Shown here one piece after another: positions 1 through 64,000 of a stretch of 64,000 bases of DNA. This stretch comes from Lentisphaerota bacterium (GTDB lineage Bacteria; Verrucomicrobiota; Lentisphaeria; Victivallales; Victivallaceae). The translations under genes were made by a program, and so were the position numbers. Under the pieces are notes generated by a model. The model searched no databases and had not been told where the DNA came from. It saw nothing but the letters and a program-made list of their open reading frames with translations. Numbering within the stretch: position 1 is the stretch's first letter; every line of letters begins with the position of its first letter. The DNA lies in NCBI GenBank assembly GCA_015061775.1, contig SUVY01000004.1, positions 1 through 64,000 on the forward strand. Direction: 5' to 3'.

Positions 1-3000
1 TGGATATCTCGGTGGTATCTTTTTCGAGGCTCTTGGAGATTGCCTCGGCTAAAGCGTCGGTCATGGTGCTTGCGCCGTCAAGGCTGGTGTCGCCCTCTAT
101 CTTTTCAGGAACGACCACAAGGTCCATGGTGTGGTCTTTGACTTGACCTCCGCTGGTGGCGGTGATGATGACTTCGGTCGTACCGTATCCGGTGGCGGTG
201 TCGGTGATTTTTCCGGTGGTTCCGGAAAACTTTCCGGTATTGGGGTCTATTTTCAGCCAGTCAGGAGCCTGAGTGAGCGTATAATTATTGTAGCTCAGTT
301 TGGAAAACGCTGTGTCAGGAAGCTGTGCACGCGTCTCCTGTTTCTCTCGGTCGGCACGTTTGCTGTATTCACTGTTGACCACAACCGAGAGTATATCAGT
401 TTTCTCATCAAGTTTGAGCAGGAAACTGATATTTCCGACTTCAAGAGCCTTTTTCATATCAAGCGTAAGTCTGCCCTGATTGGTTCCGTCTTCGCTCTTT
501 ATGGTGATATAGCCGTCAAAATCCGAAGCGTTGGCCGCGAGCTGGTAGGTTCCTGCCGCCTGCTTTTCGTCGTAGGTGACAGAATAGGAGCCTCCGCCGG
601 ATATGCGCTCCCAATCGCTTATTAAGATACCGTCATCTTCTCCACGCTCGACGATGTAGAAATCAAGGTTGCCGTTGTTTTTCATTGTACCGGCATAACT
701 TCCGCTGTCGGCAAACGTGACATTGCCTCCGAAAGAGACGTCTCCGGCGAGAACTATGTTGCCGAGATTGTAAACAGTATCATCAACAGTGAGGAAGTCC
801 GCTCCGGAAAGAACAAGCTCGTTTGCGTTGTAAATCGCTCCGCCTGAGGACGCAACATTACCTGAAAAAACCGCTCCCGAACCGATAGTCATCGTACCAA
901 AGTTACAAATCGCTCCACCCATAGCAAGCGGTCCGAATGCACCGTTGGCAATGAAGGAGGCGTTACTGCCGATATCAAAAGTACCGTTGCCATAGAGATA
1001 AAGAGCTCCACCGCGGCAAAAACTGTCGGCAACGATGGTATTTCTGGAAAAAACGGCATTGTTGCCTATCACGGTATTTCCGCCCATTTGTTTTATACAT
1101 CCACCACCAGCCTGATTGTAGTAACTTTCAGAGCCCAATCCGACGTTACCTTCAAAAAGGACATTATCTCCAAAACTAAATTGTCCTTTCATGAAACTCA
1201 TAAGGCAAGCTGCACCATTAGGATCAAAAACAGTATTGGAAGAAAATACAGCGTTACTGCCGAAACTTAACTCGACATCCGACCATCCACTCTGGATTAT
1301 CATCTTGCCGGTGTTTTCGGAAAAAGTAAAATTATTTCCAAATTCGATAATCGATCCGCTGTCAAGTGCAAGCAATCCGCGTGATGAGAGATTTGTATTT
1401 TTGATTATGCTGACATTATCACCGGTTTGCAGCTTCGCATTTTCTGAGACCATACCATAGCCGCCATTGGTTATAAGATTGCCTTGGTTACCTGATATTA
1501 CTGCTCCTGAACCGATACTCATATAACCGAGATTTTGGATGCCGGGATCATAAGACGTATAGCCATAAGCTGTTTTACTGCCCAAAAAATTGTCGGTGAT
1601 CGTTGCAGACTCTCCAATGGTCACGCTGTTAAGGTTTTTGATAAGACCGCCGCCGCTGTTTCCGGACAATACAACTCCGGACTCGATGTTCACAACTCCG
1701 CCAGAGTCATTGCCCAGGAGGGTAACGCACGACATAAGCACATTCCCCGTGACTTTTGCCGAACCGCCGATGTTCAGCACCCCGGTATTGTGTATCACAC
1801 CGTACCAATCGTTATTATTGTAGGGCTCAGTTGAAACGGTCTGACCGCACAACTGCATATTGTTTCCGACAGTCAACTCACCGCTGTTGTTGATAACTGT
1901 GTCACATCTGAAAAAATTATATGAAGACTCATGGATTTTAAATACCAAATCTGAGCCGATAACTGTTTTGGAACCATTCAAGATGGTGTTTCCATGAAAT
2001 TCAAAATTGCCGATATCAGCGTTTACTCCGATGACGACTGCGCCGTCTGCATCTATTGCTACTCTATCTGCGGAGCCATATACACTCAAAACTCCTCCGG
2101 ATAATACATACGCGTTATCGACCTCTACGCCTTGATTTATAACAAAACGGTTATCCATCAGGGTCACCGTGCCTATTTTTGCTCCGGATCGAATATCTGT
2201 TTGATCGTAACCGTCATAGATAGAAAGATTATTTACAACTCCACCGGAATAAACACGAAATGCCTTGTCATATCCATTGAGATTCATCAATGTTGCGCTG
2301 CTCACCAAAGCTCCGCTGTAAACGTCTACCGCACCGTGAGAAAATACGTCTATATTGCTTACAACTCCGCCGCTGTAAACCTTCATTCCCCATTCGTTAT
2401 AAGTGTCAGCTGTTTTCAAATAAACATTATCGACGACAGCTCCATCGCTGACATTCAACCTGCAAAATCCGGATAGATTGATATCTTTTATTCTTCCGCC
2501 TGAGGCATAAATATTACCGTCTGACACATAACATTTTTCAAGTGTTCCGCCGCTTGAAATAAAAACGTGACCGCTTGACACATAAGTATCTCCGGCGGTC
2601 GCTCCGTCATAGATATACATAAAGCCGGAAACCAGGTGAGTGTTATTCGCTCTGGCTCCTTCTGAGCAAAGCATTCTGCCAGCCGGTCTGACGGTATTTC
2701 CTGTAGCAACACCTCCACTTAAAATCATAACTCCGTCGATGGTGTTGGCATCAGCAGTACCTGCGTAAACAATGGCAGACTCCTTTTGGGACAATGTGGA
2801 ACTCCGCAATGTGGACTGTTTGGAAACAAACATATTATCCTTGCCCAAATAGACATTGGCATCGCGGTCGAGATATCTGACCGCTGCTCCGGCTTGAGAT
2901 TCGACAGTACCAGCCTGCCACGGGTTGTATGTTATGGTAACGGCAGCTCCGTCACATACCTCAAGTAAACTGCCGGAGGTATAAAGCAGCACATCTTCCG

Positions 3001-4141
3001 CGTATCCGCCGCTTGAAACGATCACGGCTCCGGAAGAACCTACTGTGATATTTTTGGCATAGCCGTTGTCATACACAGTCACCAAACCGCCGCTGCCGAC
3101 GACGGTATTGCTCGCAACTCCGCCGGCTTGTACGTAGATTTCTCCGTTGTCTGTATCCCCGGTAACTGTGGTATCGCTTGCAAAACCATACAGTGATACA
3201 GTTCCTGAACCGGTAACAGAACAATTATCTAAAACGCCGCCGGTATATACGATGGCACGCTGGGTGTCTATTTCATAATCAGAAACACGGTCTTCTTTGA
3301 CCCAAATATATCCATACATATATGAGCCGATATACACGTTGGCTTCACGCGGCAACCAGGTCACCTGAGCTCCATCATAGACGTCGACATGACATGCAGT
3401 GAAAGGATTGAAGGAAATATTTGCGCTTCCGCCGCTGTAAACACGGACTTGTCCCCAACAAGGAGTAATCAATTCGACGACTCCGCCTCTGGACACTCTG
3501 GCAAAACCACCATTCACATTAAGAGCATTGACACGGGCTCCGCTGCTTACGTACAGCTCACCAAACAAGTCGATATTCCAGCCCAAACCTCCATCGGTTA
3601 TACGCACGCTGGTATTGTTGTCGATTTTTCCCTCGTAAACATAGCCTGATTCGACGAGTATCTTGCTTGCGGCATAGGAAGCGATACCGTCGCCTCCATG
3701 ATCGAGGATGCCCAACAGATGGTCGGTTTCGTGGGAGATCGTATTTACGATATCGTCATTGGAATCAAATTCATCCAGCAAGACAAACGCCTTGTCTTTT
3801 TTATTCCGGTTGCCTATGTCTATCGTTTCGGCAAGTCCGGAAAAGCTGCCGTATGGGTCGAAAGCAGATGTTTTGCCGATACAAATCGTGGAATAATCCA
3901 CATCGAGAGGGCGTTTATCAACAAAAGTGACATTCAAACCGGAATATTTCGCATTGAGTTCAGCAATTATATCAGCAATACGCTCTGCGGAGAGTTTCGG
4001 GTTTTCAACTTCGACATTATCGACCGTCAAAAGCTCTCCGTTATAACTTGTCAGCTCTCCGTCAAAATCAAGGTACACATATTGTACTGCAATTTGTGAA
4101 ACATATTGCAATCCGCCGTTTGTTGTAATTTGATGTTCCAT
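1..4141 (-). CDS. Giant AIDA/Pmp-like repeat surface protein with N-terminal metallopeptidase-like motif, 3' truncated by window edge
   Basis: The frame is open from an ATG at 4141 to base 1 (about 1380 residues) and continues beyond the window. A GGAG lies 8 bases before the ATG. No signal peptide is visible. Residues 1-160 include a YLDFDGE stretch and a zinc-protease-like HETDHLLGILDH at 137-148; this is one residue longer between Gly and the last His than the metzincin HExxHxxGxxH, so activity is uncertain. Next come AIDA-like repeats of the form VYSGGVVxNxxV (to roughly residue 680). They are followed by repeats rich in GGAI and FSxN, as in chlamydial Pmp proteins, suggesting a right-handed beta-helix. 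The last part seen has an Ig-like He_PIG segment (APDWLKIDPNTGKFSGT). It is probably a secreted adhesin or self-processing surface protein. Absence of a signal peptide could mean type I-like export; that is inference. Confidence 0.8.
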   Translation of the reverse strand, partial: MEHQITTNGGLQYVSQIAVQYVYLDFDGELTSYNGELLTVDNVEVENPKLSAERIADIIAELNAKYSGLNVTFVDKRPLDVDYSTICIGKTSAFDPYGSFSGLAETIDIGNRNKKDKAFVLLDEFDSNDDIVNTISHETDHLLGILDHGGDGIASYAASKILVESGYVYEGKIDNNTSVRITDGGLGWNIDLFGELYVSSGARVNALNVNGGFARVSRGGVVELITPCWGQVRVYSGGSANISFNPFTACHVDVYDGAQVTWLPREANVYIGSYMYGYIWVKEDRVSDYEIDTQRAIVYTGGVLDNCSVTGSGTVSLYGFASDTTVTGDTDNGEIYVQAGGVASNTVVGSGGLVTVYDNGYAKNITVGSSGAVIVSSGGYAEDVLLYTSGSLLEVCDGAAVTITYNPWQAGTVESQAGAAVRYLDRDANVYLGKDNMFVSKQSTLRSSTLSQKESAIVYAGTADANTIDGVMILSGGVATGNTVRPAGRMLCSEGARANNTHLVSGFMYIYDGATAGDTYVSSGHVFISSGGTLEKCYVSDGNIYASGGRIKDINLSGFCRLNVSDGAVVDNVYLKTADTYNEWGMKVYSGGVVSNIDVFSHGAVDVYSGALVSSATLMNLNGYDKAFRVYSGGVVNNLSIYDGYDQTDIRSGAKIGTVTLMDNRFVINQGVEVDNAYVLSGGVLSVYGSADRVAIDADGAVVIGVNADIGNFEFHGNTILNGSKTVIGSDLVFKIHESSYNFFRCDTVINNSGELTVGNNMQLCGQTVSTEPYNNNDWYGVIHNTGVLNIGGSAKVTGNVLMSCVTLLGNDSGGVVNIESGVVLSGNSGGGLIKNLNSVTIGESATITDNFLGSKTAYGYTSYDPGIQNLGYMSIGSGAVISGNQGNLITNGGYGMVSENAKLQTGDNVSIIKNTNLSSRGLLALDSGSIIEFGNNFTFSENTGKMIIQSGWSDVELSFGSNAVFSSNTVFDPNGAACLMSFMKGQFSFGDNVLFEGNVGLGSESYYNQAGGGCIKQMGGNTVIGNNAVFSRNTIVADSFCRGGALYLYGNGTFDIGSNASFIANGAFGPLAMGGAICNFGTMTIGSGAVFSGNVASSGGAIYNANELVLSGADFLTVDDTVYNLGNIVLAGDVSFGGNVTFADSGSYAGTMKNNGNLDFYIVERGEDDGILISDWERISGGGSYSVTYDEKQAAGTYQLAANASDFDGYITIKSEDGTNQGRLTLDMKKALEVGNISFLLKLDEKTDILSVVVNSEYSKRADREKQETRAQLPDTAFSKLSYNNYTLTQAPDWLKIDPNTGKFSGTTGKITDTATGYGTTEVIITATSGGQVKDHTMDLVVVPEKIEGDTSLDGASTMTDALAEAISKSLEKDTTEIS

Positions 4142-4176
4142 CGTGCGCTCCCGTACTGAAAAATATATTATTCTAT

Positions 4177-4205
4177 AAAGTATCACACGACATCATAAAT
4201 TACAA
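4177..4205 (-). promoter_or_regulatory. Candidate promoter of the repeat surface protein gene
   Basis: On the minus strand TTGTAA (4200-4205), a 17 bp spacer and TACTTT (4177-4182) precede the ATG at 4141 by about 35 bases. The -10 is a weak match, so this is tentative. Confidence 0.35.
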
Positions 4206-4241
4206 GCGGATATTGCTTTTTGCATTGCCGTTTCAGGGGAT

Positions 4242-4275
4242 AAAAAAAGGGACTCCGGATGTGTGGAGTCCCTTT
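4242..4275 (-). terminator. Rho-independent terminator of pnp
   Basis: A perfect 8 bp stem (GGGACTCC/GGAGTCCC, 4249-4256 and 4265-4272) with an 8-base loop is followed on the minus strand by seven Ts. It starts 17 bases after the pnp stop codon. Confidence 0.9.
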
Positions 4276-4292
4276 GTTTGAGCAAGTATCTC

Positions 4293-6410
4293 TTACTGCT
4301 GATCCATGTCCTTGAGGGCGGCTTTGCGGCTCAGACGGATCTTTCCGGCATTGTCGATGTCGATGACTTTGACCGTGACGAAGTCTCCTTCGTTGCAGAT
4401 GTCGGTGACTTTCGCCACACGGTAATCTGCCATCTCGGAGATGTGCAGAAGTCCATCCATTCCCGGAAGGATCTCGACAAATGCTCCGAAGTCACGGACG
4501 GTGACAACTTTTCCACGGTAGATCTTGCCGACTTCCGCCTCAGCGGTCGAGGCGATCACGCGCTCTTTCGCAGCATTGAGCTGCTCAAGGTTGGACGCCA
4601 TGATCTTGACGGTTCCGTCCTCAGCAACGTCGATTGAAGCAAAGGTCTCTTCGGTGATCGAACGGATGTTTTTGCCTCCGGGGCCGATGAGAGCTCCGAT
4701 CTTATCCGGATTGATTTTGACAACTTCAAGACGCGGAGCACGCGGGCTGATGTCAGCGCGGGGTGCTGCGATGCAGCCTTCCATGACATCGAGAATCTTC
4801 AGACGGGCAACGCGGTTGCGCTCCATCGCCTCGCAGAGCAGGTCGATCGGAATTCCTGGGAGCTTGAGGTCAAGCTGGAATCCGGTGATTCCGTCACGGG
4901 TTCCGCAAACCTTGAAGTCCATGTCTCCGAAGTGATCCTCTGCTCCGAGGATGTCGGTGAGCAGAAGACGCTCGCCGTTGTTTCCGGTAACAAGTCCGCA
5001 GGAAATTCCGGCGACAGGAGCGGTAATCGGGACTCCGGCATCCATAAGTGCAAGAGTCGCTCCGCAGACACTCGCCATAGAGGTCGAACCGTTGGAACTC
5101 ATGATCTCGGAAACGCAGCGCACAACGTAGGGGAAATCTGCCGGAACAACCTTGGAAACTGAACGCTCAGCAAGGTTTCCGTGTCCGATCTCGCGGCGTC
5201 CGGGACCTGCGATCTTGCCGACTTCGCCCACGCTGTAGTTGGGGAAGTTGTAGTGCAGGTAAAAACGTTTGGTGCTCAGTCCGGTCTCGCTGGTGAGATC
5301 ATCGGTCTCCTGAGCATCTTTATCGTTACCGAGGGTGGCGATGACCAGAGCCTGGGTCTCTCCGCGGGAGAAGAGTGCGCTTCCGTGAACCACGGGCAGA
5401 ACTGCAACCTCCGCTGAGAGCGGGCGGATGTCGGTGATGGTACGTCCATCAGGACGGAAATGTTTCTCAAGAATCAGTTTGCGGGTGATGTCGCGCACAT
5501 AATCATCAAAACCTTTGGCGGTCTCAAGCGCGAAATCAGCATCACTCATATCGGCAAACTCTTCTCTCAGAGCGGCACGGGCATCGGCAAGGATGGTATC
5601 CAGCGCGTTGATGCGGTTCTCTTTACCCGGAGTAACGCATGCCTCTTCGATATTGTGCTCGAAGCAGAACTTCTCAAGCGCACTCTGGAGTGCCTCGGGA
5701 ACGAGGTAGTAATGGTACTCTTTTTTGACTCTTCCAGCCTTCTTGGCAAGCTCGATCTGCGCTTCGCACTGCTTTTTGATCGCCTCGTTCGCGGCGTACA
5801 TCGCTTTGCGCATATCCTCTTCGCTGATGAAATCAGCCTCTCCCTCGATCATGATGACCTGATCCGGACGTCCGGAGTAGATAAGGTCGAGAGTGCTGTT
5901 CTTCATCTGGCTGCGGGTGGGGTTGATGACAAACTCATCACCGATCTTGCCGACGCGGACCGCTCCGACGGGACCGTCAAACGGCAGGTCTGAAAGCATC
6001 AGACTGGCAGAGGCTCCGACCATAGCCAGCACGTCAGCCTCATTCTGTCCATCGGCACTCAGAAGCAGGCACTGAACCTGGACTTCGTTGAAAAATCCTT
6101 TGGGAAACAGAGGACGGATCGGACGGTCGATCATACGGCAGGTCAGGATCTCCTTGGTAGAAGGACGGCCTTCACGTTTGATATATCCGCCGGGGAATTT
6201 ACCCGCAGCACTGTATTTTTCACGATAATCGACCTGCAGCGGGAAAAAGTCACTTCCTTCGCGGGCAGCTCCGCTGCAAGCAGCAGTCAGCACCATGGTG
6301 TCGCCCTGACGGACAATGCAGCATCCGTTGGCAAGATTGCCCATCTTGCCGGTTGAGATTTCCATAGTCTTGCCTTCGGCAAACTGGAAAACGATCTTCT
6401 CTTCAGCCAT
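4293..6410 (-). CDS. pnp: Polyribonucleotide nucleotidyltransferase (PNPase)
   Basis: The 705-residue product is full length for PNPase, which degrades RNA 3' to 5' using phosphate and can add 3' tails; it is a cytoplasmic trimer and degradosome partner in many bacteria. Domain order is two RNase PH-like domains (about 5-230 and 315-540) separated by an all-helical linker, then KH (about 550-615, with the GPGGKNIRSI loop) and S1 (about 617-690). Family motifs include KREGRPSTKE, MIDRPIRPLFP, LVIATLG and GLVTG. AGGAA precedes the ATG by a few bases. It appears to be a single-gene transcript; rpsO, its frequent partner, is not next to it. The leader contains a long-range inverted repeat, listed separately. 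Confidence 0.97.
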   Translation of the reverse strand: MAEEKIVFQFAEGKTMEISTGKMGNLANGCCIVRQGDTMVLTAACSGAAREGSDFFPLQVDYREKYSAAGKFPGGYIKREGRPSTKEILTCRMIDRPIRPLFPKGFFNEVQVQCLLLSADGQNEADVLAMVGASASLMLSDLPFDGPVGAVRVGKIGDEFVINPTRSQMKNSTLDLIYSGRPDQVIMIEGEADFISEEDMRKAMYAANEAIKKQCEAQIELAKKAGRVKKEYHYYLVPEALQSALEKFCFEHNIEEACVTPGKENRINALDTILADARAALREEFADMSDADFALETAKGFDDYVRDITRKLILEKHFRPDGRTITDIRPLSAEVAVLPVVHGSALFSRGETQALVIATLGNDKDAQETDDLTSETGLSTKRFYLHYNFPNYSVGEVGKIAGPGRREIGHGNLAERSVSKVVPADFPYVVRCVSEIMSSNGSTSMASVCGATLALMDAGVPITAPVAGISCGLVTGNNGERLLLTDILGAEDHFGDMDFKVCGTRDGITGFQLDLKLPGIPIDLLCEAMERNRVARLKILDVMEGCIAAPRADISPRAPRLEVVKINPDKIGALIGPGGKNIRSITEETFASIDVAEDGTVKIMASNLEQLNAAKERVIASTAEAEVGKIYRGKVVTVRDFGAFVEILPGMDGLLHISEMADYRVAKVTDICNEGDFVTVKVIDIDNAGKIRLSRKAALKDMDQQ

Positions 6411-6443
6411 AATAAAATTCCTTTTTGTTGGTTTTTATTTTAC

Positions 6444-6590
6444 AGCTGATATTCCGTTCAGGATAACCGGTCAGATTTTGTTTATGAGCGGAATCCCGTT
6501 ATCAATCCCCGGAACAATACAGCACTCATGTGCGCCCGGATGCTGATAACGACAATTCCACTCCGACAGTACGCTTCGCGGATATCAGCT
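6444..6590 (-). promoter_or_regulatory. Long-range inverted repeat in the pnp leader
   Basis: In the predicted transcript, AGCTGATATCCG (complement of 6579-6590) lies about 10 bases from the inferred 5' end. It can pair with CGGAATATCAGCT (complement of 6444-6456), with one bulged base. The loop of about 122 bases contains smaller hairpin options. The pairing would bring the 5' end close to the ribosome-binding site. By analogy with the RNase III/PNPase-controlled pnp leader of E. coli this could be an autoregulatory stem; the function is inference. Confidence 0.45.
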
Positions 6591-6605
6591 GCATAACTAC
6601 AATTA

Positions 6606-6633
6606 CTTATAATATATCATACAATTCCGTCAA
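6606..6633 (-). promoter_or_regulatory. Promoter of pnp
   Basis: On the minus strand TTGACG (6628-6633), a 16 bp spacer and TATAAG (6606-6611). Transcription would begin near 6599, giving a leader of about 190 bases. Confidence 0.55.
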
Positions 6634-6672
6634 ATTCAAGTATGCACAAAAAAACTGCAATAAAAGATACAG

Positions 6673-7896
6673 CTATTTTTCAAAACCATTCATAAAGCAA
6701 CGCCATTGAGCCAATATTCTTCTGGTATCACTGCCGGAATAGAGTTCGGCATACTCTTCATTGCGTTCACATTTCCATATATCGTGAAGCAAAACCGGCT
6801 CTGCGGGAACTTTTTCCCCGGAAAGCTGACAGGCAAGCTGCGCTGTATTCAACGCCCACTCAGGAAACTTATCATACACATCCCCGAAAACTCCGGGATC
6901 TTCATTTTTCCACAATTCGTCATTATCACATGGAGCACTGTTCACTCCAAACCGTTCTGAAAAGAAATCAGCCATCTTTTCCATCGCTTCGCGGTTCCAC
7001 GGATGCGGACCATACCAATTATCGGCAATAAAGTTTTCAGATGCACCCATCTCGCGGTAACATTCGGCAACCCGTCCTGTCATAGCCCGGAAAACATCAA
7101 GCGGAATAAGATTATCCAGCAGTCCCTGCATCAGCAGCAGCGGTCGCGGAGCAAAGAGAGAATACAATTCATCATGCTCGATCCGCCCTATCACCCCCTG
7201 AAAAATATTGCAGCTGCAATGACGCTTGCGTTTACGGCATATCCACTCAAAACTCGACGGATACCCCGTCGATGCTATTGCCTCAAGATAATCAGGAGCC
7301 AATGCCGCGAGATTCATGGTGAGTGTTCCGCCTCCGGAGTTTCCCGCGGCTCCGATACGAGAAAAACGGCTGTCGCGTTTCATAAAATCAAGAACTCCGA
7401 GCAGCTCTGAAGTCAAAAGCGCAATAAATGAAAATCCGCAGGCAAATGGAGTATTTTCCTCCCAGTGCCCCATCGATTCACGTTCGAGCTGCCCCATGTT
7501 GTCGTGAACAAGACAGGCTATACCGCGCCGCGCAAGCACTGCTCCGAAACGATTATAATTCAATTTGTCTTTTCCATGCCCGCAGGCACAAAGCACCACG
7601 GGATAAGGCGGCTCTGCAAGCGGAAGAAAAAGATGGGCGGAACAGGCGGTGTTCTCCCAGCTTGTTCCGGCAAGGCGCTCGACCCGGCAGTTGAAAATTT
7701 CTTCACTTGAAACACAGGTGTATTTCACTTCAGGAACCGGTATCTTATCGAATCCCTGAGATTTGACAAAAATATCTCTGACTTCAGCTCGTTCAGACTC
7801 TTCAGACATTGCCCGGTGCGGACGGGATGACATCAACAGAAACATCTGCCGCTCAACGGCTTCCAGTTCCTGAAACGCATTTTCTGTTCCAACCAT
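6673..7896 (-). CDS. Acetyl-xylan-esterase-like alpha/beta hydrolase
   Basis: A 407-residue alpha/beta hydrolase. The nucleophile elbow is GNSGGG (as in the AXE1/abhydrolase_7 group), followed by a plausible acid Asp in LLDNLIPLDVF and a His in YGPHPWN. No signal peptide is visible, so it probably acts in the cytoplasm, deacetylating imported oligosaccharides; the substrate is inferred. The start at 7896 is chosen because GGAG lies just upstream and because the upstream in-frame TTG at 7962 is the promoter -35 hexamer. It is divergent from the MFS gene at 8053, and related in fold and motifs to the larger hydrolase at 12057-13913. Confidence 0.8.
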   Translation of the reverse strand: MVGTENAFQELEAVERQMFLLMSSRPHRAMSEESERAEVRDIFVKSQGFDKIPVPEVKYTCVSSEEIFNCRVERLAGTSWENTACSAHLFLPLAEPPYPVVLCACGHGKDKLNYNRFGAVLARRGIACLVHDNMGQLERESMGHWEENTPFACGFSFIALLTSELLGVLDFMKRDSRFSRIGAAGNSGGGTLTMNLAALAPDYLEAIASTGYPSSFEWICRKRKRHCSCNIFQGVIGRIEHDELYSLFAPRPLLLMQGLLDNLIPLDVFRAMTGRVAECYREMGASENFIADNWYGPHPWNREAMEKMADFFSERFGVNSAPCDNDELWKNEDPGVFGDVYDKFPEWALNTAQLACQLSGEKVPAEPVLLHDIWKCERNEEYAELYSGSDTRRILAQWRCFMNGFEK

Positions 7897-7933
7897 GATA
7901 TTCTCCTTTATCAACTGCCTCTGATAAGAGGTT

Positions 7934-7962
7934 AATATACTCCTGCAAATAATGTTTGTCAA
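7934..7962 (-). promoter_or_regulatory. Promoter of the esterase gene (minus)
   Basis: Minus-strand TTGACA (7957-7962), 17 bp spacer, TATATT (7934-7939): a consensus -35 and near-consensus -10. Confidence 0.7.
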
Positions 7963-7986
7963 GCTTTATATTGCCGCTGCATGTAA

Positions 7987-8015
7987 TTGAAAAAAGATCA
8001 AAGACGGTGTATATT
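7987..8015 (+). promoter_or_regulatory. Promoter of the MFS transporter gene (plus)
   Basis: TTGAAA (7987-7992), 17 bp spacer, TATATT (8010-8015). It is divergent from the esterase promoter; the two -35 boxes are 24 bp apart, so one regulator could control both. Confidence 0.7.
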
Positions 8016-8052
8016 ATACGAATTATCAAAATCTATTTCAGGAAATAAAAAT

Positions 8053-9333
8053 ATGACCTCGACAGAAGATAAAAAATCAATGGGACGCGTCTGGCTGGTA
8101 TTTATTCCGCTTATGCTCTTTTACGCTTCAAGTTATTTTCAGAGAACGGCTATCCCCGGCACGACCTTTTCGCTTTTTCAGCAGGATTACGGATTTTCTG
8201 CGGCTCAGATAGCAAATCTTACAGCCTCATTCGTCTATGTATATTCATTTTGCCAGCTGGTTGTCGGTATGCTCGCCGACAAATACAGCGGCATCCGTAT
8301 CGTCACAATTGCCGGAGCGATATTCTGTCTTGGAGTTATAGCTTTTCCATTTTGCGGAGCAAATGCCCCCCTGCTCTACGCATGCCGCTTTCTCATGGGA
8401 CTCGGAGCGAGCTCTCTATACCTCAGCCTTGTCAAAGAAGCCGACCGCCTGTTCGGACGCAAAAACTACTCCGTCATCATCGGAATAATCTACTTCGTCG
8501 GTTACAGCGGAGGTCTTTTCGGAACGCTTCCCTTCGGTGCGCTCTGCCGCCGCTTCAACTGGATAACTCTCCTGCATTGGGTGAGTGCGATAACGTTCTG
8601 CCTCTATTTATTCTTCCTCGCCGTAAAACGTAATGTCCCGGCAGCACCGATCTCTCCGGCACGCCTTTCGTTGAAACCGCTGCTCAAAATAATTAAGATG
8701 CCCTACTCCTGGATGCTCGTATTCGCTTCTTCGACCATGTTTACTTTCAACGCAGTAAGCAATATGGTATTCGGTAAAAAATTTCTGCTGGATACCGCAG
8801 GTCTCAGCGAAGGTGCGGCTGAAGCTATCATCTGCGGACAGACCCTCGTAGGCATGTTCGCCCTGCTGAGCGGAGGTATCACCACCCGTCTGACAAAAAA
8901 CAAACGTAAACCGCTGATCGTCATAACTCCGGCGATAACGCTTGCCACAACAATAATGATGATTTGTACGATAAAGTTCCAGCTTCCTGCATTTTTCTAC
9001 GCGGCAGGAATGATACTTTTCGCCCTCGCCGCAGGTTTGGCGGTAGTCTATCCGATGGCTATGCAGGAGTTCAACTCCCGTGACAGCATAACTCTCGCCG
9101 CAGGTTTCAACAACAACTGCAACTATCTTGGTATTGCAATATTTTCACCTCTTGTCGGATTGCTGCTCGACCATTTCAAAGTTCCGGGAATGCACAATTA
9201 CCCCGTGGAAGCATACCTTTGGCTCTACTCGCTTGCCTTGATTCCGGCGGTTGCGGCTTTCGTTGTGGCGTGTTTTATTCCGGAAACAGGCGGACATTTT
9301 CTGCACAAAAGTTATCAGGACGCAAAGAAATAA
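8053..9333 (+). CDS. MFS transporter
   Basis: A 426-residue integral membrane protein with about 12 hydrophobic segments typical of the major facilitator superfamily. A conserved-looking loop, ADKYSGIRIV, follows the second segment and corresponds to the MFS motif A region. The start at 8053 follows AGGAAA; the longer reading from the TTG at 7987 would begin within the -35 box. The divergent esterase suggests uptake of a sugar or sugar acid. The substrate cannot be told from sequence. It converges on the glycosyltransferase gene with only 21 bases between. Confidence 0.85.
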   Translation: MTSTEDKKSMGRVWLVFIPLMLFYASSYFQRTAIPGTTFSLFQQDYGFSAAQIANLTASFVYVYSFCQLVVGMLADKYSGIRIVTIAGAIFCLGVIAFPFCGANAPLLYACRFLMGLGASSLYLSLVKEADRLFGRKNYSVIIGIIYFVGYSGGLFGTLPFGALCRRFNWITLLHWVSAITFCLYLFFLAVKRNVPAAPISPARLSLKPLLKIIKMPYSWMLVFASSTMFTFNAVSNMVFGKKFLLDTAGLSEGAAEAIICGQTLVGMFALLSGGITTRLTKNKRKPLIVITPAITLATTIMMICTIKFQLPAFFYAAGMILFALAAGLAVVYPMAMQEFNSRDSITLAAGFNNNCNYLGIAIFSPLVGLLLDHFKVPGMHNYPVEAYLWLYSLALIPAVAAFVVACFIPETGGHFLHKSYQDAKK

Positions 9334-9354
9334 CCGCGTGCTGACAACATCGTC

Positions 9355-10389
9355 TCACCAGTTGAAACACTCTTTGATGAAATCTGCCATTCTGACGGCG
9401 TGTTTGCGTATGGAATACTCTCCGGCAAGTTCAAGAGCGTTTACGCCAAGACGGCTGCGGAGCAGCACATCCTCCTTGAGCTTTCCGATAGCGGATATCC
9501 ATTCGTCAACCGTTCCTGCGGCAAAGCCGACCTCCCCCTGCGAGAGAAGGACTGTGTTTTCTCCTACCGGGCTCGCTATGCAGGGAAGTCCGGATGCAAG
9601 GTACTGGATGAGTTTATAAGCGGATTTTCCGCGCATGAAATCGTTTTCAGGAAGCGGCATTATACCGATATGAGCACGTTTGAGAAGCTCTGCTTCTGCC
9701 GAACTGCTCCAGTTGACAAACTCCATATTGACTCCGTCGATACGCTGAAGTTTATCTGATGCTATCACAAGAAGTTTGAAATCAAAACGCGCAGATGCCT
9801 CTTGCAGCATTGAACTGAACGGAAGAAGGCACTCCTGATAAGTGACTGGAGTTCCTATCCAGGCTATGGTGAACTCTTCATCTCTGTTCTCCGGAACAGA
9901 GGTATATTTTTCAAGATCTATCGCCGTAGGGATCTTTATTATCCGCTCATTATACGGTTTCAAATGGTCTGTAATGGAATTGTTTGCGGAAATTACTCCG
10001 CAAGCCCGCGAAACAAGACGCTCAAACTTACCTTCCAGCCGGGTTCCCCTGTATTTCTCCCAGACTGCATCATCAAATGACAAAATATATTTTCTTCGGC
10101 GCAGTATGAGCTCCTCAAACCAGACAGGAAGAAAAGGAAACAGCTCATATTCGATAAGGAGTTCTTTTTCAAGCAATGGAAGCTGCATCAGCCGCTTAAC
10201 GAGAGATGCCGCCGCGAGATGGCGGACCCGCTTTCCGCGGTAAAGCCCATTCAAGTAGCGGTCTCCCAACAGCGGAAATATCTTTCCTGATACCCCCTGC
10301 TCTGCGAGCAGCGGATGGTAGTTGTAAAAACGCAGACGGCTCGATGCCCCCAGCGGGGTGTACCGTGTGCAGATGGATATTTTTTTCAC
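9355..10389 (-). CDS. Glycosyltransferase family 4-like protein
   Basis: A 344-residue cytoplasmic protein with two Rossmann-like halves. The C-terminal half has IAWIGTPVTYQE and the GT4-like donor-site region MPLPENDFMRGKSAYKLIQY followed by GLPCIASPVGEN. It likely transfers a nucleotide-activated sugar to a surface glycan or lipid carrier; donor and acceptor are unknown. The start codon is GTG at 10389, with GGAGAAG upstream. It is divergent from the lipoprotein operon at 10558 and has its own promoter. No other glycan-assembly genes are adjacent. Confidence 0.8.
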   Translation of the reverse strand: MKKISICTRYTPLGASSRLRFYNYHPLLAEQGVSGKIFPLLGDRYLNGLYRGKRVRHLAAASLVKRLMQLPLLEKELLIEYELFPFLPVWFEELILRRRKYILSFDDAVWEKYRGTRLEGKFERLVSRACGVISANNSITDHLKPYNERIIKIPTAIDLEKYTSVPENRDEEFTIAWIGTPVTYQECLLPFSSMLQEASARFDFKLLVIASDKLQRIDGVNMEFVNWSSSAEAELLKRAHIGIMPLPENDFMRGKSAYKLIQYLASGLPCIASPVGENTVLLSQGEVGFAAGTVDEWISAIGKLKEDVLLRSRLGVNALELAGEYSIRKHAVRMADFIKECFNW

Positions 10390-10422
10390 ACAAACTTCTC
10401 CATTTCAGTAAGTCGTGCGTAA

Positions 10423-10451
10423 AATATACCGCAAGTTATGCATGATTGCAA
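10423..10451 (-). promoter_or_regulatory. Promoter of the glycosyltransferase gene
   Basis: Minus-strand TTGCAA (10446-10451), 17 bp spacer, TATATT (10423-10428). Confidence 0.6.
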
Positions 10452-10460
10452 ATATTATTC

Positions 10461-10489
10461 TTGAAATGCTTCCTTTCAGGAGATATATT
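10461..10489 (+). promoter_or_regulatory. Promoter of the lipoprotein-PpiC-esterase operon
   Basis: TTGAAA (10461-10466), 17 bp spacer, TATATT (10484-10489). The start codon at 10558 is about 62 bases after the expected start point. A small hairpin GCGG-GTAAA-CCGC lies just before the gene. Confidence 0.65.
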
Positions 10490-10557
10490 AAACCATTGAT
10501 AAGTGTTCAACACAATACAGCAATACAACAATAACGCGGGTAAACCGCCTTCAAACT

Positions 10558-11163
10558 ATGAAAAACTTTTTACTTTTTTCCGTAATTTTGTGCGGGATCG
10601 TGGTTTTTTGCGGATGCGAAAAACCTCATCCGCCGCCGCCCGTGGCTTCAACCGAACTTATGGTCCGCTTCTTTGCCAGCATGAGAAAAGGAGATCATGC
10701 CTCCGCAGTTCAGCAGGGAGTAAAACTCTACGCCCTCGACAAAAGCCAGGAGGCGGTCATCCAGCTCGTTATGCTCGAGCAGGCAAACCAGTACGTTGAA
10801 GAAGCTCAGAAGGCTTTGAACTCTGGAGATCTCAACCGGGCACTTTCTGTCCTCAGCGAAGGAATGAAAAAGTATCCTGAAAACATGGCTCTTCCGCAAC
10901 ACTACCGCAGAGTAAGGCAGCTCAGAAACGTCAAGGCGTTGATCGAAGCTATGGAACGGGCAAAGAACTCCGCCTCAATGTCGGCATCGCTTACCGCTGC
11001 GCGCATCGGACTTGCCGCGAACTCAACTCCTGAACTCGAAGCATACTTCAAGGAGTATGGAAAACGGATCGAAGAGGTCAGGATGAATGAAAAGAAAATC
11101 GAAAAAACTCCGTCTATCGTTGAGCCGGCAATAGAGATTTCCAAGCCCGGAGACAAAAAGTAA
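10558..11163 (+). CDS. Predicted lipoprotein with helical repeats
   Basis: A 201-residue protein starting with a hydrophobic signal and a cysteine context FCGC around residue 20, consistent with a lipobox although the -3 residue is atypical. It is followed by a proline run (HPPPPV). The body is alpha-helical with TPR-like spacing (ALNSGDLNRALSVLSEGMKKYPEN), and the C-terminal tail is lysine rich. It is probably anchored in the outer membrane and facing the periplasm; the partner is unknown. It leads an apparent operon with the SurA/PpiC-like gene (13 bases away), which could point to envelope protein handling. No family was recognised with certainty. Confidence 0.65.
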   Translation: MKNFLLFSVILCGIVVFCGCEKPHPPPPVASTELMVRFFASMRKGDHASAVQQGVKLYALDKSQEAVIQLVMLEQANQYVEEAQKALNSGDLNRALSVLSEGMKKYPENMALPQHYRRVRQLRNVKALIEAMERAKNSASMSASLTAARIGLAANSTPELEAYFKEYGKRIEEVRMNEKKIEKTPSIVEPAIEISKPGDKK

Positions 11164-11176
11164 GATTGCTTTCTTT

Positions 11177-12052
11177 ATGTTGAGACAGTTCCGTCACACC
11201 GCCCTATTTGTCCTGTTCACCGTCTGCGGAACGACTGCGTTTGCAGGCGACGATGTCATCGCCGTAGTCAACGGAGAAAAACTGCTGAAGAGCACGCTCT
11301 CACAAGCCGCCAAACAACTGCTTCCTTCTGATACGGAGAGTGACGACGTGAGAGATATCAGAATAAGGGCTGCTGCCGATTTTGAAATAAAATTGAGAAC
11401 TTCAAAAGAGATCCTTGCGAAGAAAAACTTGTCTGCCGACAGAAATACCGCTGAACGCTATATAGTTTCCAGATGCGGAAAATACGGTGAACGAGGTGCT
11501 GCTTTCAAAGACGGTCTGCTCAAACTTGTGAACACTCCTGATTTTCAACTGAAGTGCGCTATATACTTTTATACAGCAGAAAACTTTCCCGAAACCATCA
11601 AGCTGCGCAATGGAGAAGCGGAACATTTTTACAGAACAAATCAGCTGCAGTACCGCTCTGTTTCATCCGGAGTTTATAAAGTCATTGAAATTCCGGGATC
11701 AACTCCGTATGCAGACAAAAAAGCCGCCGATATCCGTGCGCTCCTTATGCAGGGAGCCAATCCGGAAAACACAGCTCAGCAATATGGCGCAGTTTGCCGT
11801 ACTGCAGACGCAAAACTCAGCAGGATATTTGCCGGAGAAAAGCTGAAAAAACGTGCGGTCAGCAAAGTCATTGCAAACGGACAAAATCTTTGCGTCGCAG
11901 TATGTATATCTCCATCTGAAGTCGTATATCTTCCTTTTGAACAGGCTGAGCCATTTATAGACGAAGAGCTTTTGTCGCGCCGCTGCGGCGCGGTTTTCGA
12001 TAAAATACTCAAGCAGGAGTTATCCCTTAAAAATATAGAATACCGGAGGTAA
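11177..12052 (+). CDS. SurA/PpiC-like periplasmic peptidyl-prolyl isomerase or chaperone
   Basis: A 291-residue exported protein with a signal peptide ending near the AFAG at about residue 23. The segment right after it, DDVIAVVNGEKLLKSTLSQAA, matches the start of SurA/PpiC N-terminal chaperone domains. Residues about 145-250 resemble a degenerate parvulin fold (FYRTNQLQYRSVSSGVYKVIEI), but the usual HILV-type start of an active parvulin is absent, so isomerase activity is doubtful. It is cotranscribed with the lipoprotein upstream and the hydrolase four bases downstream. Confidence 0.6.
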   Translation: MLRQFRHTALFVLFTVCGTTAFAGDDVIAVVNGEKLLKSTLSQAAKQLLPSDTESDDVRDIRIRAAADFEIKLRTSKEILAKKNLSADRNTAERYIVSRCGKYGERGAAFKDGLLKLVNTPDFQLKCAIYFYTAENFPETIKLRNGEAEHFYRTNQLQYRSVSSGVYKVIEIPGSTPYADKKAADIRALLMQGANPENTAQQYGAVCRTADAKLSRIFAGEKLKKRAVSKVIANGQNLCVAVCISPSEVVYLPFEQAEPFIDEELLSRRCGAVFDKILKQELSLKNIEYRR

Positions 12053-12056
12053 AAAA

Positions 12057-13913
12057 ATGGGTGTTTGGGGAAATGCCGTACAGGAACATTATGTAAACAA
12101 ATTCCGCAACAATTTTGAACAGCGCAAGGCACGTCTCGCCTCAATCAAAACCAAAGAGCAGGCAGAAGCGTACGTTGCTGAGATCCGCGAAAAAATCCGC
12201 GGAGCGTTCTCTTTTCCCGCCGAAAAATGTGATCTCAATGTGCGTGTCACCGGAAGGAAAGAGCTTCCTGACTGCAATATCGAACTGATCCTTTTTGACA
12301 GCCGCCCCTCTTATCCGGTTTCAGCTGTCGTTTATCTTCCCAAAAAGATCGAAGGAAAAGTTCCGGCTGTTGTGGTGCTCTGCGGACACGCCATCAATGG
12401 AAAAGCATGCCCGACCTACCAAATCGCCGGACGCAGCATGGCTAAGCAGGGTTACATCGCCATCTGTCCCGATCCCTTCGGGCAGGGAGAGCGCAAACAG
12501 TACTACACTCCGGATATCAACAACGTCATAGAACACAACATCATCAACCGCCGGCTGCTTCCGATGGGCGACAACACCGGAAACTGGCGCACCTGGGATG
12601 CCATCCGCGCCATCGACTATCTTGTATCACGCGATGATGTTGACACTTCACGCCTCGGAATCGCCGGAAACTCCGGCGGCGGCACCATGACCAGTATCGT
12701 CAACGCCGTCGAAGACCGTCTGAGTGCAGCCTGCCCCAACTGCTACATCACAAGATGGCACAGAAATATAGAAAACGAACTGCCCGTCGATGCTGAGCAG
12801 ATCATTGAAGGAGCAGCCGCAAACGGCGGAGATATGGCTGACCTGCTTCTGGCAGTCGCTCCGCGCCCGATCGCTATCGGAGGTCAGGCAAATGACTTCT
12901 TCGACATCCGCGGCACCCGTGAAGTCTATGAGGAAGTCAAGCATATTTACACCATCCTCGGATATCCTGAGCGCGTACACCTGACAGTGGGTCCCGTCAG
13001 TCACGGATTCAGTCCTCACCTGAGAGAGGCTTCCTATAAGTTCTTCGCAGAAACCTTCCAATACAGCAAGAGCGAACCTGTCGATATCACCGAGCCTATG
13101 CTCACTGATGAGGAGATGTTCTGCACTCCCAACGGAAGAACTATCGATCTTCCCGGAACCGTCACCATCCACGATCTCATCCAGGAACAACTCAAAGCCA
13201 CCATTGCAAACCGCAAGAGCATCTCAAAAGCAGAAGCCGTTGATGCAATCAAAAACATCCTTAAAATCGGAGACGCCCAGCTGCCGACTTACCGTCAGCT
13301 CCGCAACCGCTCTGAAGGTCTCAATAACAACTACTCCCGTTACGGACTTGAAATAGACCGCTCAATGGTGACTACGCTGTTCTGCGCGTCAACCGGAGCT
13401 TACTTCAAGCTTGCTCCGGAAGAGTCTGTCGAACTCTATGTTCCGCATCTTGACAGCGTAAATGAGCTTGAGAAACGCAAAGTCGGAGATAAACAGGAGC
13501 TCTTTGCCATTGATTACCGCGGTGTCGGTGAATCAACTCCCGATGGCTGCGATCAGGATCTTGACCGCAACTTCTTCAAAAACTACAAGTTTGATTACCA
13601 CTATGCATCGGCTTCACTCCTGATGGGAGAAAGCTACCTCGGAGACCGTGTCCGCGATATCCTCGGAGCTATCGAACTTCTGAGTGCCTACGGTGCAAAG
13701 AAAATCAAACTCACATCTTCCGGTATCGGAAGGATTCCGGCTCTGTTTGCCGCTTTGCTGACCGATAAGGATGTGCAGTACACTCCTGCTATTCCGCTTT
13801 CAGATTTGGAAAATCAGGTCCGCGATGCGGAGGGAACTCTTCCCCAGTCCATGCTTCCCATAGGACTGCTCAAAATCACGGACTTCTCCGAACTTGAAAG
13901 ACTCGTGCGATAA
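12057..13913 (+). CDS. Two-domain acetyl-xylan-esterase-like alpha/beta hydrolase
   Basis: A 618-residue protein. The first domain (about 60-350) is an alpha/beta hydrolase with the nucleophile elbow GNSGGG, an acid-containing NDFFDIRGT and a catalytic-type His in GPVSHGFS. The second part (about 400-618) looks like a second, shorter alpha/beta fold (IDYRGVGES) with no clear nucleophile elbow; it may be structural. No signal peptide is seen, so it is likely cytoplasmic. GGAGG precedes the ATG and the gap to the upstream gene is four bases, so it is probably cotranscribed from 10461. It probably deacetylates carbohydrate esters; the substrate is inference. Confidence 0.8.
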   Translation: MGVWGNAVQEHYVNKFRNNFEQRKARLASIKTKEQAEAYVAEIREKIRGAFSFPAEKCDLNVRVTGRKELPDCNIELILFDSRPSYPVSAVVYLPKKIEGKVPAVVVLCGHAINGKACPTYQIAGRSMAKQGYIAICPDPFGQGERKQYYTPDINNVIEHNIINRRLLPMGDNTGNWRTWDAIRAIDYLVSRDDVDTSRLGIAGNSGGGTMTSIVNAVEDRLSAACPNCYITRWHRNIENELPVDAEQIIEGAAANGGDMADLLLAVAPRPIAIGGQANDFFDIRGTREVYEEVKHIYTILGYPERVHLTVGPVSHGFSPHLREASYKFFAETFQYSKSEPVDITEPMLTDEEMFCTPNGRTIDLPGTVTIHDLIQEQLKATIANRKSISKAEAVDAIKNILKIGDAQLPTYRQLRNRSEGLNNNYSRYGLEIDRSMVTTLFCASTGAYFKLAPEESVELYVPHLDSVNELEKRKVGDKQELFAIDYRGVGESTPDGCDQDLDRNFFKNYKFDYHYASASLLMGESYLGDRVRDILGAIELLSAYGAKKIKLTSSGIGRIPALFAALLTDKDVQYTPAIPLSDLENQVRDAEGTLPQSMLPIGLLKITDFSELERLVR

Positions 13914-13940
13914 ATCGCATTGAGCAAAAAAACAAGGATC

Positions 13941-14129
13941 TGTTCCCGACAAAGGCAGGTAAAAGTAAATAAAAAAGTTTTTTCGCTTTTCTTGAAAGGG
14001 TGAGATCCGCCGTCGCCAAGGCTATGGCGGGACAGGGGGAAAAGAATAACGAAGCCGACGTTCGGCTTCTTTTCTCGCGAAAAGAAGTTTTCCCGCTTTC
14101 TTTCGCATCATCTCCCCATATCGGGAACA
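13941..14129. repeat. Short element with terminal inverted repeats, copy 1
   Basis: The element is bounded by TGTTCCCGA (13941-13949) and TCGGGAACA (14121-14129), a perfect 9 bp inverted repeat. The inside has a GAAGCCGA/TCGGCTTC hairpin and no gene. The outer parts closely match 31925-32001, a shorter copy lacking the middle. It resembles a non-autonomous MITE-like element. It sits between the convergent ends of the hydrolase and kinase genes. Confidence 0.7.
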
Positions 14130-14138
14130 AAGCTAAAA

Positions 14139-14186
14139 ACAAAAGGCTGCTGCTTTCCCTTTCGAGGTTTGGCAACAGCCTTTTTG
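14139..14186. terminator. Bidirectional terminator between convergent genes
   Basis: The stem AAAAGGCTG/CAGCCTTTT (14141-14149 and 14176-14184), extended by further pairs, has A and T runs on both sides. It can therefore end the kinase transcript (minus) and the operon from 10558 (plus). Confidence 0.75.
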
Positions 14187-14200
14187 TATTGAATAGAGAA

Positions 14201-15163
14201 TCAGATAAAAAAGAATACGTATATGATTTCAGCGCAGATGAAGAGCGAAAGCAGAATGATTATCAATTTTTGCACCAGACGCACTGCCGGAGTTGACGTT
14301 TTTTTTCCGGAAGACTTTTTGGGGCTGCTTCCGCGGTTGCGAAGGTAATTTGATATATACCCCCAATCAGGGCGGGCATCGGGATTTTTGGAAATCAAAC
14401 TGTGTATGAAGCCTTCAAGCTCCTCGGATACGCTCGGATTATACTCTCTGACCGGAACTGGCTCATCCTCTATATGAGCTCTGAGCACCTCTTCGACTGA
14501 ACCGGAAAACGGAGGCGTTCCGCAGATAAGTTCATAGAACATGACTCCGAAACTGTAAACATCGCTCTTGACGGTCGGCTTTGAAATATCTCCGCTCACA
14601 AGCTCAGGAGCAATATAAAGCGGAGTACCCATGATAACATCGCGGCTGCTTGCCGTATTCAGCGCAACACGCGCCAAACCGAGGTCGGCAAGTTTCAACA
14701 CTGCCGGATCACGCTGTATGAGTATGTTTTCAGGTTTGATATCTCCGTGGGTGACAAGGTGATTTTTCCACGCATATCCGAGGGCATCTGCCAGTTCAGC
14801 AAAACGGTCGCAGACAAAATCGAATGTCATGATCTCCGGATTTTCCCGACGGAGTTTTTCAAGAGAGACTCCATCTACATACTCCATGAGAAAATAATAG
14901 TATCCGAGGCTGTGTCCTGCGGTTATTGCCTTTACCACATTGGGGTGTGACAATTTTGAAGCGGTCTTCGCCTCATAGACAAACTGCTGTACGGCGGAAC
15001 CTGCCTGCGCTATTTCCGGTTTGAGTATTTTGCACGCAGCAACAGTTCCGAGACTGTTCACTGCTGAATAGACAACCCCCAGCTCCCCTTCACCTATTTT
15101 TCCTGTAAGCCGGAAACCGTCAAACTGCATCCCACTGAACGCATTGTCAAGTTCGTAGTCCAT
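14201..15163 (-). CDS. Membrane-anchored Ser/Thr protein kinase
   Basis: A 320-residue Hanks-type kinase. Visible motifs are the glycine loop GKIGEGELGVVY, the ATP lysine in AACK (residue 45), the catalytic loop HGDIKPENIL, the DLG metal motif in place of DFG, and the APE segment. Gly in place of Arg before the catalytic Asp makes it a non-RD kinase. A basic, Ser/Pro/Lys-rich linker and one C-terminal membrane segment of about 20 residues follow, so the kinase faces the cytoplasm with almost nothing outside. The start at 15163 follows AAGGAC; upstream codons read into the promoter. Substrates are unknown. Confidence 0.9.
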   Translation of the reverse strand: MDYELDNAFSGMQFDGFRLTGKIGEGELGVVYSAVNSLGTVAACKILKPEIAQAGSAVQQFVYEAKTASKLSHPNVVKAITAGHSLGYYYFLMEYVDGVSLEKLRRENPEIMTFDFVCDRFAELADALGYAWKNHLVTHGDIKPENILIQRDPAVLKLADLGLARVALNTASSRDVIMGTPLYIAPELVSGDISKPTVKSDVYSFGVMFYELICGTPPFSGSVEEVLRAHIEDEPVPVREYNPSVSEELEGFIHSLISKNPDARPDWGYISNYLRNRGSSPKKSSGKKTSTPAVRLVQKLIIILLSLFICAEIIYVFFFI

Positions 15164-15215
15164 AAAACATGTCCTTTGTGATAAAATTTGGTCTTCGTCA
15201 ATAAATATAGCACGG

Positions 15216-15243
15216 TTTATAAAAAATACACTATCTTTTTCAA
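15216..15243 (-). promoter_or_regulatory. Promoter of the Ser/Thr kinase gene
   Basis: Minus-strand TTGAAA (15238-15243), 16 bp spacer, TATAAA (15216-15221). Confidence 0.5.
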
Positions 15244-15270
15244 ACAAAATCGTGTTTTATTTTATTTGTC

Positions 15271-16167
15271 TCAAACTCCGGTTCCGTCAAACAGCGGAAT
15301 GAACGCTGTATCAGCAGCCTCTTCATCCTGCAGAAAACCATCCTCTATTCCAGACTCAAAGAGGATATCCTCGATCACACCGTACTCAAAATCGCTGAGT
15401 TTGCGGTTCAGCTCAGGAAATTCTCCATCTGCGACCCGTCCAAAAGGAACATACTGGCGCATAAGACTGAAAAGCACGCTCCCGGGAGGGAAATGCCCTG
15501 CAACATAACGGATGATCCCTGCCGAATTCTCAAGCATTCCGGGAAGCACAAGATGGCGGATCATGACTCCTTTTTTCATTATACCGTCATCTCCGATCTC
15601 AAAATCTCCCACCTGACGGTACATCTCATCTATTGCCGCGCAGGCGGTCTCAAAATAATCCGGAGCCTGACTGTATTTATCTGCAAGAGCGTTATCGAAA
15701 TACTTGAGGTCAGGCAGATAAATATCTATCTTTCCCTCAAGAGAGCGCAGAGACTGCACACTGTCATATCCGTTGGAGTTATAAACAACTGGAACAGGAA
15801 GTTTTTCCTCAAGACTGCTGCGCACAGCTGTAATATAGTGGCCGGGAGTAACAAGATTTATGTTATGCGCCCCCTGCCCGATAAGCTCATGATAGATCTC
15901 CCGGAGACGAGCTATTGATATTTCACGCCCCTGATTTCTGGTACTTATCGAATAGTTCTGGCAGAATACACACTTCAAGTTGCATCCAGAAAAAAACACT
16001 GTTCCGGAGCCGTTTTTTCCGCTTATCACCGGCTCTTCCCAATGGTGCAATCCCGCCCTCGCCACCACAGGCAAAAACGGAGAACCGCAAAAACCGCGAT
16101 TCTCCGGATCTGATATACTGTTGTACCGTTCCGTATTGCAGCGGCGCGGACAAAGTGAACACTTCAT
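15271..16167 (-). CDS. Radical SAM protein, pyruvate formate-lyase-activating-enzyme-like
   Basis: A 298-residue protein with the radical SAM cluster motif CNLKCVFCQNY (CxxxCxxC) near residue 65. An N-terminal cysteine-rich segment CSLCPRRCNTER binds metal in this subgroup, which is often annotated as PflA-like or AmmeMemoRadiSam-type. It would bind a 4Fe-4S cluster and SAM and generate a radical, in the cytoplasm; the target protein is not identifiable here. It is the second gene of a minus-strand pair, 3 bases after the DUF4886 hydrolase gene, and no glycyl radical enzyme is in the window. Overall length suits the family. Confidence 0.85.
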   Translation of the reverse strand: MKCSLCPRRCNTERYNSISDPENRGFCGSPFLPVVARAGLHHWEEPVISGKNGSGTVFFSGCNLKCVFCQNYSISTRNQGREISIARLREIYHELIGQGAHNINLVTPGHYITAVRSSLEEKLPVPVVYNSNGYDSVQSLRSLEGKIDIYLPDLKYFDNALADKYSQAPDYFETACAAIDEMYRQVGDFEIGDDGIMKKGVMIRHLVLPGMLENSAGIIRYVAGHFPPGSVLFSLMRQYVPFGRVADGEFPELNRKLSDFEYGVIEDILFESGIEDGFLQDEEAADTAFIPLFDGTGV

Positions 16168-16170
16168 TGA

Positions 16171-17064
16171 TTATTTGTACTCTTTGAGAGCCCTGTCCGC
16201 ACACTTTCTCAGCATCGCGGCATCATCTTCTTTGAGAGACGGGCTCTTGTATTTGATGTCGAGCGGAGACTTCTTGAAGAGAAATCCATACCAGACACAA
16301 GCCTGAAGATAACGTCCGCGGGCGTTGAGGTGAATGCTGTCGCGTCTGAACTCAGGCTGCTTGGTCTTGCGGTTCATTCCCCAATGCCAGCCAGTAAAAA
16401 GAGAACCGGGCTGCTCAAGACGGCTGCCTTTGCCGGCATCTTTGGCTTTCTGGATTTCTTCCGGGGCAATGGAAGTGAATTTCACCGGCTGAGCCTCGCG
16501 GGCAAGCTCGACAGCAAGACCGGCAGGGATCACGCGGAAACCGAATTTGGCGGAAGCCTCTTTGTAGTTGTTACAAATTCCTTCGTACATCGCCTTCTGA
16601 CCACCCCATTTGTGCAGACGGGGATCATCGCTGCGGTATGCCCAGGTCTGCTGGAAGACGATCTCAGCATCAGGAGCATATTTTTTGACATAGGCGACAA
16701 GTTTATCAAGCTCAGGATAGAAGCTTCCCTTGACCCAGCTCTTGGGGCTCGCCTGCTGGATGGTGATGATATCCCATTTTTCAGCCTGAAGCATATCGCG
16801 GAGTTTGACAGCTTTACCATTGTGCTTATAGCGTTTGACTTCAGCTTTAGCTTCCTCTTGCTCAGCGTATTTCCAATGACGCTGGATCGTGCAGCCGCCG
16901 TGGTTGGCGAAGACGAGAGTAAGTTTGTCTCCCTGCGCCTTGGCGATCGCCGGAAGCGAACCTCTCAAACTATGGGTGAAACTGTTGCCGATAGTGAGGA
17001 CTTTGACTTCTGCCGCGGACAGTGCAAATGCCGCAAGCGCCATAACAAACATGATTTTTTTCAT
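16171..17064 (-). CDS. Secreted SGNH hydrolase (DUF4886-like)
   Basis: A 297-residue protein with a short signal peptide (MKKIMFVMALAAFALSAAE). Directly after it comes KVLTIGNSFTHSLRGSLPAIA, the SGNH block I with Ser in GNSF typical of DUF4886 proteins. WDIITIQQASP supplies the middle block, and RRDSIHLNARGRYLQACVWY holds the Asp-x-x-His-like end of the triad. It likely acts as a periplasmic or secreted carbohydrate esterase. The start at 17064 follows AAAGGA; the longer frame from 17145 overlaps the promoter. Confidence 0.85.
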   Translation of the reverse strand: MKKIMFVMALAAFALSAAEVKVLTIGNSFTHSLRGSLPAIAKAQGDKLTLVFANHGGCTIQRHWKYAEQEEAKAEVKRYKHNGKAVKLRDMLQAEKWDIITIQQASPKSWVKGSFYPELDKLVAYVKKYAPDAEIVFQQTWAYRSDDPRLHKWGGQKAMYEGICNNYKEASAKFGFRVIPAGLAVELAREAQPVKFTSIAPEEIQKAKDAGKGSRLEQPGSLFTGWHWGMNRKTKQPEFRRDSIHLNARGRYLQACVWYGFLFKKSPLDIKYKSPSLKEDDAAMLRKCADRALKEYK

Positions 17065-17103
17065 TGCTTTTTCCTTTCTGCAATAGATCTTAAGAGATTG
17101 CAT

Positions 17104-17132
17104 AATATAACACGCTGACGGTTTATTTTCAA
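17104..17132 (-). promoter_or_regulatory. Promoter of the DUF4886-radical SAM gene pair
   Basis: Minus-strand TTGAAA (17127-17132), 17 bp spacer, TATATT (17104-17109). Confidence 0.7.
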
Positions 17133-17172
17133 ACAACTGAAACAAAAAAACTTCCTCCCATGTTTTTCCTCA

Positions 17173-17201
17173 TTGACGAATTTGCTTTTCGGGTGTATAT
17201 T
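17173..17201 (+). promoter_or_regulatory. Promoter of the antiporter-CBM9 operon
   Basis: TTGACG (17173-17178), 17 bp spacer, TATATT (17196-17201); the ATG at 17276 is about 68 bases downstream of the expected start point. Confidence 0.7.
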
Positions 17202-17275
17202 ATGCGCATACCCGGAACAAAAAAACAATTTGTTCGACGCATATTTGCGCCAAATGTATTTTAAGGCAAAGTATT

Positions 17276-19393
17276 ATGGAAGAAAATCTTTCTGTGGCAG
17301 TCCGCGTAGCGGCACTCGCCATCCAACTCGGCGTCATTTTGTTTACCGCCCGCTTCTGCGGCGCAGCTGCAACAAAATTGCGTATTCCCTCTGTCCTCGG
17401 TGAACTTATTGCAGGTATCGTCATCGGTCCTTATGTGCTGGGAGCACTACCGCTTCCGCTGCACGGATTTCACCATGGATTATTTCCGCTTGCGGAAGGC
17501 GCGGCGATCCCGGTATCGCTTCCGCTTTACGGAATAGCAACTCTCGGATCGATCATCCTGCTCTTCATGTCGGGTCTGGAAACTGATCTCAGAATGTTTT
17601 TCCGTTACAGCGTGGTCGGCACGGTCGTCGGTCTCGGCGGAGTTATTTTCAGCTTCATTTTCGGTGCCGGTCTCGGAGTGTTCGCCCTTAAAGCCAGTTT
17701 CATGGATCCGCGCTGTCTCTTTCTCGGAATCCTCTGCACCGCAACCAGCGTCGGCATCACCGCACGCATCCTCTCTGAGAAACGCAGCATCGACTCTCCG
17801 GAAGGTACGACCATTCTCGCGGCTGCCGTTATCGACGATGTGCTTGGAATCATCTGCCTTGCGATCGTCATGGGTATTGCTGCGGCATCCGGTTCAGGAG
17901 GCTCCATCGCATGGAGCAAAATCGGTGTGATCGCTGTCAAGAGCTTCGGAATCTGGCTCGGTGTTACTGCTCTGGGACTTGTTTTTGCCCACAAGATCGC
18001 AGCCTTTCTCAAAATGTTCAAGGGAAGTGTGAACTTCTCAGTTCTCGCGTTCGGACTTGCCATGCTCCTTGCCGGACTCTTTGAGCAGGCTGGTCTTGCC
18101 ATGATCGTCGGAGCTTACGTCATGGGTCTCTGCCTCTCAAAAACCGATATCGCATTCGCCATCCAGAGACCGCTCACTCCGGTATATAATCTGCTTGTCC
18201 CTGTATTCTTCGTAGTTATGGGTATGCTGGTCGATATCAGAGTTATGACCAACCCCGTTGTCCTCAAACTCGGACTTATTTACAGCGTCCTTGCGATCGC
18301 AGCCAAAGTCATCGGATGCGCCCTGCCCGCGCTTTTCATGAACTTCAATGCAATAGGAGCTCTGAGAATCGGTGCCGGAATGATCCCACGCGGTGAAGTC
18401 GCACTCATCATCGCCGGAATCGGCGCAACAACCATGATGAATTTGAATGGCGAAAGCCGTCCTATCATCGACCCTGAACTCTTCGGTGTCGCAATCATCA
18501 TGACATTGACAACCACTCTTGCAGCTCCTCCACTCCTCTCGGCGATACTTGCCGTCAAAAAGAAAGGTGTGCGCCACGAGAAAGCTGATGCAAAACTTAT
18601 CTGCACTGAATACGCCTTCCCGTCTGATATCATCAGAGAATTTGTCATGCGCGATATGATCCCGAACTTCAGAAACGAGGGTTTCCGCCACTCTGAGTAC
18701 GCCAAAGACAGCGGAGTCATCACCTTCCGCAAAGAGTCCTCTACTTTCTCGCTGACGATCGACGGAAACAACTTCTGTTTTGAATCCGCAGAAAGAGAAC
18801 TTGATATCATCAAAGCCGTTATGTATGAAACCATCGTCGGACTGCATCAGAGCCTCACTCAGCTCAAAGAACTCGCGACTCCGGAACGCATGGATCAGGT
18901 TCTCTCCGGCTCTAAAGCAAGTCCCATCGACCGCAGCATCAAAATGGAAAAGATCCTCGCACCAAACTGTGTCGTCTTCCTCAACGGAAAGAACAAAAAA
19001 GACGTCATCGAAGAGATGGTTCGCGTCCTCGACCAGGAACATAAACTTACTGATACTCAAATCTGTATCGATGATGTTCTTGCACGTGAAGAGGTCATTA
19101 CAACTTGTATGCCGGGTGGTATCGCCCTGCCCCACGGCAGAACCGACGGAGCAAAAGAACTCGTATCCGTCATCGGTATCAGCAAAGACGGTGTCCTCTG
19201 CGACGCTCCGGACGGCAAACCGACTCACGTTTTTGTTCTCAGCGTATGCCCCAAAGAGGCGCATGCTCCTTACTTGAGATATGTCTCCATGATCGCCAGA
19301 GTCCTCGATGGCTATGAGGCTGTTCAAAATATATGCCAGATCAACGATACTGCTGAAATACGCAGAACCTTTTTAAACATGAAAGGGAAATAA
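17276..19393 (+). CDS. CPA2-type cation:proton antiporter fused to a PTS EIIA domain
   Basis: A 705-residue fusion. Residues about 10-430 form 12-13 membrane segments of a monovalent cation:proton antiporter-2, including IDDVLGI with the acidic pair expected for ion exchange and MIPRGEVALIIAG. Residues about 557-700 match a fructose/nitrogen-type PTS EIIA domain; the phosphorylatable His is His620 in ALPHGRTDG. The linker (about 430-550) is soluble. The protein would exchange Na+ or K+ for protons across the inner membrane and be gated by phosphorylation or by the sugar state. No other PTS component lies in this window. It is followed four bases later by a CBM9-like gene. Confidence 0.9.
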   Translation: MEENLSVAVRVAALAIQLGVILFTARFCGAAATKLRIPSVLGELIAGIVIGPYVLGALPLPLHGFHHGLFPLAEGAAIPVSLPLYGIATLGSIILLFMSGLETDLRMFFRYSVVGTVVGLGGVIFSFIFGAGLGVFALKASFMDPRCLFLGILCTATSVGITARILSEKRSIDSPEGTTILAAAVIDDVLGIICLAIVMGIAAASGSGGSIAWSKIGVIAVKSFGIWLGVTALGLVFAHKIAAFLKMFKGSVNFSVLAFGLAMLLAGLFEQAGLAMIVGAYVMGLCLSKTDIAFAIQRPLTPVYNLLVPVFFVVMGMLVDIRVMTNPVVLKLGLIYSVLAIAAKVIGCALPALFMNFNAIGALRIGAGMIPRGEVALIIAGIGATTMMNLNGESRPIIDPELFGVAIIMTLTTTLAAPPLLSAILAVKKKGVRHEKADAKLICTEYAFPSDIIREFVMRDMIPNFRNEGFRHSEYAKDSGVITFRKESSTFSLTIDGNNFCFESAERELDIIKAVMYETIVGLHQSLTQLKELATPERMDQVLSGSKASPIDRSIKMEKILAPNCVVFLNGKNKKDVIEEMVRVLDQEHKLTDTQICIDDVLAREEVITTCMPGGIALPHGRTDGAKELVSVIGISKDGVLCDAPDGKPTHVFVLSVCPKEAHAPYLRYVSMIARVLDGYEAVQNICQINDTAEIRRTFLNMKGK

Positions 19394-19397
19394 GCAA

Positions 19398-19988
19398 ATG
19401 CCCGAGCACGTTTTTCCGAATCAGCGTATTCCGTACAGAAAGTACAGAAACTGCATGAATGGCCCTCTTAAAGAGCCGGGATATGCAGCAATCTCGGTCG
19501 ATGAGAATTACATCAGCCTGAGAGCGATTTTGCACGATACAGATATGTATTCTGAATCCACAGGAGAGGATCAGCCGATGTGGATGCTCGGTGACGTGCT
19601 GGAGTTCTTCTTCTGGCTGCCTCCGCGCAACGATTACTATGAAACTCAGGTGTCTATCAACGGAGACAAACTGCAGATCCACCTTAACGAATTTTACATC
19701 GTTTATGATCTTCCGCTCGAAAGCATCCTCGGAAAATGCGGTATGCAGGCAAAAATCCGCCGTTTCCCCAGCAAAAATGTCTGGTACGGAAAAATCCAGA
19801 TCCCGCTCAAAGAGATCGGCATCGAATACAAAGACCTCGAGGGATTGCGATTCTTTTCCGGAAGATATAACCACAATCACGCCTGGGATGAACCGGAACT
19901 GTCCGCCACCTGCAAATTTGAAGGAGGATCTTTCCACAGCCCGACAGAGTGGAGCATACTCCATCTAAACAAAGATAACGCAAAATAA
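19398..19988 (+). CDS. Carbohydrate-binding family 9-like (DOMON-type) protein
   Basis: A 196-residue protein with the pattern of CBM9-like domains: an early strand pair ISVDENYISLRAILHD, the GDVLEFFFWLPPRNDYYETQVS core, and a late aromatic-rich strand WYGKIQIPLKEIGI. There is no signal peptide, so it is cytoplasmic as it stands, which is odd for a sugar-binding module. It follows the antiporter-EIIA gene by four bases and has a terminator downstream. It might be a small-molecule or glycan sensor for that antiporter; this is inference only. Confidence 0.6.
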   Translation: MPEHVFPNQRIPYRKYRNCMNGPLKEPGYAAISVDENYISLRAILHDTDMYSESTGEDQPMWMLGDVLEFFFWLPPRNDYYETQVSINGDKLQIHLNEFYIVYDLPLESILGKCGMQAKIRRFPSKNVWYGKIQIPLKEIGIEYKDLEGLRFFSGRYNHNHAWDEPELSATCKFEGGSFHSPTEWSILHLNKDNAK

Positions 19989-20007
19989 TCCTGCGTTCTG
20001 AAAAAAC

Positions 20008-20047
20008 ACGGTGTTCCGCAACTTTATGAGGCGAAACACCGTTTTTA
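20008..20047 (+). terminator. Terminator of the antiporter-CBM9 operon
   Basis: The arms ACGGTGTT and AACACCGT, extended by further pairs (20008-20042), are followed by TTTTATTT. Confidence 0.85.
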
Positions 20048-20070
20048 TTTGAAACTCAGCTGTTTCAATC

Positions 20071-20099
20071 TTGATTTTACGCTATATGTGAAGTACATT
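20071..20099 (+). promoter_or_regulatory. Promoter of the ABM-domain gene
   Basis: TTGATT (20071-20076), 17 bp spacer, TACATT (20094-20099). Confidence 0.5.
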
Positions 20100-20132
20100 A
20101 TCGATATCAACCAATACAAAAAGGAGACAACT

Positions 20133-20447
20133 ATGATATACGTCATCGCCCGCTCAGTACTCAATCCCGGATGCAAAGAAAAATTCATCGAAGCCGCTCT
20201 CGACAACATTCCGACCGTCAGAGAGGAAGAGGGTTGCATCATGTATGACCTTACCGAAGATTTCAACTCCGGACTTTCTGCTCAGGCTGAGACTGATGAA
20301 AACGCCACCACCTTTATCGAAGCGTGGGAGAGCATGGATCACCTTATGGCGCATTTGCAGAGCAGCCACATGGCAAAATTCCGCGAACGCATCACAGGGC
20401 TCAGAAAGAGCTCTTCTCTTCAGGTTGTATCTCCGGTTTCCCGCTGA
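20133..20447 (+). CDS. Antibiotic biosynthesis monooxygenase (ABM) family protein
   Basis: A 104-residue protein of the dimeric alpha/beta-barrel ABM fold: IYVIARSVLNPGCKEKFIEAA, then REEEGCIMYDL, then FIEAWESMDHLMAHLQSSHMAKF, as in quinol monooxygenase YgiN-like proteins. It probably acts on quinols or reactive aldehydes in the cytoplasm; the substrate is not predictable. The start at 20133 follows AAGGAG. It is a single-gene unit with its own promoter and terminator. Confidence 0.85.
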   Translation: MIYVIARSVLNPGCKEKFIEAALDNIPTVREEEGCIMYDLTEDFNSGLSAQAETDENATTFIEAWESMDHLMAHLQSSHMAKFRERITGLRKSSSLQVVSPVSR

Positions 20448-20499
20448 GAACCGTTCCTGCATTTGCGATGAGCCGTTTTGGTCGGCTCACTGCTGTTAC

Positions 20500-20534
20500 G
20501 CACGCAGAGCACAACCGCTTTGCGTGCCTTTTTT
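20500..20534 (+). terminator. Terminator of the ABM-domain gene
   Basis: Stem GCACGCA-AGC paired with GCT-TGCGTGC (20500-20510 and 20517-20527), followed by CTTTTTT. Confidence 0.85.
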
Positions 20535-20618
20535 GCCGCTGTACTTGAGAGTCTTCCGTATCGGGAACGGGAATTTCCGGCAAGTTCCAGAGGAAAGATG
20601 TATTTCCGGAACGCACCA

Positions 20619-22265
20619 TTACTTGCGATGTATATTCACAGAATTTTGTATCCACACCGGAGCAAAATTTTTGTACCCGTTGCTTTTACCCGGAATAACT
20701 TCTGATGTGCCGCATTTCTCTATTTTGTTGTTTTTCAGCGTCACATTGTCGGCGGCATAGAGAAATATCGCGGCTCCCGGAGAATCGTTGATAATATTAT
20801 TTTCGATAAGCAAATTGCGGTTTTCCGGAACCGGAACAAACTTTTTTCCATCAAGACGGGCAAAGGTGCTGATGACACCCGGAGTATAACTTGCAGGCTG
20901 GTTTATTGAGCTGTAACCGATTTCCCGCATGACATTGCCGCGGACGGTTATATTACTGCACCAGCCGGCTTCTCTCCAGTAATTGAATTCTCCGCCAAGC
21001 GTTATTGCCGCCCCTTTTATGCGCTCAAAACGGTTGTTGGAAATGATGCCGTTACTGGACATTATGCGAATGCCGCGCGCCCGGTGATCGTGAAAAATAT
21101 TATTGGTGATTTCAAAACCGGACACTCCGGATGCCGGAATATAAAAGAAACAATCCTCCGGCACATCGATATTTTCTTTTACCGTTATCTCATAAGCTGA
21201 GACTCCGGAAGTTCCGCGAACCGGGAAAAATTTTGGAGCAAGTCCGATGAGCTCATCCCTCTCTGAACTTACTTTTATGCTTTCAAGGTGCGCTCTTGCA
21301 ATGATCTTATAGTCTCCCTGACGGACAAAAATCACCTCATCGCCTTTTTTGAACACCTCTTCAAAATGAGTTTTGAATTGCCCGTACGGATAAATCGAGG
21401 CAAAACTGTTTGCGCTGCGTATTCTTGCGACTGGAAGCAGCTCGCTGTGAAAATTTATTCCGTCGTCTCCGAGATAACTGAATTCACAGTTTTTTATTAC
21501 CGCGCCGCCTGAGCTGGTGGCAAGATTTATTCCGTCTGCACATGAGGCGAGCAGACGCTTGGCAGACGCTCCGGCAGGAGGAGCAGTCCTGATGATCTTC
21601 ACACCATCGAAACTCATTTTTCCGTGTCCGTACCGGCTGTGGAACGCAACTCCCGGCGAGGCATAAACATTTATGTTGATAAAGTCAAGTTTGCCGCAGC
21701 GTGAGATGCTGAACGCGCTCGGAGAACGGAAATTCACTGCGACTTTATCGTTCACTTCGACAACGTGTTTTCCCCGTACGGTAAAAACTCCTTTGTCCTG
21801 CGATACAGCTTTGAGCTTTCCGTAAACGTCGGCACTTGATTTTTTCCATTCGCCGTCCGGAGTAAACAAGTGGATATAACTTTTTTCAAATTCTCTGGTG
21901 AGTTTGGGATATCCCTCATCGACAGTAAAATGAAATTTATTACCGTCAACTTTGGTCACAACGCCCTGAGTAAAAGGCAATATGCTGTAATCCACACTTA
22001 AATTTTCAATAGTGATATTGTCGCAGCAAGTCATCACAAATGCGCTGATATCATTTTTCTCCACCATTATCGTCGCCCCGTTGCCATATATGGTAAAGTT
22101 ACTGATATCTTTAAGTTTCACCGATTTTTTCTGACGGTAAACCTTTCTTTCGAGAGTGATCGATTTTTTTCCGGCGGCGACAGCCTTTTGGATATCCAAA
22201 TTCAAATCAGCCCGAAGCGGCAGAAAAAAGGATAGCATCAGAGCGTAGATAAGACAGTTTTTCAT
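20619..22265 (-). CDS. Secreted right-handed parallel beta-helix protein (polysaccharide lyase/glycosidase-like)
   Basis: A 548-residue protein with signal peptide MKNCLIYALMLSFFLPLRA. The body is made of PbH1-type repeats (NFTIYGNGATIMV, NITIENLSVDYS, GFEITNNIFHDHRARGIRI, NNRFERIKGAAITLGG, NLLIENNIINDSPGAAIFLY), a pectate-lyase-like beta-helix. No catalytic residues can be assigned safely. It is the last gene of the LacI-pseudopilin operon, 10 bases after the pseudopilin gene. It is probably a periplasmic or secreted carbohydrate-active enzyme; whether lyase, glycosidase or epimerase is unknown. Confidence 0.8.
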   Translation of the reverse strand: MKNCLIYALMLSFFLPLRADLNLDIQKAVAAGKKSITLERKVYRQKKSVKLKDISNFTIYGNGATIMVEKNDISAFVMTCCDNITIENLSVDYSILPFTQGVVTKVDGNKFHFTVDEGYPKLTREFEKSYIHLFTPDGEWKKSSADVYGKLKAVSQDKGVFTVRGKHVVEVNDKVAVNFRSPSAFSISRCGKLDFININVYASPGVAFHSRYGHGKMSFDGVKIIRTAPPAGASAKRLLASCADGINLATSSGGAVIKNCEFSYLGDDGINFHSELLPVARIRSANSFASIYPYGQFKTHFEEVFKKGDEVIFVRQGDYKIIARAHLESIKVSSERDELIGLAPKFFPVRGTSGVSAYEITVKENIDVPEDCFFYIPASGVSGFEITNNIFHDHRARGIRIMSSNGIISNNRFERIKGAAITLGGEFNYWREAGWCSNITVRGNVMREIGYSSINQPASYTPGVISTFARLDGKKFVPVPENRNLLIENNIINDSPGAAIFLYAADNVTLKNNKIEKCGTSEVIPGKSNGYKNFAPVWIQNSVNIHRK

Positions 22266-22275
22266 GAGTCATACC

Positions 22276-23115
22276 TCAGAAACTCTCAAGTTCAAAATCC
22301 TGATTGCGGAACATCTTTTTTCCGATGACGCCCGGACACTTCTGAGCAAACTCTCCGCGGGAGTCCGAAGTAACGTGACCGTCTCCCCACAAAACTCCGG
22401 CGCGTCCGTTGTGGCGGCCGTGCAGCTCCTTGCCGGAGCTGTCGTTGAGCAAATTCAACTCATACCACTGGCAGCGGCGGTTTACTGCGCTGTTGACGCT
22501 GTCTGCGACCAGCAGCCATCCGCTGGCATTTTTGACCTGCTGCGGAACAAAGAGAAAATCGTTTCCGCGTCCCTTCATGAGTTTGCGGTGTTTGTCCCAG
22601 TCCGGGTCAGTTATCGGCAGAGAACCGGGATGAGTGCTCCAATGCAGAGCGGTTCCATAACAGCTGGTGTGTCTGCCGAGCAGATTTCCGCTGCCGTCAG
22701 GTCCCTTGTAGTTATGAGGCATCGGAACACTCGGCTCAATGCCGGGACACAGCATCGAATTCATATTTGACACGTAATGTCCTCCGAGTTTTGCATTTGC
22801 AGCGGCGGACTTGTACTTTCTCATCACATCCCGGTTGAGATACATATTCCATTGCGTATCGGCGTGAAGTCCGAGATCACTGCCGAACATCATCATTACC
22901 TTGTGGTCCTCTGTGTAGCTGAAAATTCCAAGACCGCTCTGTTTAAGGTTGTTTTGACAAGTAGCGGCTTTGGCGCGGTTTCTTGCCTGACTTAATGCGG
23001 GCATAAGCATTCCTGCCAGAATAGCGATGATGGCGATTACCACCAGCAGCTCAATGAGTGTGAAAAAGCGGCTCTCTTTTTTCATGGAACAATGGAAGTG
23101 ATGTGATGCGTTCAT
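22276..23115 (-). CDS. Type II secretion-like pseudopilin with H-X9-DG motif (DUF1559-like)
   Basis: A 279-residue protein. After a short N-terminus lies [17 protein letters not shown], the prepilin N-methylation helix with Glu at +5, but the usual Gly before the cut site is replaced by Phe. The C-terminal half contains [12 protein letters not shown], an exact H-X9-DG processing-associated motif. The start at 23115 is supported by AGGAG. The family is greatly expanded in Planctomycetes and Lentisphaerae, with function unproven. Here it sits between a LacI regulator (18 bases) and a secreted beta-helix protein (10 bases), suggesting a role in export or surface handling of that sugar pathway. 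Confidence 0.9.
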
Positions 23116-23133
23116 AGTAAGTCTCCTTGGGTT

Positions 23134-24147
23134 TCAGTTTTGTTTTGGAATATCTGTACTGTCTCGTTTTATCAATCGGCATTTGGGGGCATAATCTACT
23201 TCATACCGGGTGTTTTCAAGTTTGTTCATAAGATAATTCACCGCTGATTGAGCAACTTCCCGGTTGGGCTGTCTTACCGTTGTCAACGCGGGGATAGAGA
23301 GGGCAGAAGAGGATATATCATCAAATCCCATGACAGAGAGATCTTTGGGAACATTTATCCCGAGCTGATGTGCTGCCTGAAGCACGCGCAGAGCCAGAGT
23401 GTCGCACACACAAAACACAGCTGTAGCCTCCGAGTGCTTTTTCAGCAGTCCGGAAATTTGATCTATCGTCACATCATCAAATGTTTCGGCAAGATATTCA
23501 ATAGGTGCATATTGCAAACCAAACTCTTTGGAATATTTTTGAAAAGCCCGGACACGGGCATTGTCACGGTTGTTCCACCAGTTTATTGAGAGCATGAGTA
23601 TTTTTTTGTGTCCGAGCTGCGTCAAATGCTGCAACGCCTCTTTTACTCCGAAAGAGTGGTCGTAACGGATAACGGGGTGTCCGCAATTATCCGCCTGTTC
23701 GTCGCTGGTAAGGATCAGCAGTTTGTCGGCGCATACAGCAGGAAAAGTACCTTTGACAAAGGTTGCATCGACCACTACTGCGTCACAACTTGCCGCCAGA
23801 CTGCCGGCAAAGTCATGCAGGGTCTCGTAACGATGCGAGGGGCGGAATATGATCTGATAATTTTTTTCTTCCAGAATTTTAGTAAGCTCGGTCATGGTTC
23901 TGATGCGGATCTCTCCCGCGCTGCCGCCGCTGAGAAACCCGATCATCCGGGTCTTTCCGGTACGCAGAGCGCGGGCAGCGGTATTGGGAGCAAGGTTCAT
24001 TTCAGCGGCGATGCGGCGGATCAACTCTGCCTTCTCTTTGCCGACTCTGGTGTTGCCTTTGGAGTTATACATCACCTTCGCCACCGCGGCGGCAGATACT
24101 CCGGCAGCCTTTGCCACTTCACTCAACGTTGCAGTTTTTTTAATCAT
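23134..24147 (-). CDS. LacI-family transcriptional regulator
   Basis: A 337-residue regulator. The N-terminal helix-turn-helix is TLSEVAKAAGVSAAAVAKVMY with a hinge-helix region NTAARALRTGKT, followed by a periplasmic-binding-protein-like sensor domain (about 65-330). It should bind DNA as a dimer and respond to a sugar. It is the first gene of a three-gene operon with the pseudopilin and beta-helix genes, so it probably controls itself and them. A candidate operator lies at 24181-24198. Confidence 0.95.
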   Translation of the reverse strand: MIKKTATLSEVAKAAGVSAAAVAKVMYNSKGNTRVGKEKAELIRRIAAEMNLAPNTAARALRTGKTRMIGFLSGGSAGEIRIRTMTELTKILEEKNYQIIFRPSHRYETLHDFAGSLAASCDAVVVDATFVKGTFPAVCADKLLILTSDEQADNCGHPVIRYDHSFGVKEALQHLTQLGHKKILMLSINWWNNRDNARVRAFQKYSKEFGLQYAPIEYLAETFDDVTIDQISGLLKKHSEATAVFCVCDTLALRVLQAAHQLGINVPKDLSVMGFDDISSSALSIPALTTVRQPNREVAQSAVNYLMNKLENTRYEVDYAPKCRLIKRDSTDIPKQN

Positions 24148-24180
24148 GACTCCACCTTGTTCTGGAAAATCTCAACCACT

Positions 24181-24198
24181 TGACCGAACCTTAGGTCA
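24181..24198 (-). promoter_or_regulatory. Candidate LacI-type operator
   Basis: TGACC-8 bp-GGTCA with the nested palindrome ACCTTAGGT. It is placed about 7-24 bases downstream of the predicted start point of the lacI operon, a typical repression position. Assignment is by position and symmetry only. Confidence 0.4.
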
Positions 24199-24211
24199 CC
24201 GCTTCGGAGAT

Positions 24212-24240
24212 ACTATACTTCACCAGTTGCAAAAAAGCAA
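24212..24240 (-). promoter_or_regulatory. Promoter of the LacI-pseudopilin-beta-helix operon
   Basis: Minus-strand TTGCTT (24235-24240), 17 bp spacer, TATAGT (24212-24217). Confidence 0.5.
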
Positions 24241-24344
24241 GTGTCTAATTCACGGGAAGATAGTTTTTTCCCGATTTTTATGAAACGACGATTGCAAAAC
24301 TCTAAAAAAATTCAGGCAAACCCTCCGAACAAAGACCGATGTCC

Positions 24345-24373
24345 TTGATATTTCAGAACAAACGTTGTATAGT
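24345..24373 (+). promoter_or_regulatory. Promoter of the dtxR-mnmA-rlmH operon
   Basis: TTGATA (24345-24350), 17 bp spacer, TATAGT (24368-24373); the ATG at 24408 is about 28 bases after the expected start. Confidence 0.6.
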
Positions 24374-24407
24374 ATGTCGAAGCAATCTAACTTATCCGGA
24401 AACAAAT

Positions 24408-25088
24408 ATGAATCGTAAACTGTCAGAGAGCCTCGAAGATTATCTGGAGGCCATTGCCGAACTCATCGCCCTCAACGGACACGCTCACACAAAAGAGATC
24501 GCCCAGAAGCTCAATGTTAAAATGCCATCCGTAACAGGAGCTTTGCGGCAGCTCAAACAAATGGGCTACATCGTTTATAACACTCATTATCCCGTGCAGC
24601 TGACTCCAGAAGGAGTGGTCGTTGCCGGAAAAGTCGTTGAACGCCACAGGGTATTGAAGAAGTTCTTTTCCGACATTCTCGGACTTCCATACGACAAGGC
24701 TTATGAAACAGCCTGCCGTCTCGAACACGCCGTCGATGAAGACACCATTGCCAGATTCACGCTCTTTTCCGAGGCGATAGAAATGCGTCAGGATGCTAAA
24801 AAACTTCAGACTTATCTCACAGAAGCAATGGGATTTCTCAACCCCCAAGATGATTGCAAAGTTGTTCTGCTTTCAAATCTAAAACCGAACACTTCAGCTC
24901 AAATTCACCTCGCAGGAAGAAATATTCCTGAAGATAAACGCAAAGACTTCATCACAGGAACTCAAGTCGTTCTCAACGGAATATCGCTTGATAAAACAAC
25001 TTACCACGTCCGGCTCGGAGAACAAAACACGGACATTCCTGCTGAGACCGCCGAAAATATCTGGGTAAAAACGGTCAATCTGTCATGA
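24408..25088 (+). CDS. DtxR/MntR-family metal-dependent regulator
   Basis: A 226-residue regulator. Residues 1-65 form the winged helix (SLEDYLEAIAELI, HTKEIAQKLNVKMPSVTGALRQL, the DtxR signature). Residues 70-140 form the dimer and metal-binding domain with ERHRVLKKFF and CRLEHAVDED. A FeoA/SH3-like C-terminal domain ends the protein. It would sense Fe2+ or Mn2+ and repress or activate transport genes. The start at 24408 fits the family; the upstream in-frame start lies before the promoter. It overlaps mnmA by four bases (ATGA), so metal status may influence the tRNA and rRNA modification genes downstream. Confidence 0.92.
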   Translation: MNRKLSESLEDYLEAIAELIALNGHAHTKEIAQKLNVKMPSVTGALRQLKQMGYIVYNTHYPVQLTPEGVVVAGKVVERHRVLKKFFSDILGLPYDKAYETACRLEHAVDEDTIARFTLFSEAIEMRQDAKKLQTYLTEAMGFLNPQDDCKVVLLSNLKPNTSAQIHLAGRNIPEDKRKDFITGTQVVLNGISLDKTTYHVRLGEQNTDIPAETAENIWVKTVNLS

Positions 25089-26128
25089 GCGGAAACAAAC
25101 GTATTCTCGTCGCCATGTCAGGAGGAGTTGACTCCACCGCAGCTTGCGCGATATTGAAAGATCAGGGGTATGATATATCCGCAGTCACCCTTCTGCTCAA
25201 GGGTGAGATCGACGAACCATCGCGTCTTGCCATTGCAGATGCGGTTGAAAAACTCGGAATAGAGCACTCTTACGTCGATTGCCGCAATGATTTTCTGCAG
25301 CGGGTCATCACTCCGTCTGCCCTTGAATACGCCTGCGGACGTACTCCAAATCCCTGCTGTCTCTGCAACAAAGTCATGAAGTTTGCCGCCCTGCTGGATT
25401 TCGCCGACGCTTGCGGAATACAACAGATCGCAACAGGACATTACGCCAAAATAGTCAGGGAAAATCAAACTGCGTTCCTTGCCCGCGGCAGCGATTCCGC
25501 AAAAGATCAGTCTTATTTTCTTTACCGCCTGCCAAGTGAGGTGCTCTCAAGAATAATGTTTCCTCTCGCCGAACTCACAAAAAGCGATATCAGGGAGATC
25601 GCAAAAAAAGCTCAACTCAAAGTCTTTGACCGTCCAGACAGTCAGGATATATGTTTCGCCGTCGAAAATGAGTGCTGCGGAGAGACTTTGAGACGCCTTG
25701 CAGGTCTCGAAATAAAAAAAGGAAACTTTTTGTATCAGAACAAAAAAGTCGGTTCCCATAACGGAATACACCTATACACCATCGGACAGCGCAAAGGTTT
25801 GGGCGTTGCGCTCGGAGTTCCGGCATATATCTCAAATATTGATCCCGTGACGGCAGATATTGAACTTACCACCGATGAGAGTTTTATCTCGGTGGACAGT
25901 TTCACCATTTCAGATGTCGTCTGGAACTCTCCTGCGGCTCCGGAAGATATCTCAGATATCTCGGTCAAAATACGCTATCGCACACGCGATGTTTTCTGCC
26001 GTGTTGAAAGAGATGGCGATATCTGGCGCGTGACGGCAAAGGAAGGGGGTTTCCGGGCGGTAACTCCGGGGCAATCCGCCGTATTTTACAGTTGCGACCG
26101 CCTGCTCGGAGGAGGTATAATATGCTGA
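25085..26128 (+). CDS. mnmA: tRNA-specific 2-thiouridylase
   Basis: A 347-residue enzyme that makes the 2-thio group on wobble uridine-34 of Lys, Glu and Gln tRNAs. The PP-loop ATP motif is AMSGGVDST. The catalytic cysteines are in NPCCLCNKVMKF and in SQDICFAVENEC, and the SAKDQSYFLYRL motif is present. C-terminal beta-barrel domains follow. Length fits the family. It overlaps the upstream regulator by four bases and the downstream rlmH by seven. Confidence 0.95.
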   Translation: MSGNKRILVAMSGGVDSTAACAILKDQGYDISAVTLLLKGEIDEPSRLAIADAVEKLGIEHSYVDCRNDFLQRVITPSALEYACGRTPNPCCLCNKVMKFAALLDFADACGIQQIATGHYAKIVRENQTAFLARGSDSAKDQSYFLYRLPSEVLSRIMFPLAELTKSDIREIAKKAQLKVFDRPDSQDICFAVENECCGETLRRLAGLEIKKGNFLYQNKKVGSHNGIHLYTIGQRKGLGVALGVPAYISNIDPVTADIELTTDESFISVDSFTISDVVWNSPAAPEDISDISVKIRYRTRDVFCRVERDGDIWRVTAKEGGFRAVTPGQSAVFYSCDRLLGGGIIC

Positions 26129-26559
26129 TGAAACTTATCCTTGTCGGAAAACTCAAGGACAAAATGCTCCTGTCAAAATGTGAAGAATACCTCAAGCGTC
26201 TCCGTCATTACGGAAAACTTGAAGTTGTCGAACTTGCCGACTCAGGCATAGAGAGCGAAGGCAAAGCCATCCTCAAAGAGCTTGAACGCGACCGGGTGAG
26301 AGATTTCATCGTCCTTACCGAAGAGGGCAAAGAGTACTCCAGCGTCCAGTTGTCGAACCGCCTGGTATCGAGTGACAAAAAACTCGTGTTCCTGATCGGA
26401 GGACCATACGGAATAGCTCCGGAAGTAAAAGCCGCTGCAGATACCCTCTGGTCTCTATCCAAACTCACTTTTCCGCATGAAATAGCCCGCCTTCTGCTTT
26501 GCGAACAGCTCTTCAGAGCCATGAACATCGCAAACGGCGGAGCTTACCATCACGAATAA
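26122..26559 (+). CDS. rlmH: 23S rRNA (pseudouridine(1915)-N(3))-methyltransferase
   Basis: A 145-residue SPOUT methyltransferase that methylates pseudouridine 1915 in the ribosomal A-site region of 23S rRNA. FLIGGPYGI forms the SAM-binding knot, with the family end pattern LTFPHEIARLLLCEQLFRAMNIANGGAYHHE split over the last 35 residues. GGAGGAGG lies six bases before the ATG at 26122; an ATG at 26128 is the alternative. It overlaps the mnmA stop codon. Confidence 0.95.
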   Translation: MLMKLILVGKLKDKMLLSKCEEYLKRLRHYGKLEVVELADSGIESEGKAILKELERDRVRDFIVLTEEGKEYSSVQLSNRLVSSDKKLVFLIGGPYGIAPEVKAAADTLWSLSKLTFPHEIARLLLCEQLFRAMNIANGGAYHHE

Positions 26560-26568
26560 AAACAAATC

Positions 26569-27237
26569 TCAAACAAAGATTGCGGCTCTTCTGCGCTTAT
26601 CTCCCTCAGGAGCGGTATAAGCAAGCTGCCACGTACCGTTTTCCTGCAGAAACAGCACGGCTCCGTGAACATATCCGCACCAATCATCTGGAACAAACGG
26701 ATACACTTTGTGGGACAGAAGAAGTGACACCACGATTATGTCATGCGAAGAGAGGATAGTATTTTTTGCGGCAAAATCGGTTTCCGTCAAAAAAGCAAGA
26801 AGCCGCGCAGAATACTCTGCAAGCGGAACCATTTCCGGAGCGTTTCCCGTCGAATAATATTGTTTTATCAACGCAGGAATACGGTTTTCATTGATGGCTC
26901 TGCCCAGAGCATCTTCTGATGTAAACAATGCATAATCAATAATGACAGGACAACTTTTTACAATAGAAGCATCGTAATTTCCTCCGGCAGCTATCGCTTT
27001 GACGGTCTCGATACAGCGCAGACGTCCGGAAGATCCGAAAGAGACATCGTCCAATCCGGATAGGAGCGTTCCGCAATACTGTGCGTAGCTGCGTCCCTCG
27101 TCGGTAAGCCCCGGATCAAGGGTTCCCTCTGTAAGTGAACGGCGCATGGAGTGACGCAACATCCAGACACTTTTGACTGCTTTCTTCGAGAGTTCAACTG
27201 TTTCCGGAAAGGATAAAACTTTTCTTATTATTTCCAT
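26569..27237 (-). CDS. Histidine phosphatase family protein
   Basis: A 222-residue protein of the phosphoglycerate mutase-like fold. The phosphorylated His is in WMLRHSMR (RHS in place of the common RHG), the second Arg in SSGRLRCIETVKA, and the distal His in LSSHDIIVVSL. It is the last gene of a tight operon; its ATG comes one base after the stop of the dehydratase gene. It probably removes phosphate from a sugar acid or related metabolite; the exact substrate is not predictable. Confidence 0.8.
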   Translation of the reverse strand: MEIIRKVLSFPETVELSKKAVKSVWMLRHSMRRSLTEGTLDPGLTDEGRSYAQYCGTLLSGLDDVSFGSSGRLRCIETVKAIAAGGNYDASIVKSCPVIIDYALFTSEDALGRAINENRIPALIKQYYSTGNAPEMVPLAEYSARLLAFLTETDFAAKNTILSSHDIIVVSLLLSHKVYPFVPDDWCGYVHGAVLFLQENGTWQLAYTAPEGDKRRRAAIFV

Positions 27238-27238
27238 A

Positions 27239-28420
27239 TCATTTCACCGCTGATAAATTTTTGTAGTAAGGAACAGCATCCGGAGGACGGATATTGGTAA
27301 GTGTTCCGTTATAGTGACGCAACTCTGTGCGGATATAGGGGTATTTTTCCATCTCTTTTTCATTGAGCTCTATTCCCAGTCCCGGCCGCTCAGGAATCAC
27401 CACACAGCCGTTTTCAACAGTCAGATCTTCATCGCAAATGTCACTTCTCCACGGAACGTCGGTCATCATCATCTCAAGCTTCACGAAGTTCGGCACGCAA
27501 GCGGCAAGCTGCAAACTCGCCGCGTTGGCGACCGGTCCGGATGGATTGTGCGGACAAAAGCCGATATGACGCGCCTCGGCTTCAGCACCGAGAAAACGCA
27601 GCTCCATGAGACCTCCGGCATGTGAGATATCCGGCTGGATATAATCGGCGCAGCCCAGCTCAAAAAACTGACGGTATTCATAGCGGTTGTAGAGTCGCTC
27701 TCCGGCAGCAATGGGAACACGGCTCTGACGTTTGACTTCACGGAGTCCCTCCTTGTCATCCGGAGGAATAGGCTCTTCAAACCAGAATATATCAAACTCC
27801 TCGAGTTTATGTGCTATCTTGACCGCAGTCGGCAAATCAAATCTGCCGTGCCCCTCAATGAGCAGATCAACTTTGTCTCCGGCAGCAGCAGATACCTGAC
27901 GGATACACTCCATCGCATCAGAGAGCTCCTTTTTGCCGATCTGCTGCCACGCTTTGCCGAAGGGATCCCACTTGCAGGCAGTGAAACCGTTGCGGTTTAT
28001 CTCTACCGCTTTCTGAGCGAACTCCTCCGGAGTCTTTGCCGGAGCAAACCAGCCGTTGACGTAGGCGGGGATACGGTCGCGGACTTTGCCGCCCAGCAGC
28101 TGCCAAACGGGAACTCCGAAGTGCTTTCCCTTGATATCCCAGAGAGCCATTTCAACTCCGGAAAGGGCACTCATCAGCACAGGGCCGCCTCTCCAGTAGG
28201 CGTCGCGGTAGCAATCGTGGAAAAACGCCGCTATATTGAATGGATCTTTGCCGACAAGGTAATTTTCCAAGTCATGTATGGCAGCAACCACAGTGTTCTC
28301 TTTATATTCGAGCGTCGCTTCTCCCCAACCGTGGATTCCGGAGGACGTCTCTATCTTAACGAAAACAAAATTGGTACGGAAAGCGTTGCAGACAAAAGTC
28401 TTTACACTCGTTATCTTCAT
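27239..28420 (-). CDS. Enolase-superfamily sugar acid dehydratase (galactonate dehydratase-like)
   Basis: A 393-residue mandelate-racemase-group enzyme. The capping domain covers about 1-120. The barrel domain carries likely metal and base residues in VDLLIEGHGRFDL, WFEEPIPPDD, AAGERLYNRYEYR and GFCPHNPSGP. It would dehydrate an aldonic or uronic acid to a 2-keto-3-deoxy acid. Start 28420 is preferred because GAGG lies just upstream; 28432 is an alternative. It follows the SDR gene with one base between and precedes the phosphatase gene, so the operon reads as oxidation then dehydration of a sugar acid. The exact sugar is unknown. Confidence 0.88.
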   Translation of the reverse strand: MKITSVKTFVCNAFRTNFVFVKIETSSGIHGWGEATLEYKENTVVAAIHDLENYLVGKDPFNIAAFFHDCYRDAYWRGGPVLMSALSGVEMALWDIKGKHFGVPVWQLLGGKVRDRIPAYVNGWFAPAKTPEEFAQKAVEINRNGFTACKWDPFGKAWQQIGKKELSDAMECIRQVSAAAGDKVDLLIEGHGRFDLPTAVKIAHKLEEFDIFWFEEPIPPDDKEGLREVKRQSRVPIAAGERLYNRYEYRQFFELGCADYIQPDISHAGGLMELRFLGAEAEARHIGFCPHNPSGPVANAASLQLAACVPNFVKLEMMMTDVPWRSDICDEDLTVENGCVVIPERPGLGIELNEKEMEKYPYIRTELRHYNGTLTNIRPPDAVPYYKNLSAVK

Positions 28421-28421
28421 T

Positions 28422-29168
28422 TTACGCCTCATAATACATTCCGCCGGACACGTTTATCATGCTGCCGGTGATATAGGCATTGCCGATCAGGAACAGAACA
28501 GCATCAGCTACTTCGATACTCTCAGCACCGCGCTGCGCCGGAATCGCAGCCATTTCCATCGCCTTCTTTTCAGGAGTAAGGCGTTTGTCGATATTCTCTG
28601 TCACCACCATTCCGGGACAGATGCAGTTGGCTGTGACATTGTATTTTGCTCCATTATCGGCAAACGAGCGGGCGAGAGAGTGCATTCCTGCCTTGCTCGC
28701 TCCGTATGCTATATTGCTCATCTCGGCAGGACGGTAAGCCCGCACGCTGCTGATATTGATGATCCTGCCGTAGTTGCGCTCGCAGGCGCGGCTGAAAAAC
28801 TCCCAGGAGCAGAGAAATGCGCCCTTGAGATTTACTTCCATAACCTTGGTGAACCACTCTCCCTCAGTCACTCCCGGCTCTCTCAACCAGGGGTCGAGAC
28901 GGGCGTTATTGACGAGGATATCGAGATCTCCCAGCTCTTCAAACATCTTTTTGACCGCAGCTTCGTCGGAAACATCACAACGGTACACCAATGCTTTGCC
29001 TCCGGCAGAAATGATTCCGTCGGCGACCCGTTTGGCGTTATCGATATTATGAGCGCAGTTGACGATGACTTCACAGCCGCATTTTGCAAGCTCTTCACAG
29101 ATTACTTTACCTATTCCCTGAGAACCTCCGGTCACCAGAGCACGTTTTCCGTTAAGATCTATCTTCAT
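28422..29168 (-). CDS. Short-chain dehydrogenase/reductase
   Basis: A 248-residue classical SDR. The NAD(P) motif is TGGSQGIG, followed by NNARLDPW, INISSVRAY, and the catalytic Tyr-Lys in YGASKAG. The end (FLIGNAYITGSMINVSGG) is typical. It leads the operon with the dehydratase and phosphatase, and likely oxidises or reduces a sugar or sugar acid. GAGGAG precedes the ATG. Two possible promoters and paired direct repeats lie upstream. Confidence 0.92.
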   Translation of the reverse strand: MKIDLNGKRALVTGGSQGIGKVICEELAKCGCEVIVNCAHNIDNAKRVADGIISAGGKALVYRCDVSDEAAVKKMFEELGDLDILVNNARLDPWLREPGVTEGEWFTKVMEVNLKGAFLCSWEFFSRACERNYGRIINISSVRAYRPAEMSNIAYGASKAGMHSLARSFADNGAKYNVTANCICPGMVVTENIDKRLTPEKKAMEMAAIPAQRGAESIEVADAVLFLIGNAYITGSMINVSGGMYYEA

Positions 29169-29208
29169 TTTTATCTCCTCATTTCAATAATTTGTGTCAA
29201 CAGGAGAT

Positions 29209-29274
29209 AAGATATCACGTTTTTTATTTTTTTCCATATAAATTTTATGCCAAAAAGATTATTTTTTGTGCCAA
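29209..29274 (-). promoter_or_regulatory. Activator-type promoter with 21 bp-phased direct repeats upstream of the SDR operon
   Basis: Minus-strand TTGGCA occurs twice, at 29269-29274 and 29248-29253, exactly 21 bp apart, each followed by an A-rich tract. A weak -35 (ATGGAA, 29232-29237), 17 bp spacer and TATCTT (29209-29214) lie just downstream. Direct repeats two helical turns apart next to a weak -35 are the usual layout for AraC/XylS-type activators. Confidence 0.45.
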
Positions 29275-29285
29275 TGCAATTTTTT

Positions 29286-29469
29286 GGTATTGTCCCAATT
29301 TTTGTGAAAACTTTTCGAAACAGATGATAAACAATATTTTGTTATACGCTTAAATATAACACATAAGATATGTTTTGTTAACATATGCAAAACGCTTGTC
29401 AGCATCGGGGGATGCATCCGCGGGGCGCCGCCGCCGTTCAGATTGTCTCACAACATTTGAGACATTAAC
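29286..29469. repeat. Direct repeat A, copy 1 (184 bp)
   Basis: Almost identical, with about two substitutions, to 31637-31913 once the 93 bp insert in that copy is removed, and in the same orientation. It contains ATTG-TCC-CAAT, GCATC/GATGC and TGTCTCA/TGAGACA hairpins and a minus-strand promoter. It holds no gene. With 29169-29285 it fills the region upstream of the SDR gene. Confidence 0.85.
29353..29381 (-). promoter_or_regulatory. Promoter within repeat A copy 1, facing the SDR operon
   Basis: Minus-strand TTAACA (29376-29381), 17 bp spacer, TATATT (29353-29358). The equivalent site in copy 2 is TTGACA. Confidence 0.55.
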
Positions 29470-29494
29470 AATTTTTTAGAAAAATTTTTATATT
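29465..29494 (+). promoter_or_regulatory. Promoter of the SGNH hydrolase gene at 29564
   Basis: TTAACA (29465-29470), 18 bp spacer, TATATT (29489-29494). The -35 lies at the very edge of repeat A. Confidence 0.5.
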
Positions 29495-29563
29495 GCTGCT
29501 TTATTTTTCCTTAATACGGTGTAAATTAAAACAGTATCTGTTTTTTTACTGAGGATATCACCT

Positions 29564-30850
29564 ATGAAAAAAATCTGCCTCCTTATTATCGCGCTCAGCG
29601 CTTTCTGCTGCGTCAAACTCGGTGCATCTGACACAAAACAGCTTGCAGGCAAACAAATCGATCTCTGCATGATCGGAGACAGCATCACATGGTGGGGCGA
29701 AGGAGATTGCTTCAGAGCCGGGCTCTTGAAACAAATTCCAGAGCTCGCTTTCGTTGGAACTCATACCGCAAAATTCGGTTACAGTCATGCCGGAGAAGGC
29801 GGAAACGGCACCAGAAGCGTTCTTGCCCGGCTCAATGACCCGGAAAGAGTTCCCCCTGCCCGCTACTACCACCTGCTCATCGGAATCAATGACTGCGCAA
29901 ACGCAAGATCAGAAGAGATGATTGCTCCGCGCGCCCGTCTCACCGCAGACAATATCAAAAAAATACTCGACAACCTCTGCGCCCGTCCTTACGTTGACAA
30001 GGTTTTCCTCGGAATGATACTTCCCTGTTCCATCGAGGGAAAAGTCACTCCTGAAGCTTTGAAAAGATTTGATCTCCGTGACCGCACCGGTTCAAAAACA
30101 AACGAGATACTGCGCAATGAGGTATCCAAGTATGGAAACAAAGTTGTGATCATCGAATATGAGCAGGCTCTGCGTCCGCTTGAGGAACGCAAAACGATCA
30201 TCAGACTGCATCCCAACGCCGCTGGTTACGAAAAAATCGTTGCTGTCGCGGCTCCCGTTATCAGCAAACACGCGAAAGCTGACAGTAAAACCATCAAAAA
30301 GCCCGGAGTTGAAGTGAACAACCTCTGGAACGACTCAACAAAAACTTCTAAAGGACTAATTCCCGGATGGTTTACTCTGAGCTTCAAAGTAAACAAAATC
30401 AACGCTTCCAAAATCAATATCACCGTCAAAAATACAAATGTCCCCAAGAAAGACGTTTACAGAATGACCAACAAAAAATTCACCCTGTCAGCAAAGCAGG
30501 GAGAGCGGACTTTTGTCAACGTTTACACCGCTATCAGCTCTCCCCTCACAATTACAGTCAAAGGAGCGTCTGTCGGCGATATCATGCTCGAAAAAATGCG
30601 CCCGTCTAAAAAACCGTCTGTCTATGGAAAAGGTAAATTCATCGACACGACTTCAGCTTTCATGCCGGGAGAACTGCTTGTTGAAGCTGCCCCTGCTCCG
30701 GCTCCTGCGCCTGCAAAACAGAGTCCGGCTGTCCGCATTCCACAGACACCGGCGACAGGAGCTGTCCAGCGGGTCATGCCTCACACGATGCGCACTATAA
30801 ACAAAGCTTACGGTTCACACAACAGCGCACTCGAAGAGGCATTGCGTTAA
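29564..30850 (+). CDS. Secreted SGNH/GDSL-type esterase
   Basis: A 428-residue protein with signal peptide MKKICLLIIALSAFCCVKLGAS. The SGNH triad region is IDLCMIGDSITWWGEGD (nucleophile Ser), the Asn block LIGINDCAN, and the His block RLHPNAAGYEKI, together covering about residues 25-240. A second domain (about 245-360) looks like a beta-rich accessory module. It is followed by a Pro/Ala linker (APAPAPAPA) and a short tail. It is probably a periplasmic or surface carbohydrate esterase. It sits between the two copies of direct repeat A and converges on the next gene with overlapping stop codons. Confidence 0.88.
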   Translation: MKKICLLIIALSAFCCVKLGASDTKQLAGKQIDLCMIGDSITWWGEGDCFRAGLLKQIPELAFVGTHTAKFGYSHAGEGGNGTRSVLARLNDPERVPPARYYHLLIGINDCANARSEEMIAPRARLTADNIKKILDNLCARPYVDKVFLGMILPCSIEGKVTPEALKRFDLRDRTGSKTNEILRNEVSKYGNKVVIIEYEQALRPLEERKTIIRLHPNAAGYEKIVAVAAPVISKHAKADSKTIKKPGVEVNNLWNDSTKTSKGLIPGWFTLSFKVNKINASKINITVKNTNVPKKDVYRMTNKKFTLSAKQGERTFVNVYTAISSPLTITVKGASVGDIMLEKMRPSKKPSVYGKGKFIDTTSAFMPGELLVEAAPAPAPAPAKQSPAVRIPQTPATGAVQRVMPHTMRTINKAYGSHNSALEEALR

Positions 30851-31614
30851 ATCTTTGCCAGACGGCAATACTCGGCAAAATAGCGTTTTCCAAGCTCGTA
30901 CTGGCTCTGAGTATCAAAGTGCAGAGCATCTCCGCGGTCAGTCAGCCCTTCGGCAGAGACACAGCCGGCGTTGTCGAGTTCTGAGGCGGCTTCCCTTATA
31001 AGCTGATTGTAACCGGAAATATCAAACTCAGAATTGAGAAAATAGCCGATTTCGCCCAATACAACTGGAACTTCCGGAATACCAAGCTCAGTACGCAAAT
31101 TGTTTATGACCGTCTTGAGCTTCTCTTTGTAATCGGCTGTACGAAGTTTTGCATCACTTTCTCCCTGATGCCAGAGGATGACGGCAAAATCTCCGCACTC
31201 CTGAGCCTTGCGGGCAAGTTTCACCGCGTCATCGTAGGGGTGGCGGTCGCTGTAGCGGTCTTTGCCTCCCGGCATCCATGCGGAAACGGAAGTACCTCCG
31301 ACCGAAACCGGAACGAGTCCTATTTCACAATCAGGAAAACGCTCAAGCAGAAGCCTTCCGAAAGTGCGCCCGGGACCGACTCCGCAGCGGCGCACGCCGT
31401 TGATATCCAATGTTTTTTCTTCAAACGGGTCGCTTGAATTATTCAATCCCAGCATATTGAGGCGGTCGAAATTGAATGGATCGGCAGCCGGTATCCAGAC
31501 TCCGTCCCAGCGCAGAGCGGTAAGCCCCGGAATATCGGTAACATCGTTTTCGGTAAGATACCCCCTGCCCGACATATTGGATTGTCCGGCCAGCAGTACA
31601 AGCATTTTTGACAT
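30847..31614 (-). CDS. Sialate O-acetylesterase-like (SASA/DUF303) hydrolase
   Basis: A 255-residue cytoplasmic protein. The start MLVLLAGQSNMSGRG holds the GQSNM Ser block of the SASA family, GPGRTFGRLL follows, and ILWHQGESDAK provides the characteristic WHQGESD block. The final His is in GDALHFDTQSQYELG. It would remove O-acetyl groups from sugars; the family also contains xylan esterases. AAGGAT precedes the ATG. Its promoter is inside repeat A copy 2, and its stop overlaps that of the convergent SGNH gene by four bases. Confidence 0.88.
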   Translation of the reverse strand: MSKMLVLLAGQSNMSGRGYLTENDVTDIPGLTALRWDGVWIPAADPFNFDRLNMLGLNNSSDPFEEKTLDINGVRRCGVGPGRTFGRLLLERFPDCEIGLVPVSVGGTSVSAWMPGGKDRYSDRHPYDDAVKLARKAQECGDFAVILWHQGESDAKLRTADYKEKLKTVINNLRTELGIPEVPVVLGEIGYFLNSEFDISGYNQLIREAASELDNAGCVSAEGLTDRGDALHFDTQSQYELGKRYFAEYCRLAKI

Positions 31615-31703
31615 TTCTTTATCCTTATTATTTTGGGGTATTGTCCCAATTTTTGTGAAAACTTTTCGAAACAGATGATAAACAATATTTTGTTATACGC
31701 TTA

Positions 31704-31732
31704 AATATAACACATAAGATATGTTTTGTCAA
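31704..31732 (-). promoter_or_regulatory. Promoter within repeat A copy 2, driving the SASA gene
   Basis: Minus-strand TTGACA (31727-31732), 17 bp spacer, TATATT (31704-31709), giving a leader of about 84 bases before the ATG at 31614. Confidence 0.7.
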
Positions 31733-31773
31733 CATACGCAAAACGCTTGTCAGCATCGGGGGATGCATCCGCG

Positions 31774-31866
31774 AGGCAAGGTCGCGTTTTGCATTGAGCA
31801 CAGCAAGGGAGTGTACTTCTGTACACGACCGCCGCGGCGCAGATGCAAGGCGCGAGATTGACCGCG
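31774..31866. repeat. 93 bp hairpin insert in repeat A copy 2
   Basis: Present only in copy 2 and flanked by CCGCG on both sides, as after insertion with a 5 bp duplication. As RNA its arms CGCGUUUUGCAU and AUGCAAGGCGCG pair fully when G-U pairs are counted. The tip is GUGUAC-UUCU-GUACAC. It codes for nothing. Confidence 0.65.
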
Positions 31867-31924
31867 GGGCGCCGCCGCCGTTCAGATTGTCTCACAACAT
31901 TTGAGACATTAACTATTTTGGCTC

Positions 31925-32001
31925 TGTTCCCGACAAAGGCAGGTAAAAGTAAGTAAAAAGTTTTCACGCTTTCCCCGCATCATCTCCCCATATCAGGAAC
32001 A
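31925..32001. repeat. Short element with terminal inverted repeats, copy 2
   Basis: Ends TGTTCCCGA (31925-31933) and TCAGGAACA (31993-32001). It matches the two ends of 13941-14129 but lacks its central hairpin region, so it is an internally deleted copy. Confidence 0.65.
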
Positions 32002-32007
32002 ATGCAA

Positions 32008-33246
32008 TTATTTTAATAAAGCAACTATGTTTTTTTTATCTGCCACTTTTCTGCTTTTCAGCAGGAAAAAAAGAGCGACAACTGCGGTCGCAGGAAATAT
32101 CAGAAAAAAACCTTTGCTCACATCATCCGCCTGACGCAGAAATAATGAAGATATCAGGCGGGAGATTCCGCTGCCGAAAGCGTAGAAACATCCCCAGAAT
32201 GCCATCGCGATACTTTTGTTGTCCGCATTGGCAAGCGACATCATTACAGAAGCTCCGGTAACCGAAACTGCGCCGATAACAAAATTGATTATCATCAGAA
32301 GCACGGTGACGACTCCTATGGCGAGTCCGCTTCCGGGTCTTATCAGAAGCAACATTACCAGAGACAAAAATGCCAGTATATGATTTAAGAGCAATACGGA
32401 ATGTTTGCTCATATATTTTTCCAGACGGGGGGCAACGGCATAACCTGTTGCCAACCCTGTTATTATCACACCTGATATCAGCATTATTTTATTTTCCGGA
32501 ACATTGCAGCGGCTTTTCAGTTCCAGCAGGATAATGCCGGTTACGGCGAAAACGGAAAAATTCAGAAAGAACGTATAGAGAGAAAATAATTTCAGCGGAC
32601 GGTTGCGGAATGCCTTTTGCAATCCGTGTTTCAGGGAGATCGTTTTTCTCTCTTTTTCTGGAAAAACCGGTATGAGTTTAATGAAAAGTATGCGCCCCGC
32701 AAAAATTACTCCGGAAACAAAAAGCACTATCTGTAATGTCCATACTGCCGGATTCTCCCCTACGAAACGGCTTGCCGCCCAGAGAAAAGCCACTGCTGAC
32801 AGCTGATGAAAAAAACGCATTCTTCCCAGAAACAATGATCTTCGCTCCGGAGGAAGAAATCCATCGATAAACGGAAACCACCCAGCAACAAAACCTGATT
32901 GGCAAATCGAAAACAGTAAAATTCCTCCGATCAGCACCCACGGCGCATATTTTCCCGCCCACGGTGCTGCCGCAGCAGCGAAGTAGCCAGCGAGCGCAAG
33001 CATATTTGCCCCCAGCACCAGACTGCGGCTGCCGAACCGTATCGAAAGTGTTGCCCACGGCAATATCAGCAATCCGTTGAGAAGCGGCAGTACCGCCATG
33101 GAAAACAGCCCGAGCGCGTCACCGCTGCCGAGTGAAGCCGCAAACAGCAGAATAACCGCACTGTCGGTCAGAGCGGCTTCGCCTGTTACTCCGCAGCAGC
33201 TTGACAAAACGGCACAGCGTTCGGCTTTTTTGGCAGGGTCATACAT
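32008..33246 (-). CDS. MFS transporter
   Basis: A 412-residue membrane protein with about 12 hydrophobic segments and a central basic loop (FPEKERKTISLKHGLQKAFRNRP) separating the two halves, as in sugar/oligosaccharide MFS carriers. The ATG at 33246 overlaps the GH5 stop by 8 bases; a TTG at 33252 is also possible. It is the last gene of the AraC-GH5-MFS unit and probably imports the oligosaccharide cut by GH5. The C-terminus is basic, ending near 32008. Confidence 0.85.
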   Translation of the reverse strand: MYDPAKKAERCAVLSSCCGVTGEAALTDSAVILLFAASLGSGDALGLFSMAVLPLLNGLLILPWATLSIRFGSRSLVLGANMLALAGYFAAAAAPWAGKYAPWVLIGGILLFSICQSGFVAGWFPFIDGFLPPERRSLFLGRMRFFHQLSAVAFLWAASRFVGENPAVWTLQIVLFVSGVIFAGRILFIKLIPVFPEKERKTISLKHGLQKAFRNRPLKLFSLYTFFLNFSVFAVTGIILLELKSRCNVPENKIMLISGVIITGLATGYAVAPRLEKYMSKHSVLLLNHILAFLSLVMLLLIRPGSGLAIGVVTVLLMIINFVIGAVSVTGASVMMSLANADNKSIAMAFWGCFYAFGSGISRLISSLFLRQADDVSKGFFLIFPATAVVALFFLLKSRKVADKKNIVALLK

Positions 33247-34327
33247 TTCCAACGATTATTTCTGCAAGTTCCTGACTCAATATTTCACGACTGTCATCAT
33301 CTACCAGACTGAAACGGTTGCCGTCATTCGGAGTACTCAAATAATTCCATACGCAATAAGGAATATCAAGTTCTTTCAAGATGGATATCATGTCGCGCAT
33401 ATAATTTTCGCGCCATTGGATCTTGGCGTGGCGGATGGTTCCGAATTCTCCGCACCAGAGTATTTTTCCGGGGTTGAGCTTTTTGAATTCGAGTGCCGAC
33501 TCAAGTTCCTGACGGAGGAAATCTCTGCCTATTTCTGTAAATCCAGGATAAGCATTCTCGATTCCGCAGACGACTTTCTGGTAATCACGATAGCGGTCGG
33601 CATCTCCGGGATAGGGCATTTCACGGTTGTAATAAAGAGGCAATGCCTGCAAAACCCCTCTCTGATGAGTAAATTCAAACGGCGCATAAAAATGGAAAGT
33701 ATAAATAACATTCGGATCATCCCAAACACGGAGATTTTTCAATTCATGCGGACTGTTCCAGCAGCGGCTGCCAACGATCAGACCGCGATCTGAATTGATT
33801 TTGCGGATCGCTTTTATTGTTTTGTCTGCGAGGTTGTTCCAGAGTTCCGGATCGATATCAACGACTTCGTTGAGCAGCTCAAAGACGATATTTGGTTTGG
33901 AGCTGAAGCGCTTTTCGAGCAGCAGCCAGAGATTGATGAAGCGTTCCTGCAGCTCTGCGGACTCCATGAGTTTGATTTTTTCGGGAATATCACAGTAGTT
34001 GCCGATGGCTTTGTGCATATTAAGCACAATATTCAGATTTGCGCTTTCGCACCAAGAGACGAAATCATCGAGCAGGCAGAGTATCTCTTCCCGGTAAACT
34101 CCCGGAGACTCCTCCAATACCACCTGATCGAATCCCAGACGTATGTGATCCATGCCGAGTGAGGCGATATAATCAATATCGCGTTTGGTGATGTACGAAG
34201 CAAAATGTTCCATATCGCCGATCGTCAGCGGAAATCTTCTTTCGAGCGGAAGGACGTTGAAGCGTTTGTAATTTGTCAGCCAGCCTCCGATGCCCATGCC
34301 GCGCTCAAATCCTTTGAAATTTGTCAT
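33239..34327 (-). CDS. Glycoside hydrolase family 5-like enzyme
   Basis: A 362-residue clan GH-A barrel. Motifs are GWLTNYKRF at the start, the GMDHIRLGFD strand, ALL-type FELLNEV with the acid/base Glu after Asn, FHFYAPFEFTHQ, and WCGEFGT carrying the nucleophile Glu. There is no signal peptide, so it would cut imported beta-linked oligosaccharides in the cytoplasm. It lies 36 bases after an AraC regulator gene and overlaps the MFS gene downstream. Substrate (beta-glucan, mannan or other) is not resolvable. Confidence 0.88.
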   Translation of the reverse strand: MTNFKGFERGMGIGGWLTNYKRFNVLPLERRFPLTIGDMEHFASYITKRDIDYIASLGMDHIRLGFDQVVLEESPGVYREEILCLLDDFVSWCESANLNIVLNMHKAIGNYCDIPEKIKLMESAELQERFINLWLLLEKRFSSKPNIVFELLNEVVDIDPELWNNLADKTIKAIRKINSDRGLIVGSRCWNSPHELKNLRVWDDPNVIYTFHFYAPFEFTHQRGVLQALPLYYNREMPYPGDADRYRDYQKVVCGIENAYPGFTEIGRDFLRQELESALEFKKLNPGKILWCGEFGTIRHAKIQWRENYMRDMISILKELDIPYCVWNYLSTPNDGNRFSLVDDDSREILSQELAEIIVGNV

Positions 34328-34363
34328 TGCGAAATCTCCAAATTATACGATTATCAGAAATAT

Positions 34364-35197
34364 TCAACCTTTTTCCCGATACTCTTTGGGAGACATACCG
34401 GTTTTACTCTTCACCACCCGGGAAAAATATGACGGATTGGCAAATCCGCAGGCATAACCTATCTCTTTTACCGGACGGACTGATGACTTCAAACCTCCGA
34501 GCGCAGCCTTGATGCGGATATCCTGCAAATACTCGCCGGGAGAAATGCTGAAATGCTGTCGCACGGCGCGGTCAATAGTGGAACGGTGAACTCCAAGCAC
34601 GGAAGACATCGCGTCAAGATTGAACGCAGGATCGTGAAACTCGCTCAACACCAAATCTTTAAACTTCCCGATCAGCAAGTTGTATTCTCCGGAAGGAGCT
34701 GAGGTTTTCTCTCCTTGAAAAGCCAATGCCACTTTTGTCAGCATTCCATCAAGAATGACGCCGCCCGTGCATGACGCTTTTACACTGTTTTCCCGCAGCG
34801 TATCATACAGCAAATCGAAGTCTTCCTTCAAGGATTCGCCCAAATGGATTTTTTCACCCGGCACAATACAGGATGCTGATAAAAAAGCTTCTGCAAGCAC
34901 TCCGTCCCATACCGCCCAATGATATGAAAATCCGGAGTTTTCAACCTCGATGCAGTGACTGTTTCCGGAACAGTAACATACTGCATCCCCTGAAAACAAA
35001 CGGACAGAGCGTCCGTCTATATCAAATTTGGCTGAACCGGAGCTGCACCAGAATATTCCGCAATAGGCTTTTACTCCGCCGGTGACCTTTTCGCGGTAAC
35101 CGGCATTCGGAGCAGCAAATCCGGCAGCAAGACAAATCAGAGGCTGCAGCTTTTTTCTGCTGCTGTAAAGCGGATTATAAAAAGAATACTTCTTCAT
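34364..35197 (-). CDS. AraC-family transcriptional regulator
   Basis: A 277-residue regulator with an N-terminal cupin-like sugar-sensing domain (about 1-150) and a C-terminal double helix-turn-helix (about 180-277). The second HTH has the family signature EIGYACGFANPSYFSRVVKSKTG. It is first in a unit with GH5 and MFS genes and has its own promoter. It may also act on the direct repeats at 43298-43336 or 29248-29274, which have AraC-type spacing; this is inference. Confidence 0.93.
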   Translation of the reverse strand: MKKYSFYNPLYSSRKKLQPLICLAAGFAAPNAGYREKVTGGVKAYCGIFWCSSGSAKFDIDGRSVRLFSGDAVCYCSGNSHCIEVENSGFSYHWAVWDGVLAEAFLSASCIVPGEKIHLGESLKEDFDLLYDTLRENSVKASCTGGVILDGMLTKVALAFQGEKTSAPSGEYNLLIGKFKDLVLSEFHDPAFNLDAMSSVLGVHRSTIDRAVRQHFSISPGEYLQDIRIKAALGGLKSSVRPVKEIGYACGFANPSYFSRVVKSKTGMSPKEYREKG

Positions 35198-35241
35198 TCT
35201 TCAATAACTGATTCTTCAATGCATCACTCATACGTCACTAT

Positions 35242-35270
35242 AAGATACACCTCTGAAAGCATTTTTACAA
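35242..35270 (-). promoter_or_regulatory. Promoter of the AraC-GH5-MFS unit
   Basis: Minus-strand TTGTAA (35265-35270), 17 bp spacer, TATCTT (35242-35247), directly after the terminator of the symporter operon. Confidence 0.55.
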
Positions 35271-35278
35271 GCATATAC

Positions 35279-35316
35279 AAAAAAGGCATTCCGGAAAACG
35301 ATCTATCCGGAACGCC
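35279..35316 (-). terminator. Terminator of the GH42-symporter operon
   Basis: Minus-strand stem GGCGTTCCGG/CCGGAATGCC with a 12-base loop, followed by TTTTTT. Confidence 0.85.
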
Positions 35317-35340
35317 GTTATTTTGCTGCAGACAGATGAT

Positions 35341-37578
35341 TTACTTCTGCACCTGTCCGTTATCCTGCGGGTTTTCAGCGTGCTTTCTCAAGTCCGTAAA
35401 GAGCCGGCGCATGTCGATCAGACTGCCGATTCCGAACCAGAAAGTTGTGATAAGTGAAATGATTCCCGGAACAACGAGGAAGACGACAAGGAAGTAGTTG
35501 CCCCACCATTCGAGCTTCCACGGAGCAAAAAAGTTCCAGATCAAAACAGCAAGGAACGTGCCTCCGAAACCGTAAACAAAGCAGTAGAAAAACACTGCCC
35601 AGGCGATGACTTTGTCGCCTTTGGAGTATTCTCCGGTAATGCCGATGATCTTGCCCCAAAAACTCTTCCAGGTGATTTTTTCTTTGACGGCACCCTGTCC
35701 CTCGATGTGATAAGCTCCGCGATGGAGCATTTTGTCGAGGTTGAAGGGTTCACGGCAGGTGAGATAAGATACTGTAACATAGAGGATCAAGCTTACGATC
35801 ATTGTAATAAAATAAAATTCATAGCTGTTGATCGGACACTTGACCGCGTTCATTTCCCATACAATGTAAGGATTGAACGGTTTGGAAACCGCTGACAGAA
35901 AGTTTCCGACACCGTCCACCCATCCCATCTTTTCAAGAAACGGATAGACGTGATCAGCCCAATTCCGCTGAATAAGTATGCTTGAAAAGGAGAGCACCAT
36001 TCCGGATACCAGAGAAGTCCATGCTCCGGCGGCAGTTCCGAAACGGCTGTAAAGTCCGAATACCATAACAGGACCGCATCCGCCCATCCACATTGAACCG
36101 ACGACTGTCACAAAGAGCTTGATATAATCGAGCTGCGCCATAAAAAAGCTTCCGCAGAGGAATATCAATCCTACTCCGACTGAAACGAGCTTTATCATAA
36201 GCAAGTGACGCTCAGGAGAGAGCGGCTTTTTGATCAGCGGAAGAACTACATCCTGGGAAATTGTCAAACTTGCGCTGAAAATACGCGTGTCGTCCGTCGA
36301 TACCATCGCAAGAACCATCAACAGACAGAACAACCCCACCATAACTGGAGGCAGGATGTGGCGCATAGTTCCAGCCATAGTCATCTGATGGAAAAGCGTT
36401 CTGAACTGCTGGAATTTGGCATTGCCTTCCGGAGTTCCCTGCAGCTCAGTCCTGGCAACATTGAGGTACGGCGTATCCTGATTGTGCTTTTCTCCCATGG
36501 GAGCATCTACTCCGATACGGTGTTTCTGCTCAGGCAGAGCTTCTATTTTACGGATGAGATTTTCACGTTTGGCATTATCCTGCACCAGCTCTCCGGCAAT
36601 GCGGCTCGCTACCTCCGAACGGATAACTTTTGCATCCTTAGAGTAATTGCGGTGATTCAGAATTGTTATGACGCAGACGGCAATAAGTACGTAAAACATG
36701 GTAGTAAGAGCACTTCTCCAACCTCCGAGAACGCCTGCCATCTTCTGCTCGTGCGGACTGCGCGCCGCTGAACTGTTTCCGGCACCGAGCCAGCTTGCCC
36801 GGTGAAATACGCTGACAAACACTGCTACACAAAGTGAAAACAAATTGAAATCACGGAAGTTTGAGAGATCATACGGGTTGATGAAACTCTCTCCCGGAAC
36901 ACGGTCTTTCATCACTTCAACGATCTCTGTACTCCATGAAAACTTGTAGAGAACAAACACCACAAAAAGGAAAAGCAGCGGATAACACAACATTCCCTGA
37001 AGAGAATCTGTAACCAGAAGTGCAAGCGTTCCGCCCATCCAGATAATGCTTATGGCAAGCGTCAGGACAATGAATACCACCAGAATAAAGGTCGATATCT
37101 CAAACCCGAAGATATTGACTGTATGCGGAAGGTCAAGAAAGTATATGAAAAAACGTGCCGCAATGGCAGGCATGATCATATTTGAACACACTTCTGTCAA
37201 ACTGCGGAGCGCGGCTGCAAAAATACGGAAGTTTTTGCTGTAACGCATCTCCAGAAACTGTCCGATACTCAGAGCCCGGGTCTCGCGGAAACGGTATGTG
37301 CAATATCCCGTCATACCGAGAAAAAGTCCGAGCGGCATGAGGATATTGTTCCAGAACGCGAGCGAAAATCCAGTACGGTAATGCTCTTCAACGTATGCTA
37401 CCAATGAAATGATCGCAAGTCCGTTGGCAAGGTCGGCGACGCTTATGATATATCTTCCTGCGACGCGTCCTGCCGCAAGAAAATCAGCTACTCCCTTCAC
37501 ATACCGTCTGGTGTACCATGCTGCGGCAAGTACGAACATTACCGGTATTACAACAATCAAATAATCAATAAATCCCAC
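35341..37578 (-). CDS. Large sodium:solute symporter (SSS family)
   Basis: A 745-residue membrane protein; typical SSS members are near 500-550. The SSS core is clear (DYLIVVIPVMFV start, GRYIISVADLANGLAIISLV, and NSSAARSPHEQKMAGVLGGW, with many membrane helices). A soluble insert of about 100 residues (around 330-400) contains HRIGVDAP and NAKFQQFRTLFHQM, and extra helices with charged loops extend the C-terminus. It should import a sugar or sugar acid with Na+. It is the last gene of the GH42 operon, 10 bases after an oxidoreductase gene. It is a clear paralogue of 48044-50350. Confidence 0.92.
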   Translation of the reverse strand: MGFIDYLIVVIPVMFVLAAAWYTRRYVKGVADFLAAGRVAGRYIISVADLANGLAIISLVAYVEEHYRTGFSLAFWNNILMPLGLFLGMTGYCTYRFRETRALSIGQFLEMRYSKNFRIFAAALRSLTEVCSNMIMPAIAARFFIYFLDLPHTVNIFGFEISTFILVVFIVLTLAISIIWMGGTLALLVTDSLQGMLCYPLLFLFVVFVLYKFSWSTEIVEVMKDRVPGESFINPYDLSNFRDFNLFSLCVAVFVSVFHRASWLGAGNSSAARSPHEQKMAGVLGGWRSALTTMFYVLIAVCVITILNHRNYSKDAKVIRSEVASRIAGELVQDNAKRENLIRKIEALPEQKHRIGVDAPMGEKHNQDTPYLNVARTELQGTPEGNAKFQQFRTLFHQMTMAGTMRHILPPVMVGLFCLLMVLAMVSTDDTRIFSASLTISQDVVLPLIKKPLSPERHLLMIKLVSVGVGLIFLCGSFFMAQLDYIKLFVTVVGSMWMGGCGPVMVFGLYSRFGTAAGAWTSLVSGMVLSFSSILIQRNWADHVYPFLEKMGWVDGVGNFLSAVSKPFNPYIVWEMNAVKCPINSYEFYFITMIVSLILYVTVSYLTCREPFNLDKMLHRGAYHIEGQGAVKEKITWKSFWGKIIGITGEYSKGDKVIAWAVFFYCFVYGFGGTFLAVLIWNFFAPWKLEWWGNYFLVVFLVVPGIISLITTFWFGIGSLIDMRRLFTDLRKHAENPQDNGQVQK

Positions 37579-37588
37579 TTTATATTCC

Positions 37589-38689
37589 CTATTTCAATAC
37601 AATTTCTTTTCCACTGTAAATAGAATCATAAGCGGCGTTCATGACCCGCACAGCCTGATAACTCTCTTCGAGACCGGTCTCCGGAGTGGTTCTTCTGCCG
37701 TCGAGCATAGCGGCAAAAGCTCCCATAAGGGAGTCATCTATCTCCTCGCGCGCCGAAGGAACATCCTCGACCAACGCGCGGTCCGGAGAGTCAAAGTTCT
37801 TTCCGCAAGTGGTACAGGCGTGGTTGAAAAAGTCCGCAGATATGTAACCTTTGGTTCCAGTGACCTTCAAGTTGCATTCAAGCACCTTGGGCCAGATAAA
37901 ACGCAGCTGCTCTCCGGGCTCGACCAGATTGGTGTATGACGGATTGACAAAAAACGGAACTCCGTTATCAAGCTTGCCCATGATCGCTGCGTGATCCTCA
38001 ACTGCAAGATCCTGACGCTGGTTGCGGGCTGATACTGCGCTTACCGTGGCAAACTCTCTGCCGGTTATCCAGCGGATAAGATCGTAGGGGTGCGGATGAT
38101 CGGTAATCGCACCTCCGCGGCAGAACTTGGAGTTTGGACGTATCGGAACCCTTGAACCGTAGGAAAGCAGCGGATCTCCCCAGTTGGGGAAGAGATCGAT
38201 AGGATTCAAACTCACATTCGTAAGATATATGGACTGTATCTCGCCGATTTCTCCTGCAACGATCCTGCGGCGCGCCTCGGCAAGCTGCGGACGGAAGTGC
38301 AGTTCAAGCTCACAGGCGACATGACGGTCATAACTGTTTTTGATCCTTATCATCTCGCGGCACTCATCTTCGTTCATCGAGATGACTTTCATCATAAAGA
38401 TATTGAACTTGTGCTCCACAGCGGCAAGAAACATCGGGAAGTGGTAGATGTTGTCACTTCCGATAAGTACCGCATCGACGTCAGAGTGACGCTTGAACAT
38501 CTCCTTGTAGTCGCGGTAAAGTTTGATATCAGGCAAGTCGGAAGTGCTTTTCTGTACGACTCCGAAAAGACGGTCATCAGACTCGCTCGCAGCAACGATC
38601 TCCCAGCGGCGCATATCACGTATGCGGCGCAGAAAAAGAGGAGTATGGGGACAGCCGCTTCCGGCAACGATTATTTTATAGCGTTTCAT
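37589..38689 (-). CDS. Gfo/Idh/MocA-family oxidoreductase
   Basis: A 366-residue NAD(P)-dependent oxidoreductase. The N-terminal Rossmann start is KIIVAGSGCPHTP, a variant of the usual GxGxxG. The EKP-type motif region reads FNIFMMKVISMNEDECREM, so the usual Glu-Lys-Pro is replaced by Met-Lys-Val, while the Lys is kept. HPHPYDLIRWITG supplies the usual His/Asp end of the active site. AAGGAG supports start 38689. It probably oxidises or epimerises the sugar released by the operon's large glycosidase. It follows the NAD-domain-less partner by one base. Confidence 0.88.
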   Translation of the reverse strand: MKRYKIIVAGSGCPHTPLFLRRIRDMRRWEIVAASESDDRLFGVVQKSTSDLPDIKLYRDYKEMFKRHSDVDAVLIGSDNIYHFPMFLAAVEHKFNIFMMKVISMNEDECREMIRIKNSYDRHVACELELHFRPQLAEARRRIVAGEIGEIQSIYLTNVSLNPIDLFPNWGDPLLSYGSRVPIRPNSKFCRGGAITDHPHPYDLIRWITGREFATVSAVSARNQRQDLAVEDHAAIMGKLDNGVPFFVNPSYTNLVEPGEQLRFIWPKVLECNLKVTGTKGYISADFFNHACTTCGKNFDSPDRALVEDVPSAREEIDDSLMGAFAAMLDGRRTTPETGLEESYQAVRVMNAAYDSIYSGKEIVLK

Positions 38690-38690
38690 A

Positions 38691-39329
38691 TCAAAGACTC
38701 CTTGCAATAAGTTCTGCCAGTTCGCGGGTATTGAGTATTCCGGCAAAGGCGTCTCCGCGCTTGACGTCGAGCTCAAAACGCTGCTTCATCCATGCGTATG
38801 GACCGACAGCGGCTTCTCCCTGTATGGAGTCTTTGCAGATCATCTGCATACCGTTTCCATCAGCCTGGAGAAGTCCCTCGTAATTGAGATAACCGATAAG
38901 CGGCTGGTTGGTCACGCATCCTCCGTCAAAGTTCGCCCAGAAGAAAGCTATATCCGGCATTGAATCGGGAAGCATCTCGTTGAGTTCGATTTCAACGCTG
39001 ACTCCGTTTTCAAACATCGCGAGCGCGAACAGATTGTTTTTTCCTTCGAGACGGCTGATTGTCAACGAAACATAGCTGCTCTCGGCAACAAACTGAGCGG
39101 CATCGAGTATCGAGAGCAGATGACTGTAGAGAAACTCCTTTTCAGGAAGCGCATTCTTTGCCGGACGGCTGGCTGAAAAACGCATTGAACAGAGCGTTCC
39201 GCACTTGCCGTTGAGTTTGTAGTTGCGCGCCTTGCGGATAATGGGAAAATATCTCCAATAGAGGGCAACGCAAAAATCCTCATTTCCTTTATAATCTACC
39301 GCTTCGTGCGGCATAAGTATCTTACTCAT
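38691..39329 (-). CDS. Protein resembling the C-terminal domain of Gfo/Idh/MocA oxidoreductases, without an NAD domain
   Basis: A 212-residue protein. Segments such as KCGTLCSMRFSASRP, LLSILDAAQFVAESS and VSLTISRLEGKNNLFALAMFENGVSVEIELNE look like the beta-sheet substrate and dimer domain of Gfo/Idh/MocA enzymes, but no Rossmann GxGxxG region precedes them. It starts from its own ATG 10 bases after the GH42-like gene and ends one base before the full-length oxidoreductase, so the two may form a mixed complex. The family call is moderate; it could be an uncharacterised sugar-binding protein. Confidence 0.5.
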   Translation of the reverse strand: MSKILMPHEAVDYKGNEDFCVALYWRYFPIIRKARNYKLNGKCGTLCSMRFSASRPAKNALPEKEFLYSHLLSILDAAQFVAESSYVSLTISRLEGKNNLFALAMFENGVSVEIELNEMLPDSMPDIAFFWANFDGGCVTNQPLIGYLNYEGLLQADGNGMQMICKDSIQGEAAVGPYAWMKQRFELDVKRGDAFAGILNTRELAELIARSL

Positions 39330-39339
39330 AATTTCACCA

Positions 39340-42300
39340 TTACTGTTGTTTGATAAAAATTGCGGTATGCCCGGCCTTCATATCGAGAGTGACTTTTCCG
39401 GCGGGATAGATCTTTCCGGACACGACCTCTTTGGCAGGGGTATTCCACGGCAGATTTATGACTTTTCTGCCTCCGGAAGAGGCGTGTATCATCACGATCG
39501 AGCGGTTGGCGCGAATGACATCGTTGTCCGTGTTGTAAAGATGAATGTTCTTTGCACGGCAAATGGAACGCAGCAGTTCAGGCGTTGGCGGAACAAGGGT
39601 ATAGACAGAGGTTCCGAAAGAGGTCTCTTTACTGGCAATAACTGTATGTTTTCCAAAGACGCCAAGTCCGGAAACTCCTGAGTCGGGTTTCACGGCGAAT
39701 GCAGGAGCGAAGTAGAATTCCTCGCCGGTATTGCGGCTGTCGCGCATAAACGGATGTTTGCTGTCCGCAATCGTCACCTGCTGCTTGTTCAAACGGGATA
39801 TCTTATCAAATTTAAATCCGGTAAGCTGCTCCATTCCTTTGACACTGTTTCCAGCCGGAGAGAGATAGCCTGCTCCATAACACCATACAGCTGTTGCCTT
39901 GTTGCGGGCAAGTTTTGCCTGGATAGCTTTACGCTGCTCAGGAGTGATGTAAAACGCATTGAGAAATACATATACTTTGTAATCACGCATACGGGGATCA
40001 TTTATATCGCTCATCAAATAGAAATCTATCGGAGCTCCGATATGCGCCAGACGCTCGCGCGCCTCGCGGTTATAGGAGTGGAACTGCTTGTTGAAAGCGT
40101 TGACATAGTGCATACTCTCTTCATCACAGAGCACAGCGATATCGGCTACACCGGTACGGTCGAGTTTGAGTATTTCCGGCTCATGCTTGATCATATTGGC
40201 GATATCCCCCATGATAAGAGGATCGTGGAAAGTTGAATTTCCGGAAAGCAGCATCCACCACAGATTTACTCCGTGAGTCATGGCATTTCCCCATGCGCGG
40301 TAGTGGACACTTCTGGTCTCCTCCATAGTCGGAAGTTTGTAAGCAGTCTTTTCGAGGGAGAAACAGGTACGCATATCTGCCTCGTCATAATAGAGCTTGC
40401 CGTGCAGAGCAATGGTCGCCTGATATCCGTTCATATAATCTCCGGCATATCTCGCCCGGCGGTTGATGTAACACATCGGAGCCGCTACAAAGTCCACATT
40501 GGGATCAGATATGACTGTTTTGAAATCATAAAATCCCTGATTGCTCAAGTCATCGTGCCAGGTAGAGTATCCATTGAAAAATCCAATCAGTTTGGGGGAC
40601 TTCAAAGCTCCTCTCGCAGCCTTGGCAAAACGGCTGACAGTGCTGCTGACAGTCTCACTCATATAGCGCAGATGATCAGCCACGGGACGCGCCTGTTTCA
40701 CGCTGCGGAAAAAACCATCTTCCGACCTTCCGCGCATCGCCGGAAGCGGTATCTGCGCCGTTTCAAATGTGACACTCTTATCCTGCCACGCTCTGCGCAG
40801 GGCATTTACATCGTTTTTATAGTATTTTTTCAGCCATTTGCGGAATTGAGCAACGTTTTTGGGATTGTAGTCGATCCAGCCGAAACGGGACGCCCACCAA
40901 TACCACTCTCCGCAACGGCCGCCTCCTATAAGATATGCGGCGATCTTATGTCCGTAAACCGGGTGGTTCTCCAGGTGAGTCACCATGCGGACAAGGGCTT
41001 TTTCCGCGTCCGCCTGCCACTTTTCGCTGCTGAGAGAAGGACGCTCAGAGGTCTTGCCGTTGACCGCACGGTCTGCTTCGTCCATATACTTTTTGCGATA
41101 CCACGCAGGAGGTTCGAGCGAATAGCGTATGAGTATGCGGCAGTTGGGATTGTTGGCAAAAATATCGGTGATAGCTTTGTCTGCCGCGGAGTAGTCTCCG
41201 TTTTCCAGCCAAGCAGCGGGTTCTTCGAGGTTATACTGAACATAACGGACTCCGGCAGCGGCAAAATCGTCCGCAGCAGCTTTATTCTGAAACGCAGGCT
41301 GGACAGGCATCGCCATCGTTCCGCTCTCAGGAATTCCGTTGCGGTGGATGGTCATGACACCGTTGTAACGCTTCCTTGTGAAAACCGGCGGAGAATTTTC
41401 TTTTTTCTCTGCCGGTATATTCTTGAGATATTTTGCCGTCATCGGCAATAGTTTTTTGAAGTCCGGATCGTGGTTCTTGCGCAACTCCTCCGAGCGGGAG
41501 ATCACTTTGTGCACCCGGTTTGCGTATTTACTGAGATCACGCTGTCTCAAAAATTCAAGTTCTTCAAAAGAGAGAGCTTTATCAAAAATAGATATACGGT
41601 CGAACAGACCATCAAATCCGGCACCGATATTAAGAGGTGCACGGCTGAAACCGAGTTTTTTGTCGGTTGAATAGCAGGTGTCTGCAACCTGATATCCGTT
41701 GAGAAACAGCTTGATTTCACCTTTGTTGAAGGTAACTGCAACGAAGTTCCAGGCATCAGGAATCACCTGGCGGCAGTAGATGATCGGAACCAGTGTCTTT
41801 CCGTCTTTTCCGGTGCGGATATCATCGTAATAACGGAGCTGTCCCTGCCAATGTCCCTTGCGGTCAAGAAAGCCGAAAATCGGAACAAGATTGTAGAGAC
41901 TGAACTGAAACTCGTATTTTTCGCCGTCACTTCCGTTTTCACTTTTAGTTATCAGCGTACGGTATTTTCCGGCATTGCCGCGCGGATAGATCCAGGCGGA
42001 CATGGTGAAGTGCTCAGGATCAAGCTTTTTGGAATCTATTTTCGCATTGGCAACCGACATTGCAATATCAGGCGCAAATATGGCATTGGCCTCCTCATGG
42101 TACTCTGCATCAACCAGTCCGGAAGCGTTTTTTCCGGCAAAGCTGTAAACAGGTTTCGGCGCACTCTTTGCCGGAACTGCTGCCTTTGCTTCGGGAAATC
42201 CAGCTCCCCAGACATCGACTTTGCGGATGATTATCGCACCTTTCAGCGGAGCATTAGTTGATTTTTCAACACAGATCATCACCCTCTTGGCTCTTCCATC

Positions 42301-43215
42301 AAGAACTTTGACCGATTTATCTTTATGTGTATTGCGCTGCCACTTTTCATTCTGTTTTATCTTGAGAACCAGACCTTTTCCGGGCTTAAAATGGACACGT
42401 TTCGTCTCGTAGAATCCCCCCTTGTCGAGCACTCTTCCGAAGACACGAACCGGAACTTCGGCATCAAAGGTTATATTGAACGCGCGTCCGTAAGGAAGAG
42501 GAAGCTCCATCTCAATACCGCCATACTTTCCGCCTTTGGTAAAATCATAGTGAAACTTGATTCCTCCGGGAACCTGCTCCTTGACGGTCTTTGAGCCGGG
42601 AGCATATTCCAGTCCGGATGAGCGGTAACAGCGGTCATACAACGGAACAAATTCACTTTTTACTGTCATTGCAGGAAGAACGACCTCTTTGACGCCGGGA
42701 ACTGCAAAACTCTTGAGAGTTACCTTTCCGGCCTTGGGACAATTCATTGATTTTTCCACGCAGAACATTATAAAATCAATTCCTGCGGGAAGCTGGTAGG
42801 TCTTTTTACCTTTCCAGACTGCTCTCCATTGATGATTTTTCCTGATTTTGATCGTGATATCTTTGCCGCCGGAAACAGTCTGCTGCTTGGTGACAAAAGT
42901 ATGTTCTCCGGCTTTTATCCGCAAAAAATAGCGGGTCTGCTGTTCCGGACGGAAGGTCAATTCAAAATGATCGGCAGTATTCGCTCCGGGATGATACTCT
43001 ATACCGGTATATAATCCGCCGCCGGAAAAATCGTAGTTCATCACCACTCCATCGGAAGCCTCTGTCATGCTTCCTTTGGCGCCCGGATGCTCTCGTCCAA
43101 TGGAAAATTTGCACTTCTTGATCTGTGTTCTGATCGCCACTGCATCTGCGCCTGCCGCTGCAGCCAACATGAATACAGCCGCAATACACCAAAAAATGTG
43201 TATCCGTTTAAACAT
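39340..43215 (-). CDS. Secreted multi-domain glycosidase: two paralogous modules, LamG and GH42-like barrel
   Basis: A 1291-residue protein with a signal peptide (cleavage near residue 24). Two related beta-sandwich modules follow (about 33-185 and 190-345; each has an EYHPG or EYAPG-like block, a VVMNYDF or IKFHYDF strand, and IMFCVEKSMNCP or VMICVEKSTNAP). Then a LamG/concanavalin-like domain (about 365-590, HFTMSAWIYPRG, WNFVAVTFNKGEIKLFLNG), and a GH42-like GH-A barrel with trimer-type domain (about 640-1290). GGGRCGEWYWW followed by FRKWLKKYYKNDVNALRRAW matches the GH42 acid/base region; LYYDEADMRT may hold the nucleophile Glu. It likely acts outside the cytoplasm on beta-galactoside-type polymers. 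First gene of a four-gene operon. Confidence 0.82.
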   Translation of the reverse strand: MFKRIHIFWCIAAVFMLAAAAGADAVAIRTQIKKCKFSIGREHPGAKGSMTEASDGVVMNYDFSGGGLYTGIEYHPGANTADHFELTFRPEQQTRYFLRIKAGEHTFVTKQQTVSGGKDITIKIRKNHQWRAVWKGKKTYQLPAGIDFIMFCVEKSMNCPKAGKVTLKSFAVPGVKEVVLPAMTVKSEFVPLYDRCYRSSGLEYAPGSKTVKEQVPGGIKFHYDFTKGGKYGGIEMELPLPYGRAFNITFDAEVPVRVFGRVLDKGGFYETKRVHFKPGKGLVLKIKQNEKWQRNTHKDKSVKVLDGRAKRVMICVEKSTNAPLKGAIIIRKVDVWGAGFPEAKAAVPAKSAPKPVYSFAGKNASGLVDAEYHEEANAIFAPDIAMSVANAKIDSKKLDPEHFTMSAWIYPRGNAGKYRTLITKSENGSDGEKYEFQFSLYNLVPIFGFLDRKGHWQGQLRYYDDIRTGKDGKTLVPIIYCRQVIPDAWNFVAVTFNKGEIKLFLNGYQVADTCYSTDKKLGFSRAPLNIGAGFDGLFDRISIFDKALSFEELEFLRQRDLSKYANRVHKVISRSEELRKNHDPDFKKLLPMTAKYLKNIPAEKKENSPPVFTRKRYNGVMTIHRNGIPESGTMAMPVQPAFQNKAAADDFAAAGVRYVQYNLEEPAAWLENGDYSAADKAITDIFANNPNCRILIRYSLEPPAWYRKKYMDEADRAVNGKTSERPSLSSEKWQADAEKALVRMVTHLENHPVYGHKIAAYLIGGGRCGEWYWWASRFGWIDYNPKNVAQFRKWLKKYYKNDVNALRRAWQDKSVTFETAQIPLPAMRGRSEDGFFRSVKQARPVADHLRYMSETVSSTVSRFAKAARGALKSPKLIGFFNGYSTWHDDLSNQGFYDFKTVISDPNVDFVAAPMCYINRRARYAGDYMNGYQATIALHGKLYYDEADMRTCFSLEKTAYKLPTMEETRSVHYRAWGNAMTHGVNLWWMLLSGNSTFHDPLIMGDIANMIKHEPEILKLDRTGVADIAVLCDEESMHYVNAFNKQFHSYNREARERLAHIGAPIDFYLMSDINDPRMRDYKVYVFLNAFYITPEQRKAIQAKLARNKATAVWCYGAGYLSPAGNSVKGMEQLTGFKFDKISRLNKQQVTIADSKHPFMRDSRNTGEEFYFAPAFAVKPDSGVSGLGVFGKHTVIASKETSFGTSVYTLVPPTPELLRSICRAKNIHLYNTDNDVIRANRSIVMIHASSGGRKVINLPWNTPAKEVVSGKIYPAGKVTLDMKAGHTAIFIKQQ

Positions 43216-43263
43216 ACTTCACCTCATTTTTTTGTTTAATGTGTTATATTCTTATTATGGTGA

Positions 43264-43336
43264 AATATACATGAAGTGAAACATTGATAAAATAGCATTT
43301 TTGTCGCAAAAATATAATTTTTGACGCAAAATATAA
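43264..43336 (-). promoter_or_regulatory. Promoter with 20 bp-phased direct repeats upstream of the GH42-like operon
   Basis: TTTTTGTCGCAAAA (from 43298) and TTTTTGACGCAAAA (from 43318) are repeated exactly 20 bp apart. Just downstream on the minus strand lie a weak -35 (TTTTAT, 43287-43292) and TATATT (43264-43269). The layout fits an AraC-type activator site. The remainder of 43216-43542 is AT-rich and holds only the terminator of the upstream operon. Confidence 0.5.
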
Positions 43337-43421
43337 ATATTTCAGCTCTTTTTCCGATTCAGAAGAGTAACAGCTGAAAAAATCCAGGACAGCAGGTGTA
43401 ATCAACACGAAAAAATCACAT

Positions 43422-43455
43422 AAAAAAACTGTAACAAACACCCATTGTTACAGTT
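43422..43455 (-). terminator. Terminator of the uxaB-uxaA-AAA operon
   Basis: Perfect 10 bp stem AACTGTAACA/TGTTACAGTT with a 9-base loop, followed on the minus strand by a run of Ts. Confidence 0.85.
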
Positions 43456-43542
43456 GAAAACAAACTTCACGGCGGCAGGAAAACTCTCGCGCTTTCCCAT
43501 GTACGCTATAATACTGTTACTTTACAGAAATTGGAGGGAAAG

Positions 43543-44832
43543 TCAAAGATTTTTGAGCTTTTCGTTGCGGAGACGGTTGATGTACTCTTCTCCGTAAAGG
43601 TCTCTCATCAGGTTTATATTGAACTCGTAGAACAGTTCGGCGTCCGGACGGGTGACCATCTCGCCCATCGACATTTCCACCATAGTGCGGCGTTTATTTT
43701 TGTCCTGCATATAAATCTGCAAATAACGCATAAGTGTCCGGGGGGAGAGCTCTGTGAATTTCTTCTGACCGAACTCCTCGGTATAGTCGGCTCCTATCAG
43801 AGAAATCAATTGCGGAAGCGGTCTCTTCAAACCGAAATCAAGCAGGAAATCTTCAATCATTTCCGTACAACGCACCTCATCGAATACAGGATAACTCACT
43901 TTGCGGCCGCGTGAAAGTATCCCTGCCGGAAATTCATAGTTTGAAGAGAGCACAGGCATCACATTGTCCGGCATGGAAAAAACTCCTCCGACATGTGTAC
44001 GGAAACTGTACCAATCCGCCTGAGACGGGTCTATATCATCAAAAAAGATTATAAATTTATGGTCTTTGCGGCCGGCTATCTTTGATACAAGATCTATCCA
44101 TCTTCCATTCAAATCCTCGGGATCAGGCAATATCACCACCGACCCCGGAATATTCAGCGCATGAGACAATGTCATGCTGGTTTTTCCATATCCGGGAAGA
44201 CTGTATATCAATAACGGAACATTGCTCCTTGAGGTCGCAAAATCCCTGAAGTGATCGCTGAAAATATGGCGTACTCCGGCAAAACCGAAAAACTTTTTGA
44301 CCGGTTTGACTGCATCGGGTTTTACAGGATGCAAAGTTCCATTATACCAGCGGAAAACCCGGTTTCCGGCAAATGGATCGGAGTCAAGCAGAACTTTTGC
44401 CATAGCCTTGCAATCAGGAGTGCGAAGCCGCTCGATGAGCTTTTCTGCGGCTCCGGGAACGACTGAACTCTGCGCGGCAGCTCCGGCAAATGCCGCAGCC
44501 AGCGCGTTGAACAACTCGCAGGCAGCTGAAACAAGGAACTCTGCCCGCGCAGAAAGAGTCTCTGAGGACAACTCAGCAGGAAGAACTCCGAATTTTACGA
44601 CCGCATCGAAAATTTCTCCGCGAAGGCGGCTGTAAAAGCTTTCTCCCGGAAACTCGCGCTCCATCGCATTGAGCAGCACAGCACAGCGCACCGGATCTTT
44701 TTCGTCCCTGCTCAGACAGGAAAGAAACTCAAAAAAACGGTCATCAGGATATCCTGTGCCTCCGTTTTTATCCGGACAGGCAAAAAAGATATCCAAAAGT
44801 TCTTTGAATGACTTTCCAGCGCAGGGACTCAT
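43543..44832 (-). CDS. AAA+ ATPase (DUF815-like)
   Basis: A 429-residue protein. The N-terminal half is helical; the ATPase starts near residue 190. The Walker A is SLPGYGKTSMT, the Walker B FIIFFDDIDP, followed by a sensor-like VLSSNYEF and an Arg-containing AAA+ lid. The arrangement resembles the DUF815 group of single AAA+ ATPases, but the family name is tentative. It is 14 bases after uxaA and shares the operon terminator, so it appears to be cotranscribed with hexuronate catabolism; its role there is unknown. Confidence 0.65.
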   Translation of the reverse strand: MSPCAGKSFKELLDIFFACPDKNGGTGYPDDRFFEFLSCLSRDEKDPVRCAVLLNAMEREFPGESFYSRLRGEIFDAVVKFGVLPAELSSETLSARAEFLVSAACELFNALAAAFAGAAAQSSVVPGAAEKLIERLRTPDCKAMAKVLLDSDPFAGNRVFRWYNGTLHPVKPDAVKPVKKFFGFAGVRHIFSDHFRDFATSRSNVPLLIYSLPGYGKTSMTLSHALNIPGSVVILPDPEDLNGRWIDLVSKIAGRKDHKFIIFFDDIDPSQADWYSFRTHVGGVFSMPDNVMPVLSSNYEFPAGILSRGRKVSYPVFDEVRCTEMIEDFLLDFGLKRPLPQLISLIGADYTEEFGQKKFTELSPRTLMRYLQIYMQDKNKRRTMVEMSMGEMVTRPDAELFYEFNINLMRDLYGEEYINRLRNEKLKNL

Positions 44833-44846
44833 GTTTCACCTCAAAC

Positions 44847-46334
44847 TTAAAGCGTGACACCGTCTTTGAAAATGGCGATCTCGCGGTATCCGTTTGCCTC
44901 ACCGACCGTCTCTTTGCCGCTTGCGACATCGATTATCATCTGCATGAGGTCATCGGTAGCCTTTTCCATTGAAGTACCTTCGACCAATACTCCGGCATTG
45001 AAGTCTATCCAGTTGCGCTTGAAAGAAGCAAGTGCAGAGTTGGTGGCAAGCTTCATGGTCGGCGCAGGAGCTCCGAGCGGAGTTCCCCTGCCAGTGGTGA
45101 AGAGGATTATATGAGCTCCGGCAGCGGTGAGAGCAGTTACTGCGACCATATCGTTTCCGGGGCCTGCCATGAGATTGAGACCTTTTTTGCTCAAGCGGTC
45201 GGTGTATTTGAGGACATCGACGACTTTGGAAGCTCCGCCCTTCTGAGTGCAGCCGAGAGATTTTTCCTCGAGAGTGGAAATTCCGCCGGCTTTGTTGCCC
45301 GGGCTGGGGTTCTCATAGACCACCTGATTGTGGCTGATGAAATAATCCTTGAAGCCGTTGACCATATCGACGCAGTCATCGAAAATCTTTTCGTTTTCGC
45401 AGCGCGCCATAAGCAGGGTCTCTGCTCCGAACATCTCGGGAACCTCGGTCAGAACGGAAGTTCCTCCGTAGGAGATGATACGGTCGCTGAAAGAGCCAAC
45501 GAGCGGATTGGCAGTAATTCCGGAAAGACCGTCAGAACCGCCGCACTTGAGACCTACGCGGAGCTCTGATACCGGAATACTCTCGCGTTTGAATGTTGCG
45601 GCGTATGCCTCAAGTTCTCCGAGAAGCTCAAGGCCGCGGGATATCTCATCCTCTTCCTGCTGAACCACCATGAAGCGGACTTTATTCTGATCTATATCTC
45701 CGATCTCCTTTTTGAAGTCATCGAGAGTATTGTTTTCGCATCCGAGCGCGACGACCAGAACTCCGGCGGCGTTGGGATGATGCACAAGATTGGCGAGGAT
45801 GGCACGGGTAGTAGCGTGGTCATCTCCCATCTGGCTGCAGCCGTAAGGATGGGTGAAGGCATAAGCTCCGCTGACTCCTTCGGCAGTCACAGAAAAACGT
45901 TTCGCAAGCAGTTCGGCAGTCTTATTGACACATCCCACGGTCGGAATGATCCAGAGCTCGTTGCGGATACCTACATCTCCGTTGGGACGGCGGTATCCCA
46001 TAAACTCGGGAACAGGTGCAAGCTGTTTTTCAGCAGGGATCTCGGGAGTATAGCTGTACTCGATCACTCCGGAAAGGTTTGTTTTGATATTGCGGGTGTG
46101 CACCCACTCTCCCGGAGCGATATCTGCAGTAGCGTGTCCGATGGGAGCTCCATACTTGATGACATTATCGTTTGCAGCTATATTGCAGATGGCAAATTTG
46201 TGACCGCGGGCGATGTCCTCTTTGAGCGTGATGGCTTTGCCGTCAACTTCGGCAGTAAAACCGTACTCAAGATCAGTAAGCGCAACCGCAACATTATCCA
46301 GCGGATTTATTTTGAGATAACGCATTTCATCCAT
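44847..46334 (-). CDS. uxaA: Altronate dehydratase
   Basis: A 495-residue enzyme converting D-altronate to 2-keto-3-deoxygluconate in galacturonate catabolism, in the cytoplasm. The N-terminal SAF domain (about 1-95) has DNVAVAL and GHKFAICNIA. The main domain has FMGYRRPNGDVGIRNELWI, HPYGCSQMGDDH and LKCGGSDGLSGITANP, with the closing TTGRGTPLGAPAPTMKLATN. Length and motifs match UxaA. It follows uxaB by 21 bases. Confidence 0.95.
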   Translation of the reverse strand: MDEMRYLKINPLDNVAVALTDLEYGFTAEVDGKAITLKEDIARGHKFAICNIAANDNVIKYGAPIGHATADIAPGEWVHTRNIKTNLSGVIEYSYTPEIPAEKQLAPVPEFMGYRRPNGDVGIRNELWIIPTVGCVNKTAELLAKRFSVTAEGVSGAYAFTHPYGCSQMGDDHATTRAILANLVHHPNAAGVLVVALGCENNTLDDFKKEIGDIDQNKVRFMVVQQEEDEISRGLELLGELEAYAATFKRESIPVSELRVGLKCGGSDGLSGITANPLVGSFSDRIISYGGTSVLTEVPEMFGAETLLMARCENEKIFDDCVDMVNGFKDYFISHNQVVYENPSPGNKAGGISTLEEKSLGCTQKGGASKVVDVLKYTDRLSKKGLNLMAGPGNDMVAVTALTAAGAHIILFTTGRGTPLGAPAPTMKLATNSALASFKRNWIDFNAGVLVEGTSMEKATDDLMQMIIDVASGKETVGEANGYREIAIFKDGVTL

Positions 46335-46355
46335 GACAAGTGTTCCTCGAAAATC

Positions 46356-47876
46356 TTATTTGACCAGCGCGGTGACAGTCTCTCTGACTCCGAGAGTCAG
46401 GATGCTCTGGAGACGGGAAGTGACCATATCGACCATTCCGGGCAGAAGAGTGAGATCCTCGCCCCAGAGAGCCTCGTTGGCAAGAATAGTTCCGACCAGC
46501 ACGCGCAGATCGTGGTTGTGGTGGAACGCGTGCCAGCGTTTCTCGAAGAACACCAGTTCGTCGATTCCGTCTTTGATGGAGTAGGATTTGCCGTTGCGGG
46601 TTCCGCGCAGCTCAGGCTCATTGGAACCGACTCCGTGATAGAAGGCAATGAGCGCGGCAAGGCTGTATGTGAGCATGGGCGGAAGTGCCTCTTTGGCAGC
46701 AAGGTAATCTTTGATGCTGGGCAGAACACGGACTTTCCACTTCGACACGGAGTTGAGTGAAATAGAAAGCAGCTCGTGGCGGATAAACGGGTTGCGGAAG
46801 CGGTCGAGGATGCTCAGGGCAAACTCTTTGTTTGACTGGTACTCTCCGGGAACCTGCGGAAGGATCTCATCAAGCAGGATCTTTTCCACAAATTTAGCGA
46901 AAAGATCGTCATTCATCATTTCTCCGACAGTATCGATTCCGGCGAGATAGGCTCCGAGAACGCTCGAAGTGTGCGCTCCGTTGAGCATACGCACCTTACG
47001 GGTGCGGTAAGGAGTCATATCATCAGTCCAGACAACGTTGAGTCCGAGCTTGTGGAAGGGAAGTTCTTCAGCGATCTCGTTGGCTCCCTCAAGGACCCAG
47101 AGGTGGAAGAGTTCGGTGGTATCAAGAAGCTGATCGTTATATCCCAGCTCTCCGCAGATCTCCTCGGCGTTGTCGCGGGGATATCCGGGAACGATACGAT
47201 CGACCAGAGTATTGACAAAGGTACATGAACTTTCAACCCAATCGAGGAAGTCATTGCGGAGCTCCCATTGACGCGCCAGCTTAAATACGATTTTCTTGAG
47301 CTGGGAGGCGTTGCGGTCGATCAATTCGCAGCAGATGATGACCATTCCCTTGTCCTGAGCTCCGTTGAAGTGCTTGAAACGCTCGTAGAGGAATGCGCAG
47401 ACCTTCGCCGGAAAACTCGCCGGGCACTCGGTACGCGGACGGGGCTCGTCAACATAGACGATTCCGGCTTCGGTAGTATTGCTGATCATGAAACGCATCT
47501 CGGGGTTGCGGGCGCACTCCATAAGAGCATCGTACTGGCTGTAAGGATCGATTCCGCGGCTGATACAGGTGACGATCTCGCGGTTATCCTGCTCCTTGCC
47601 CTCGGATATTCCGCGCATCAGGAGGGTATAGAGTCCATCCTGATCGTTTATGAGTTTGGCAAGACCGACTTTGATCGGCTGGGCAACAACGACTTTGCCG
47701 TTAAAGAGACCGTTTGCATTAAGACGGTTGACCATCCAGGTCACAAATCCGCGGAGAAAATTGCCTTCTCCAAACTGGATTATACGCTCAGGCATATCAT
47801 TATTCTGGCTTCCAACGGTGATCTTTTCTGCGAGCTCGGGATGAGCTGCGAGAAATTTGCGGTTCAACTTTTCCAT
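46356..47876 (-). CDS. uxaB: Tagaturonate reductase (altronate oxidoreductase)
   Basis: A 506-residue member of the mannitol dehydrogenase family that reduces D-tagaturonate to D-altronate with NADH, the step before UxaA. N-terminal Rossmann region: ERIIQFGEGNFLRGFVTWMV. The family's catalytic Lys region is RTRKVRMLNGAHTSSVLGAYLAG. AGGAG precedes the ATG. It is the first gene of the uxaB-uxaA-AAA operon, and its promoter shares an 18 bp word with the symporter promoter at 50397. Glucuronate/galacturonate isomerase (uxaC) and kdgK are not in this window. Confidence 0.95.
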   Translation of the reverse strand: MEKLNRKFLAAHPELAEKITVGSQNNDMPERIIQFGEGNFLRGFVTWMVNRLNANGLFNGKVVVAQPIKVGLAKLINDQDGLYTLLMRGISEGKEQDNREIVTCISRGIDPYSQYDALMECARNPEMRFMISNTTEAGIVYVDEPRPRTECPASFPAKVCAFLYERFKHFNGAQDKGMVIICCELIDRNASQLKKIVFKLARQWELRNDFLDWVESSCTFVNTLVDRIVPGYPRDNAEEICGELGYNDQLLDTTELFHLWVLEGANEIAEELPFHKLGLNVVWTDDMTPYRTRKVRMLNGAHTSSVLGAYLAGIDTVGEMMNDDLFAKFVEKILLDEILPQVPGEYQSNKEFALSILDRFRNPFIRHELLSISLNSVSKWKVRVLPSIKDYLAAKEALPPMLTYSLAALIAFYHGVGSNEPELRGTRNGKSYSIKDGIDELVFFEKRWHAFHHNHDLRVLVGTILANEALWGEDLTLLPGMVDMVTSRLQSILTLGVRETVTALVK

Positions 47877-47928
47877 GATTTACTCCTGTTATATAATTTT
47901 TGTATTTACTGTTTTGGTATTTCCGTTC

Positions 47929-47961
47929 ATATAATATACTCTGTATCTTAAAATTATTCCA
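47929..47961 (-). promoter_or_regulatory. uxaB promoter with shared 18 bp word
   Basis: The minus-strand word ATACAGAGTATATTATAT (47929-47946) includes the -10 TATATT. A weak -35 TGGAAT (47956-47961) is 17 bp upstream. The identical word is at 50397-50414. Confidence 0.6.
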
Positions 47962-47994
47962 CTTTTAATAAGAAAAAAAGAGCAATATTATCAC

Positions 47995-48030
47995 AAAAAA
48001 AACGGCTCCGCCGCAATGGGGAGCCGCTTT
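47995..48030 (-). terminator. Terminator of the symporter gene
   Basis: Minus-strand stem CGGCTCC/GGAGCCG (48003-48009 and 48020-48026) followed by a run of eight Ts. Confidence 0.85.
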
Positions 48031-48043
48031 TTCAAAAATTTCT

Positions 48044-50350
48044 TTATTTGTCTTTGTTGACGACACCGTTGTCATTTTCGTCCAGTGCCTCACGGTTGGC
48101 AAGATCGACAAACAGACGCTTGAGATCGATCATACCTCCGATAAGGAACCAGACTGAGCTTATAGCCGCAACGATACCGGGAATGATCAAGCTGGTGATG
48201 AGGAAGTACCTGTTCCACCAGTAGGGTTTCCACGGGCTGAAATTGTTCCAGAGGATGACCAGGAGGAAGGTGAAGATGAACCGGTAGACGAAGGAGTAGC
48301 CGAACACGCTGTACGCGATGATACGGTCACCCTTGGTGTACTCGGGAGTAATTCCAATCAGACGTGAGAAAATGCTGCGTTTGACAGCCGGCGGCTTGAT
48401 GGATTTTTCATCAGCATACTCGCCGCGGTGAAGCATTTTGTCCAGGTTGAACGGCTTGCGGCAGGTGAGCAGCGAGACGACCCAGTACATAGTGAGACTG
48501 CAAATCATGGCGATAAAGAAGATCTCTTTGGAGTTGATCGGGAACTTGATAGCATCCATCTTCCAGACCACCCACGGGTTGAGCGGGCTGGAGACGGTCT
48601 CAAGGAACCATCCGATGGAGTTGATCCATCCTTTGCTGTCAAGCCACGGATAGATAACTCCAGCCCAGTTGCGCTGGACAGCAATGCTGCCGACGGTGAT
48701 AAATGTACCGGTGAAGAGTGAAGCAAAAGCTCCGGCGGAAGTTCCTCTGCGGCTGTAAAGTCCGAAGATCATAACGGGGCCTGCGCCGCCCATCCAGATA
48801 CTGGTGGTGATGGTCATAAAGAGGTCGATGTAGTCGAGCTGCGACATAAAGAAGCTGCCGCAGAAGAAGAATACTCCGACAAAAAGCGCAACCATTCTTA
48901 CCATGTTGATGTGCTCTTTGGAAGAGAGTTTTCTCTTGATGAATGGCAGAACAACGTCCTGAGCAAGAGTGAGCGATGAGCTGAAGATTCGGGAGTCGTC
49001 AGTCGAAATCATCATGACGACCAGGAGCAGCACGAACAGACCGAGCAGTCCGGTCGGGAAGAGTTCGCTGCTGGATATGGCGAGCTGCATCTGATGGAAG
49101 AGCGTTCTGAACTCCTGGAATTTGGCGTTCGCCTTGGCAATAGCATCAGCCTCTGCCTCTTTGCGGGCATCTCCGGTAAGAGCGGGATCGACCTTCTCGA
49201 CACCGCGTGCACGCATTTCCATAAGAGCGGACTGGAGGTACGGAGTATCGAGGTTTTCCACCTGACTGAGCGGCTTATCTACACCAATCCTGTGATTATG
49301 CGGTTTGATGTTTTTGGCGGCTTCAGTCATGCGGTCACGCAGCACTTTGTCTTCAATGATCTCGTCCGCAATACGGGCAGTAGCAGTAGTACGGATCTTG
49401 TCAGCCTTGCCGTTGAAGTCAACGTGGTTGAGAAGAGTGATGATCATACAAGCCATAAGCAGGTAGAAAATCGCGGAAAAACCGGTTCTCCAGGTTCCGA
49501 GGATACCTGCCATCTTCTGCTCATGCGGGTTGCGGGCGGCTGATGAGTTACCGGCTCCGAGCCAGTTCGCCTTATTGAGGATGGAGGAAAACACGGTCAC
49601 GACCAGCGCAAACACGTTGAAGTCGCGCAGTCCCTGAACATCATACGGATTGAGGAAGCTCTCGCCTTTGACACGGTCGAGCATGACAGGAGCGATCTGT
49701 TCGTTCCATGAAAATTCGGTAAGAACGAAGATAACGAACACCACGAGGGCGGGATAACAGATAAGTCCCTGGATGGTATCTGTGATAACAAGAGCAAGCG
49801 TTCCACCCATCCAGATAATGCTTATTGCGAGGGTAAGAACAATCAAAATAACCAAACCGAAGGTGGAAACCTGCACTCCGAAGATGTCGATACGGTGAGG
49901 AATTCCGAGCATATAGATGAAGAAGCGCGCTGCAATGGCAGGGCAGATCATATTGGCGAGCATCTCGCTTGTGGTACGAAGTCCGGAAGCAAGAATGCGC
50001 AGCGCCTTGCAGTAACGTATTTCGAGGAACTGTCCGAGCGACATCGCGCGGGTCTCGCGGAAACGATAGGTACAGTATCCGACAAGGGCAAACATCATAC
50101 TCATCGGAAGTATGATGTTCGACCAGAAGAACATCGCAAATCCGGTCTTGTAGTGAAGCTCTACATAAGAGACCAGCGTGATTACCGCAAGTCCGTTTGC
50201 AACATCAGCCACGCTCAACACATAGCGTCCGCAGATACGGCCTGCGACAAGATAATCAGACACTCCGCGGACGTAACGTCCTGCCTTCCATCCCATGAAC
50301 AACACCAGCGAAACCGGTATGATCACGATCAACCAATCAATCAATGACAT
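48044..50350 (-). CDS. Large sodium:solute symporter (SSS family), probable uronate importer
   Basis: A 768-residue SSS protein, paralogue of 35341-37578 along its full length (LIDWLIVIIPVS start, GRYVLSVADVANGLAVITLV, NSSAARNPHEQKMAGILGTW). It also has the soluble insert with HRIGVDKP and NAKFQEFRTLFHQM, here about 15-20 residues longer. It would import a solute with Na+ across the inner membrane. It is transcribed alone, but its promoter word and position just upstream of uxaBA suggest the substrate is a hexuronate; this is inference. Confidence 0.92.
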   Translation of the reverse strand: MSLIDWLIVIIPVSLVLFMGWKAGRYVRGVSDYLVAGRICGRYVLSVADVANGLAVITLVSYVELHYKTGFAMFFWSNIILPMSMMFALVGYCTYRFRETRAMSLGQFLEIRYCKALRILASGLRTTSEMLANMICPAIAARFFIYMLGIPHRIDIFGVQVSTFGLVILIVLTLAISIIWMGGTLALVITDTIQGLICYPALVVFVIFVLTEFSWNEQIAPVMLDRVKGESFLNPYDVQGLRDFNVFALVVTVFSSILNKANWLGAGNSSAARNPHEQKMAGILGTWRTGFSAIFYLLMACMIITLLNHVDFNGKADKIRTTATARIADEIIEDKVLRDRMTEAAKNIKPHNHRIGVDKPLSQVENLDTPYLQSALMEMRARGVEKVDPALTGDARKEAEADAIAKANAKFQEFRTLFHQMQLAISSSELFPTGLLGLFVLLLVVMMISTDDSRIFSSSLTLAQDVVLPFIKRKLSSKEHINMVRMVALFVGVFFFCGSFFMSQLDYIDLFMTITTSIWMGGAGPVMIFGLYSRRGTSAGAFASLFTGTFITVGSIAVQRNWAGVIYPWLDSKGWINSIGWFLETVSSPLNPWVVWKMDAIKFPINSKEIFFIAMICSLTMYWVVSLLTCRKPFNLDKMLHRGEYADEKSIKPPAVKRSIFSRLIGITPEYTKGDRIIAYSVFGYSFVYRFIFTFLLVILWNNFSPWKPYWWNRYFLITSLIIPGIVAAISSVWFLIGGMIDLKRLFVDLANREALDENDNGVVNKDK

Positions 50351-50396
50351 TCAACTTTGTCCTTCCCGTTATATTTTGTTTATATTCGGATTTCCT

Positions 50397-50428
50397 ATAT
50401 AATATACTCTGTATTTCCCAAAATACAA
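50397..50428 (-). promoter_or_regulatory. Symporter promoter with shared 18 bp word
   Basis: The minus-strand word ATACAGAGTATATTATAT (50397-50414) contains the -10 TATATT (50401-50406); -35 TTGTAT (50423-50428), 16 bp spacer. It is the same word as in the uxaB promoter. Confidence 0.6.
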
Positions 50429-50477
50429 ATCTCCATGCCGTCAAACAGCTGCATGGAAGATGAAAAACTCCGTTCCA

Positions 50478-51254
50478 TCACAGATTTCTGATATCCCAAT
50501 GCATATTGTCGAGCACTTTACGGTATGCAGTTATCGGAGGCTGTCCACCCATAATCTGATGGGCTCTGTACTCATGGATTCCGAAAACGATCGCATTGCC
50601 GAGCTTCGCGCTGAGGAAACGATGCGGACGGCCGTATTTTCCGCTGCAAAGATGGACAAACGGAACATCGAGATTATCATGGCAATACATCGTTGTCTGC
50701 ATAGCCGCAGCAAGTTCCTCCGGAGTGTTGACGTGATGCACTACTTTGACGATGTCTGCACCGCGGTCGCGCTGGCGGCGGAAGTGGTCAAAAACCTGCT
50801 CGCAAGTGCGGAAAACCGGCATGTGAGAGGACATGATGACCTTTCTGCCCATGGAGTGTATCTCTTCGATAAGCTTCATTTGCTTTTTTATTGCCGCCTC
50901 CCCAAGAGCAAGCTCAAATTCGGAGGGCTCATAAAGGTCTCCCATAACGTCGATCACTTCGGCTCCGCACTCAGCTGCGAGCAGCAGATACTTCTGGCGG
51001 GCATCGTCATCGGCTCCGAGGAATTTGTCGCTGCGGTAGCTTATGAACATGCATGGAAGCTGGGTGCAGTTGATCATCGCCTTGAAGTTTGCTTCAGTCC
51101 GCTCTTCGGGCGGCAGATATTTTATCTCTGCGGCAAGACCGTCCGCTCCATCAAACTCTGATGCGCGCATCTGGACCATGAAATCATTTACGCTCTGCTC
51201 TGTCAGAAGTGCAGTCACCGCCGCTGACTGGCGGTTGAAAAAAGATGCCTTCAT
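50478..51254 (-). CDS. aroD: Type I 3-dehydroquinate dehydratase-like protein
   Basis: A 258-residue TIM-barrel enzyme. Family residues are placed as in AroD: the Glu in LAAEIKYL, the His in VIMSSHMPVFRTCEQVF, the Schiff-base Lys in ADIVKVVHHVNTPEE, and the Arg in GKYGRPHRFL before VFG. It would dehydrate 3-dehydroquinate in the shikimate pathway, or use the same chemistry in quinate catabolism. No other aro gene is nearby, and its neighbours are sugar genes, so a catabolic role is possible. It has its own promoter. Confidence 0.75.
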   Translation of the reverse strand: MKASFFNRQSAAVTALLTEQSVNDFMVQMRASEFDGADGLAAEIKYLPPEERTEANFKAMINCTQLPCMFISYRSDKFLGADDDARQKYLLLAAECGAEVIDVMGDLYEPSEFELALGEAAIKKQMKLIEEIHSMGRKVIMSSHMPVFRTCEQVFDHFRRQRDRGADIVKVVHHVNTPEELAAAMQTTMYCHDNLDVPFVHLCSGKYGRPHRFLSAKLGNAIVFGIHEYRAHQIMGGQPPITAYRKVLDNMHWDIRNL

Positions 51255-51339
51255 GTTATATTCCTCGATTTTCAGGATGACAATTATTTCCCGCGCGCAA
51301 AAGCCGACTGCGGGAGTGAAACAAAAAAATCTCCGCTAA

Positions 51340-51368
51340 AATATACATCAGCACATTACAGATTGCAA
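51340..51368 (-). promoter_or_regulatory. Promoter of the dehydroquinate dehydratase-like gene
   Basis: Minus-strand TTGCAA (51363-51368), 17 bp spacer, TATATT (51340-51345). Confidence 0.65.
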
Positions 51369-51400
51369 CCTCAAAAAAGTTTTTTTGCAAAAAAGCTGAT

Positions 51401-51429
51401 TTGATGCAGTTTTCTGCTTGCAATAATAT
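51401..51429 (+). promoter_or_regulatory. Promoter of the exporter-umuDC operon
   Basis: TTGATG (51401-51406), 17 bp spacer, TAATAT (51424-51429). The -10 is a partial match. No recognisable SOS box was seen, but the LexA site of this phylum is not known to me. Confidence 0.45.
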
Positions 51430-51493
51430 GTTTCCTGAGGTAAGTTTTATCAGTGACAGAAATCCAAACAAAATCTGCAAGGAGCTTCACAAC

Positions 51494-53281
51494 ATGAAGA
51501 CGCGACGGTCGCAGGACATCGACAAGAAAACCCTGCTCGAAAGTTACGATCGGCAACCCCTCGGGAAAATTCTCGTTCTCTTCAAACCTTACCGCAAAAT
51601 GCTTGTGGCATCTTTCGTGCTGATGGTATCGCTCAACATGATCGGACTCACCCTGCCCTGGATGCTTAAAATTGCTATTGACAGAGTGCTTCCCAACGCA
51701 GATTACCTGCTCTTCTGGGTACTCTGTTTTGCCATGACCATCACCTATCTCGCCCGGTGTCTGCTGCGCTATCTTGCAAGTTACACTGTTGACTACACCG
51801 GAATCCGCCTCATCGTAGATATCCGGCAAAAAATATTCAAACACCTCCAAAGCCTGTCGCTGCGTTTTTATCAGGAGTACAGAACAGGAAAACTCATCAG
51901 CAACGTTATCAGCGACGTTGCCCTGCTCAATATGATGATGCGCCTCACGTCAGCTCTGGGAGAGCAGATATTCCAGCTTATGCTCATTATCATCCTGCTC
52001 GTCATCCTCAACTGGCAGATGGCTCTCATCGTGCTTTTATGTCTTCCGCTTCACTTCTGCAACTTCTATTTTGCAAGAAAAGCTCTGAGAGCCGACTCGA
52101 TGATGTTCCAGGAAAAAATGTCTGAAATATCCGCTAACCTCTCTGAAGCTCTCACCGGAGCGAAGGTCATCAAATCCTTTGCAAAAGAGCAGAGCGAATG
52201 CCGCAGATTTTTCCAGAACCTGCGTCCGATGGTCGCCCTGCAGATGAAGGTCACGCTCGACAATATCGGATTGTGGTGCGTGTTCGATATACTGACACTC
52301 TTCACCTATCTTACCACCATCGGTCTCGGAATCATGTATGTCCAGACCGGAAAAGTATCCATCGGTGAATTTGTCGCATTTTACACCTACGTCGGTATGC
52401 TCATAGGTCCCATCCAGTCTCTTTCCACTCAGGTCGTCACCCTCGCCCAGGGTATGGTCGGAGCAAGCCGCGTTGTAAAACTGCTCAATACAATTCCGGA
52501 AATCAAAGAGTGCGCAAACCCCATCCATCCGGAACGACTTGACGGACACATCGAATTCCAGCATGTCATGTTTTCATACGATCCGGAAAAACCCAATGTC
52601 ATCAACGACTTCAATCTTGAGATCAAACCTGGAGAAAAAGTCGCGTTGGTCGGTCCATCCGGTTCCGGAAAATCAACCCTCAGCAACCTTCTGCTCCGCT
52701 TCTATGACGTTACTGGCGGAGCGATCCTCGTCGATGGCTACGATGTCAAACGTCTCGGTTTTGAAGCATACCGCCGCAATATCGGCGTCGTTCTCCAGGA
52801 ACCGTTCCTCTTCTCAGGCTCCATACGCGACAATATCGCATACGCTAAAGACAATGCATCAATGGAAGAGATCGAACGCGCTGCGGAGATGGCGAATATC
52901 GCAGAGTTTATCAAAGGACTTCCTGACGGTTACGATACCATTATCGGTGAGAACGGCGCAAGTCTTTCCGGAGGTCAGAAGCAGCGTCTTGCCATTGCCC
53001 GTGCGGTTCTGCTCAACCCGTCGATACTCATCCTCGACGAAGCGACAAGTGCCCTCGACACCGTATCCGAAACAGTGGTGCAGGAGGCTCTCGACCGTCT
53101 GATGACCGGAAAAACCACCGTCATCATCGCCCACCGGCTTTCCACAGTCCGCAATGCCGACAAGATCATCGTTCTCGACCGCGGCCACGTTGCGCAGAAA
53201 GGCACACACGATGAACTTATGGCGCAGGACGGCATATACCGCGAACTTTACCAGACCCAACGCCGCATGGCGACCAAATAA
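51494..53281 (+). CDS. ABC transporter, MsbA-like half exporter
   Basis: A 595-residue protein: a six-helix membrane domain (about 35-330) followed by a nucleotide-binding domain (about 360-590). ATPase motifs are complete: Walker A GPSGSGKST, signature LSGGQKQRLAIARA, Walker B ILILDEATSALD, and IIAHRLSTV with the switch His. It works as a homodimer, exporting a lipid, peptide or drug; the HlyD-type adaptor 12 bases downstream suggests a tripartite or adaptor-linked pump. AAGGAG supports start 51494; the longer TTG start at 51401 is the promoter -35. Confidence 0.92.
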   Translation: MKTRRSQDIDKKTLLESYDRQPLGKILVLFKPYRKMLVASFVLMVSLNMIGLTLPWMLKIAIDRVLPNADYLLFWVLCFAMTITYLARCLLRYLASYTVDYTGIRLIVDIRQKIFKHLQSLSLRFYQEYRTGKLISNVISDVALLNMMMRLTSALGEQIFQLMLIIILLVILNWQMALIVLLCLPLHFCNFYFARKALRADSMMFQEKMSEISANLSEALTGAKVIKSFAKEQSECRRFFQNLRPMVALQMKVTLDNIGLWCVFDILTLFTYLTTIGLGIMYVQTGKVSIGEFVAFYTYVGMLIGPIQSLSTQVVTLAQGMVGASRVVKLLNTIPEIKECANPIHPERLDGHIEFQHVMFSYDPEKPNVINDFNLEIKPGEKVALVGPSGSGKSTLSNLLLRFYDVTGGAILVDGYDVKRLGFEAYRRNIGVVLQEPFLFSGSIRDNIAYAKDNASMEEIERAAEMANIAEFIKGLPDGYDTIIGENGASLSGGQKQRLAIARAVLLNPSILILDEATSALDTVSETVVQEALDRLMTGKTTVIIAHRLSTVRNADKIIVLDRGHVAQKGTHDELMAQDGIYRELYQTQRRMATK

Positions 53282-53293
53282 GGAGTTGAAAAC

Positions 53294-54469
53294 ATGGCAC
53301 ATCAGGTCGAAAAAGTCAACTTCCAGAAACAGCTCAAGGTTTTCCGCAGAGTCGGAGTCACCATAATCATCCTGCTCGGAGGTCTCTTCGGAGTCATCCT
53401 CTTCGGTTCAATGGATGATGAAGTTACCGGTCTCGGCACAGTCGCAGGTATCAGAGAATACGATCTTAAAGTTCTCGTCAATGCCCAGAGTGTGAAAATC
53501 CTGCGCCATGAGGGAGAAGAGGTCGAACGCGGAGAGCCTCTCATGCAGCTCGACTCCCGCAATCAGGAAGACAAAATAGCTTTGCTCCGTCACGATGTCA
53601 AAGCTCTTGAAACTCAGGTCGCGGCTAAGGAAAAAGCTCTTGTCCTGCTCAAGAAAGATCCCCTCCCGGACTACTACCGCAACACCGAACTCGAACTTGG
53701 AACTGCGAGGGAGCGGCTCAAACTCTCAGAAAAGGAGTTTGAAGTTTATTCCGACCTCTACAAGCGTAAAACCGTGACCCGTAAAGAGTTCCTTCAAGTC
53801 GAACTCAGTCTGCTCTCAAACCGCATGAGCGTTCAGCGGCTCGAGCGGGACCTCAAACGGCTTGAGGACGGCATGGCTCAGCAGATCATCGACCGCGCTA
53901 CTGACGAGCTGCGGCTGCTCCAGCAGAGACTTGCCGCAAAGAAAGATGAGTTGAAGATGGCGATAAGGCATCTTGAGGACTACATCATACGCGCTCCTGA
54001 CGCAGGAATTGTCACTGAAATACCTCCGCGTCCCGGAAACTACTACACAAAAGGCGATGTTGCAGCCAAATTTGCCGCAAATCAAAACAAGAAGGTCATC
54101 GGTCTCATCCATGAGAGCCAGATATACAAAGTCGAACCCGGGCAGCTCGTCCGCATAGAAGCGAAACAGTACAACTATCTCGACTACGGTTATTTCACAG
54201 GAAAAGTCGATGTCGTTTACCAGCTTCCGGTGGAAATCGACAAGAGCAATTATTATCCGGTCAAAATCCTGCTCACGGATGAGAAAATGCCGCTGCGCTT
54301 CGGCTCGGGCTGCGAAGTTACCATTATCACTGGAAGAGAGCGCATCATCGCCGTTCTGCTGGGTATCCGCAGCAGAGATTATCTTGCACGCAGAGGATTG
54401 GTCAAGAACAAAATCAAAAAAGCTCCGCAGGCTTACGAAGCAGTGTTGTCTGCTCCGGAAGGGAAATAA
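53294..54469 (+). CDS. HlyD-family membrane fusion (adaptor) protein
   Basis: A 391-residue protein with one N-terminal membrane segment (about 20-42), a biotinyl-lipoyl half-motif (VKILRHEGEEVERGEPLMQLD), a long alpha-helical coiled-coil hairpin (about 95-235), and the second half-motif YIIRAPDAGIVTEIPPRPGNYYTKGD. A beta-barrel and a basic tail follow. It would link the inner-membrane ABC exporter to the periplasm or an outer-membrane pore. The next gene is umuD, only three bases downstream. Confidence 0.9.
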   Translation: MAHQVEKVNFQKQLKVFRRVGVTIIILLGGLFGVILFGSMDDEVTGLGTVAGIREYDLKVLVNAQSVKILRHEGEEVERGEPLMQLDSRNQEDKIALLRHDVKALETQVAAKEKALVLLKKDPLPDYYRNTELELGTARERLKLSEKEFEVYSDLYKRKTVTRKEFLQVELSLLSNRMSVQRLERDLKRLEDGMAQQIIDRATDELRLLQQRLAAKKDELKMAIRHLEDYIIRAPDAGIVTEIPPRPGNYYTKGDVAAKFAANQNKKVIGLIHESQIYKVEPGQLVRIEAKQYNYLDYGYFTGKVDVVYQLPVEIDKSNYYPVKILLTDEKMPLRFGSGCEVTIITGRERIIAVLLGIRSRDYLARRGLVKNKIKKAPQAYEAVLSAPEGK

Positions 54470-54472
54470 CTG

Positions 54473-54871
54473 ATGGCTGACAATCCGCCGCTGATGGAGT
54501 CCGGCGCTTCATGTGGATTTCCCTCCCCTGCCGAGCAATACGCAAGCACTCCGCTTGACTTGAATACACTTCTGGTAAAAAATCCGGAAGCCACTTTCTT
54601 CGTGCGCGCGGAAGGGAACTCCATGACCGGAGCAGGAATACAAAACGGCGACATCCTCGTCGTTGACCGCTCGCTCGAACCAGCCCCAGGAAGCATTGTC
54701 ATCGCCTGCATAGATAATGAATTCACAGTAAAATATTTGCGGCAGGACCAGCGGGGAACAGTTCTCGAACCCGCCAATCCTGAATATCCGGCACTTATCC
54801 TCGTTCCCGGAATGGAACTCCGGATTTTCGGAGTCGTTACCGGGTGCATACACCAATTCAGGCAGCCATGA
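54473..54871 (+). CDS. umuD: UmuD-like SOS mutagenesis protein
   Basis: A 132-residue S24-family protein. The self-cleavage site SCGFPSPA is present with the Cys14-Gly15 bond, the catalytic Ser50 is in GNSM, and Lys87 is in FTVKYL. The Ser-Lys spacing of 37 matches E. coli UmuD (Ser60/Lys97), so it should be cleavable. It partners UmuC as error-prone DNA polymerase V. Its start is three bases after the HlyD-like gene, so all four genes from 51494 are probably one transcript. Confidence 0.93.
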   Translation: MADNPPLMESGASCGFPSPAEQYASTPLDLNTLLVKNPEATFFVRAEGNSMTGAGIQNGDILVVDRSLEPAPGSIVIACIDNEFTVKYLRQDQRGTVLEPANPEYPALILVPGMELRIFGVVTGCIHQFRQP

Positions 54872-56127
54872 CCGGTTTGATCGACGGAAACAACTTCTTC
54901 GTTTCGTGTGAACGGATCTTCGACCCTGCGCTGGATGGAAAACCAGTAGCTGTCCTGTCCAACAACGACGGCTGCTGCATCAGCCGCTCTAATGAGTTCA
55001 AGGCACTCGGTATCGCTATGGGAACTCCGTACTTTGAACTTAAGCCGCTCATCTCACGGCATGGTCTCATCCTCAAATCGAGCAATTATGAGCTTTACAG
55101 CGACATATCAAAACGGATAATTTCTCTGCTCAACCGTTTTTCTCCTGATGTTGAACAATACTCAATAGACGAAGCTTTCATCCACCTCGACCTGCCTCAG
55201 GAACAAAATTATTTTGATTTCGGATGCCGTCTGAGAAAAACCGTCTTGCAATGGGTGGGAATTCCCTGCGGAGTTGGCTTTGCAAAAACCAGAACTCTCG
55301 CCAAAATCGCCAATCATATAGGAAAAAAAAGCAGTTCAGGAGTCTTTGTCATGCCGGATGATCCGCGCCGGATACTTGAAAATACTCCGGTCGAAGATGT
55401 ATGGGGCGTCGGCAGAAAACTTGCTCCAAAACTCATCCGGCAGGGAATACGCAATGCCTGGCAGCTCTCCATTCAGGACATTTCTGAAATAACCAAAAAG
55501 CACTCTGTCCTGCTCGGAAAAACGATCCTTGAGCTGCGCGGAACCAACGCTCTCGATGAACGCGACCCGGAAGAGCTGTCGCAAAGCATCAGTTGTTCAC
55601 GCTGTTTCGGATCCCCGGTAACTGAATTTGACGACCTTGCCGAATCTGTCGCCCACTACACTGCAGCTGCCGCAGAAAAGCTGAGAAAGGAGCAACAGAC
55701 CGCAGAAGGCATAAGCGTCTATTTCGTCATGTATCCGGAATACACTCCTGTTCCGATGGCGGGCGGAATAAATCAATTTTCTGTCGTTTTTGATACTCCG
55801 ACTGATGATACATCGAAAATACTCAATGCCATTCGTCCCAAGCTGGCAAGCATATTCCATAAAGGCAGACGTTACAAAAAAAGCGGAATGATGTTTTTCG
55901 GACTTGAGAGCAAGCATAACCGTCAAATGGATTTGTTCTCAGCTCCCACCAAACGCGATGACAACGAACTTGGCAAAGTGATCGATGAAATAAACTCCAA
56001 ATTCGGAAAAGGAACCCTTTTCACCCTTGCTGAAGGTATAAATAAACCGTGGAAAATGAAACGCGATATGCTCTCCGGAGCATATACCTCCGATTGGTCG
56101 GGTCTGCTAAAAGTCAAATGCAAATAA
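54868..56127 (+). CDS. umuC: UmuC-like Y-family DNA polymerase V catalytic subunit
   Basis: A 419-residue Y-family polymerase. GLIDGNNFFVSCERIF holds the first metal-binding Asp, and YSIDEAFIHLD gives the SxDE motif. The little-finger region and C-terminal DUF4113-like tail (KSGMMFFGL, NSKFGKGTLFTLAEG) are typical. It carries out translesion synthesis with UmuD'. Start 54868 overlaps the umuD stop (ATGA). It ends the exporter-umuDC run; the next gene has its own promoter. Confidence 0.95.
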   Translation: MTGLIDGNNFFVSCERIFDPALDGKPVAVLSNNDGCCISRSNEFKALGIAMGTPYFELKPLISRHGLILKSSNYELYSDISKRIISLLNRFSPDVEQYSIDEAFIHLDLPQEQNYFDFGCRLRKTVLQWVGIPCGVGFAKTRTLAKIANHIGKKSSSGVFVMPDDPRRILENTPVEDVWGVGRKLAPKLIRQGIRNAWQLSIQDISEITKKHSVLLGKTILELRGTNALDERDPEELSQSISCSRCFGSPVTEFDDLAESVAHYTAAAAEKLRKEQQTAEGISVYFVMYPEYTPVPMAGGINQFSVVFDTPTDDTSKILNAIRPKLASIFHKGRRYKKSGMMFFGLESKHNRQMDLFSAPTKRDDNELGKVIDEINSKFGKGTLFTLAEGINKPWKMKRDMLSGAYTSDWSGLLKVKCK

Positions 56128-56131
56128 ATCC

Positions 56132-56167
56132 TTGAAAAAAACACTTTGACAGAGTATATTTTGTCAA
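56132..56167 (+). promoter_or_regulatory. Promoter with overlapping TTGACA/TGTCAA palindrome
   Basis: TTGAAA (56132-56137), 17 bp spacer, TATATT (56155-56160). An inverted repeat TTGACA-10 bp-TGTCAA (56146-56167) straddles the -10 and could be an operator. The stretch ACAGAGTATATT is shared with the uxaB and symporter promoters. Confidence 0.6.
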
Positions 56168-56199
56168 TACTAATTTTCATATCATCTCTGGAGTTTTTT

Positions 56200-57132
56200 A
56201 TGAAAAAAGCAGTTTTGTTTACAGTTATAACTGCCGCCTTGAGTCTGTTTGCCCGGGTCGCACCGTGGGAAGGAAACACTTTTGACTGGAATAAAGTCGA
56301 AGAACAGTATCCCGGAATTCGTCATTGCTCTTTTTCAGCATCAGTACCGCGCCCCAACAAAATAAACATCGTCCGTATCGACCTCGCGACTCCGGGGCTG
56401 AATTTTGCGGTAACTCCGCGTGGAGACAATTACGGAAAACCGATGCCCGATGCTCCCAAATATAATATCGTCACCCGCAGAGAACGCACCCGCGACTTTA
56501 TGATGAAGCATCGCAGCGCAGGCAGAGATATGGTGATCGCCGCCAATACCGCTCCGTGGGCACCGTGGAGGTCTCCGTGGAACCATACCTACGCAGCCAA
56601 TATGGGCTTGCTCATATCCGACGGTATTCAGGTCGATCGTATAAACAAGAAAAATTTCCGTCCTGTATTTTTCCGAACCAAAGATGGCAAGTACGGAATG
56701 CAGATATTCAAGCCGGGAGACGATTATTCGCATCTCCAGCAGGCTGTTTCCGGTTTCTACTTCAATCTGCATGAAGGAAAAGTAGTCGAACGTGCAGACA
56801 GGCTCATGCCGTGCTGCAGCTTCGGATTGGATAAATCATGCCGCTATTTATACATCATTATCATCGACGGCAGACAGAAAAACTTCAGCGAAGGCGCAAC
56901 CAGCAAAGAGACAGGAGCTTTCCTGAAAAAACTCGGAGCATACAACGGCATCTATATGGATGGAGGCGGCTCAGCCACCCTCACCGTCTGGGATAAAACC
57001 GGCAAATTCAAGGGCTTTAAAAAGCCCCACGAAGACGGAACCCATACCCTGAATCACCAACCGCGCGGCTATGAAAGACTGGTCGGATGCAATGTCGGAT
57101 TTTTCTATGACAACTCAAAACAGTCAAAATAA
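56200..57132 (+). CDS. Exported phosphodiester glycosidase (NAGPA-like)
   Basis: A 310-residue protein with signal peptide MKKAVLFTVITAALSLFA. The family pattern is visible: INIVRIDLATPGLNFAVTP near the start, VIAANTAPWAPW, a Cys-rich LMPCCSFGLDKSC, and NGIYMDGGGSATLTVWD near the end, as in N-acetylglucosamine-1-phosphodiester alpha-N-acetylglucosaminidase-like proteins. It probably releases sugars from phosphodiester-linked surface glycans outside the cytoplasm. GGAG precedes the ATG at 56200. Its end overlaps the start of xseA. Confidence 0.88.
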   Translation: MKKAVLFTVITAALSLFARVAPWEGNTFDWNKVEEQYPGIRHCSFSASVPRPNKINIVRIDLATPGLNFAVTPRGDNYGKPMPDAPKYNIVTRRERTRDFMMKHRSAGRDMVIAANTAPWAPWRSPWNHTYAANMGLLISDGIQVDRINKKNFRPVFFRTKDGKYGMQIFKPGDDYSHLQQAVSGFYFNLHEGKVVERADRLMPCCSFGLDKSCRYLYIIIIDGRQKNFSEGATSKETGAFLKKLGAYNGIYMDGGGSATLTVWDKTGKFKGFKKPHEDGTHTLNHQPRGYERLVGCNVGFFYDNSKQSK

Positions 57133-58366
57133 AGAGCCCGTCTGGAGCGTATCCGATGTCAACCGCGCCATGCGCGAAATGGTGGAAAACGGCTTCCGCA
57201 GTTTCTGGATGACAGGAGAAGTCGGATCACTTATCCTCCACCGCTCAGGGCACGCCTATTTCTCTTTAAAAGATGAGCGTTCCCAGATCCGTGCCTGCTG
57301 GTTCGGCGGCGTCAACGAAATGCGGAAACTCGGCATCGAAAACGGAACAAAAATCGAGGTATTCGGTTCCCTCAGCGTATATGAGACCCGCGGAGAATAT
57401 CAATTCAACTGCCGCCAGGCTCGGATCGCTGGAGTTGGCGACCTCTACCGCAAATTTGAAGAACTCGCAAAAAAACTTGCCGCCGAAGGACTTTTCGCCC
57501 AGGAAAGGAAGAAGCCTGTTCCAAAAATGCCGGGAACGATCGGCGTTGTCACCAGCTCCAATGGAGCCGCCATAAGAGACTTTCTCAATATCGCCGGACG
57601 GCGTTTTTCCGGATTGAACATCAAAATATATCCGTGTCAGGTTCAAGGCAGTACCGCCGCTGAAAGCGTGGCAAGAGGCGTTGAATTTTTCAACCGCGCC
57701 AACAATGTGGAAGTCATCATCGTCACCCGCGGAGGCGGAAGTATGGAAGATCTCTGGTGTTTCAATGAAGAAAGACTGGTTCGGGCTGTTGCAGCAAGCA
57801 ATATTCCTGTCATAAGCGCAGTCGGGCACGAGATAGACACCACTATCTGCGACTATGCCGCCGACTTGAGAGTTCCTACTCCGAGCGCAGCAGCTGAGCT
57901 TATCACCGGAGACCGGGAAAACGTTGCCAAGCACCTTGATCAACTTAATTTTGCGCTCCAGAGAAATGTTGAATTTGCCATTTCAAGAAATCAATCAAAA
58001 CTCAACGAAATGCTCCATCGTTTGCGTGAACCAGAGCGTATGCTTTCCAATTTCAGACAGCGTATCGATGAACTCGACAGTTCGATGCAGATACGGAGTA
58101 TGGATTTTCTCCATACGAAAAAACTCGATGTTGAAAAATTCTCCGTAAAGCTCGACGCTCTTGATCCGCGTAAAATGCTCAACAACGGCTACGTTTTTGT
58201 TGCCGAAAGCGCAACCGGAAAACCGGTGACCACAAGCAGAAAAGTTCCGGGAACAAAACTTGACCTTACCTTTGCCGACGGCGTCATGCAAGTCAAAGTC
58301 GATGGCAAAAACAGTAAAAATAATAGTAAATCAGCAGATACTGCAACACAAGGAGAGTTATTCTGA
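57107..58366 (+). CDS. xseA: Exodeoxyribonuclease VII large subunit
   Basis: A 419-residue protein. The N-terminal OB fold has VWSVSDVNRAM and FWMTGEVGSLILHRSGHAYFSLKDE. The nuclease core has IGVVTSSNGAAIRDF, YPCQVQGSTAAESVARGV, TRGGGSMEDLWCFNEE, and AVGHEIDTTICDYAADLRVPTPSAAAE (in parts), all typical of XseA. It digests single-stranded DNA into short pieces with XseB. The ATG at 57107 overlaps the upstream gene by 26 bases; 57092 is an alternative start. xseB is not next to it. Confidence 0.95.
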   Translation: MTTQNSQNKEPVWSVSDVNRAMREMVENGFRSFWMTGEVGSLILHRSGHAYFSLKDERSQIRACWFGGVNEMRKLGIENGTKIEVFGSLSVYETRGEYQFNCRQARIAGVGDLYRKFEELAKKLAAEGLFAQERKKPVPKMPGTIGVVTSSNGAAIRDFLNIAGRRFSGLNIKIYPCQVQGSTAAESVARGVEFFNRANNVEVIIVTRGGGSMEDLWCFNEERLVRAVAASNIPVISAVGHEIDTTICDYAADLRVPTPSAAAELITGDRENVAKHLDQLNFALQRNVEFAISRNQSKLNEMLHRLREPERMLSNFRQRIDELDSSMQIRSMDFLHTKKLDVEKFSVKLDALDPRKMLNNGYVFVAESATGKPVTTSRKVPGTKLDLTFADGVMQVKVDGKNSKNNSKSADTATQGELF

Positions 58367-59133
58367 TGTCAAATATCCCTTTTGAAGTCATAGATTGTCA
58401 CATCCACCCGATGTTCACCAACCGGTTCGGTGCCAGTCAGGATGAAGCTGTTTTTATCGACGATCTCAAACGCGCCGGAGTCTCAATATCCTGCGGAGCT
58501 GTTATCAAACCATCTGAATTCGACTGTGACTGGGAGCATATCAAAAGCTGCAATGATGCAACCTGGGCGTTTCACGAAAAGTACCCCGACTTCTTCTTGG
58601 CAGGGTTACAGGTACACGGCAGCTACGTTGAGGAGTCCTGCTGCGAAATCGAAAAATACTACGCAAAAGGAGTTCGCTGGGTCGGAGAGCTGGTCAACTA
58701 TATCTTGAGAACCGGACGCTACGCCTCGCGCGGCATGATGCAGATTTTTGAACTCTGCCGCGATCTTGGAATGGTGATAAATCTGCATACTGACAGCAAT
58801 ATCACGGAGATAGAACCCGTATTAAAAGCATTTCCGACCCTGAACGTCGTCGTCGCTCATCCGCACGATTTCGATGGAGCAAAACAGCGTTTCGAGTACA
58901 TCGCAAATTTTCCCAACGCCTATATGGATATCTCCGGCAACGGACTGCAGAGGTATGGAATGCTCCGCTGGGCTGTCGATTGCTGCGGCTGTGAAAAAAT
59001 CCTGTTCGGTTCTGACTATCCTTTAAACAGCGTCGGAATGTATGTTCAGGGTGTATTGTATGAAAGACTTACCGACAAAGAGCGCGAAGCGATCTTTTCA
59101 GGAAATTTCCGCCGCCTGACCGGAATGAACTAA
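58366..59133 (+). CDS. Amidohydrolase-2 family (TIM-barrel metal-dependent) hydrolase
   Basis: A 255-residue protein. The metal site begins with VIDCHIHPMF (HxH), continues with INLHTDSN and VVAHPHDFDG, and ends with ILFGSDYPL (catalytic Asp). These match the amidohydrolase-2 group, which hydrolyses or decarboxylates cyclic or carboxylated compounds. Substrate unknown. Its ATG overlaps the xseA stop by one base, and it is followed by the PHP gene one base later. Confidence 0.85.
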   Translation: MSNIPFEVIDCHIHPMFTNRFGASQDEAVFIDDLKRAGVSISCGAVIKPSEFDCDWEHIKSCNDATWAFHEKYPDFFLAGLQVHGSYVEESCCEIEKYYAKGVRWVGELVNYILRTGRYASRGMMQIFELCRDLGMVINLHTDSNITEIEPVLKAFPTLNVVVAHPHDFDGAKQRFEYIANFPNAYMDISGNGLQRYGMLRWAVDCCGCEKILFGSDYPLNSVGMYVQGVLYERLTDKEREAIFSGNFRRLTGMN

Positions 59134-59134
59134 A

Positions 59135-60382
59135 ATGGCAATTTTTCAGCTTAAAAATCTGGTATTTCCGGCAGACACACAAGTGACGGTAACGGTGTTC
59201 TGCAACGATCCGGCTGTCCTTAAAAAGATTGAAGCTGGCTACATTTCCGGAGACGGTTGTCATCAGGATCTCTCCATGCCGGATTCGCTGAGAAAATTTG
59301 AACCGGTTCCGTTCAACGTTTGCGGAAACAACCTCGATTTCCAGCTCATGTTGCGAGGAGAGGGTTTTCACACCATCAAACTGCAATTTGAAATAGACGG
59401 TCAGAGCGATTATGAGTATCTCGAATTCTATTCGCTTTACGATGATCTTTTCAAATTAAATCCGTATAAAGGCAATTTTCACAGCCATACTACTGATTCG
59501 GACGGACTGCACTCTCCGCAAAACACGCTTTGCATTGCAAGAGAAGCGGGATTCGATTATGCCGCATTTTCCGAACACAGGCTATACACAGATCACACCG
59601 ATGAGTTTGAAGGACTCTGCGACCGGCTGGGAACAAAACTGTTTCATGCCGAAGAGGTGCACTCCCTGCCCCGCTGGGTTTGCCATATTTTAAGCATTGG
59701 AGCCAATGCCGGAGTTTCCCAGCTGCAATCGTCTGAACCATTTATTGCCGAAGTTGAAAAGGCAAAAAACAACTATACGGAACTTGAACCAGCCCTGCAG
59801 AATTACGCCGCCCAGAGCGAAGTCATCACCAAATATATCAAAATGCGCGGAGGCAAAGCTGTATTGTGTCACCCTTACTGGAAACATACCGGCAGATTGA
59901 ATGTTCCCAAACAGCTTACAGATATTCTTTTCCGTAAAATAGCCTTCGATGCGGTTGAACTTATCACCTGCGAGTACGAAAACAACTCACTTGCCAATGC
60001 AAGATACCATGAGCTCGCCGCTGAAGGCAAGGCTCTTCCGGTCATGGCGGGCAATGACTGGCACGGACAAAACGGTGAACGCATGGAGTGCGCTTACAAT
60101 ATATCTTTTGCTGAAGACTGCTCGGAAACAGGCATCATTGATGCCATCGTCAACCGCAGAAACACCGCCGTATTCGGTGAAAATGATCCGATGGTATTCG
60201 GAGATTTCAGAATGGTCAGTTATGCACTTTTTCTGATAAAGAATTTCTATCCGGCATACAACTCAGTCTCAGAACAGCTCGGACTTGATATTTTGTGCTC
60301 TATCGACAGCGGAGAGTTTTCCTCACGCAGCGCAGAGCTCAAGGCACAGCTCGATCTGATGAAAATGATGCTCAAATACTGA
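59135..60382 (+). CDS. PHP-domain phosphoesterase-like protein
   Basis: A 415-residue protein. An N-terminal beta-rich domain (about 1-105) is unassigned. From about residue 112 comes the PHP metal site: GNFHSHTTDSDG (HxH), YAAFSEHR, KLFHAEEVHS, VLCHPYWKH, and MAGNDWHG. It should be a metal-dependent phosphoesterase or related hydrolase; the nucleotide or sugar target is unknown. It overlaps the end of trmL on the opposite strand by 11 bases. Confidence 0.82.
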   Translation: MAIFQLKNLVFPADTQVTVTVFCNDPAVLKKIEAGYISGDGCHQDLSMPDSLRKFEPVPFNVCGNNLDFQLMLRGEGFHTIKLQFEIDGQSDYEYLEFYSLYDDLFKLNPYKGNFHSHTTDSDGLHSPQNTLCIAREAGFDYAAFSEHRLYTDHTDEFEGLCDRLGTKLFHAEEVHSLPRWVCHILSIGANAGVSQLQSSEPFIAEVEKAKNNYTELEPALQNYAAQSEVITKYIKMRGGKAVLCHPYWKHTGRLNVPKQLTDILFRKIAFDAVELITCEYENNSLANARYHELAAEGKALPVMAGNDWHGQNGERMECAYNISFAEDCSETGIIDAIVNRRNTAVFGENDPMVFGDFRMVSYALFLIKNFYPAYNSVSEQLGLDILCSIDSGEFSSRSAELKAQLDLMKMMLKY

Positions 60383-60848
60383 CATCCCAATCGCTGCGGT
60401 TCTGACGCATTGCCTCGTAAAGAGCAATCGAAACGCTGTTGGCAAGGTTTATGCTGCGGAAAAACTCTCCCGGCATGGGGATTATACGCATCCTGTCCTG
60501 ATATTTTTCGTAGAATTCGGCAGGAAGTCCGGCTGACTCTCTGCCAAACACAAGGTAGTCTCCGGTCTTATATTCAACATCATAGAAGCTGGTTGTTCCG
60601 TGGGTCGAAAAAAAGTGCAGAACAGCCTCGGGATTGGCGTCAAGGAATTTTTCCCAGTCAGGATATACAGTGTAATCAAGTTTATTCCAGTAGTCCATTC
60701 CGGCGCGTTTAAGGTATTTATCCTCGAGTGAAAAACCAAGAGGTTCTATCAGATGGAGTTTACATCCGGTCGATACACAAAGTCTGCCGATAGAACCGGT
60801 ATTCTGCGGTATCTCAGGCTGGAACAAAGTTATATTGAAATTTATCAC
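60372..60848 (-). CDS. trmL: tRNA (cytidine/uridine(34)-2'-O)-methyltransferase
   Basis: A 158-residue SPOUT enzyme that methylates the 2'-O of wobble nucleotide 34 in leucine tRNAs. Motifs are FQPEIPQNTGSIGRLC at the start, LIEPLGFSLEDKYLKRAGMDYW, VFGRESAGLP, and IPMPGEFFRSINLANSVSI over the SAM knot. It starts with GTG overlapping the rsmB stop by four bases, and is the last gene of the minus-strand run. Confidence 0.95.
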   Translation of the reverse strand: MINFNITLFQPEIPQNTGSIGRLCVSTGCKLHLIEPLGFSLEDKYLKRAGMDYWNKLDYTVYPDWEKFLDANPEAVLHFFSTHGTTSFYDVEYKTGDYLVFGRESAGLPAEFYEKYQDRMRIIPMPGEFFRSINLANSVSIALYEAMRQNRSDWDVSI

Positions 60849-62182
60849 GCCTCTTTTCTCCTCATAACAAATGCAAAAAGTTCATCACAATCAGCTTGGC
60901 CGTTTCCGGCACGCATGGCTCCGCAGCACTCTTTTCCGCTGAGCGGATGGCTGAATTTTTCCGCATAAAAATCACGGTTGCGCTCAAGAAAACGCATAGC
61001 GACATCCTCGTTTTCGGCGGTGAATATCGAGCAGGTGGCATAGACAAGTCTGCCTCCGGGCTTGACCGCAGGAGCGTTGTTTTCAAGGATCGCAAGCTGC
61101 CGTTCGGCAAAGCTTTGAACATCCCGGGAAGTCAATCTCCATTGCAGTCCGGGATTGCGTCTCCATACTCCTGAACCGGAACATGGAGCATCTACCAAGA
61201 CTCCGTCAAACTTATGTTTTCCCTTCCAGGCACCGCCATCGTGCGGACGCACAGTTATGTTCGACCATCCGGCACGGCGGGCGCGTTTCTTCAACCCTTC
61301 GAGGGCGGAAACCCGGATGTCTCCCGCGGTAATGCTGCCTTTGCCGTTCATCAGAGAGGCAAGGTGCAATGTTTTACCTCCGGCTCCGGCACAGGCATCG
61401 TACCAGCGTTCTCCGGCTGATGGTGCACAAGCAAATGTCACGCACATACTTGCAAGATCCTGTACCTCGAAAAATCCCTTCTGGAAACTCTCAAGTCCGG
61501 CAAGATTAACTTTTCCGGCATATATCGAAGCCGCGAAATCTTTATACAGATCATACGCTATATCTTTTGCGTCAAACTCATCGAGAACCGCTCTTCTCAC
61601 TTCAGGAGAACTGAATCGTATCCACATGGGAGGACGCACAGACAATCTCTTCATGTATCCGGCATAATCTTCTGCATCAGGAGTCATCGCGCAAAACTCT
61701 TCCGGAGCAAGCATGGATGAACTGAATTTAACCGCGCTTCCAAATATGACAGATGCCTCAAATGCCCGCTCTTCAGGAGTATCGGCTGAAGTATCAGGAA
61801 CAATTAACTCCGCAACTTGAGCGAGCTCATTGAGCATATCAGGATCACAATTTCCGTCACAAAGCAGAGAAAAAAGTGTCATGGCAGCAATGTCTCTGCG
61901 CTGAAGAACTCCGGAATTCCCCTGCTCTATCATATCAAGCACGGTCTGCGGCATCAGAGTACGCAGCCATCCCCAGCGGCGCAATATCGAATAAACACAC
62001 GTATTGATGAAATTGCGGTCGCGGGAGCCGCACTTGCGGTTCACCCGGTAAAAGTCTCCGAGACTGCGGTCCGGAGGAACGAGACGATCCGAAAAAAGTC
62101 CGGAAAGCACTTTGCGGACTGCACTCTCACATGTATTGAAACGGAACGATATACGATCGAATCTGCGCGGAATGTTTTTCAT
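60845..62182 (-). CDS. rsmB: 16S rRNA (cytosine(967)-C(5))-methyltransferase
   Basis: A 445-residue protein with an N-terminal NusB-like helical domain (about 1-150) and a C-terminal Rossmann methyltransferase. Motifs are YDACAGAGGKTLHLA (SAM), VLVDAPCSGSGVWRRNPG and VYATCSIFTAENE with the two cysteines of m5C methyltransferases. The ATG at 62182 overlaps the tatC stop (TGATG). It could in principle be another m5C rRNA methylase, but the NusB-like part favours RsmB. Confidence 0.9.
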   Translation of the reverse strand: MKNIPRRFDRISFRFNTCESAVRKVLSGLFSDRLVPPDRSLGDFYRVNRKCGSRDRNFINTCVYSILRRWGWLRTLMPQTVLDMIEQGNSGVLQRRDIAAMTLFSLLCDGNCDPDMLNELAQVAELIVPDTSADTPEERAFEASVIFGSAVKFSSSMLAPEEFCAMTPDAEDYAGYMKRLSVRPPMWIRFSSPEVRRAVLDEFDAKDIAYDLYKDFAASIYAGKVNLAGLESFQKGFFEVQDLASMCVTFACAPSAGERWYDACAGAGGKTLHLASLMNGKGSITAGDIRVSALEGLKKRARRAGWSNITVRPHDGGAWKGKHKFDGVLVDAPCSGSGVWRRNPGLQWRLTSRDVQSFAERQLAILENNAPAVKPGGRLVYATCSIFTAENEDVAMRFLERNRDFYAEKFSHPLSGKECCGAMRAGNGQADCDELFAFVMRRKEA

Positions 62183-63009
62183 CACAACGGCCTTATTTTT
62201 CTGCGTTTACGAGCTCCTGAACGGGAACCTGTTCCCTCATCTGAGCTCTTTGCTGCATCGTCTGCGGAAATCAAATGCTCTTCTGTACGGTCTTCTTTTT
62301 CCCGCGTTTTAACAGTACACTTTATCCACCACAAACTTATTTCAAACAAAAGCCACGCAGGAAGCGCCATTGCCAGCTGACTTATAACATCCGGAGGCGT
62401 AAGAAATGCGGCAACAATAAAAATCACCGTTATTACCACGGGACGCCGTTTACTCAATGTTTCCGGCGTAACAAGTCCCATCTTTGCCAGCAGCACCAGC
62501 ACTATCGGGAATTGAAAACTTACGGCAAATCCCAATATCAGCATCGATGACATCGATAGAAAATCTCCGACACCGATAACAGGCTGCAGCCCATTGGTGG
62601 CAAAGCTGTAAGAAAACTTCATCACCATCGGCAGTACAACATAAAACGAAAAAGCCGCTCCGGATATAAAGAGAAATGCTGCAGCGAAAGAGAACTTCAG
62701 GAGAGCTGATTTTTCGTGTTTGTATAATCCGGGAGCCGCAAAAGAGGCAAGCTGCCAGAATATCCACCAGCTTGCGGCGGCGATTCCGAGTACAAGTCCC
62801 ATCTGCAGCTGGACAAAAAATGGTTCAAGCGGAGTAAAGTAGTGCAGCTTCATCCCCTCCGGACACACTGTCTTTACCATATATTCAAGACAGTATGGTG
62901 CAGCGAAAAATCCGGGAATGACCGTTACAGCCAATCCGGCGAGAGAACGCAATATGACTCCGCGGAAATCCTCAAGCTGATCGAGGATGCTTCCGTTGGG
63001 ATCTCTCAT
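62182..63009 (-). CDS. tatC: Sec-independent protein translocase TatC
   Basis: A 275-residue inner-membrane protein with six hydrophobic segments. It begins with LDQLEDFRGVILRSL, and has FTPLEPFFVQLQMGL and LTPPDVISQLAMALPAWLLFEISLW, both diagnostic of TatC, the receptor for twin-arginine signal peptides. The C-terminus is an extended charged tail. Its ATG overlaps the tatA stop by one base. Confidence 0.97.
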   Translation of the reverse strand: MRDPNGSILDQLEDFRGVILRSLAGLAVTVIPGFFAAPYCLEYMVKTVCPEGMKLHYFTPLEPFFVQLQMGLVLGIAAASWWIFWQLASFAAPGLYKHEKSALLKFSFAAAFLFISGAAFSFYVVLPMVMKFSYSFATNGLQPVIGVGDFLSMSSMLILGFAVSFQFPIVLVLLAKMGLVTPETLSKRRPVVITVIFIVAAFLTPPDVISQLAMALPAWLLFEISLWWIKCTVKTREKEDRTEEHLISADDAAKSSDEGTGSRSGARKRRKIRPL

Positions 63010-63221
63010 TATTTCTCTTCTTTGCTCTTATCCTGACTCTTTTCGGAGTCCTTTACCGCAGGCTCGCGGTTGATCTCGTCGATAATGCCGTCTTTGGCAT
63101 CCTTGAACTCACGGGAGGCTTTTCCCAATGCGCGGGCAACCTCAGGAATACGTTTTGCTCCAAACAAAATCAATACGACAAAACAGATGAGCAAAATCTC
63201 ACTCATTCCGATACCACCCAT
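63009..63221 (-). CDS. tatA: Sec-independent protein translocase TatA/TatE
   Basis: A 70-residue protein with one N-terminal membrane helix (EILLICFVVLILFGAKRIPE), the FGxKRIPE hinge, an amphipathic helix (VARALGKASREFKDA) and a charged tail, as in TatA. GAGG precedes the ATG at 63221. It pairs with tatC directly downstream; no separate tatB is visible. Confidence 0.95.
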   Translation of the reverse strand: MGGIGMSEILLICFVVLILFGAKRIPEVARALGKASREFKDAKDGIIDEINREPAVKDSEKSQDKSKEEK

Positions 63222-63229
63222 TTTTTACC

Positions 63230-63907
63230 TCACTTTCCTTTTTTTTCAGGGAGAAATTCTATATAGTCTATCTCCACCCTGGTATTGGATTTGGTATATT
63301 GGCTGTTTCCTGCGACTCCTATGGCAAACCTTTTGCGGATATCGCGCTTGAAACAGTTTCTGAAATCTTCAAGTACATTGCGCTCCTCGACGACCCACTC
63401 CCCTGCCCGGGTTGCTCTGTTACGCATACATATACCGAATACAGTAACAGCTCCGCCGCCGTAACGTTTGAGCAGACAACTGCCGGGACGGCGCATGATC
63501 TCCCAGCGGTAACTTATGGTAAACTGGCGGATCGTGTTGCCGTCGCAAATATATATCGCCGCAGCCTGATCATCCGGCTCTTGAGTTCCGGTAAACTTCA
63601 CCGGTCTTATCACACGCCAGCGCCAACGCATTATCGGAGTCTTTTTGAAATCAAGTCCGGGAGGAGATATCAATGCTATTCCAGAAGAGTTGTTGCATTC
63701 CACGACAAGCGCTTTGCCGTCCCTGGCTCCGGAACATTTTTCGACCTTGAATTTACTGGCAGGAATATGCAGTGCAGAACGGCGGATCTTCCATACCGCT
63801 TCAAACTCCTGCTTATCTGAAAAATCAAAGACCACCGGTTCTGCCGCTTTGCCGCAAACAGCAAAAGCAAACAAAACTGTCAGACAAATAAATGTCAGAG
63901 CCTTCAT
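63230..63907 (-). CDS. DUF3047-like exported protein
   Basis: A 225-residue protein with signal peptide MKALTFICLTVLFAFAVCGKA. The body has the DUF3047 pattern: PIMRWRWRVIRPVKF, DDQAAAIYICDG, then EERNVLEDFRNCF and FAIGVAGNSQYTKSNTRVEIDYIEF. Function is not known; the fold is probably a beta sandwich. It lies 8 bases upstream of tatA and overlaps the preceding transglycosylase-like gene by four bases. Confidence 0.8.
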   Translation of the reverse strand: MKALTFICLTVLFAFAVCGKAAEPVVFDFSDKQEFEAVWKIRRSALHIPASKFKVEKCSGARDGKALVVECNNSSGIALISPPGLDFKKTPIMRWRWRVIRPVKFTGTQEPDDQAAAIYICDGNTIRQFTISYRWEIMRRPGSCLLKRYGGGAVTVFGICMRNRATRAGEWVVEERNVLEDFRNCFKRDIRKRFAIGVAGNSQYTKSNTRVEIDYIEFLPEKKGK

Positions 63908-64000
63908 TTTTCCTGATACCTGCGATAGCGTTTCATGATCTGTGTCACATAACGCCGTGTTGATTTTATTGTTATGCGTGATACAACGTCTCCGTTTTTG
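63904..64000 (-). CDS. C-terminal end of a probable soluble lytic transglycosylase (5' part outside window)
   Basis: An open frame enters from base 64000 and ends with TGA at 63904-63906, overlapping the next ATG. The visible 31 residues include KSTRRYVTQIMKRYRRYQEK, which resembles the conserved end of SLT transglycosylases (TRNYV...Y..Y). Because only the tail is present the family call is tentative. Confidence 0.5.
   Translation of the reverse strand, partial: KNGDVVSRITIKSTRRYVTQIMKRYRRYQEK

Follow-up and report, generated by a model that had tools for sequence, protein, structure and literature searches.

The gene at the start of this sequence places a peptidase-like motif at the head of a long repeat adhesin, which raises the question of whether the head could be a zinc peptidase, how the protein leaves the cell, and what the head would cut. 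The window, the whole 64,000-nucleotide stretch that was analysed, is from a probable gut member of the Lentisphaerota and begins at base 1 of contig C25 (80,487 bases). The adhesin gene (2..4141, on the reverse strand, as are the other features of this locus) runs for 1380 codons from an ATG at 4141 with no stop up to base 2. The C-terminus of the protein is therefore missing, lost at the assembly edge. The last 97 codons (2..292) encode protein that is 100% identical to the C73 paralogue, and 285 of 292 bases are identical there, including all of the first 115. This near-identity is consistent with the assembly having broken within a repeat. A terminator-like hairpin (4246..4275; one found against a mean of 0.4 in shuffles) separates the upstream gene from the adhesin gene and suggests that the latter has its own transcript. 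A sigma-70-like promoter was looked for at the adhesin gene and none was found.

The protein opens with a leader, MEHQITTNGGLQYVSQI (residues 1-17, 4091..4141), which has equivalents in the alignment of near relatives and also in the C73 paralogue, where the peptidase is absent. This is followed by a mini-metzincin-like domain (residues 18-160, 3662..4090), delimited by family alignments A1 and A3, the predicted model and fold comparison. Within it lies HETDHLLGILDH (residues 137-148, 3698..3733), containing H137, E138, H141 and a shifted third His, H148. The initial annotation had picked out this motif in the first 150 residues and reported one residue more than in the metzincin motif. Both observations hold. 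Alignment A3 is made up of the window domain and 61 of the 78 remaining stretches; the 17 left out are mostly near-copies and include L108 and L112 (both degenerate) and the truncated L129, and L077 and a second L129 ORF had been dropped beforehand as short. Of these 62 rows, 59 conserve HExxH and the third His, Glu included, and a chance motif can be rejected on this basis. The extra residue before the third His is found in 45 of the 59 intact rows, and the standard metzincin spacing, absent from the window, is found in 14 of the 62. The domain is also under purifying selection, with a median dN/dS of 0.20 (75 of 1891 pairs, those with dS of 0.05-1.2).

The domain family spans Lentisphaerota, Planctomycetota and one Nostoc, is unnamed in Pfam, and is patchily distributed, occurring in 57 of 387 genomes of the phylum. 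Pfam searches matched no family with the window domain alone and no peptidase family with the whole window protein. Other members are closer to known models: Reprolysin_3 matches 23 of 62 and Peptidase_M10 21 of 62 (E <= 0.1; best 1.8e-6 and 2.9e-5), and Zincin_1, which we take to be the Acel_2062 family, weakly matches 4 of 62 (best 8.6e-5). A homologous zincin domain is found near the N-terminus of the giant LEPR-XLL proteins of planctomycetes, although these have the standard HExxHxxGxxH spacing, carry other passengers and, by eye, show a LEPR-XLL stretch where the GGxQ leader would be; the LEPR-XLL model NF012209 is over its cut-off in two of six proteins of this type scanned (L122 and L126). 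A tree of the spacing, made by a quick method and rooted on a very long Nostoc branch, needs three changes, two of them forced by starred branches, when the three degenerate rows and Nostoc are counted. Apart from Nostoc, the intact rows with standard spacing (13) share one branch (SH-aLRT 93, not starred), and a single change of spacing is likely among the intact rows other than Nostoc. No paper describing the family was found among the titles and abstract openings listed, in a search with subscription journals mostly outside its reach, and passages of PMC8286594 mention neither Lentisphaer nor peptidase.

A zincin-like fold is predicted for the head, with the ligands of the proposed zinc site assigned from the sequence. 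The model of the window domain has a pLDDT of 88.7 and a pTM of 0.82. In Foldseek its highest-ranking matches are venom metalloproteinases and myroilysin (prob 0.95-0.99, E about 0.01), and in VIA, where all 50 rows shown are of zincin type, its best Z is 7.7 (rmsd 4.2 over 115 residues), within the range that the tool calls common. The model of a planctomycete sister domain reaches an archaemetzincin-type structure in VIA (Z 8.4) and the mini-zincin 3e11 in Foldseek (prob 0.99); its five best Foldseek rows are amidases of the Ami1/Rv3717 type, with poor rmsd, and YbeY nucleases are among its VIA rows. For neither model does a Foldseek E-value reach 0.001, and sequence profiles against solved structures gave nothing significant (best E 0.37 and 0.048). 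These moderate scores suggest that the head resembles metzincins and mini-zincins in its fold.

With the metzincins (adamalysin/reprolysin M12B, matrixin M10 and archaemetzincin M54) the window domain shares the HExxH helix, the third His and the predicted fold of the N-terminal subdomain. It differs in the displaced His, in the missing C-terminal subdomain, in place of which the repeats begin, and in having no conserved Met-turn. There is no Met in the 100 residues past H148. Among 61 relatives, 24 lack a Met over the corresponding 70 residues, and no Met position is common to more than four. By eye, the Nostoc protein (L130) has a PIMG-like turn. Tyr156 (3674..3676), which is Y or F in 50 of 62 aligned rows, could possibly stand in for the Met-turn. 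It has a parallel in Tyr113 of the mini-zincin Acel_2062 (PDB 3e11), which, in passages of its description (PMC3890501), likewise has little after the third ligand, no Met-turn and a Tyr/Phe a few residues on; the two aromatics are paired by sequence position. Mini-zincins of the Acel_2062 type have Asp as the third ligand, whereas in the window family this ligand is probably His and the domain is part of giant surface proteins.

After the head, from about residue 167 to residue 1159 (665..3643, boundaries approximate), come beta-solenoid repeats, AIDA-type and then Pmp-looking. The initial annotation's count of more than 1000 AIDA/Pmp-like residues comes down to about 990; the AIDA likeness stands, and the Pmp likeness is by eye, with no Pmp model matching the window protein at E <= 1. 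NCBIfam auto_AIDA-I matches the AIDA-type repeats at E 1.5e-13, far below the model's whole-protein cut-off, and TIGR04415 and Pfam AIDA also match below theirs. A motif that starts the solenoid directly follows the head in 9 of 60 rows and is also found at the start of two of nine paralogues in the genome. A putative Ig domain (He_PIG, over cut-off) lies at residues 1264-1336 (134..352).

The AIDA-type repeats are targets of O-heptosyltransferases in the glycosylated autotransporters AIDA-I, Ag43 and TibA, and a heptosyltransferase of the BAHT type is encoded on C71 of the window genome (TIGR04414, 583.7 bits against a cut-off of 200). The window repeats pass the TIGR04415 cut-off of 30 only with their neighbours (30.5), the whole protein scoring 26.3. 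The adhesin is probably O-heptosylated. Unlike these autotransporters, the window protein has no evident signal peptide, and no barrel model matches were seen in related proteins with intact ends. In a crude Kyte-Doolittle test of the first 45 residues, its most hydrophobic 11-residue stretch averages 1.12, against 2.19 for one signal-looking ORF of the window; 59 relatives reach at most 1.73, and two of the nine paralogues reach 1.93 and 2.05, counted from the first Met. Barrel models are absent from the matches of 11 repeat or CARDB relatives with intact ends (L056, L070, L083, L085, L093, L144, L147, L148, L108, L111 and L118), and export as an autotransporter is disfavoured on these grounds.

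Export was left unexplained in the initial annotation, which had also noted the missing signal peptide; it can now be largely explained by type I secretion, on the evidence of RTX relatives, parts present in the genome and a shared C-terminal module. Type I RTX proteins and LapA adhesins, like the window protein, have no evident signal peptide. Relatives can carry C-terminal RTX repeats and a tail. By eye, RTX repeats are present at 16 of 45 intact ORF ends, and PF00353 is over its cut-off in L056, L108 and L111. Serralysin is a metzincin with RTX in one chain, as some of the window relatives combine protease and RTX, but the window family has a huge solenoid between the two and no Met-turn, and the window's own genome has neither a convincing RTX tail (one match, E 0.055) nor LapG. 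The case for type I export there thus depends on an FG-GAP-like C-terminal module, whose role as a type I signal is unproven. The genome does have an ABC exporter on C23 (PF03412 and PF00664), HlyB-like at 642 against the curated cut-off of 725.55 for TIGR01846, an HlyD adaptor over the TIGR01843 cut-off and TolC-like OEP in two ORFs; none of its 22 ABC matches passes the PrtD cut-off. An ABC and HlyD-like pair within the window (51401-54469) was discarded as the exporter, its ABC part fitting MsbA-like models better than HlyB. A double-glycine leader cut by a C39 peptidase was also rejected: the leader holds GG, but by eye the C39-like domain of the C23 exporter has no Cys at the expected catalytic position. 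The type IX model Por_Secre_tail matches weakly, below its cut-off of 23, at residues 495-544 of L093 (18.8) and, near the C-terminus, at residues 1634-1675 of the 1693 in L083 (17).

In the 45 shifted rows the standard third-ligand slot is D in 19, E in 13, N in 7, S in 3 and T in 3, and the next His is invariant. The shifted His, H148 in the window, is therefore likely to be the third zinc ligand. The snapalysin motif is HExxHxxGxxD, and the window indeed reads HExxHxxGxxD and then H, so that D147 could be the ligand and H148 a mere neighbour, with D also the most frequent residue in the slot. Given the N, S or T in 13 of the shifted rows, and the His that serves as third ligand in the 14 intact rows of standard spacing, this assignment is highly improbable. 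It is unlikely that the domain, zinc-bound or not, only caps or anchors the solenoid. The missing Met-turn and unusual spacing would suit such a role, as would D25, D27, E105, D108 and D116, acidic positions that are as conserved as the ligands in the family alignment and could be structural metal sites. Internal copies, moreover, keep the domain though the site is lost: among 65 rows from L053-L116, five copies located beyond residue 300 of their ORFs (L099, L108, L111, L112 and L118) have lost both Glu and the third His. The other 60, whose domain lies no further than 90 residues from the start of the ORF, all retain the site, which favours a peptidase. A purely structural zinc site, moreover, would have no use for the Glu. 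This catalytic residue is retained in every aligned row that has all three His (59 of 62), and the remaining three rows lack both it and the third His, which argues against a cap.

A cutting head could act on its own chain after export, or free itself from the exporter, and self-processing had been suggested when the motif was first noted. In 60 of the same 65 rows the head sits at the N-terminus, and since type I secretion exports the C-terminus first, the head would leave last. No LapG-type protease (PF06035, Peptidase_C93) matches in the genome, while among 14 control genomes Caulobacter matches, and a release protease is thus otherwise unaccounted for. Against this, the genome has one copy of the head domain and nine intact AIDA-repeat paralogues, all without it and all with a common C-terminal module. 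One of the nine shares the leader, matches window residues 1159-1380 at 75% identity over a stretch and is near-identical in C-terminal sequence. The adhesin can thus do without the head, which, from the sequences of this genome, is an optional part. Some relatives carry other peptidases: in L108, L111 and L118 a C10 peptidase, matched over its full length, comes directly after the internal degenerate copy of the domain, and in L085 part of the C11 model follows the head. No cleavage site was noticed after the domain, in an unsystematic look. Self-processing is unsupported in view of the headless paralogues and these other peptidases, and we consider it unlikely. A bolder form, in which a new minimal zinc peptidase (no Met-turn, outward third His) is the last-exported end, folds at the mouth of the exporter, holds the adhesin and then frees it by cutting itself, as a LapA/LapG switch in one protein, seems quite improbable.

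The reading that we prefer, to which we give about an even chance, is that of a type I-exported, probably O-heptosylated beta-solenoid adhesin with an optional N-terminal zinc-peptidase head acting outside the cell. The head would be a shortened metzincin, with only the N-terminal subdomain, the active-site helix and a third His one residue further out, and no Met-turn, its site probably supported by the Tyr/Phe. The finished adhesin would stay on the cell surface or be released from it, and the head would most likely cut an extracellular protein, for instance a mucus protein of the host, the matrix or a surface protein of a competitor, and not the adhesin itself. Here we infer zinc binding, catalysis, the export route of the window protein, glycosylation and target, alongside what can be read directly, namely the family, its conserved site and spacing, the optional head, the shared C-terminal modules and the secretion and glycosylation genes.

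The surface biology of gut Lentisphaerota has, to our knowledge, been little studied. This locus brings in a zincin family that has no Pfam name, lacks a Met-turn and has its third ligand displaced, and in which nature may show how small a part of a metzincin suffices for catalysis. Another implication is that AIDA-type adhesins of gut Lentisphaerota, probably glycosylated, may be exported by type I secretion and not as autotransporters. Should the head prove active, it would be a candidate for a protease with which bacteria of the ruminant gut attack mucus or matrix.

The metallopeptidase-like head domain of the giant AIDA-repeat adhesin (residues 18-160 of 1380) is a real family. Matches to the first 171 residues, some of them partial, were found in 23 of 100 genomes, counting the adhesin's own, with up to 12 copies per genome; its own genome has a single copy. 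In the named genome collection a scan turned up 98 relatives, from which 78 loci were retained, mainly from Lentisphaeria and Victivallales records, with nine from planctomycetes and one each from Nostoc and a record labelled Nealsonbacteria. A profile scan of 387 genomes of the phylum, at E <= 1e-5, gave hits in 57. These three sets share members and are not independent of one another. The named domains closest to that of the window in the tree are from Lentisphaerota, several of them from sheep colon, and on this basis the genome is assigned to that phylum. No Pfam family matched the window domain. Among 62 members, Reprolysin_3 (23) and Peptidase_M10 (21) matched at E <= 0.1 and Zincin_1 gave four weak matches, and the Nostoc protein exceeds the cut-offs of Reprolysin_5, Reprolysin_3, Reprolysin_4 and Peptidase_M66. 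In one Victivallaceae record, L129, the domain is divided between two ORFs approximately 1.8 kb apart (1287-1727 and about 3576-3713), perhaps broken by an insertion.

In the alignment of the window domain with 61 relatives, His137, Glu138, His141 and the third His are retained in 59 of 62 sequences, so the homologues keep the residues on which the initial annotation of a peptidase depended. The one residue more than in the metzincin motif that it described is also borne out: in 45 of these 59 the second and third His are separated by six residues, and in 14 by five, the metzincin number. The residue preceding the third His in the 45 is variable (D 19, E 13, N 7, S 3, T 3), which makes the shifted His (H148) a better candidate ligand than the preceding slot. 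Glu and third His are missing together in the three remaining sequences. When position was compared with site over 65 sequences (loci L053 to L116), all 60 with the domain no more than 90 residues from the ORF start had intact sites. Among the other five, L068, with its ORF open at the contig start, is intact and the site is lost in L099, L108, L111 and L112. It is likewise lost in L118, where the domain is deep within the ORF; the planctomycete copies and L119 have intact sites with the domain 73 to 274 residues into the ORF. The median dN/dS is 0.20 and the maximum 0.735 (75 pairs with dS 0.05-1.2, out of 1891 possible). Columns D25, D27, E105, D108, N111 and D116 are conserved about as well as zinc ligands; these acidic residues and one Asn are possibly a second metal site.

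The AlphaFold2 model of the window domain, built from this alignment (pLDDT 88.7, pTM 0.82), has its active-site helix at 128-142. Foldseek placed venom metalloproteinases and myroilysin at the top (E about 0.01), with Ami1 amidase chains, poorly superposed, at ranks 4 and 24. The VIA search gave acutolysin A (Z 7.7, rmsd 4.2, 115 residues), where the tool flags Z < 8 as common, and the best 50 matches are all zincin-type proteins, the inactive ADAM22 among them. The model of L122, a planctomycete sister with standard spacing (pLDDT 91.9), matched an archaemetzincin-like peptidase in VIA (Z 8.4) and, further down that list, three YbeY-type entries; Foldseek ranked the mini-zincin 3e11, which has no Met-turn, sixth (probability 0.99), below five amidases. 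No Met occurs within 100 residues after H148 in the window protein, and position 156 is Tyr or Phe in 50 of the 62 sequences. By analogy with Acel_2062, where a C-terminal Tyr stands in place of the Met (available text of PMC3890501), we infer that this aromatic may replace it. The domain differs from strict metzincins in spacing and Met-turn, and from the Asp mini-zincins in its probable ligand. Most likely it would work like a metzincin cut down to mini-zincin size.

The gene runs right to left from ATG 4141 with no stop by base 2. The C-terminus is absent, as originally noted, and the cause is the assembly edge, the contig being 80,487 bases with the window as its bases 1-64000. Bases 1-115 are identical to the paralogue on contig C73, and such repeats are a usual cause of these breaks. 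A terminator-like hairpin (4246-4275) separates the gene from its upstream neighbour, presumably polynucleotide phosphorylase. The missing end may be either of two 5'-open ORFs at contig edges, L208 (start of C23, 3-2420) or L209 (end of C73, 32519-34942), 98% identical in DNA across their first 299 bases. Both carry a module of approximately 300 residues found at 14 places in this genome, including the ends of all nine intact AIDA-repeat proteins (pairwise identity 45-94%). By a crude hydropathy test, in which two of them reach 1.93 and 2.05, none of these nine has an evident signal peptide. Contig C71 encodes a protein that looks Pmp-like and carries the module (L210, 1432-4956), and also the heptosyltransferase L193.

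Among the named loci, 16 of 45 distinct intact ORF ends appear by eye to consist of RTX repeats with a conserved tail of some 75 residues after them (14 aligned), and PF00353 exceeds its cut-off in all three such proteins scanned (L056, L108, L111). The remaining ends are CARDB repeats, FG-GAP-like repeats or unclassified sequence. No convincing RTX tail was found in the adhesin's own genome, which has HlyD over cut-off, TolC-type proteins and an HlyB-like exporter. This exporter includes a C39-like domain and scores below the HlyB cut-off; none of the genome's ABC proteins passed the PrtD cut-off. A gene pair at 51401-54469 of the window (plus strand) encodes an HlyD-like protein and an ABC exporter nearer to MsbA-type than HlyB-type models. 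LapA-type anchoring (available text of PMC13090378) serves only as an analogy here, as the search of this genome yielded no LapG. The BAHT-type heptosyltransferase on C71 (15556-16683; 583.7 bits against a cut-off of 200) suggests that the repeats would be glycosylated before export, as described for AIDA-I (PMC4358343; a word search of the paper's main text gave nothing on other phyla or type I secretion).

The complete C73 paralogue (L144, 8291-12910, minus strand) shares the type of leader (MEQQNIASGGVQCIPQIA), has a near-identical C-terminal sequence and a region with 75% identity to residues 1159-1380 of the window protein, and lacks the peptidase domain, having by eye about 50-60 other residues at its position. 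The head is therefore an optional addition to the adhesin. The initial annotation suggested that a protease leading its own adhesin was self-processing. In L108, L111 and L118, the zincin copy without catalytic Glu and third His directly precedes a Peptidase_C10 domain inside AIDA-repeat proteins, and L085 (10001-12967) joins the head domain, CARDB repeats and a partial match to a clostripain-type C11 peptidase (model 1-211 of 359) in one protein. What is retained and swapped seems to be a peptidase on a stalk, and, from these few architectures, an external substrate would be more likely than self-processing.

Follow-up and report, generated by a model that had tools for sequence, protein, structure and literature searches.

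Two nearly identical direct repeats lie 2.2 kb apart in the 64,000-nucleotide stretch of DNA analyzed in this study (hereafter the window), each of them upstream of a gene on the minus strand. This raises the question whether they are a duplicated regulatory region, the ends of a composite transposon or separate copies of a mobile element, and whether they could provide the neighboring genes with a promoter. To answer it, the two repeats were compared with each other, with the rest of the source genome (2.70 Mb, 107 contigs) and with other genomes of the same genus of uncultured Lentisphaeria.

Structure of the two repeats and their neighborhood

Alignment of the repeat at 29286-29469 (184 bp, plus strand; copy 1) with that at 31637-31913 (277 bp, plus strand; copy 2) revealed two substitutions and one 93-bp indel, in agreement with the first-pass annotation, which had reported about two substitutions and one insert. 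One substitution distinguishes TTAACA in copy 1 from TTGACA in copy 2 (minus strand), the other is a further T/C exchange. The 93-bp stretch (31769-31861) is confined to copy 2, has CCGCG at either side and is the core of a GC-rich hairpin, with a predicted energy of −69 kcal/mol (z = −3.9) for the surrounding 136-nt region 31745-31880. Because the 93 bp lie between CCGCG repeats and are the core of this hairpin, copy 1 is the derived and the longer form the original one. Thus, the difference in length stands, while its reading as an insert in copy 2 has to be given up: it is the normal element interior, missing from copy 1. An Rfam scan of 25-38 kb gave no match.

The copies share the start GGTATTGTCCCAATTTTTGTGA and the end TCACAACATTTGAGACATTAAC, which are imperfect inverted ends of about 25 bp; the ends of the element read GGTAWTGTCCCAA...TTGRGACATTAMC. 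In copy 2, the left terminal inverted repeat covers 31637-31662 (plus strand) and the right one 31889-31913 (minus strand), with counterparts at 29286-29311 and 29445-29469 in copy 1. Directly outside these ends, each copy has its own perfect 8-bp flanking repeat, namely AATTTTTT at 29278-29285 and 29470-29477 for copy 1 and TATTTTGG at 31629-31636 and 31914-31921 for copy 2.

As already noted in the first-pass annotation, both repeats are located upstream of a minus-strand gene. The promoter end of copy 1 is separated by 117 bp from an SDR gene (PF00106; 28422-29168), and that of copy 2 by 22 bp from a gene for a SASA-type carbohydrate esterase (PF03629; 30847-31614). Between the copies and outside the element, a gene for an SGNH/GDSL hydrolase (PF13472; 29564-30850) is found on the plus strand. 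Copy 2 abuts the start of a second, unrelated repeat family (31920-31972).

The repeats as members of a transposed element family

The genome search yielded 67 matching pieces, which together with matches to the end pattern were merged to about 48 copies or fragments in the source genome. Several of these coincide with contig ends, where the assembly is interrupted within the element, and the actual copy number may thus be higher. The elements are non-coding, without a transposase ORF, and range from 164 to 366 bp; most have the standard size of 277 bp, as does copy 2, and deletion forms of 164-184 bp, such as copy 1 without its hairpin core, recur across several subfamilies. Among the 31 copies with both ends, 17 are flanked by perfect 8-bp target duplications and 21 by duplications matching at 7/8 or better. 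Shuffled pairings gave 0.9 perfect duplications on average with a maximum of 5 in 1000, and shifted offsets gave 0 or 1. The duplications are AT-rich and differ from copy to copy, and none of the copies lies inside an ORF as called by a simple longest-ORF gene caller. For two copies other than the window pair (L011, L012), paralogous empty sites were seen: after removal of the element and one duplication, the flanks match uninterrupted copies of the second repeat family elsewhere, including one in the window (13933-13992). In one further copy (L048, G000:C93:10551-10916), the right third, including a second right end, is tandemly duplicated, which results in 366 bp.

If a regulatory region had simply been copied by segmental duplication or gene conversion, without a mobile element, the high identity at a spacing of 2.35 kb would be explained, but this is very improbable in view of the genome-wide copy number and of inverted ends and target duplications situated exactly at the borders of homology. 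A recent duplication linking the two repeats in particular, as the first-pass annotation had suggested, is contradicted by the finding that copy 2 differs from three other genomic copies (L004, L005, L006) at only 3-4 positions over 277 bp and is closer to them than to copy 1. The window pair is therefore two of about eight recent subfamily members, which landed 2.2 kb apart.

The second part of that proposal was that the bracketed SGNH and SASA genes might have come in with the repeat, which leads to a composite transposon whose ends, the two repeats, moved both genes as one unit. Near-identical direct copies do bracket 2.2 kb with two genes, and SASA and SDR relatives of the same genus sit in other gene neighborhoods, so that the cluster was assembled somehow. 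Yet the 8-bp duplication is AATTTTTT around copy 1 and TATTTTGG around copy 2, so that the outermost flanks of the pair disagree; separate and unrelated duplications indicate two independent insertions instead of the ends of one transposon. Furthermore, copy 1 is shortened by a third, a transposase is encoded in neither of the two, and copy 2 resembles copies on other contigs more than it resembles copy 1. We hardly give credence to such a joint transfer; deletion between the direct repeats, also mentioned in the annotation, is possible in principle, with no instance observed.

Judged by inverted ends, target duplications, copy number and empty sites, the window repeats are members of a transposed MITE family. 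The general idea of a mobile repeat with a movable promoter has thus held up: instead of only two copies fixed in all relatives, the search revealed about 48 in the source genome, whose promoter is conserved throughout the family and among which target duplications and paralogous empty sites occur. We are highly confident that a non-autonomous DNA transposon of MITE type, which carries an outward promoter and is moved by a trans-acting DDE transposase, inserted independently at the two positions.

Distribution in the genus and nested repeats

Diverged relatives of the element were detected in 15 of 33 genomes of the same genus, and beyond the genus there were marginal matches only. By a conserved gene of the window, the nearest named genomes (Lentisphaeria, 48-50% amino-acid identity) put the organism among uncultured Lentisphaeria of gut and rumen. 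The terminal inverted repeats are nearly perfect in relatives (e.g. L128), and in genome G012, in which the elements are about 281 bp long, perfect 8-bp duplications flank most of the copies in which both ends are present. Genome G015 contains a locus orthologous to the MR_MLE (enolase-superfamily)/SDR genes (79% and 60% amino-acid identity) with no element upstream of the SDR gene; its upstream neighbor gene is also different. Orthologous empty sites did not permit alignment at nucleotide level, and on the SASA side no synteny that would give such a site was present in G012 or G015. The exact left-end pattern had no match in about 85,000 species genomes, a collection from which records near the source genome are possibly excluded. 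A literature search on MITEs in Lentisphaerae returned a single paper, which deals with Porphyromonas gingivalis repeats.

The hairpin core (element positions ~121-245) is commoner across the genus than the ends. It occurs at L066, L085 and other loci in G002, G003, G029 and G031, at times as tandem copies and seemingly lacking the ends, which would fit an independent repeat captured by the MITE. In G008 (L117, L118, L203) and G012 (L162, L170, L174), the core is tandemly duplicated or filled with other GC-rich palindromic repeats, and the ends and the promoter are kept. In the relatives, the hairpin core is a hot spot for nested repeats.

The second repeat family (GGCTCTGTTCCCGACAAAGGYAGGTAAAAGTAAATAAAAAAGTTTT...) is present in the window at 13936-14000 and 31920-31972, at roughly a dozen places in the retrieved loci and also in the relative G002 (L219). 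It is a recurrent landing site of the MITE, some copies of which are inserted inside it. At five chimeric junctions (L022, L029, L034, L056, L062), one MITE end is replaced by the second repeat family, which suggests recombination or nested insertion between the two.

Search for the transposase

IS families with 8-bp target duplications and GG ends include ISL3, IS6, IS1595 and ISH6; duplication length and terminal GG/GGT would fit any of them as parent of the element. Members with the ends of the element were not found for ISL3, IS6 and IS1595: none of the 34 genomes of the genus contains IS1595 or IS6, and ISL3 is absent from the source genome. The ISL3 loci found in the relatives have different ends, which speaks against an ISL3-derived MITE. 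In these draft assemblies, searches limited to the families PF12762, PF01610 and PF13610 yielded no transposase with matching ends, and no transposase gene was located beside the unpaired element ends examined in the source genome.

Candidates for a longer parent were rejected. In the search of G008 and G001, two loci had inverted ends 1.0-1.2 kb apart; one (L115) is an element filled with nested non-coding repeats, while in the other (L116) the ends pair by chance on either side of an AraC-like gene and have no matching duplications. The longer forms in G012 contain nested GC-rich repeats only. The transposase would most likely act in trans.

A predicted outward promoter inside the element

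On the minus strand of the left arm, the sequence TTGACA-17-TATATT with TG before the −10 hexamer is exact in 33 of 37 copies. The complete promoter is internal (element positions 68-96) and reads outward through the left end. In copy 2, it is located at 31732-31704 (minus strand, 11/12 matches, extended −10) and directed toward the SASA esterase gene. Copy 1 is among the exceptions: its site at 29381-29353 (minus strand, 10/12 matches), directed toward the SDR gene, has the rare −35 mutation TTAACA. Both sites are where the first-pass annotation had placed them. A weak hybrid promoter on the opposite strand (TTAACA-18-TATATT, 29465-29494, plus), composed of the right end of copy 1 and its flank, faces the SGNH gene and is near chance level.

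Mean column entropy is 0.13 bits for the −35 and 0.07 bits for the −10 hexamer, versus 0.48 bits for the spacer and 0.47 bits for the leader. Of 77 hexamer pairs at this spacing in the left arm, the promoter hexamers have the second-lowest entropy, behind only their own 3-bp shift. Elements of four other genomes of the genus (seven in all), only about 70% identical overall, have their best leftward promoter at the same position with 9-11/12 matches, the −10 hexamer being weakened in G012 (CATGTT) and partly in G008 (TATTTT, TATGTT). This conservation within the genome and across the elements of relatives indicates that the promoter is a trait of the family and did not arise at the window sites. 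We infer that it functions as a promoter and drives the neighboring genes.

Orientation of the element relative to genes

Between co-directional genes of the source genome, 18 copies have the promoter end toward the downstream gene and 2 are turned the other way (p = 0.0004, no distance filter), in a test chosen post hoc and with gene calls from the simple longest-ORF caller. With a 500-bp limit and only copies with an intact left end, the ratio was 15:2 (p = 0.002), and it held at 13-15:2 under a raised ORF threshold. The right end of the element usually follows the 3′ terminus of a gene (25:6). The promoter end tends to face the other way in G012 (5:11) and G008 (3:8; pooled 8:19, p = 0.05), and these two genomes differ significantly from the source genome (Fisher p = 0.0002). 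An orientation bias common to the whole family is therefore ruled out, and since both genomes lean the other way with a recognizable, weaker promoter, orientation alone is no proof of promoter use.

These data bear on a further reading, in which a genuine MITE carries a relic promoter that is not in use, and chance or target choice accounts for the orientation bias. The bias not being common to G012 and G008 speaks for it, as does the selection of the test after the data were seen. Moreover, the target sites are AT-rich with a T-rich polarity on the plus strand of the element, and this polarity might tie orientation to the A-rich leaders of the genes downstream. On the other hand, T-rich targets occur in both orientation classes of the source genome, so that polarity does not separate them, with the toward class comprising four usable sites only; and the promoter hexamers are among the best-conserved parts of the left arm, within and between species. 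We regard an unused promoter as a serious contender, at somewhat less than an even chance. Conversely, retention of promoter-forward insertions, that is, selection for promoter use, in the source lineage is plausible. The stronger proposal that the element is a dispersed promoter cassette of the source species, with co-directional insertions kept mainly where the promoter faces the downstream gene and some 20 operons placed on one mobile promoter, unlike in the sister species, is put forward only tentatively and appears rather unlikely.

Proposed mechanism

Most likely, the element would be placed in AT-rich sequence between genes by a DDE transposase that acts in trans and has a stagger of 8 bp. 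From a sigma-70-like promoter, transcription would then start near element position 60 and leave the element by its left end. Accordingly oriented insertions, with the left end toward a gene, could thereby supply a new promoter and a leader of which about 60 nt derive from the element. In copy 2, transcription is predicted to begin near 31697, which leaves about 83 nt to the SASA start codon at 31614; the corresponding predicted site of copy 1, near 29346, lies about 180 nt ahead of the SDR start. Copy 2 may thus serve the SASA esterase gene and copy 1, more weakly, the SDR operon.

If the promoter is used, dozens of genes in this lineage would be on one mobile promoter and each landing could switch on the adjoining gene; the lineage could then be used to ask whether orientation decides the retention of mobile promoters.

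Comparison with known systems

Short non-autonomous elements such as ERIC/IRU, RUP and MITEAba12 (PMC2229807, PMC6382973) resemble the element in their inverted ends, target duplications and location between genes. Their terminal sequences, judged as published, differ from those of the element, which was found in one genus of uncultured Lentisphaeria only.

The Correia elements of Neisseria (CREE/NEMIS) are non-coding, intergenic and about 100-160 bp long, have inverted ends of about 24 bp, form hairpins and are present in more than 100 copies (PMC2649163, PMC2229807). They occur as long forms and short forms with an internal deletion, generate a target duplication and carry promoters that were shown experimentally to serve neighboring genes (PMC2649163, PMC2229807). 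The Lentisphaeria element is likewise small, intergenic and non-coding, with inverted ends, deletion forms, target duplication and a hairpin. In contrast, CREE duplicate TA where the Lentisphaeria element duplicates 8 bp, and their promoters arise at the ends with flanking DNA supplying one half, whereas the complete promoter of the element is internal (positions 68-96). Promoter-carrying MITEs like those of Neisseria hence also occur in uncultured gut Lentisphaeria, where the promoter persists across species of one genus although the elements are only about 70% alike. The MITE family is new but of a known kind, and functionally it is like the Correia elements of Neisseria.
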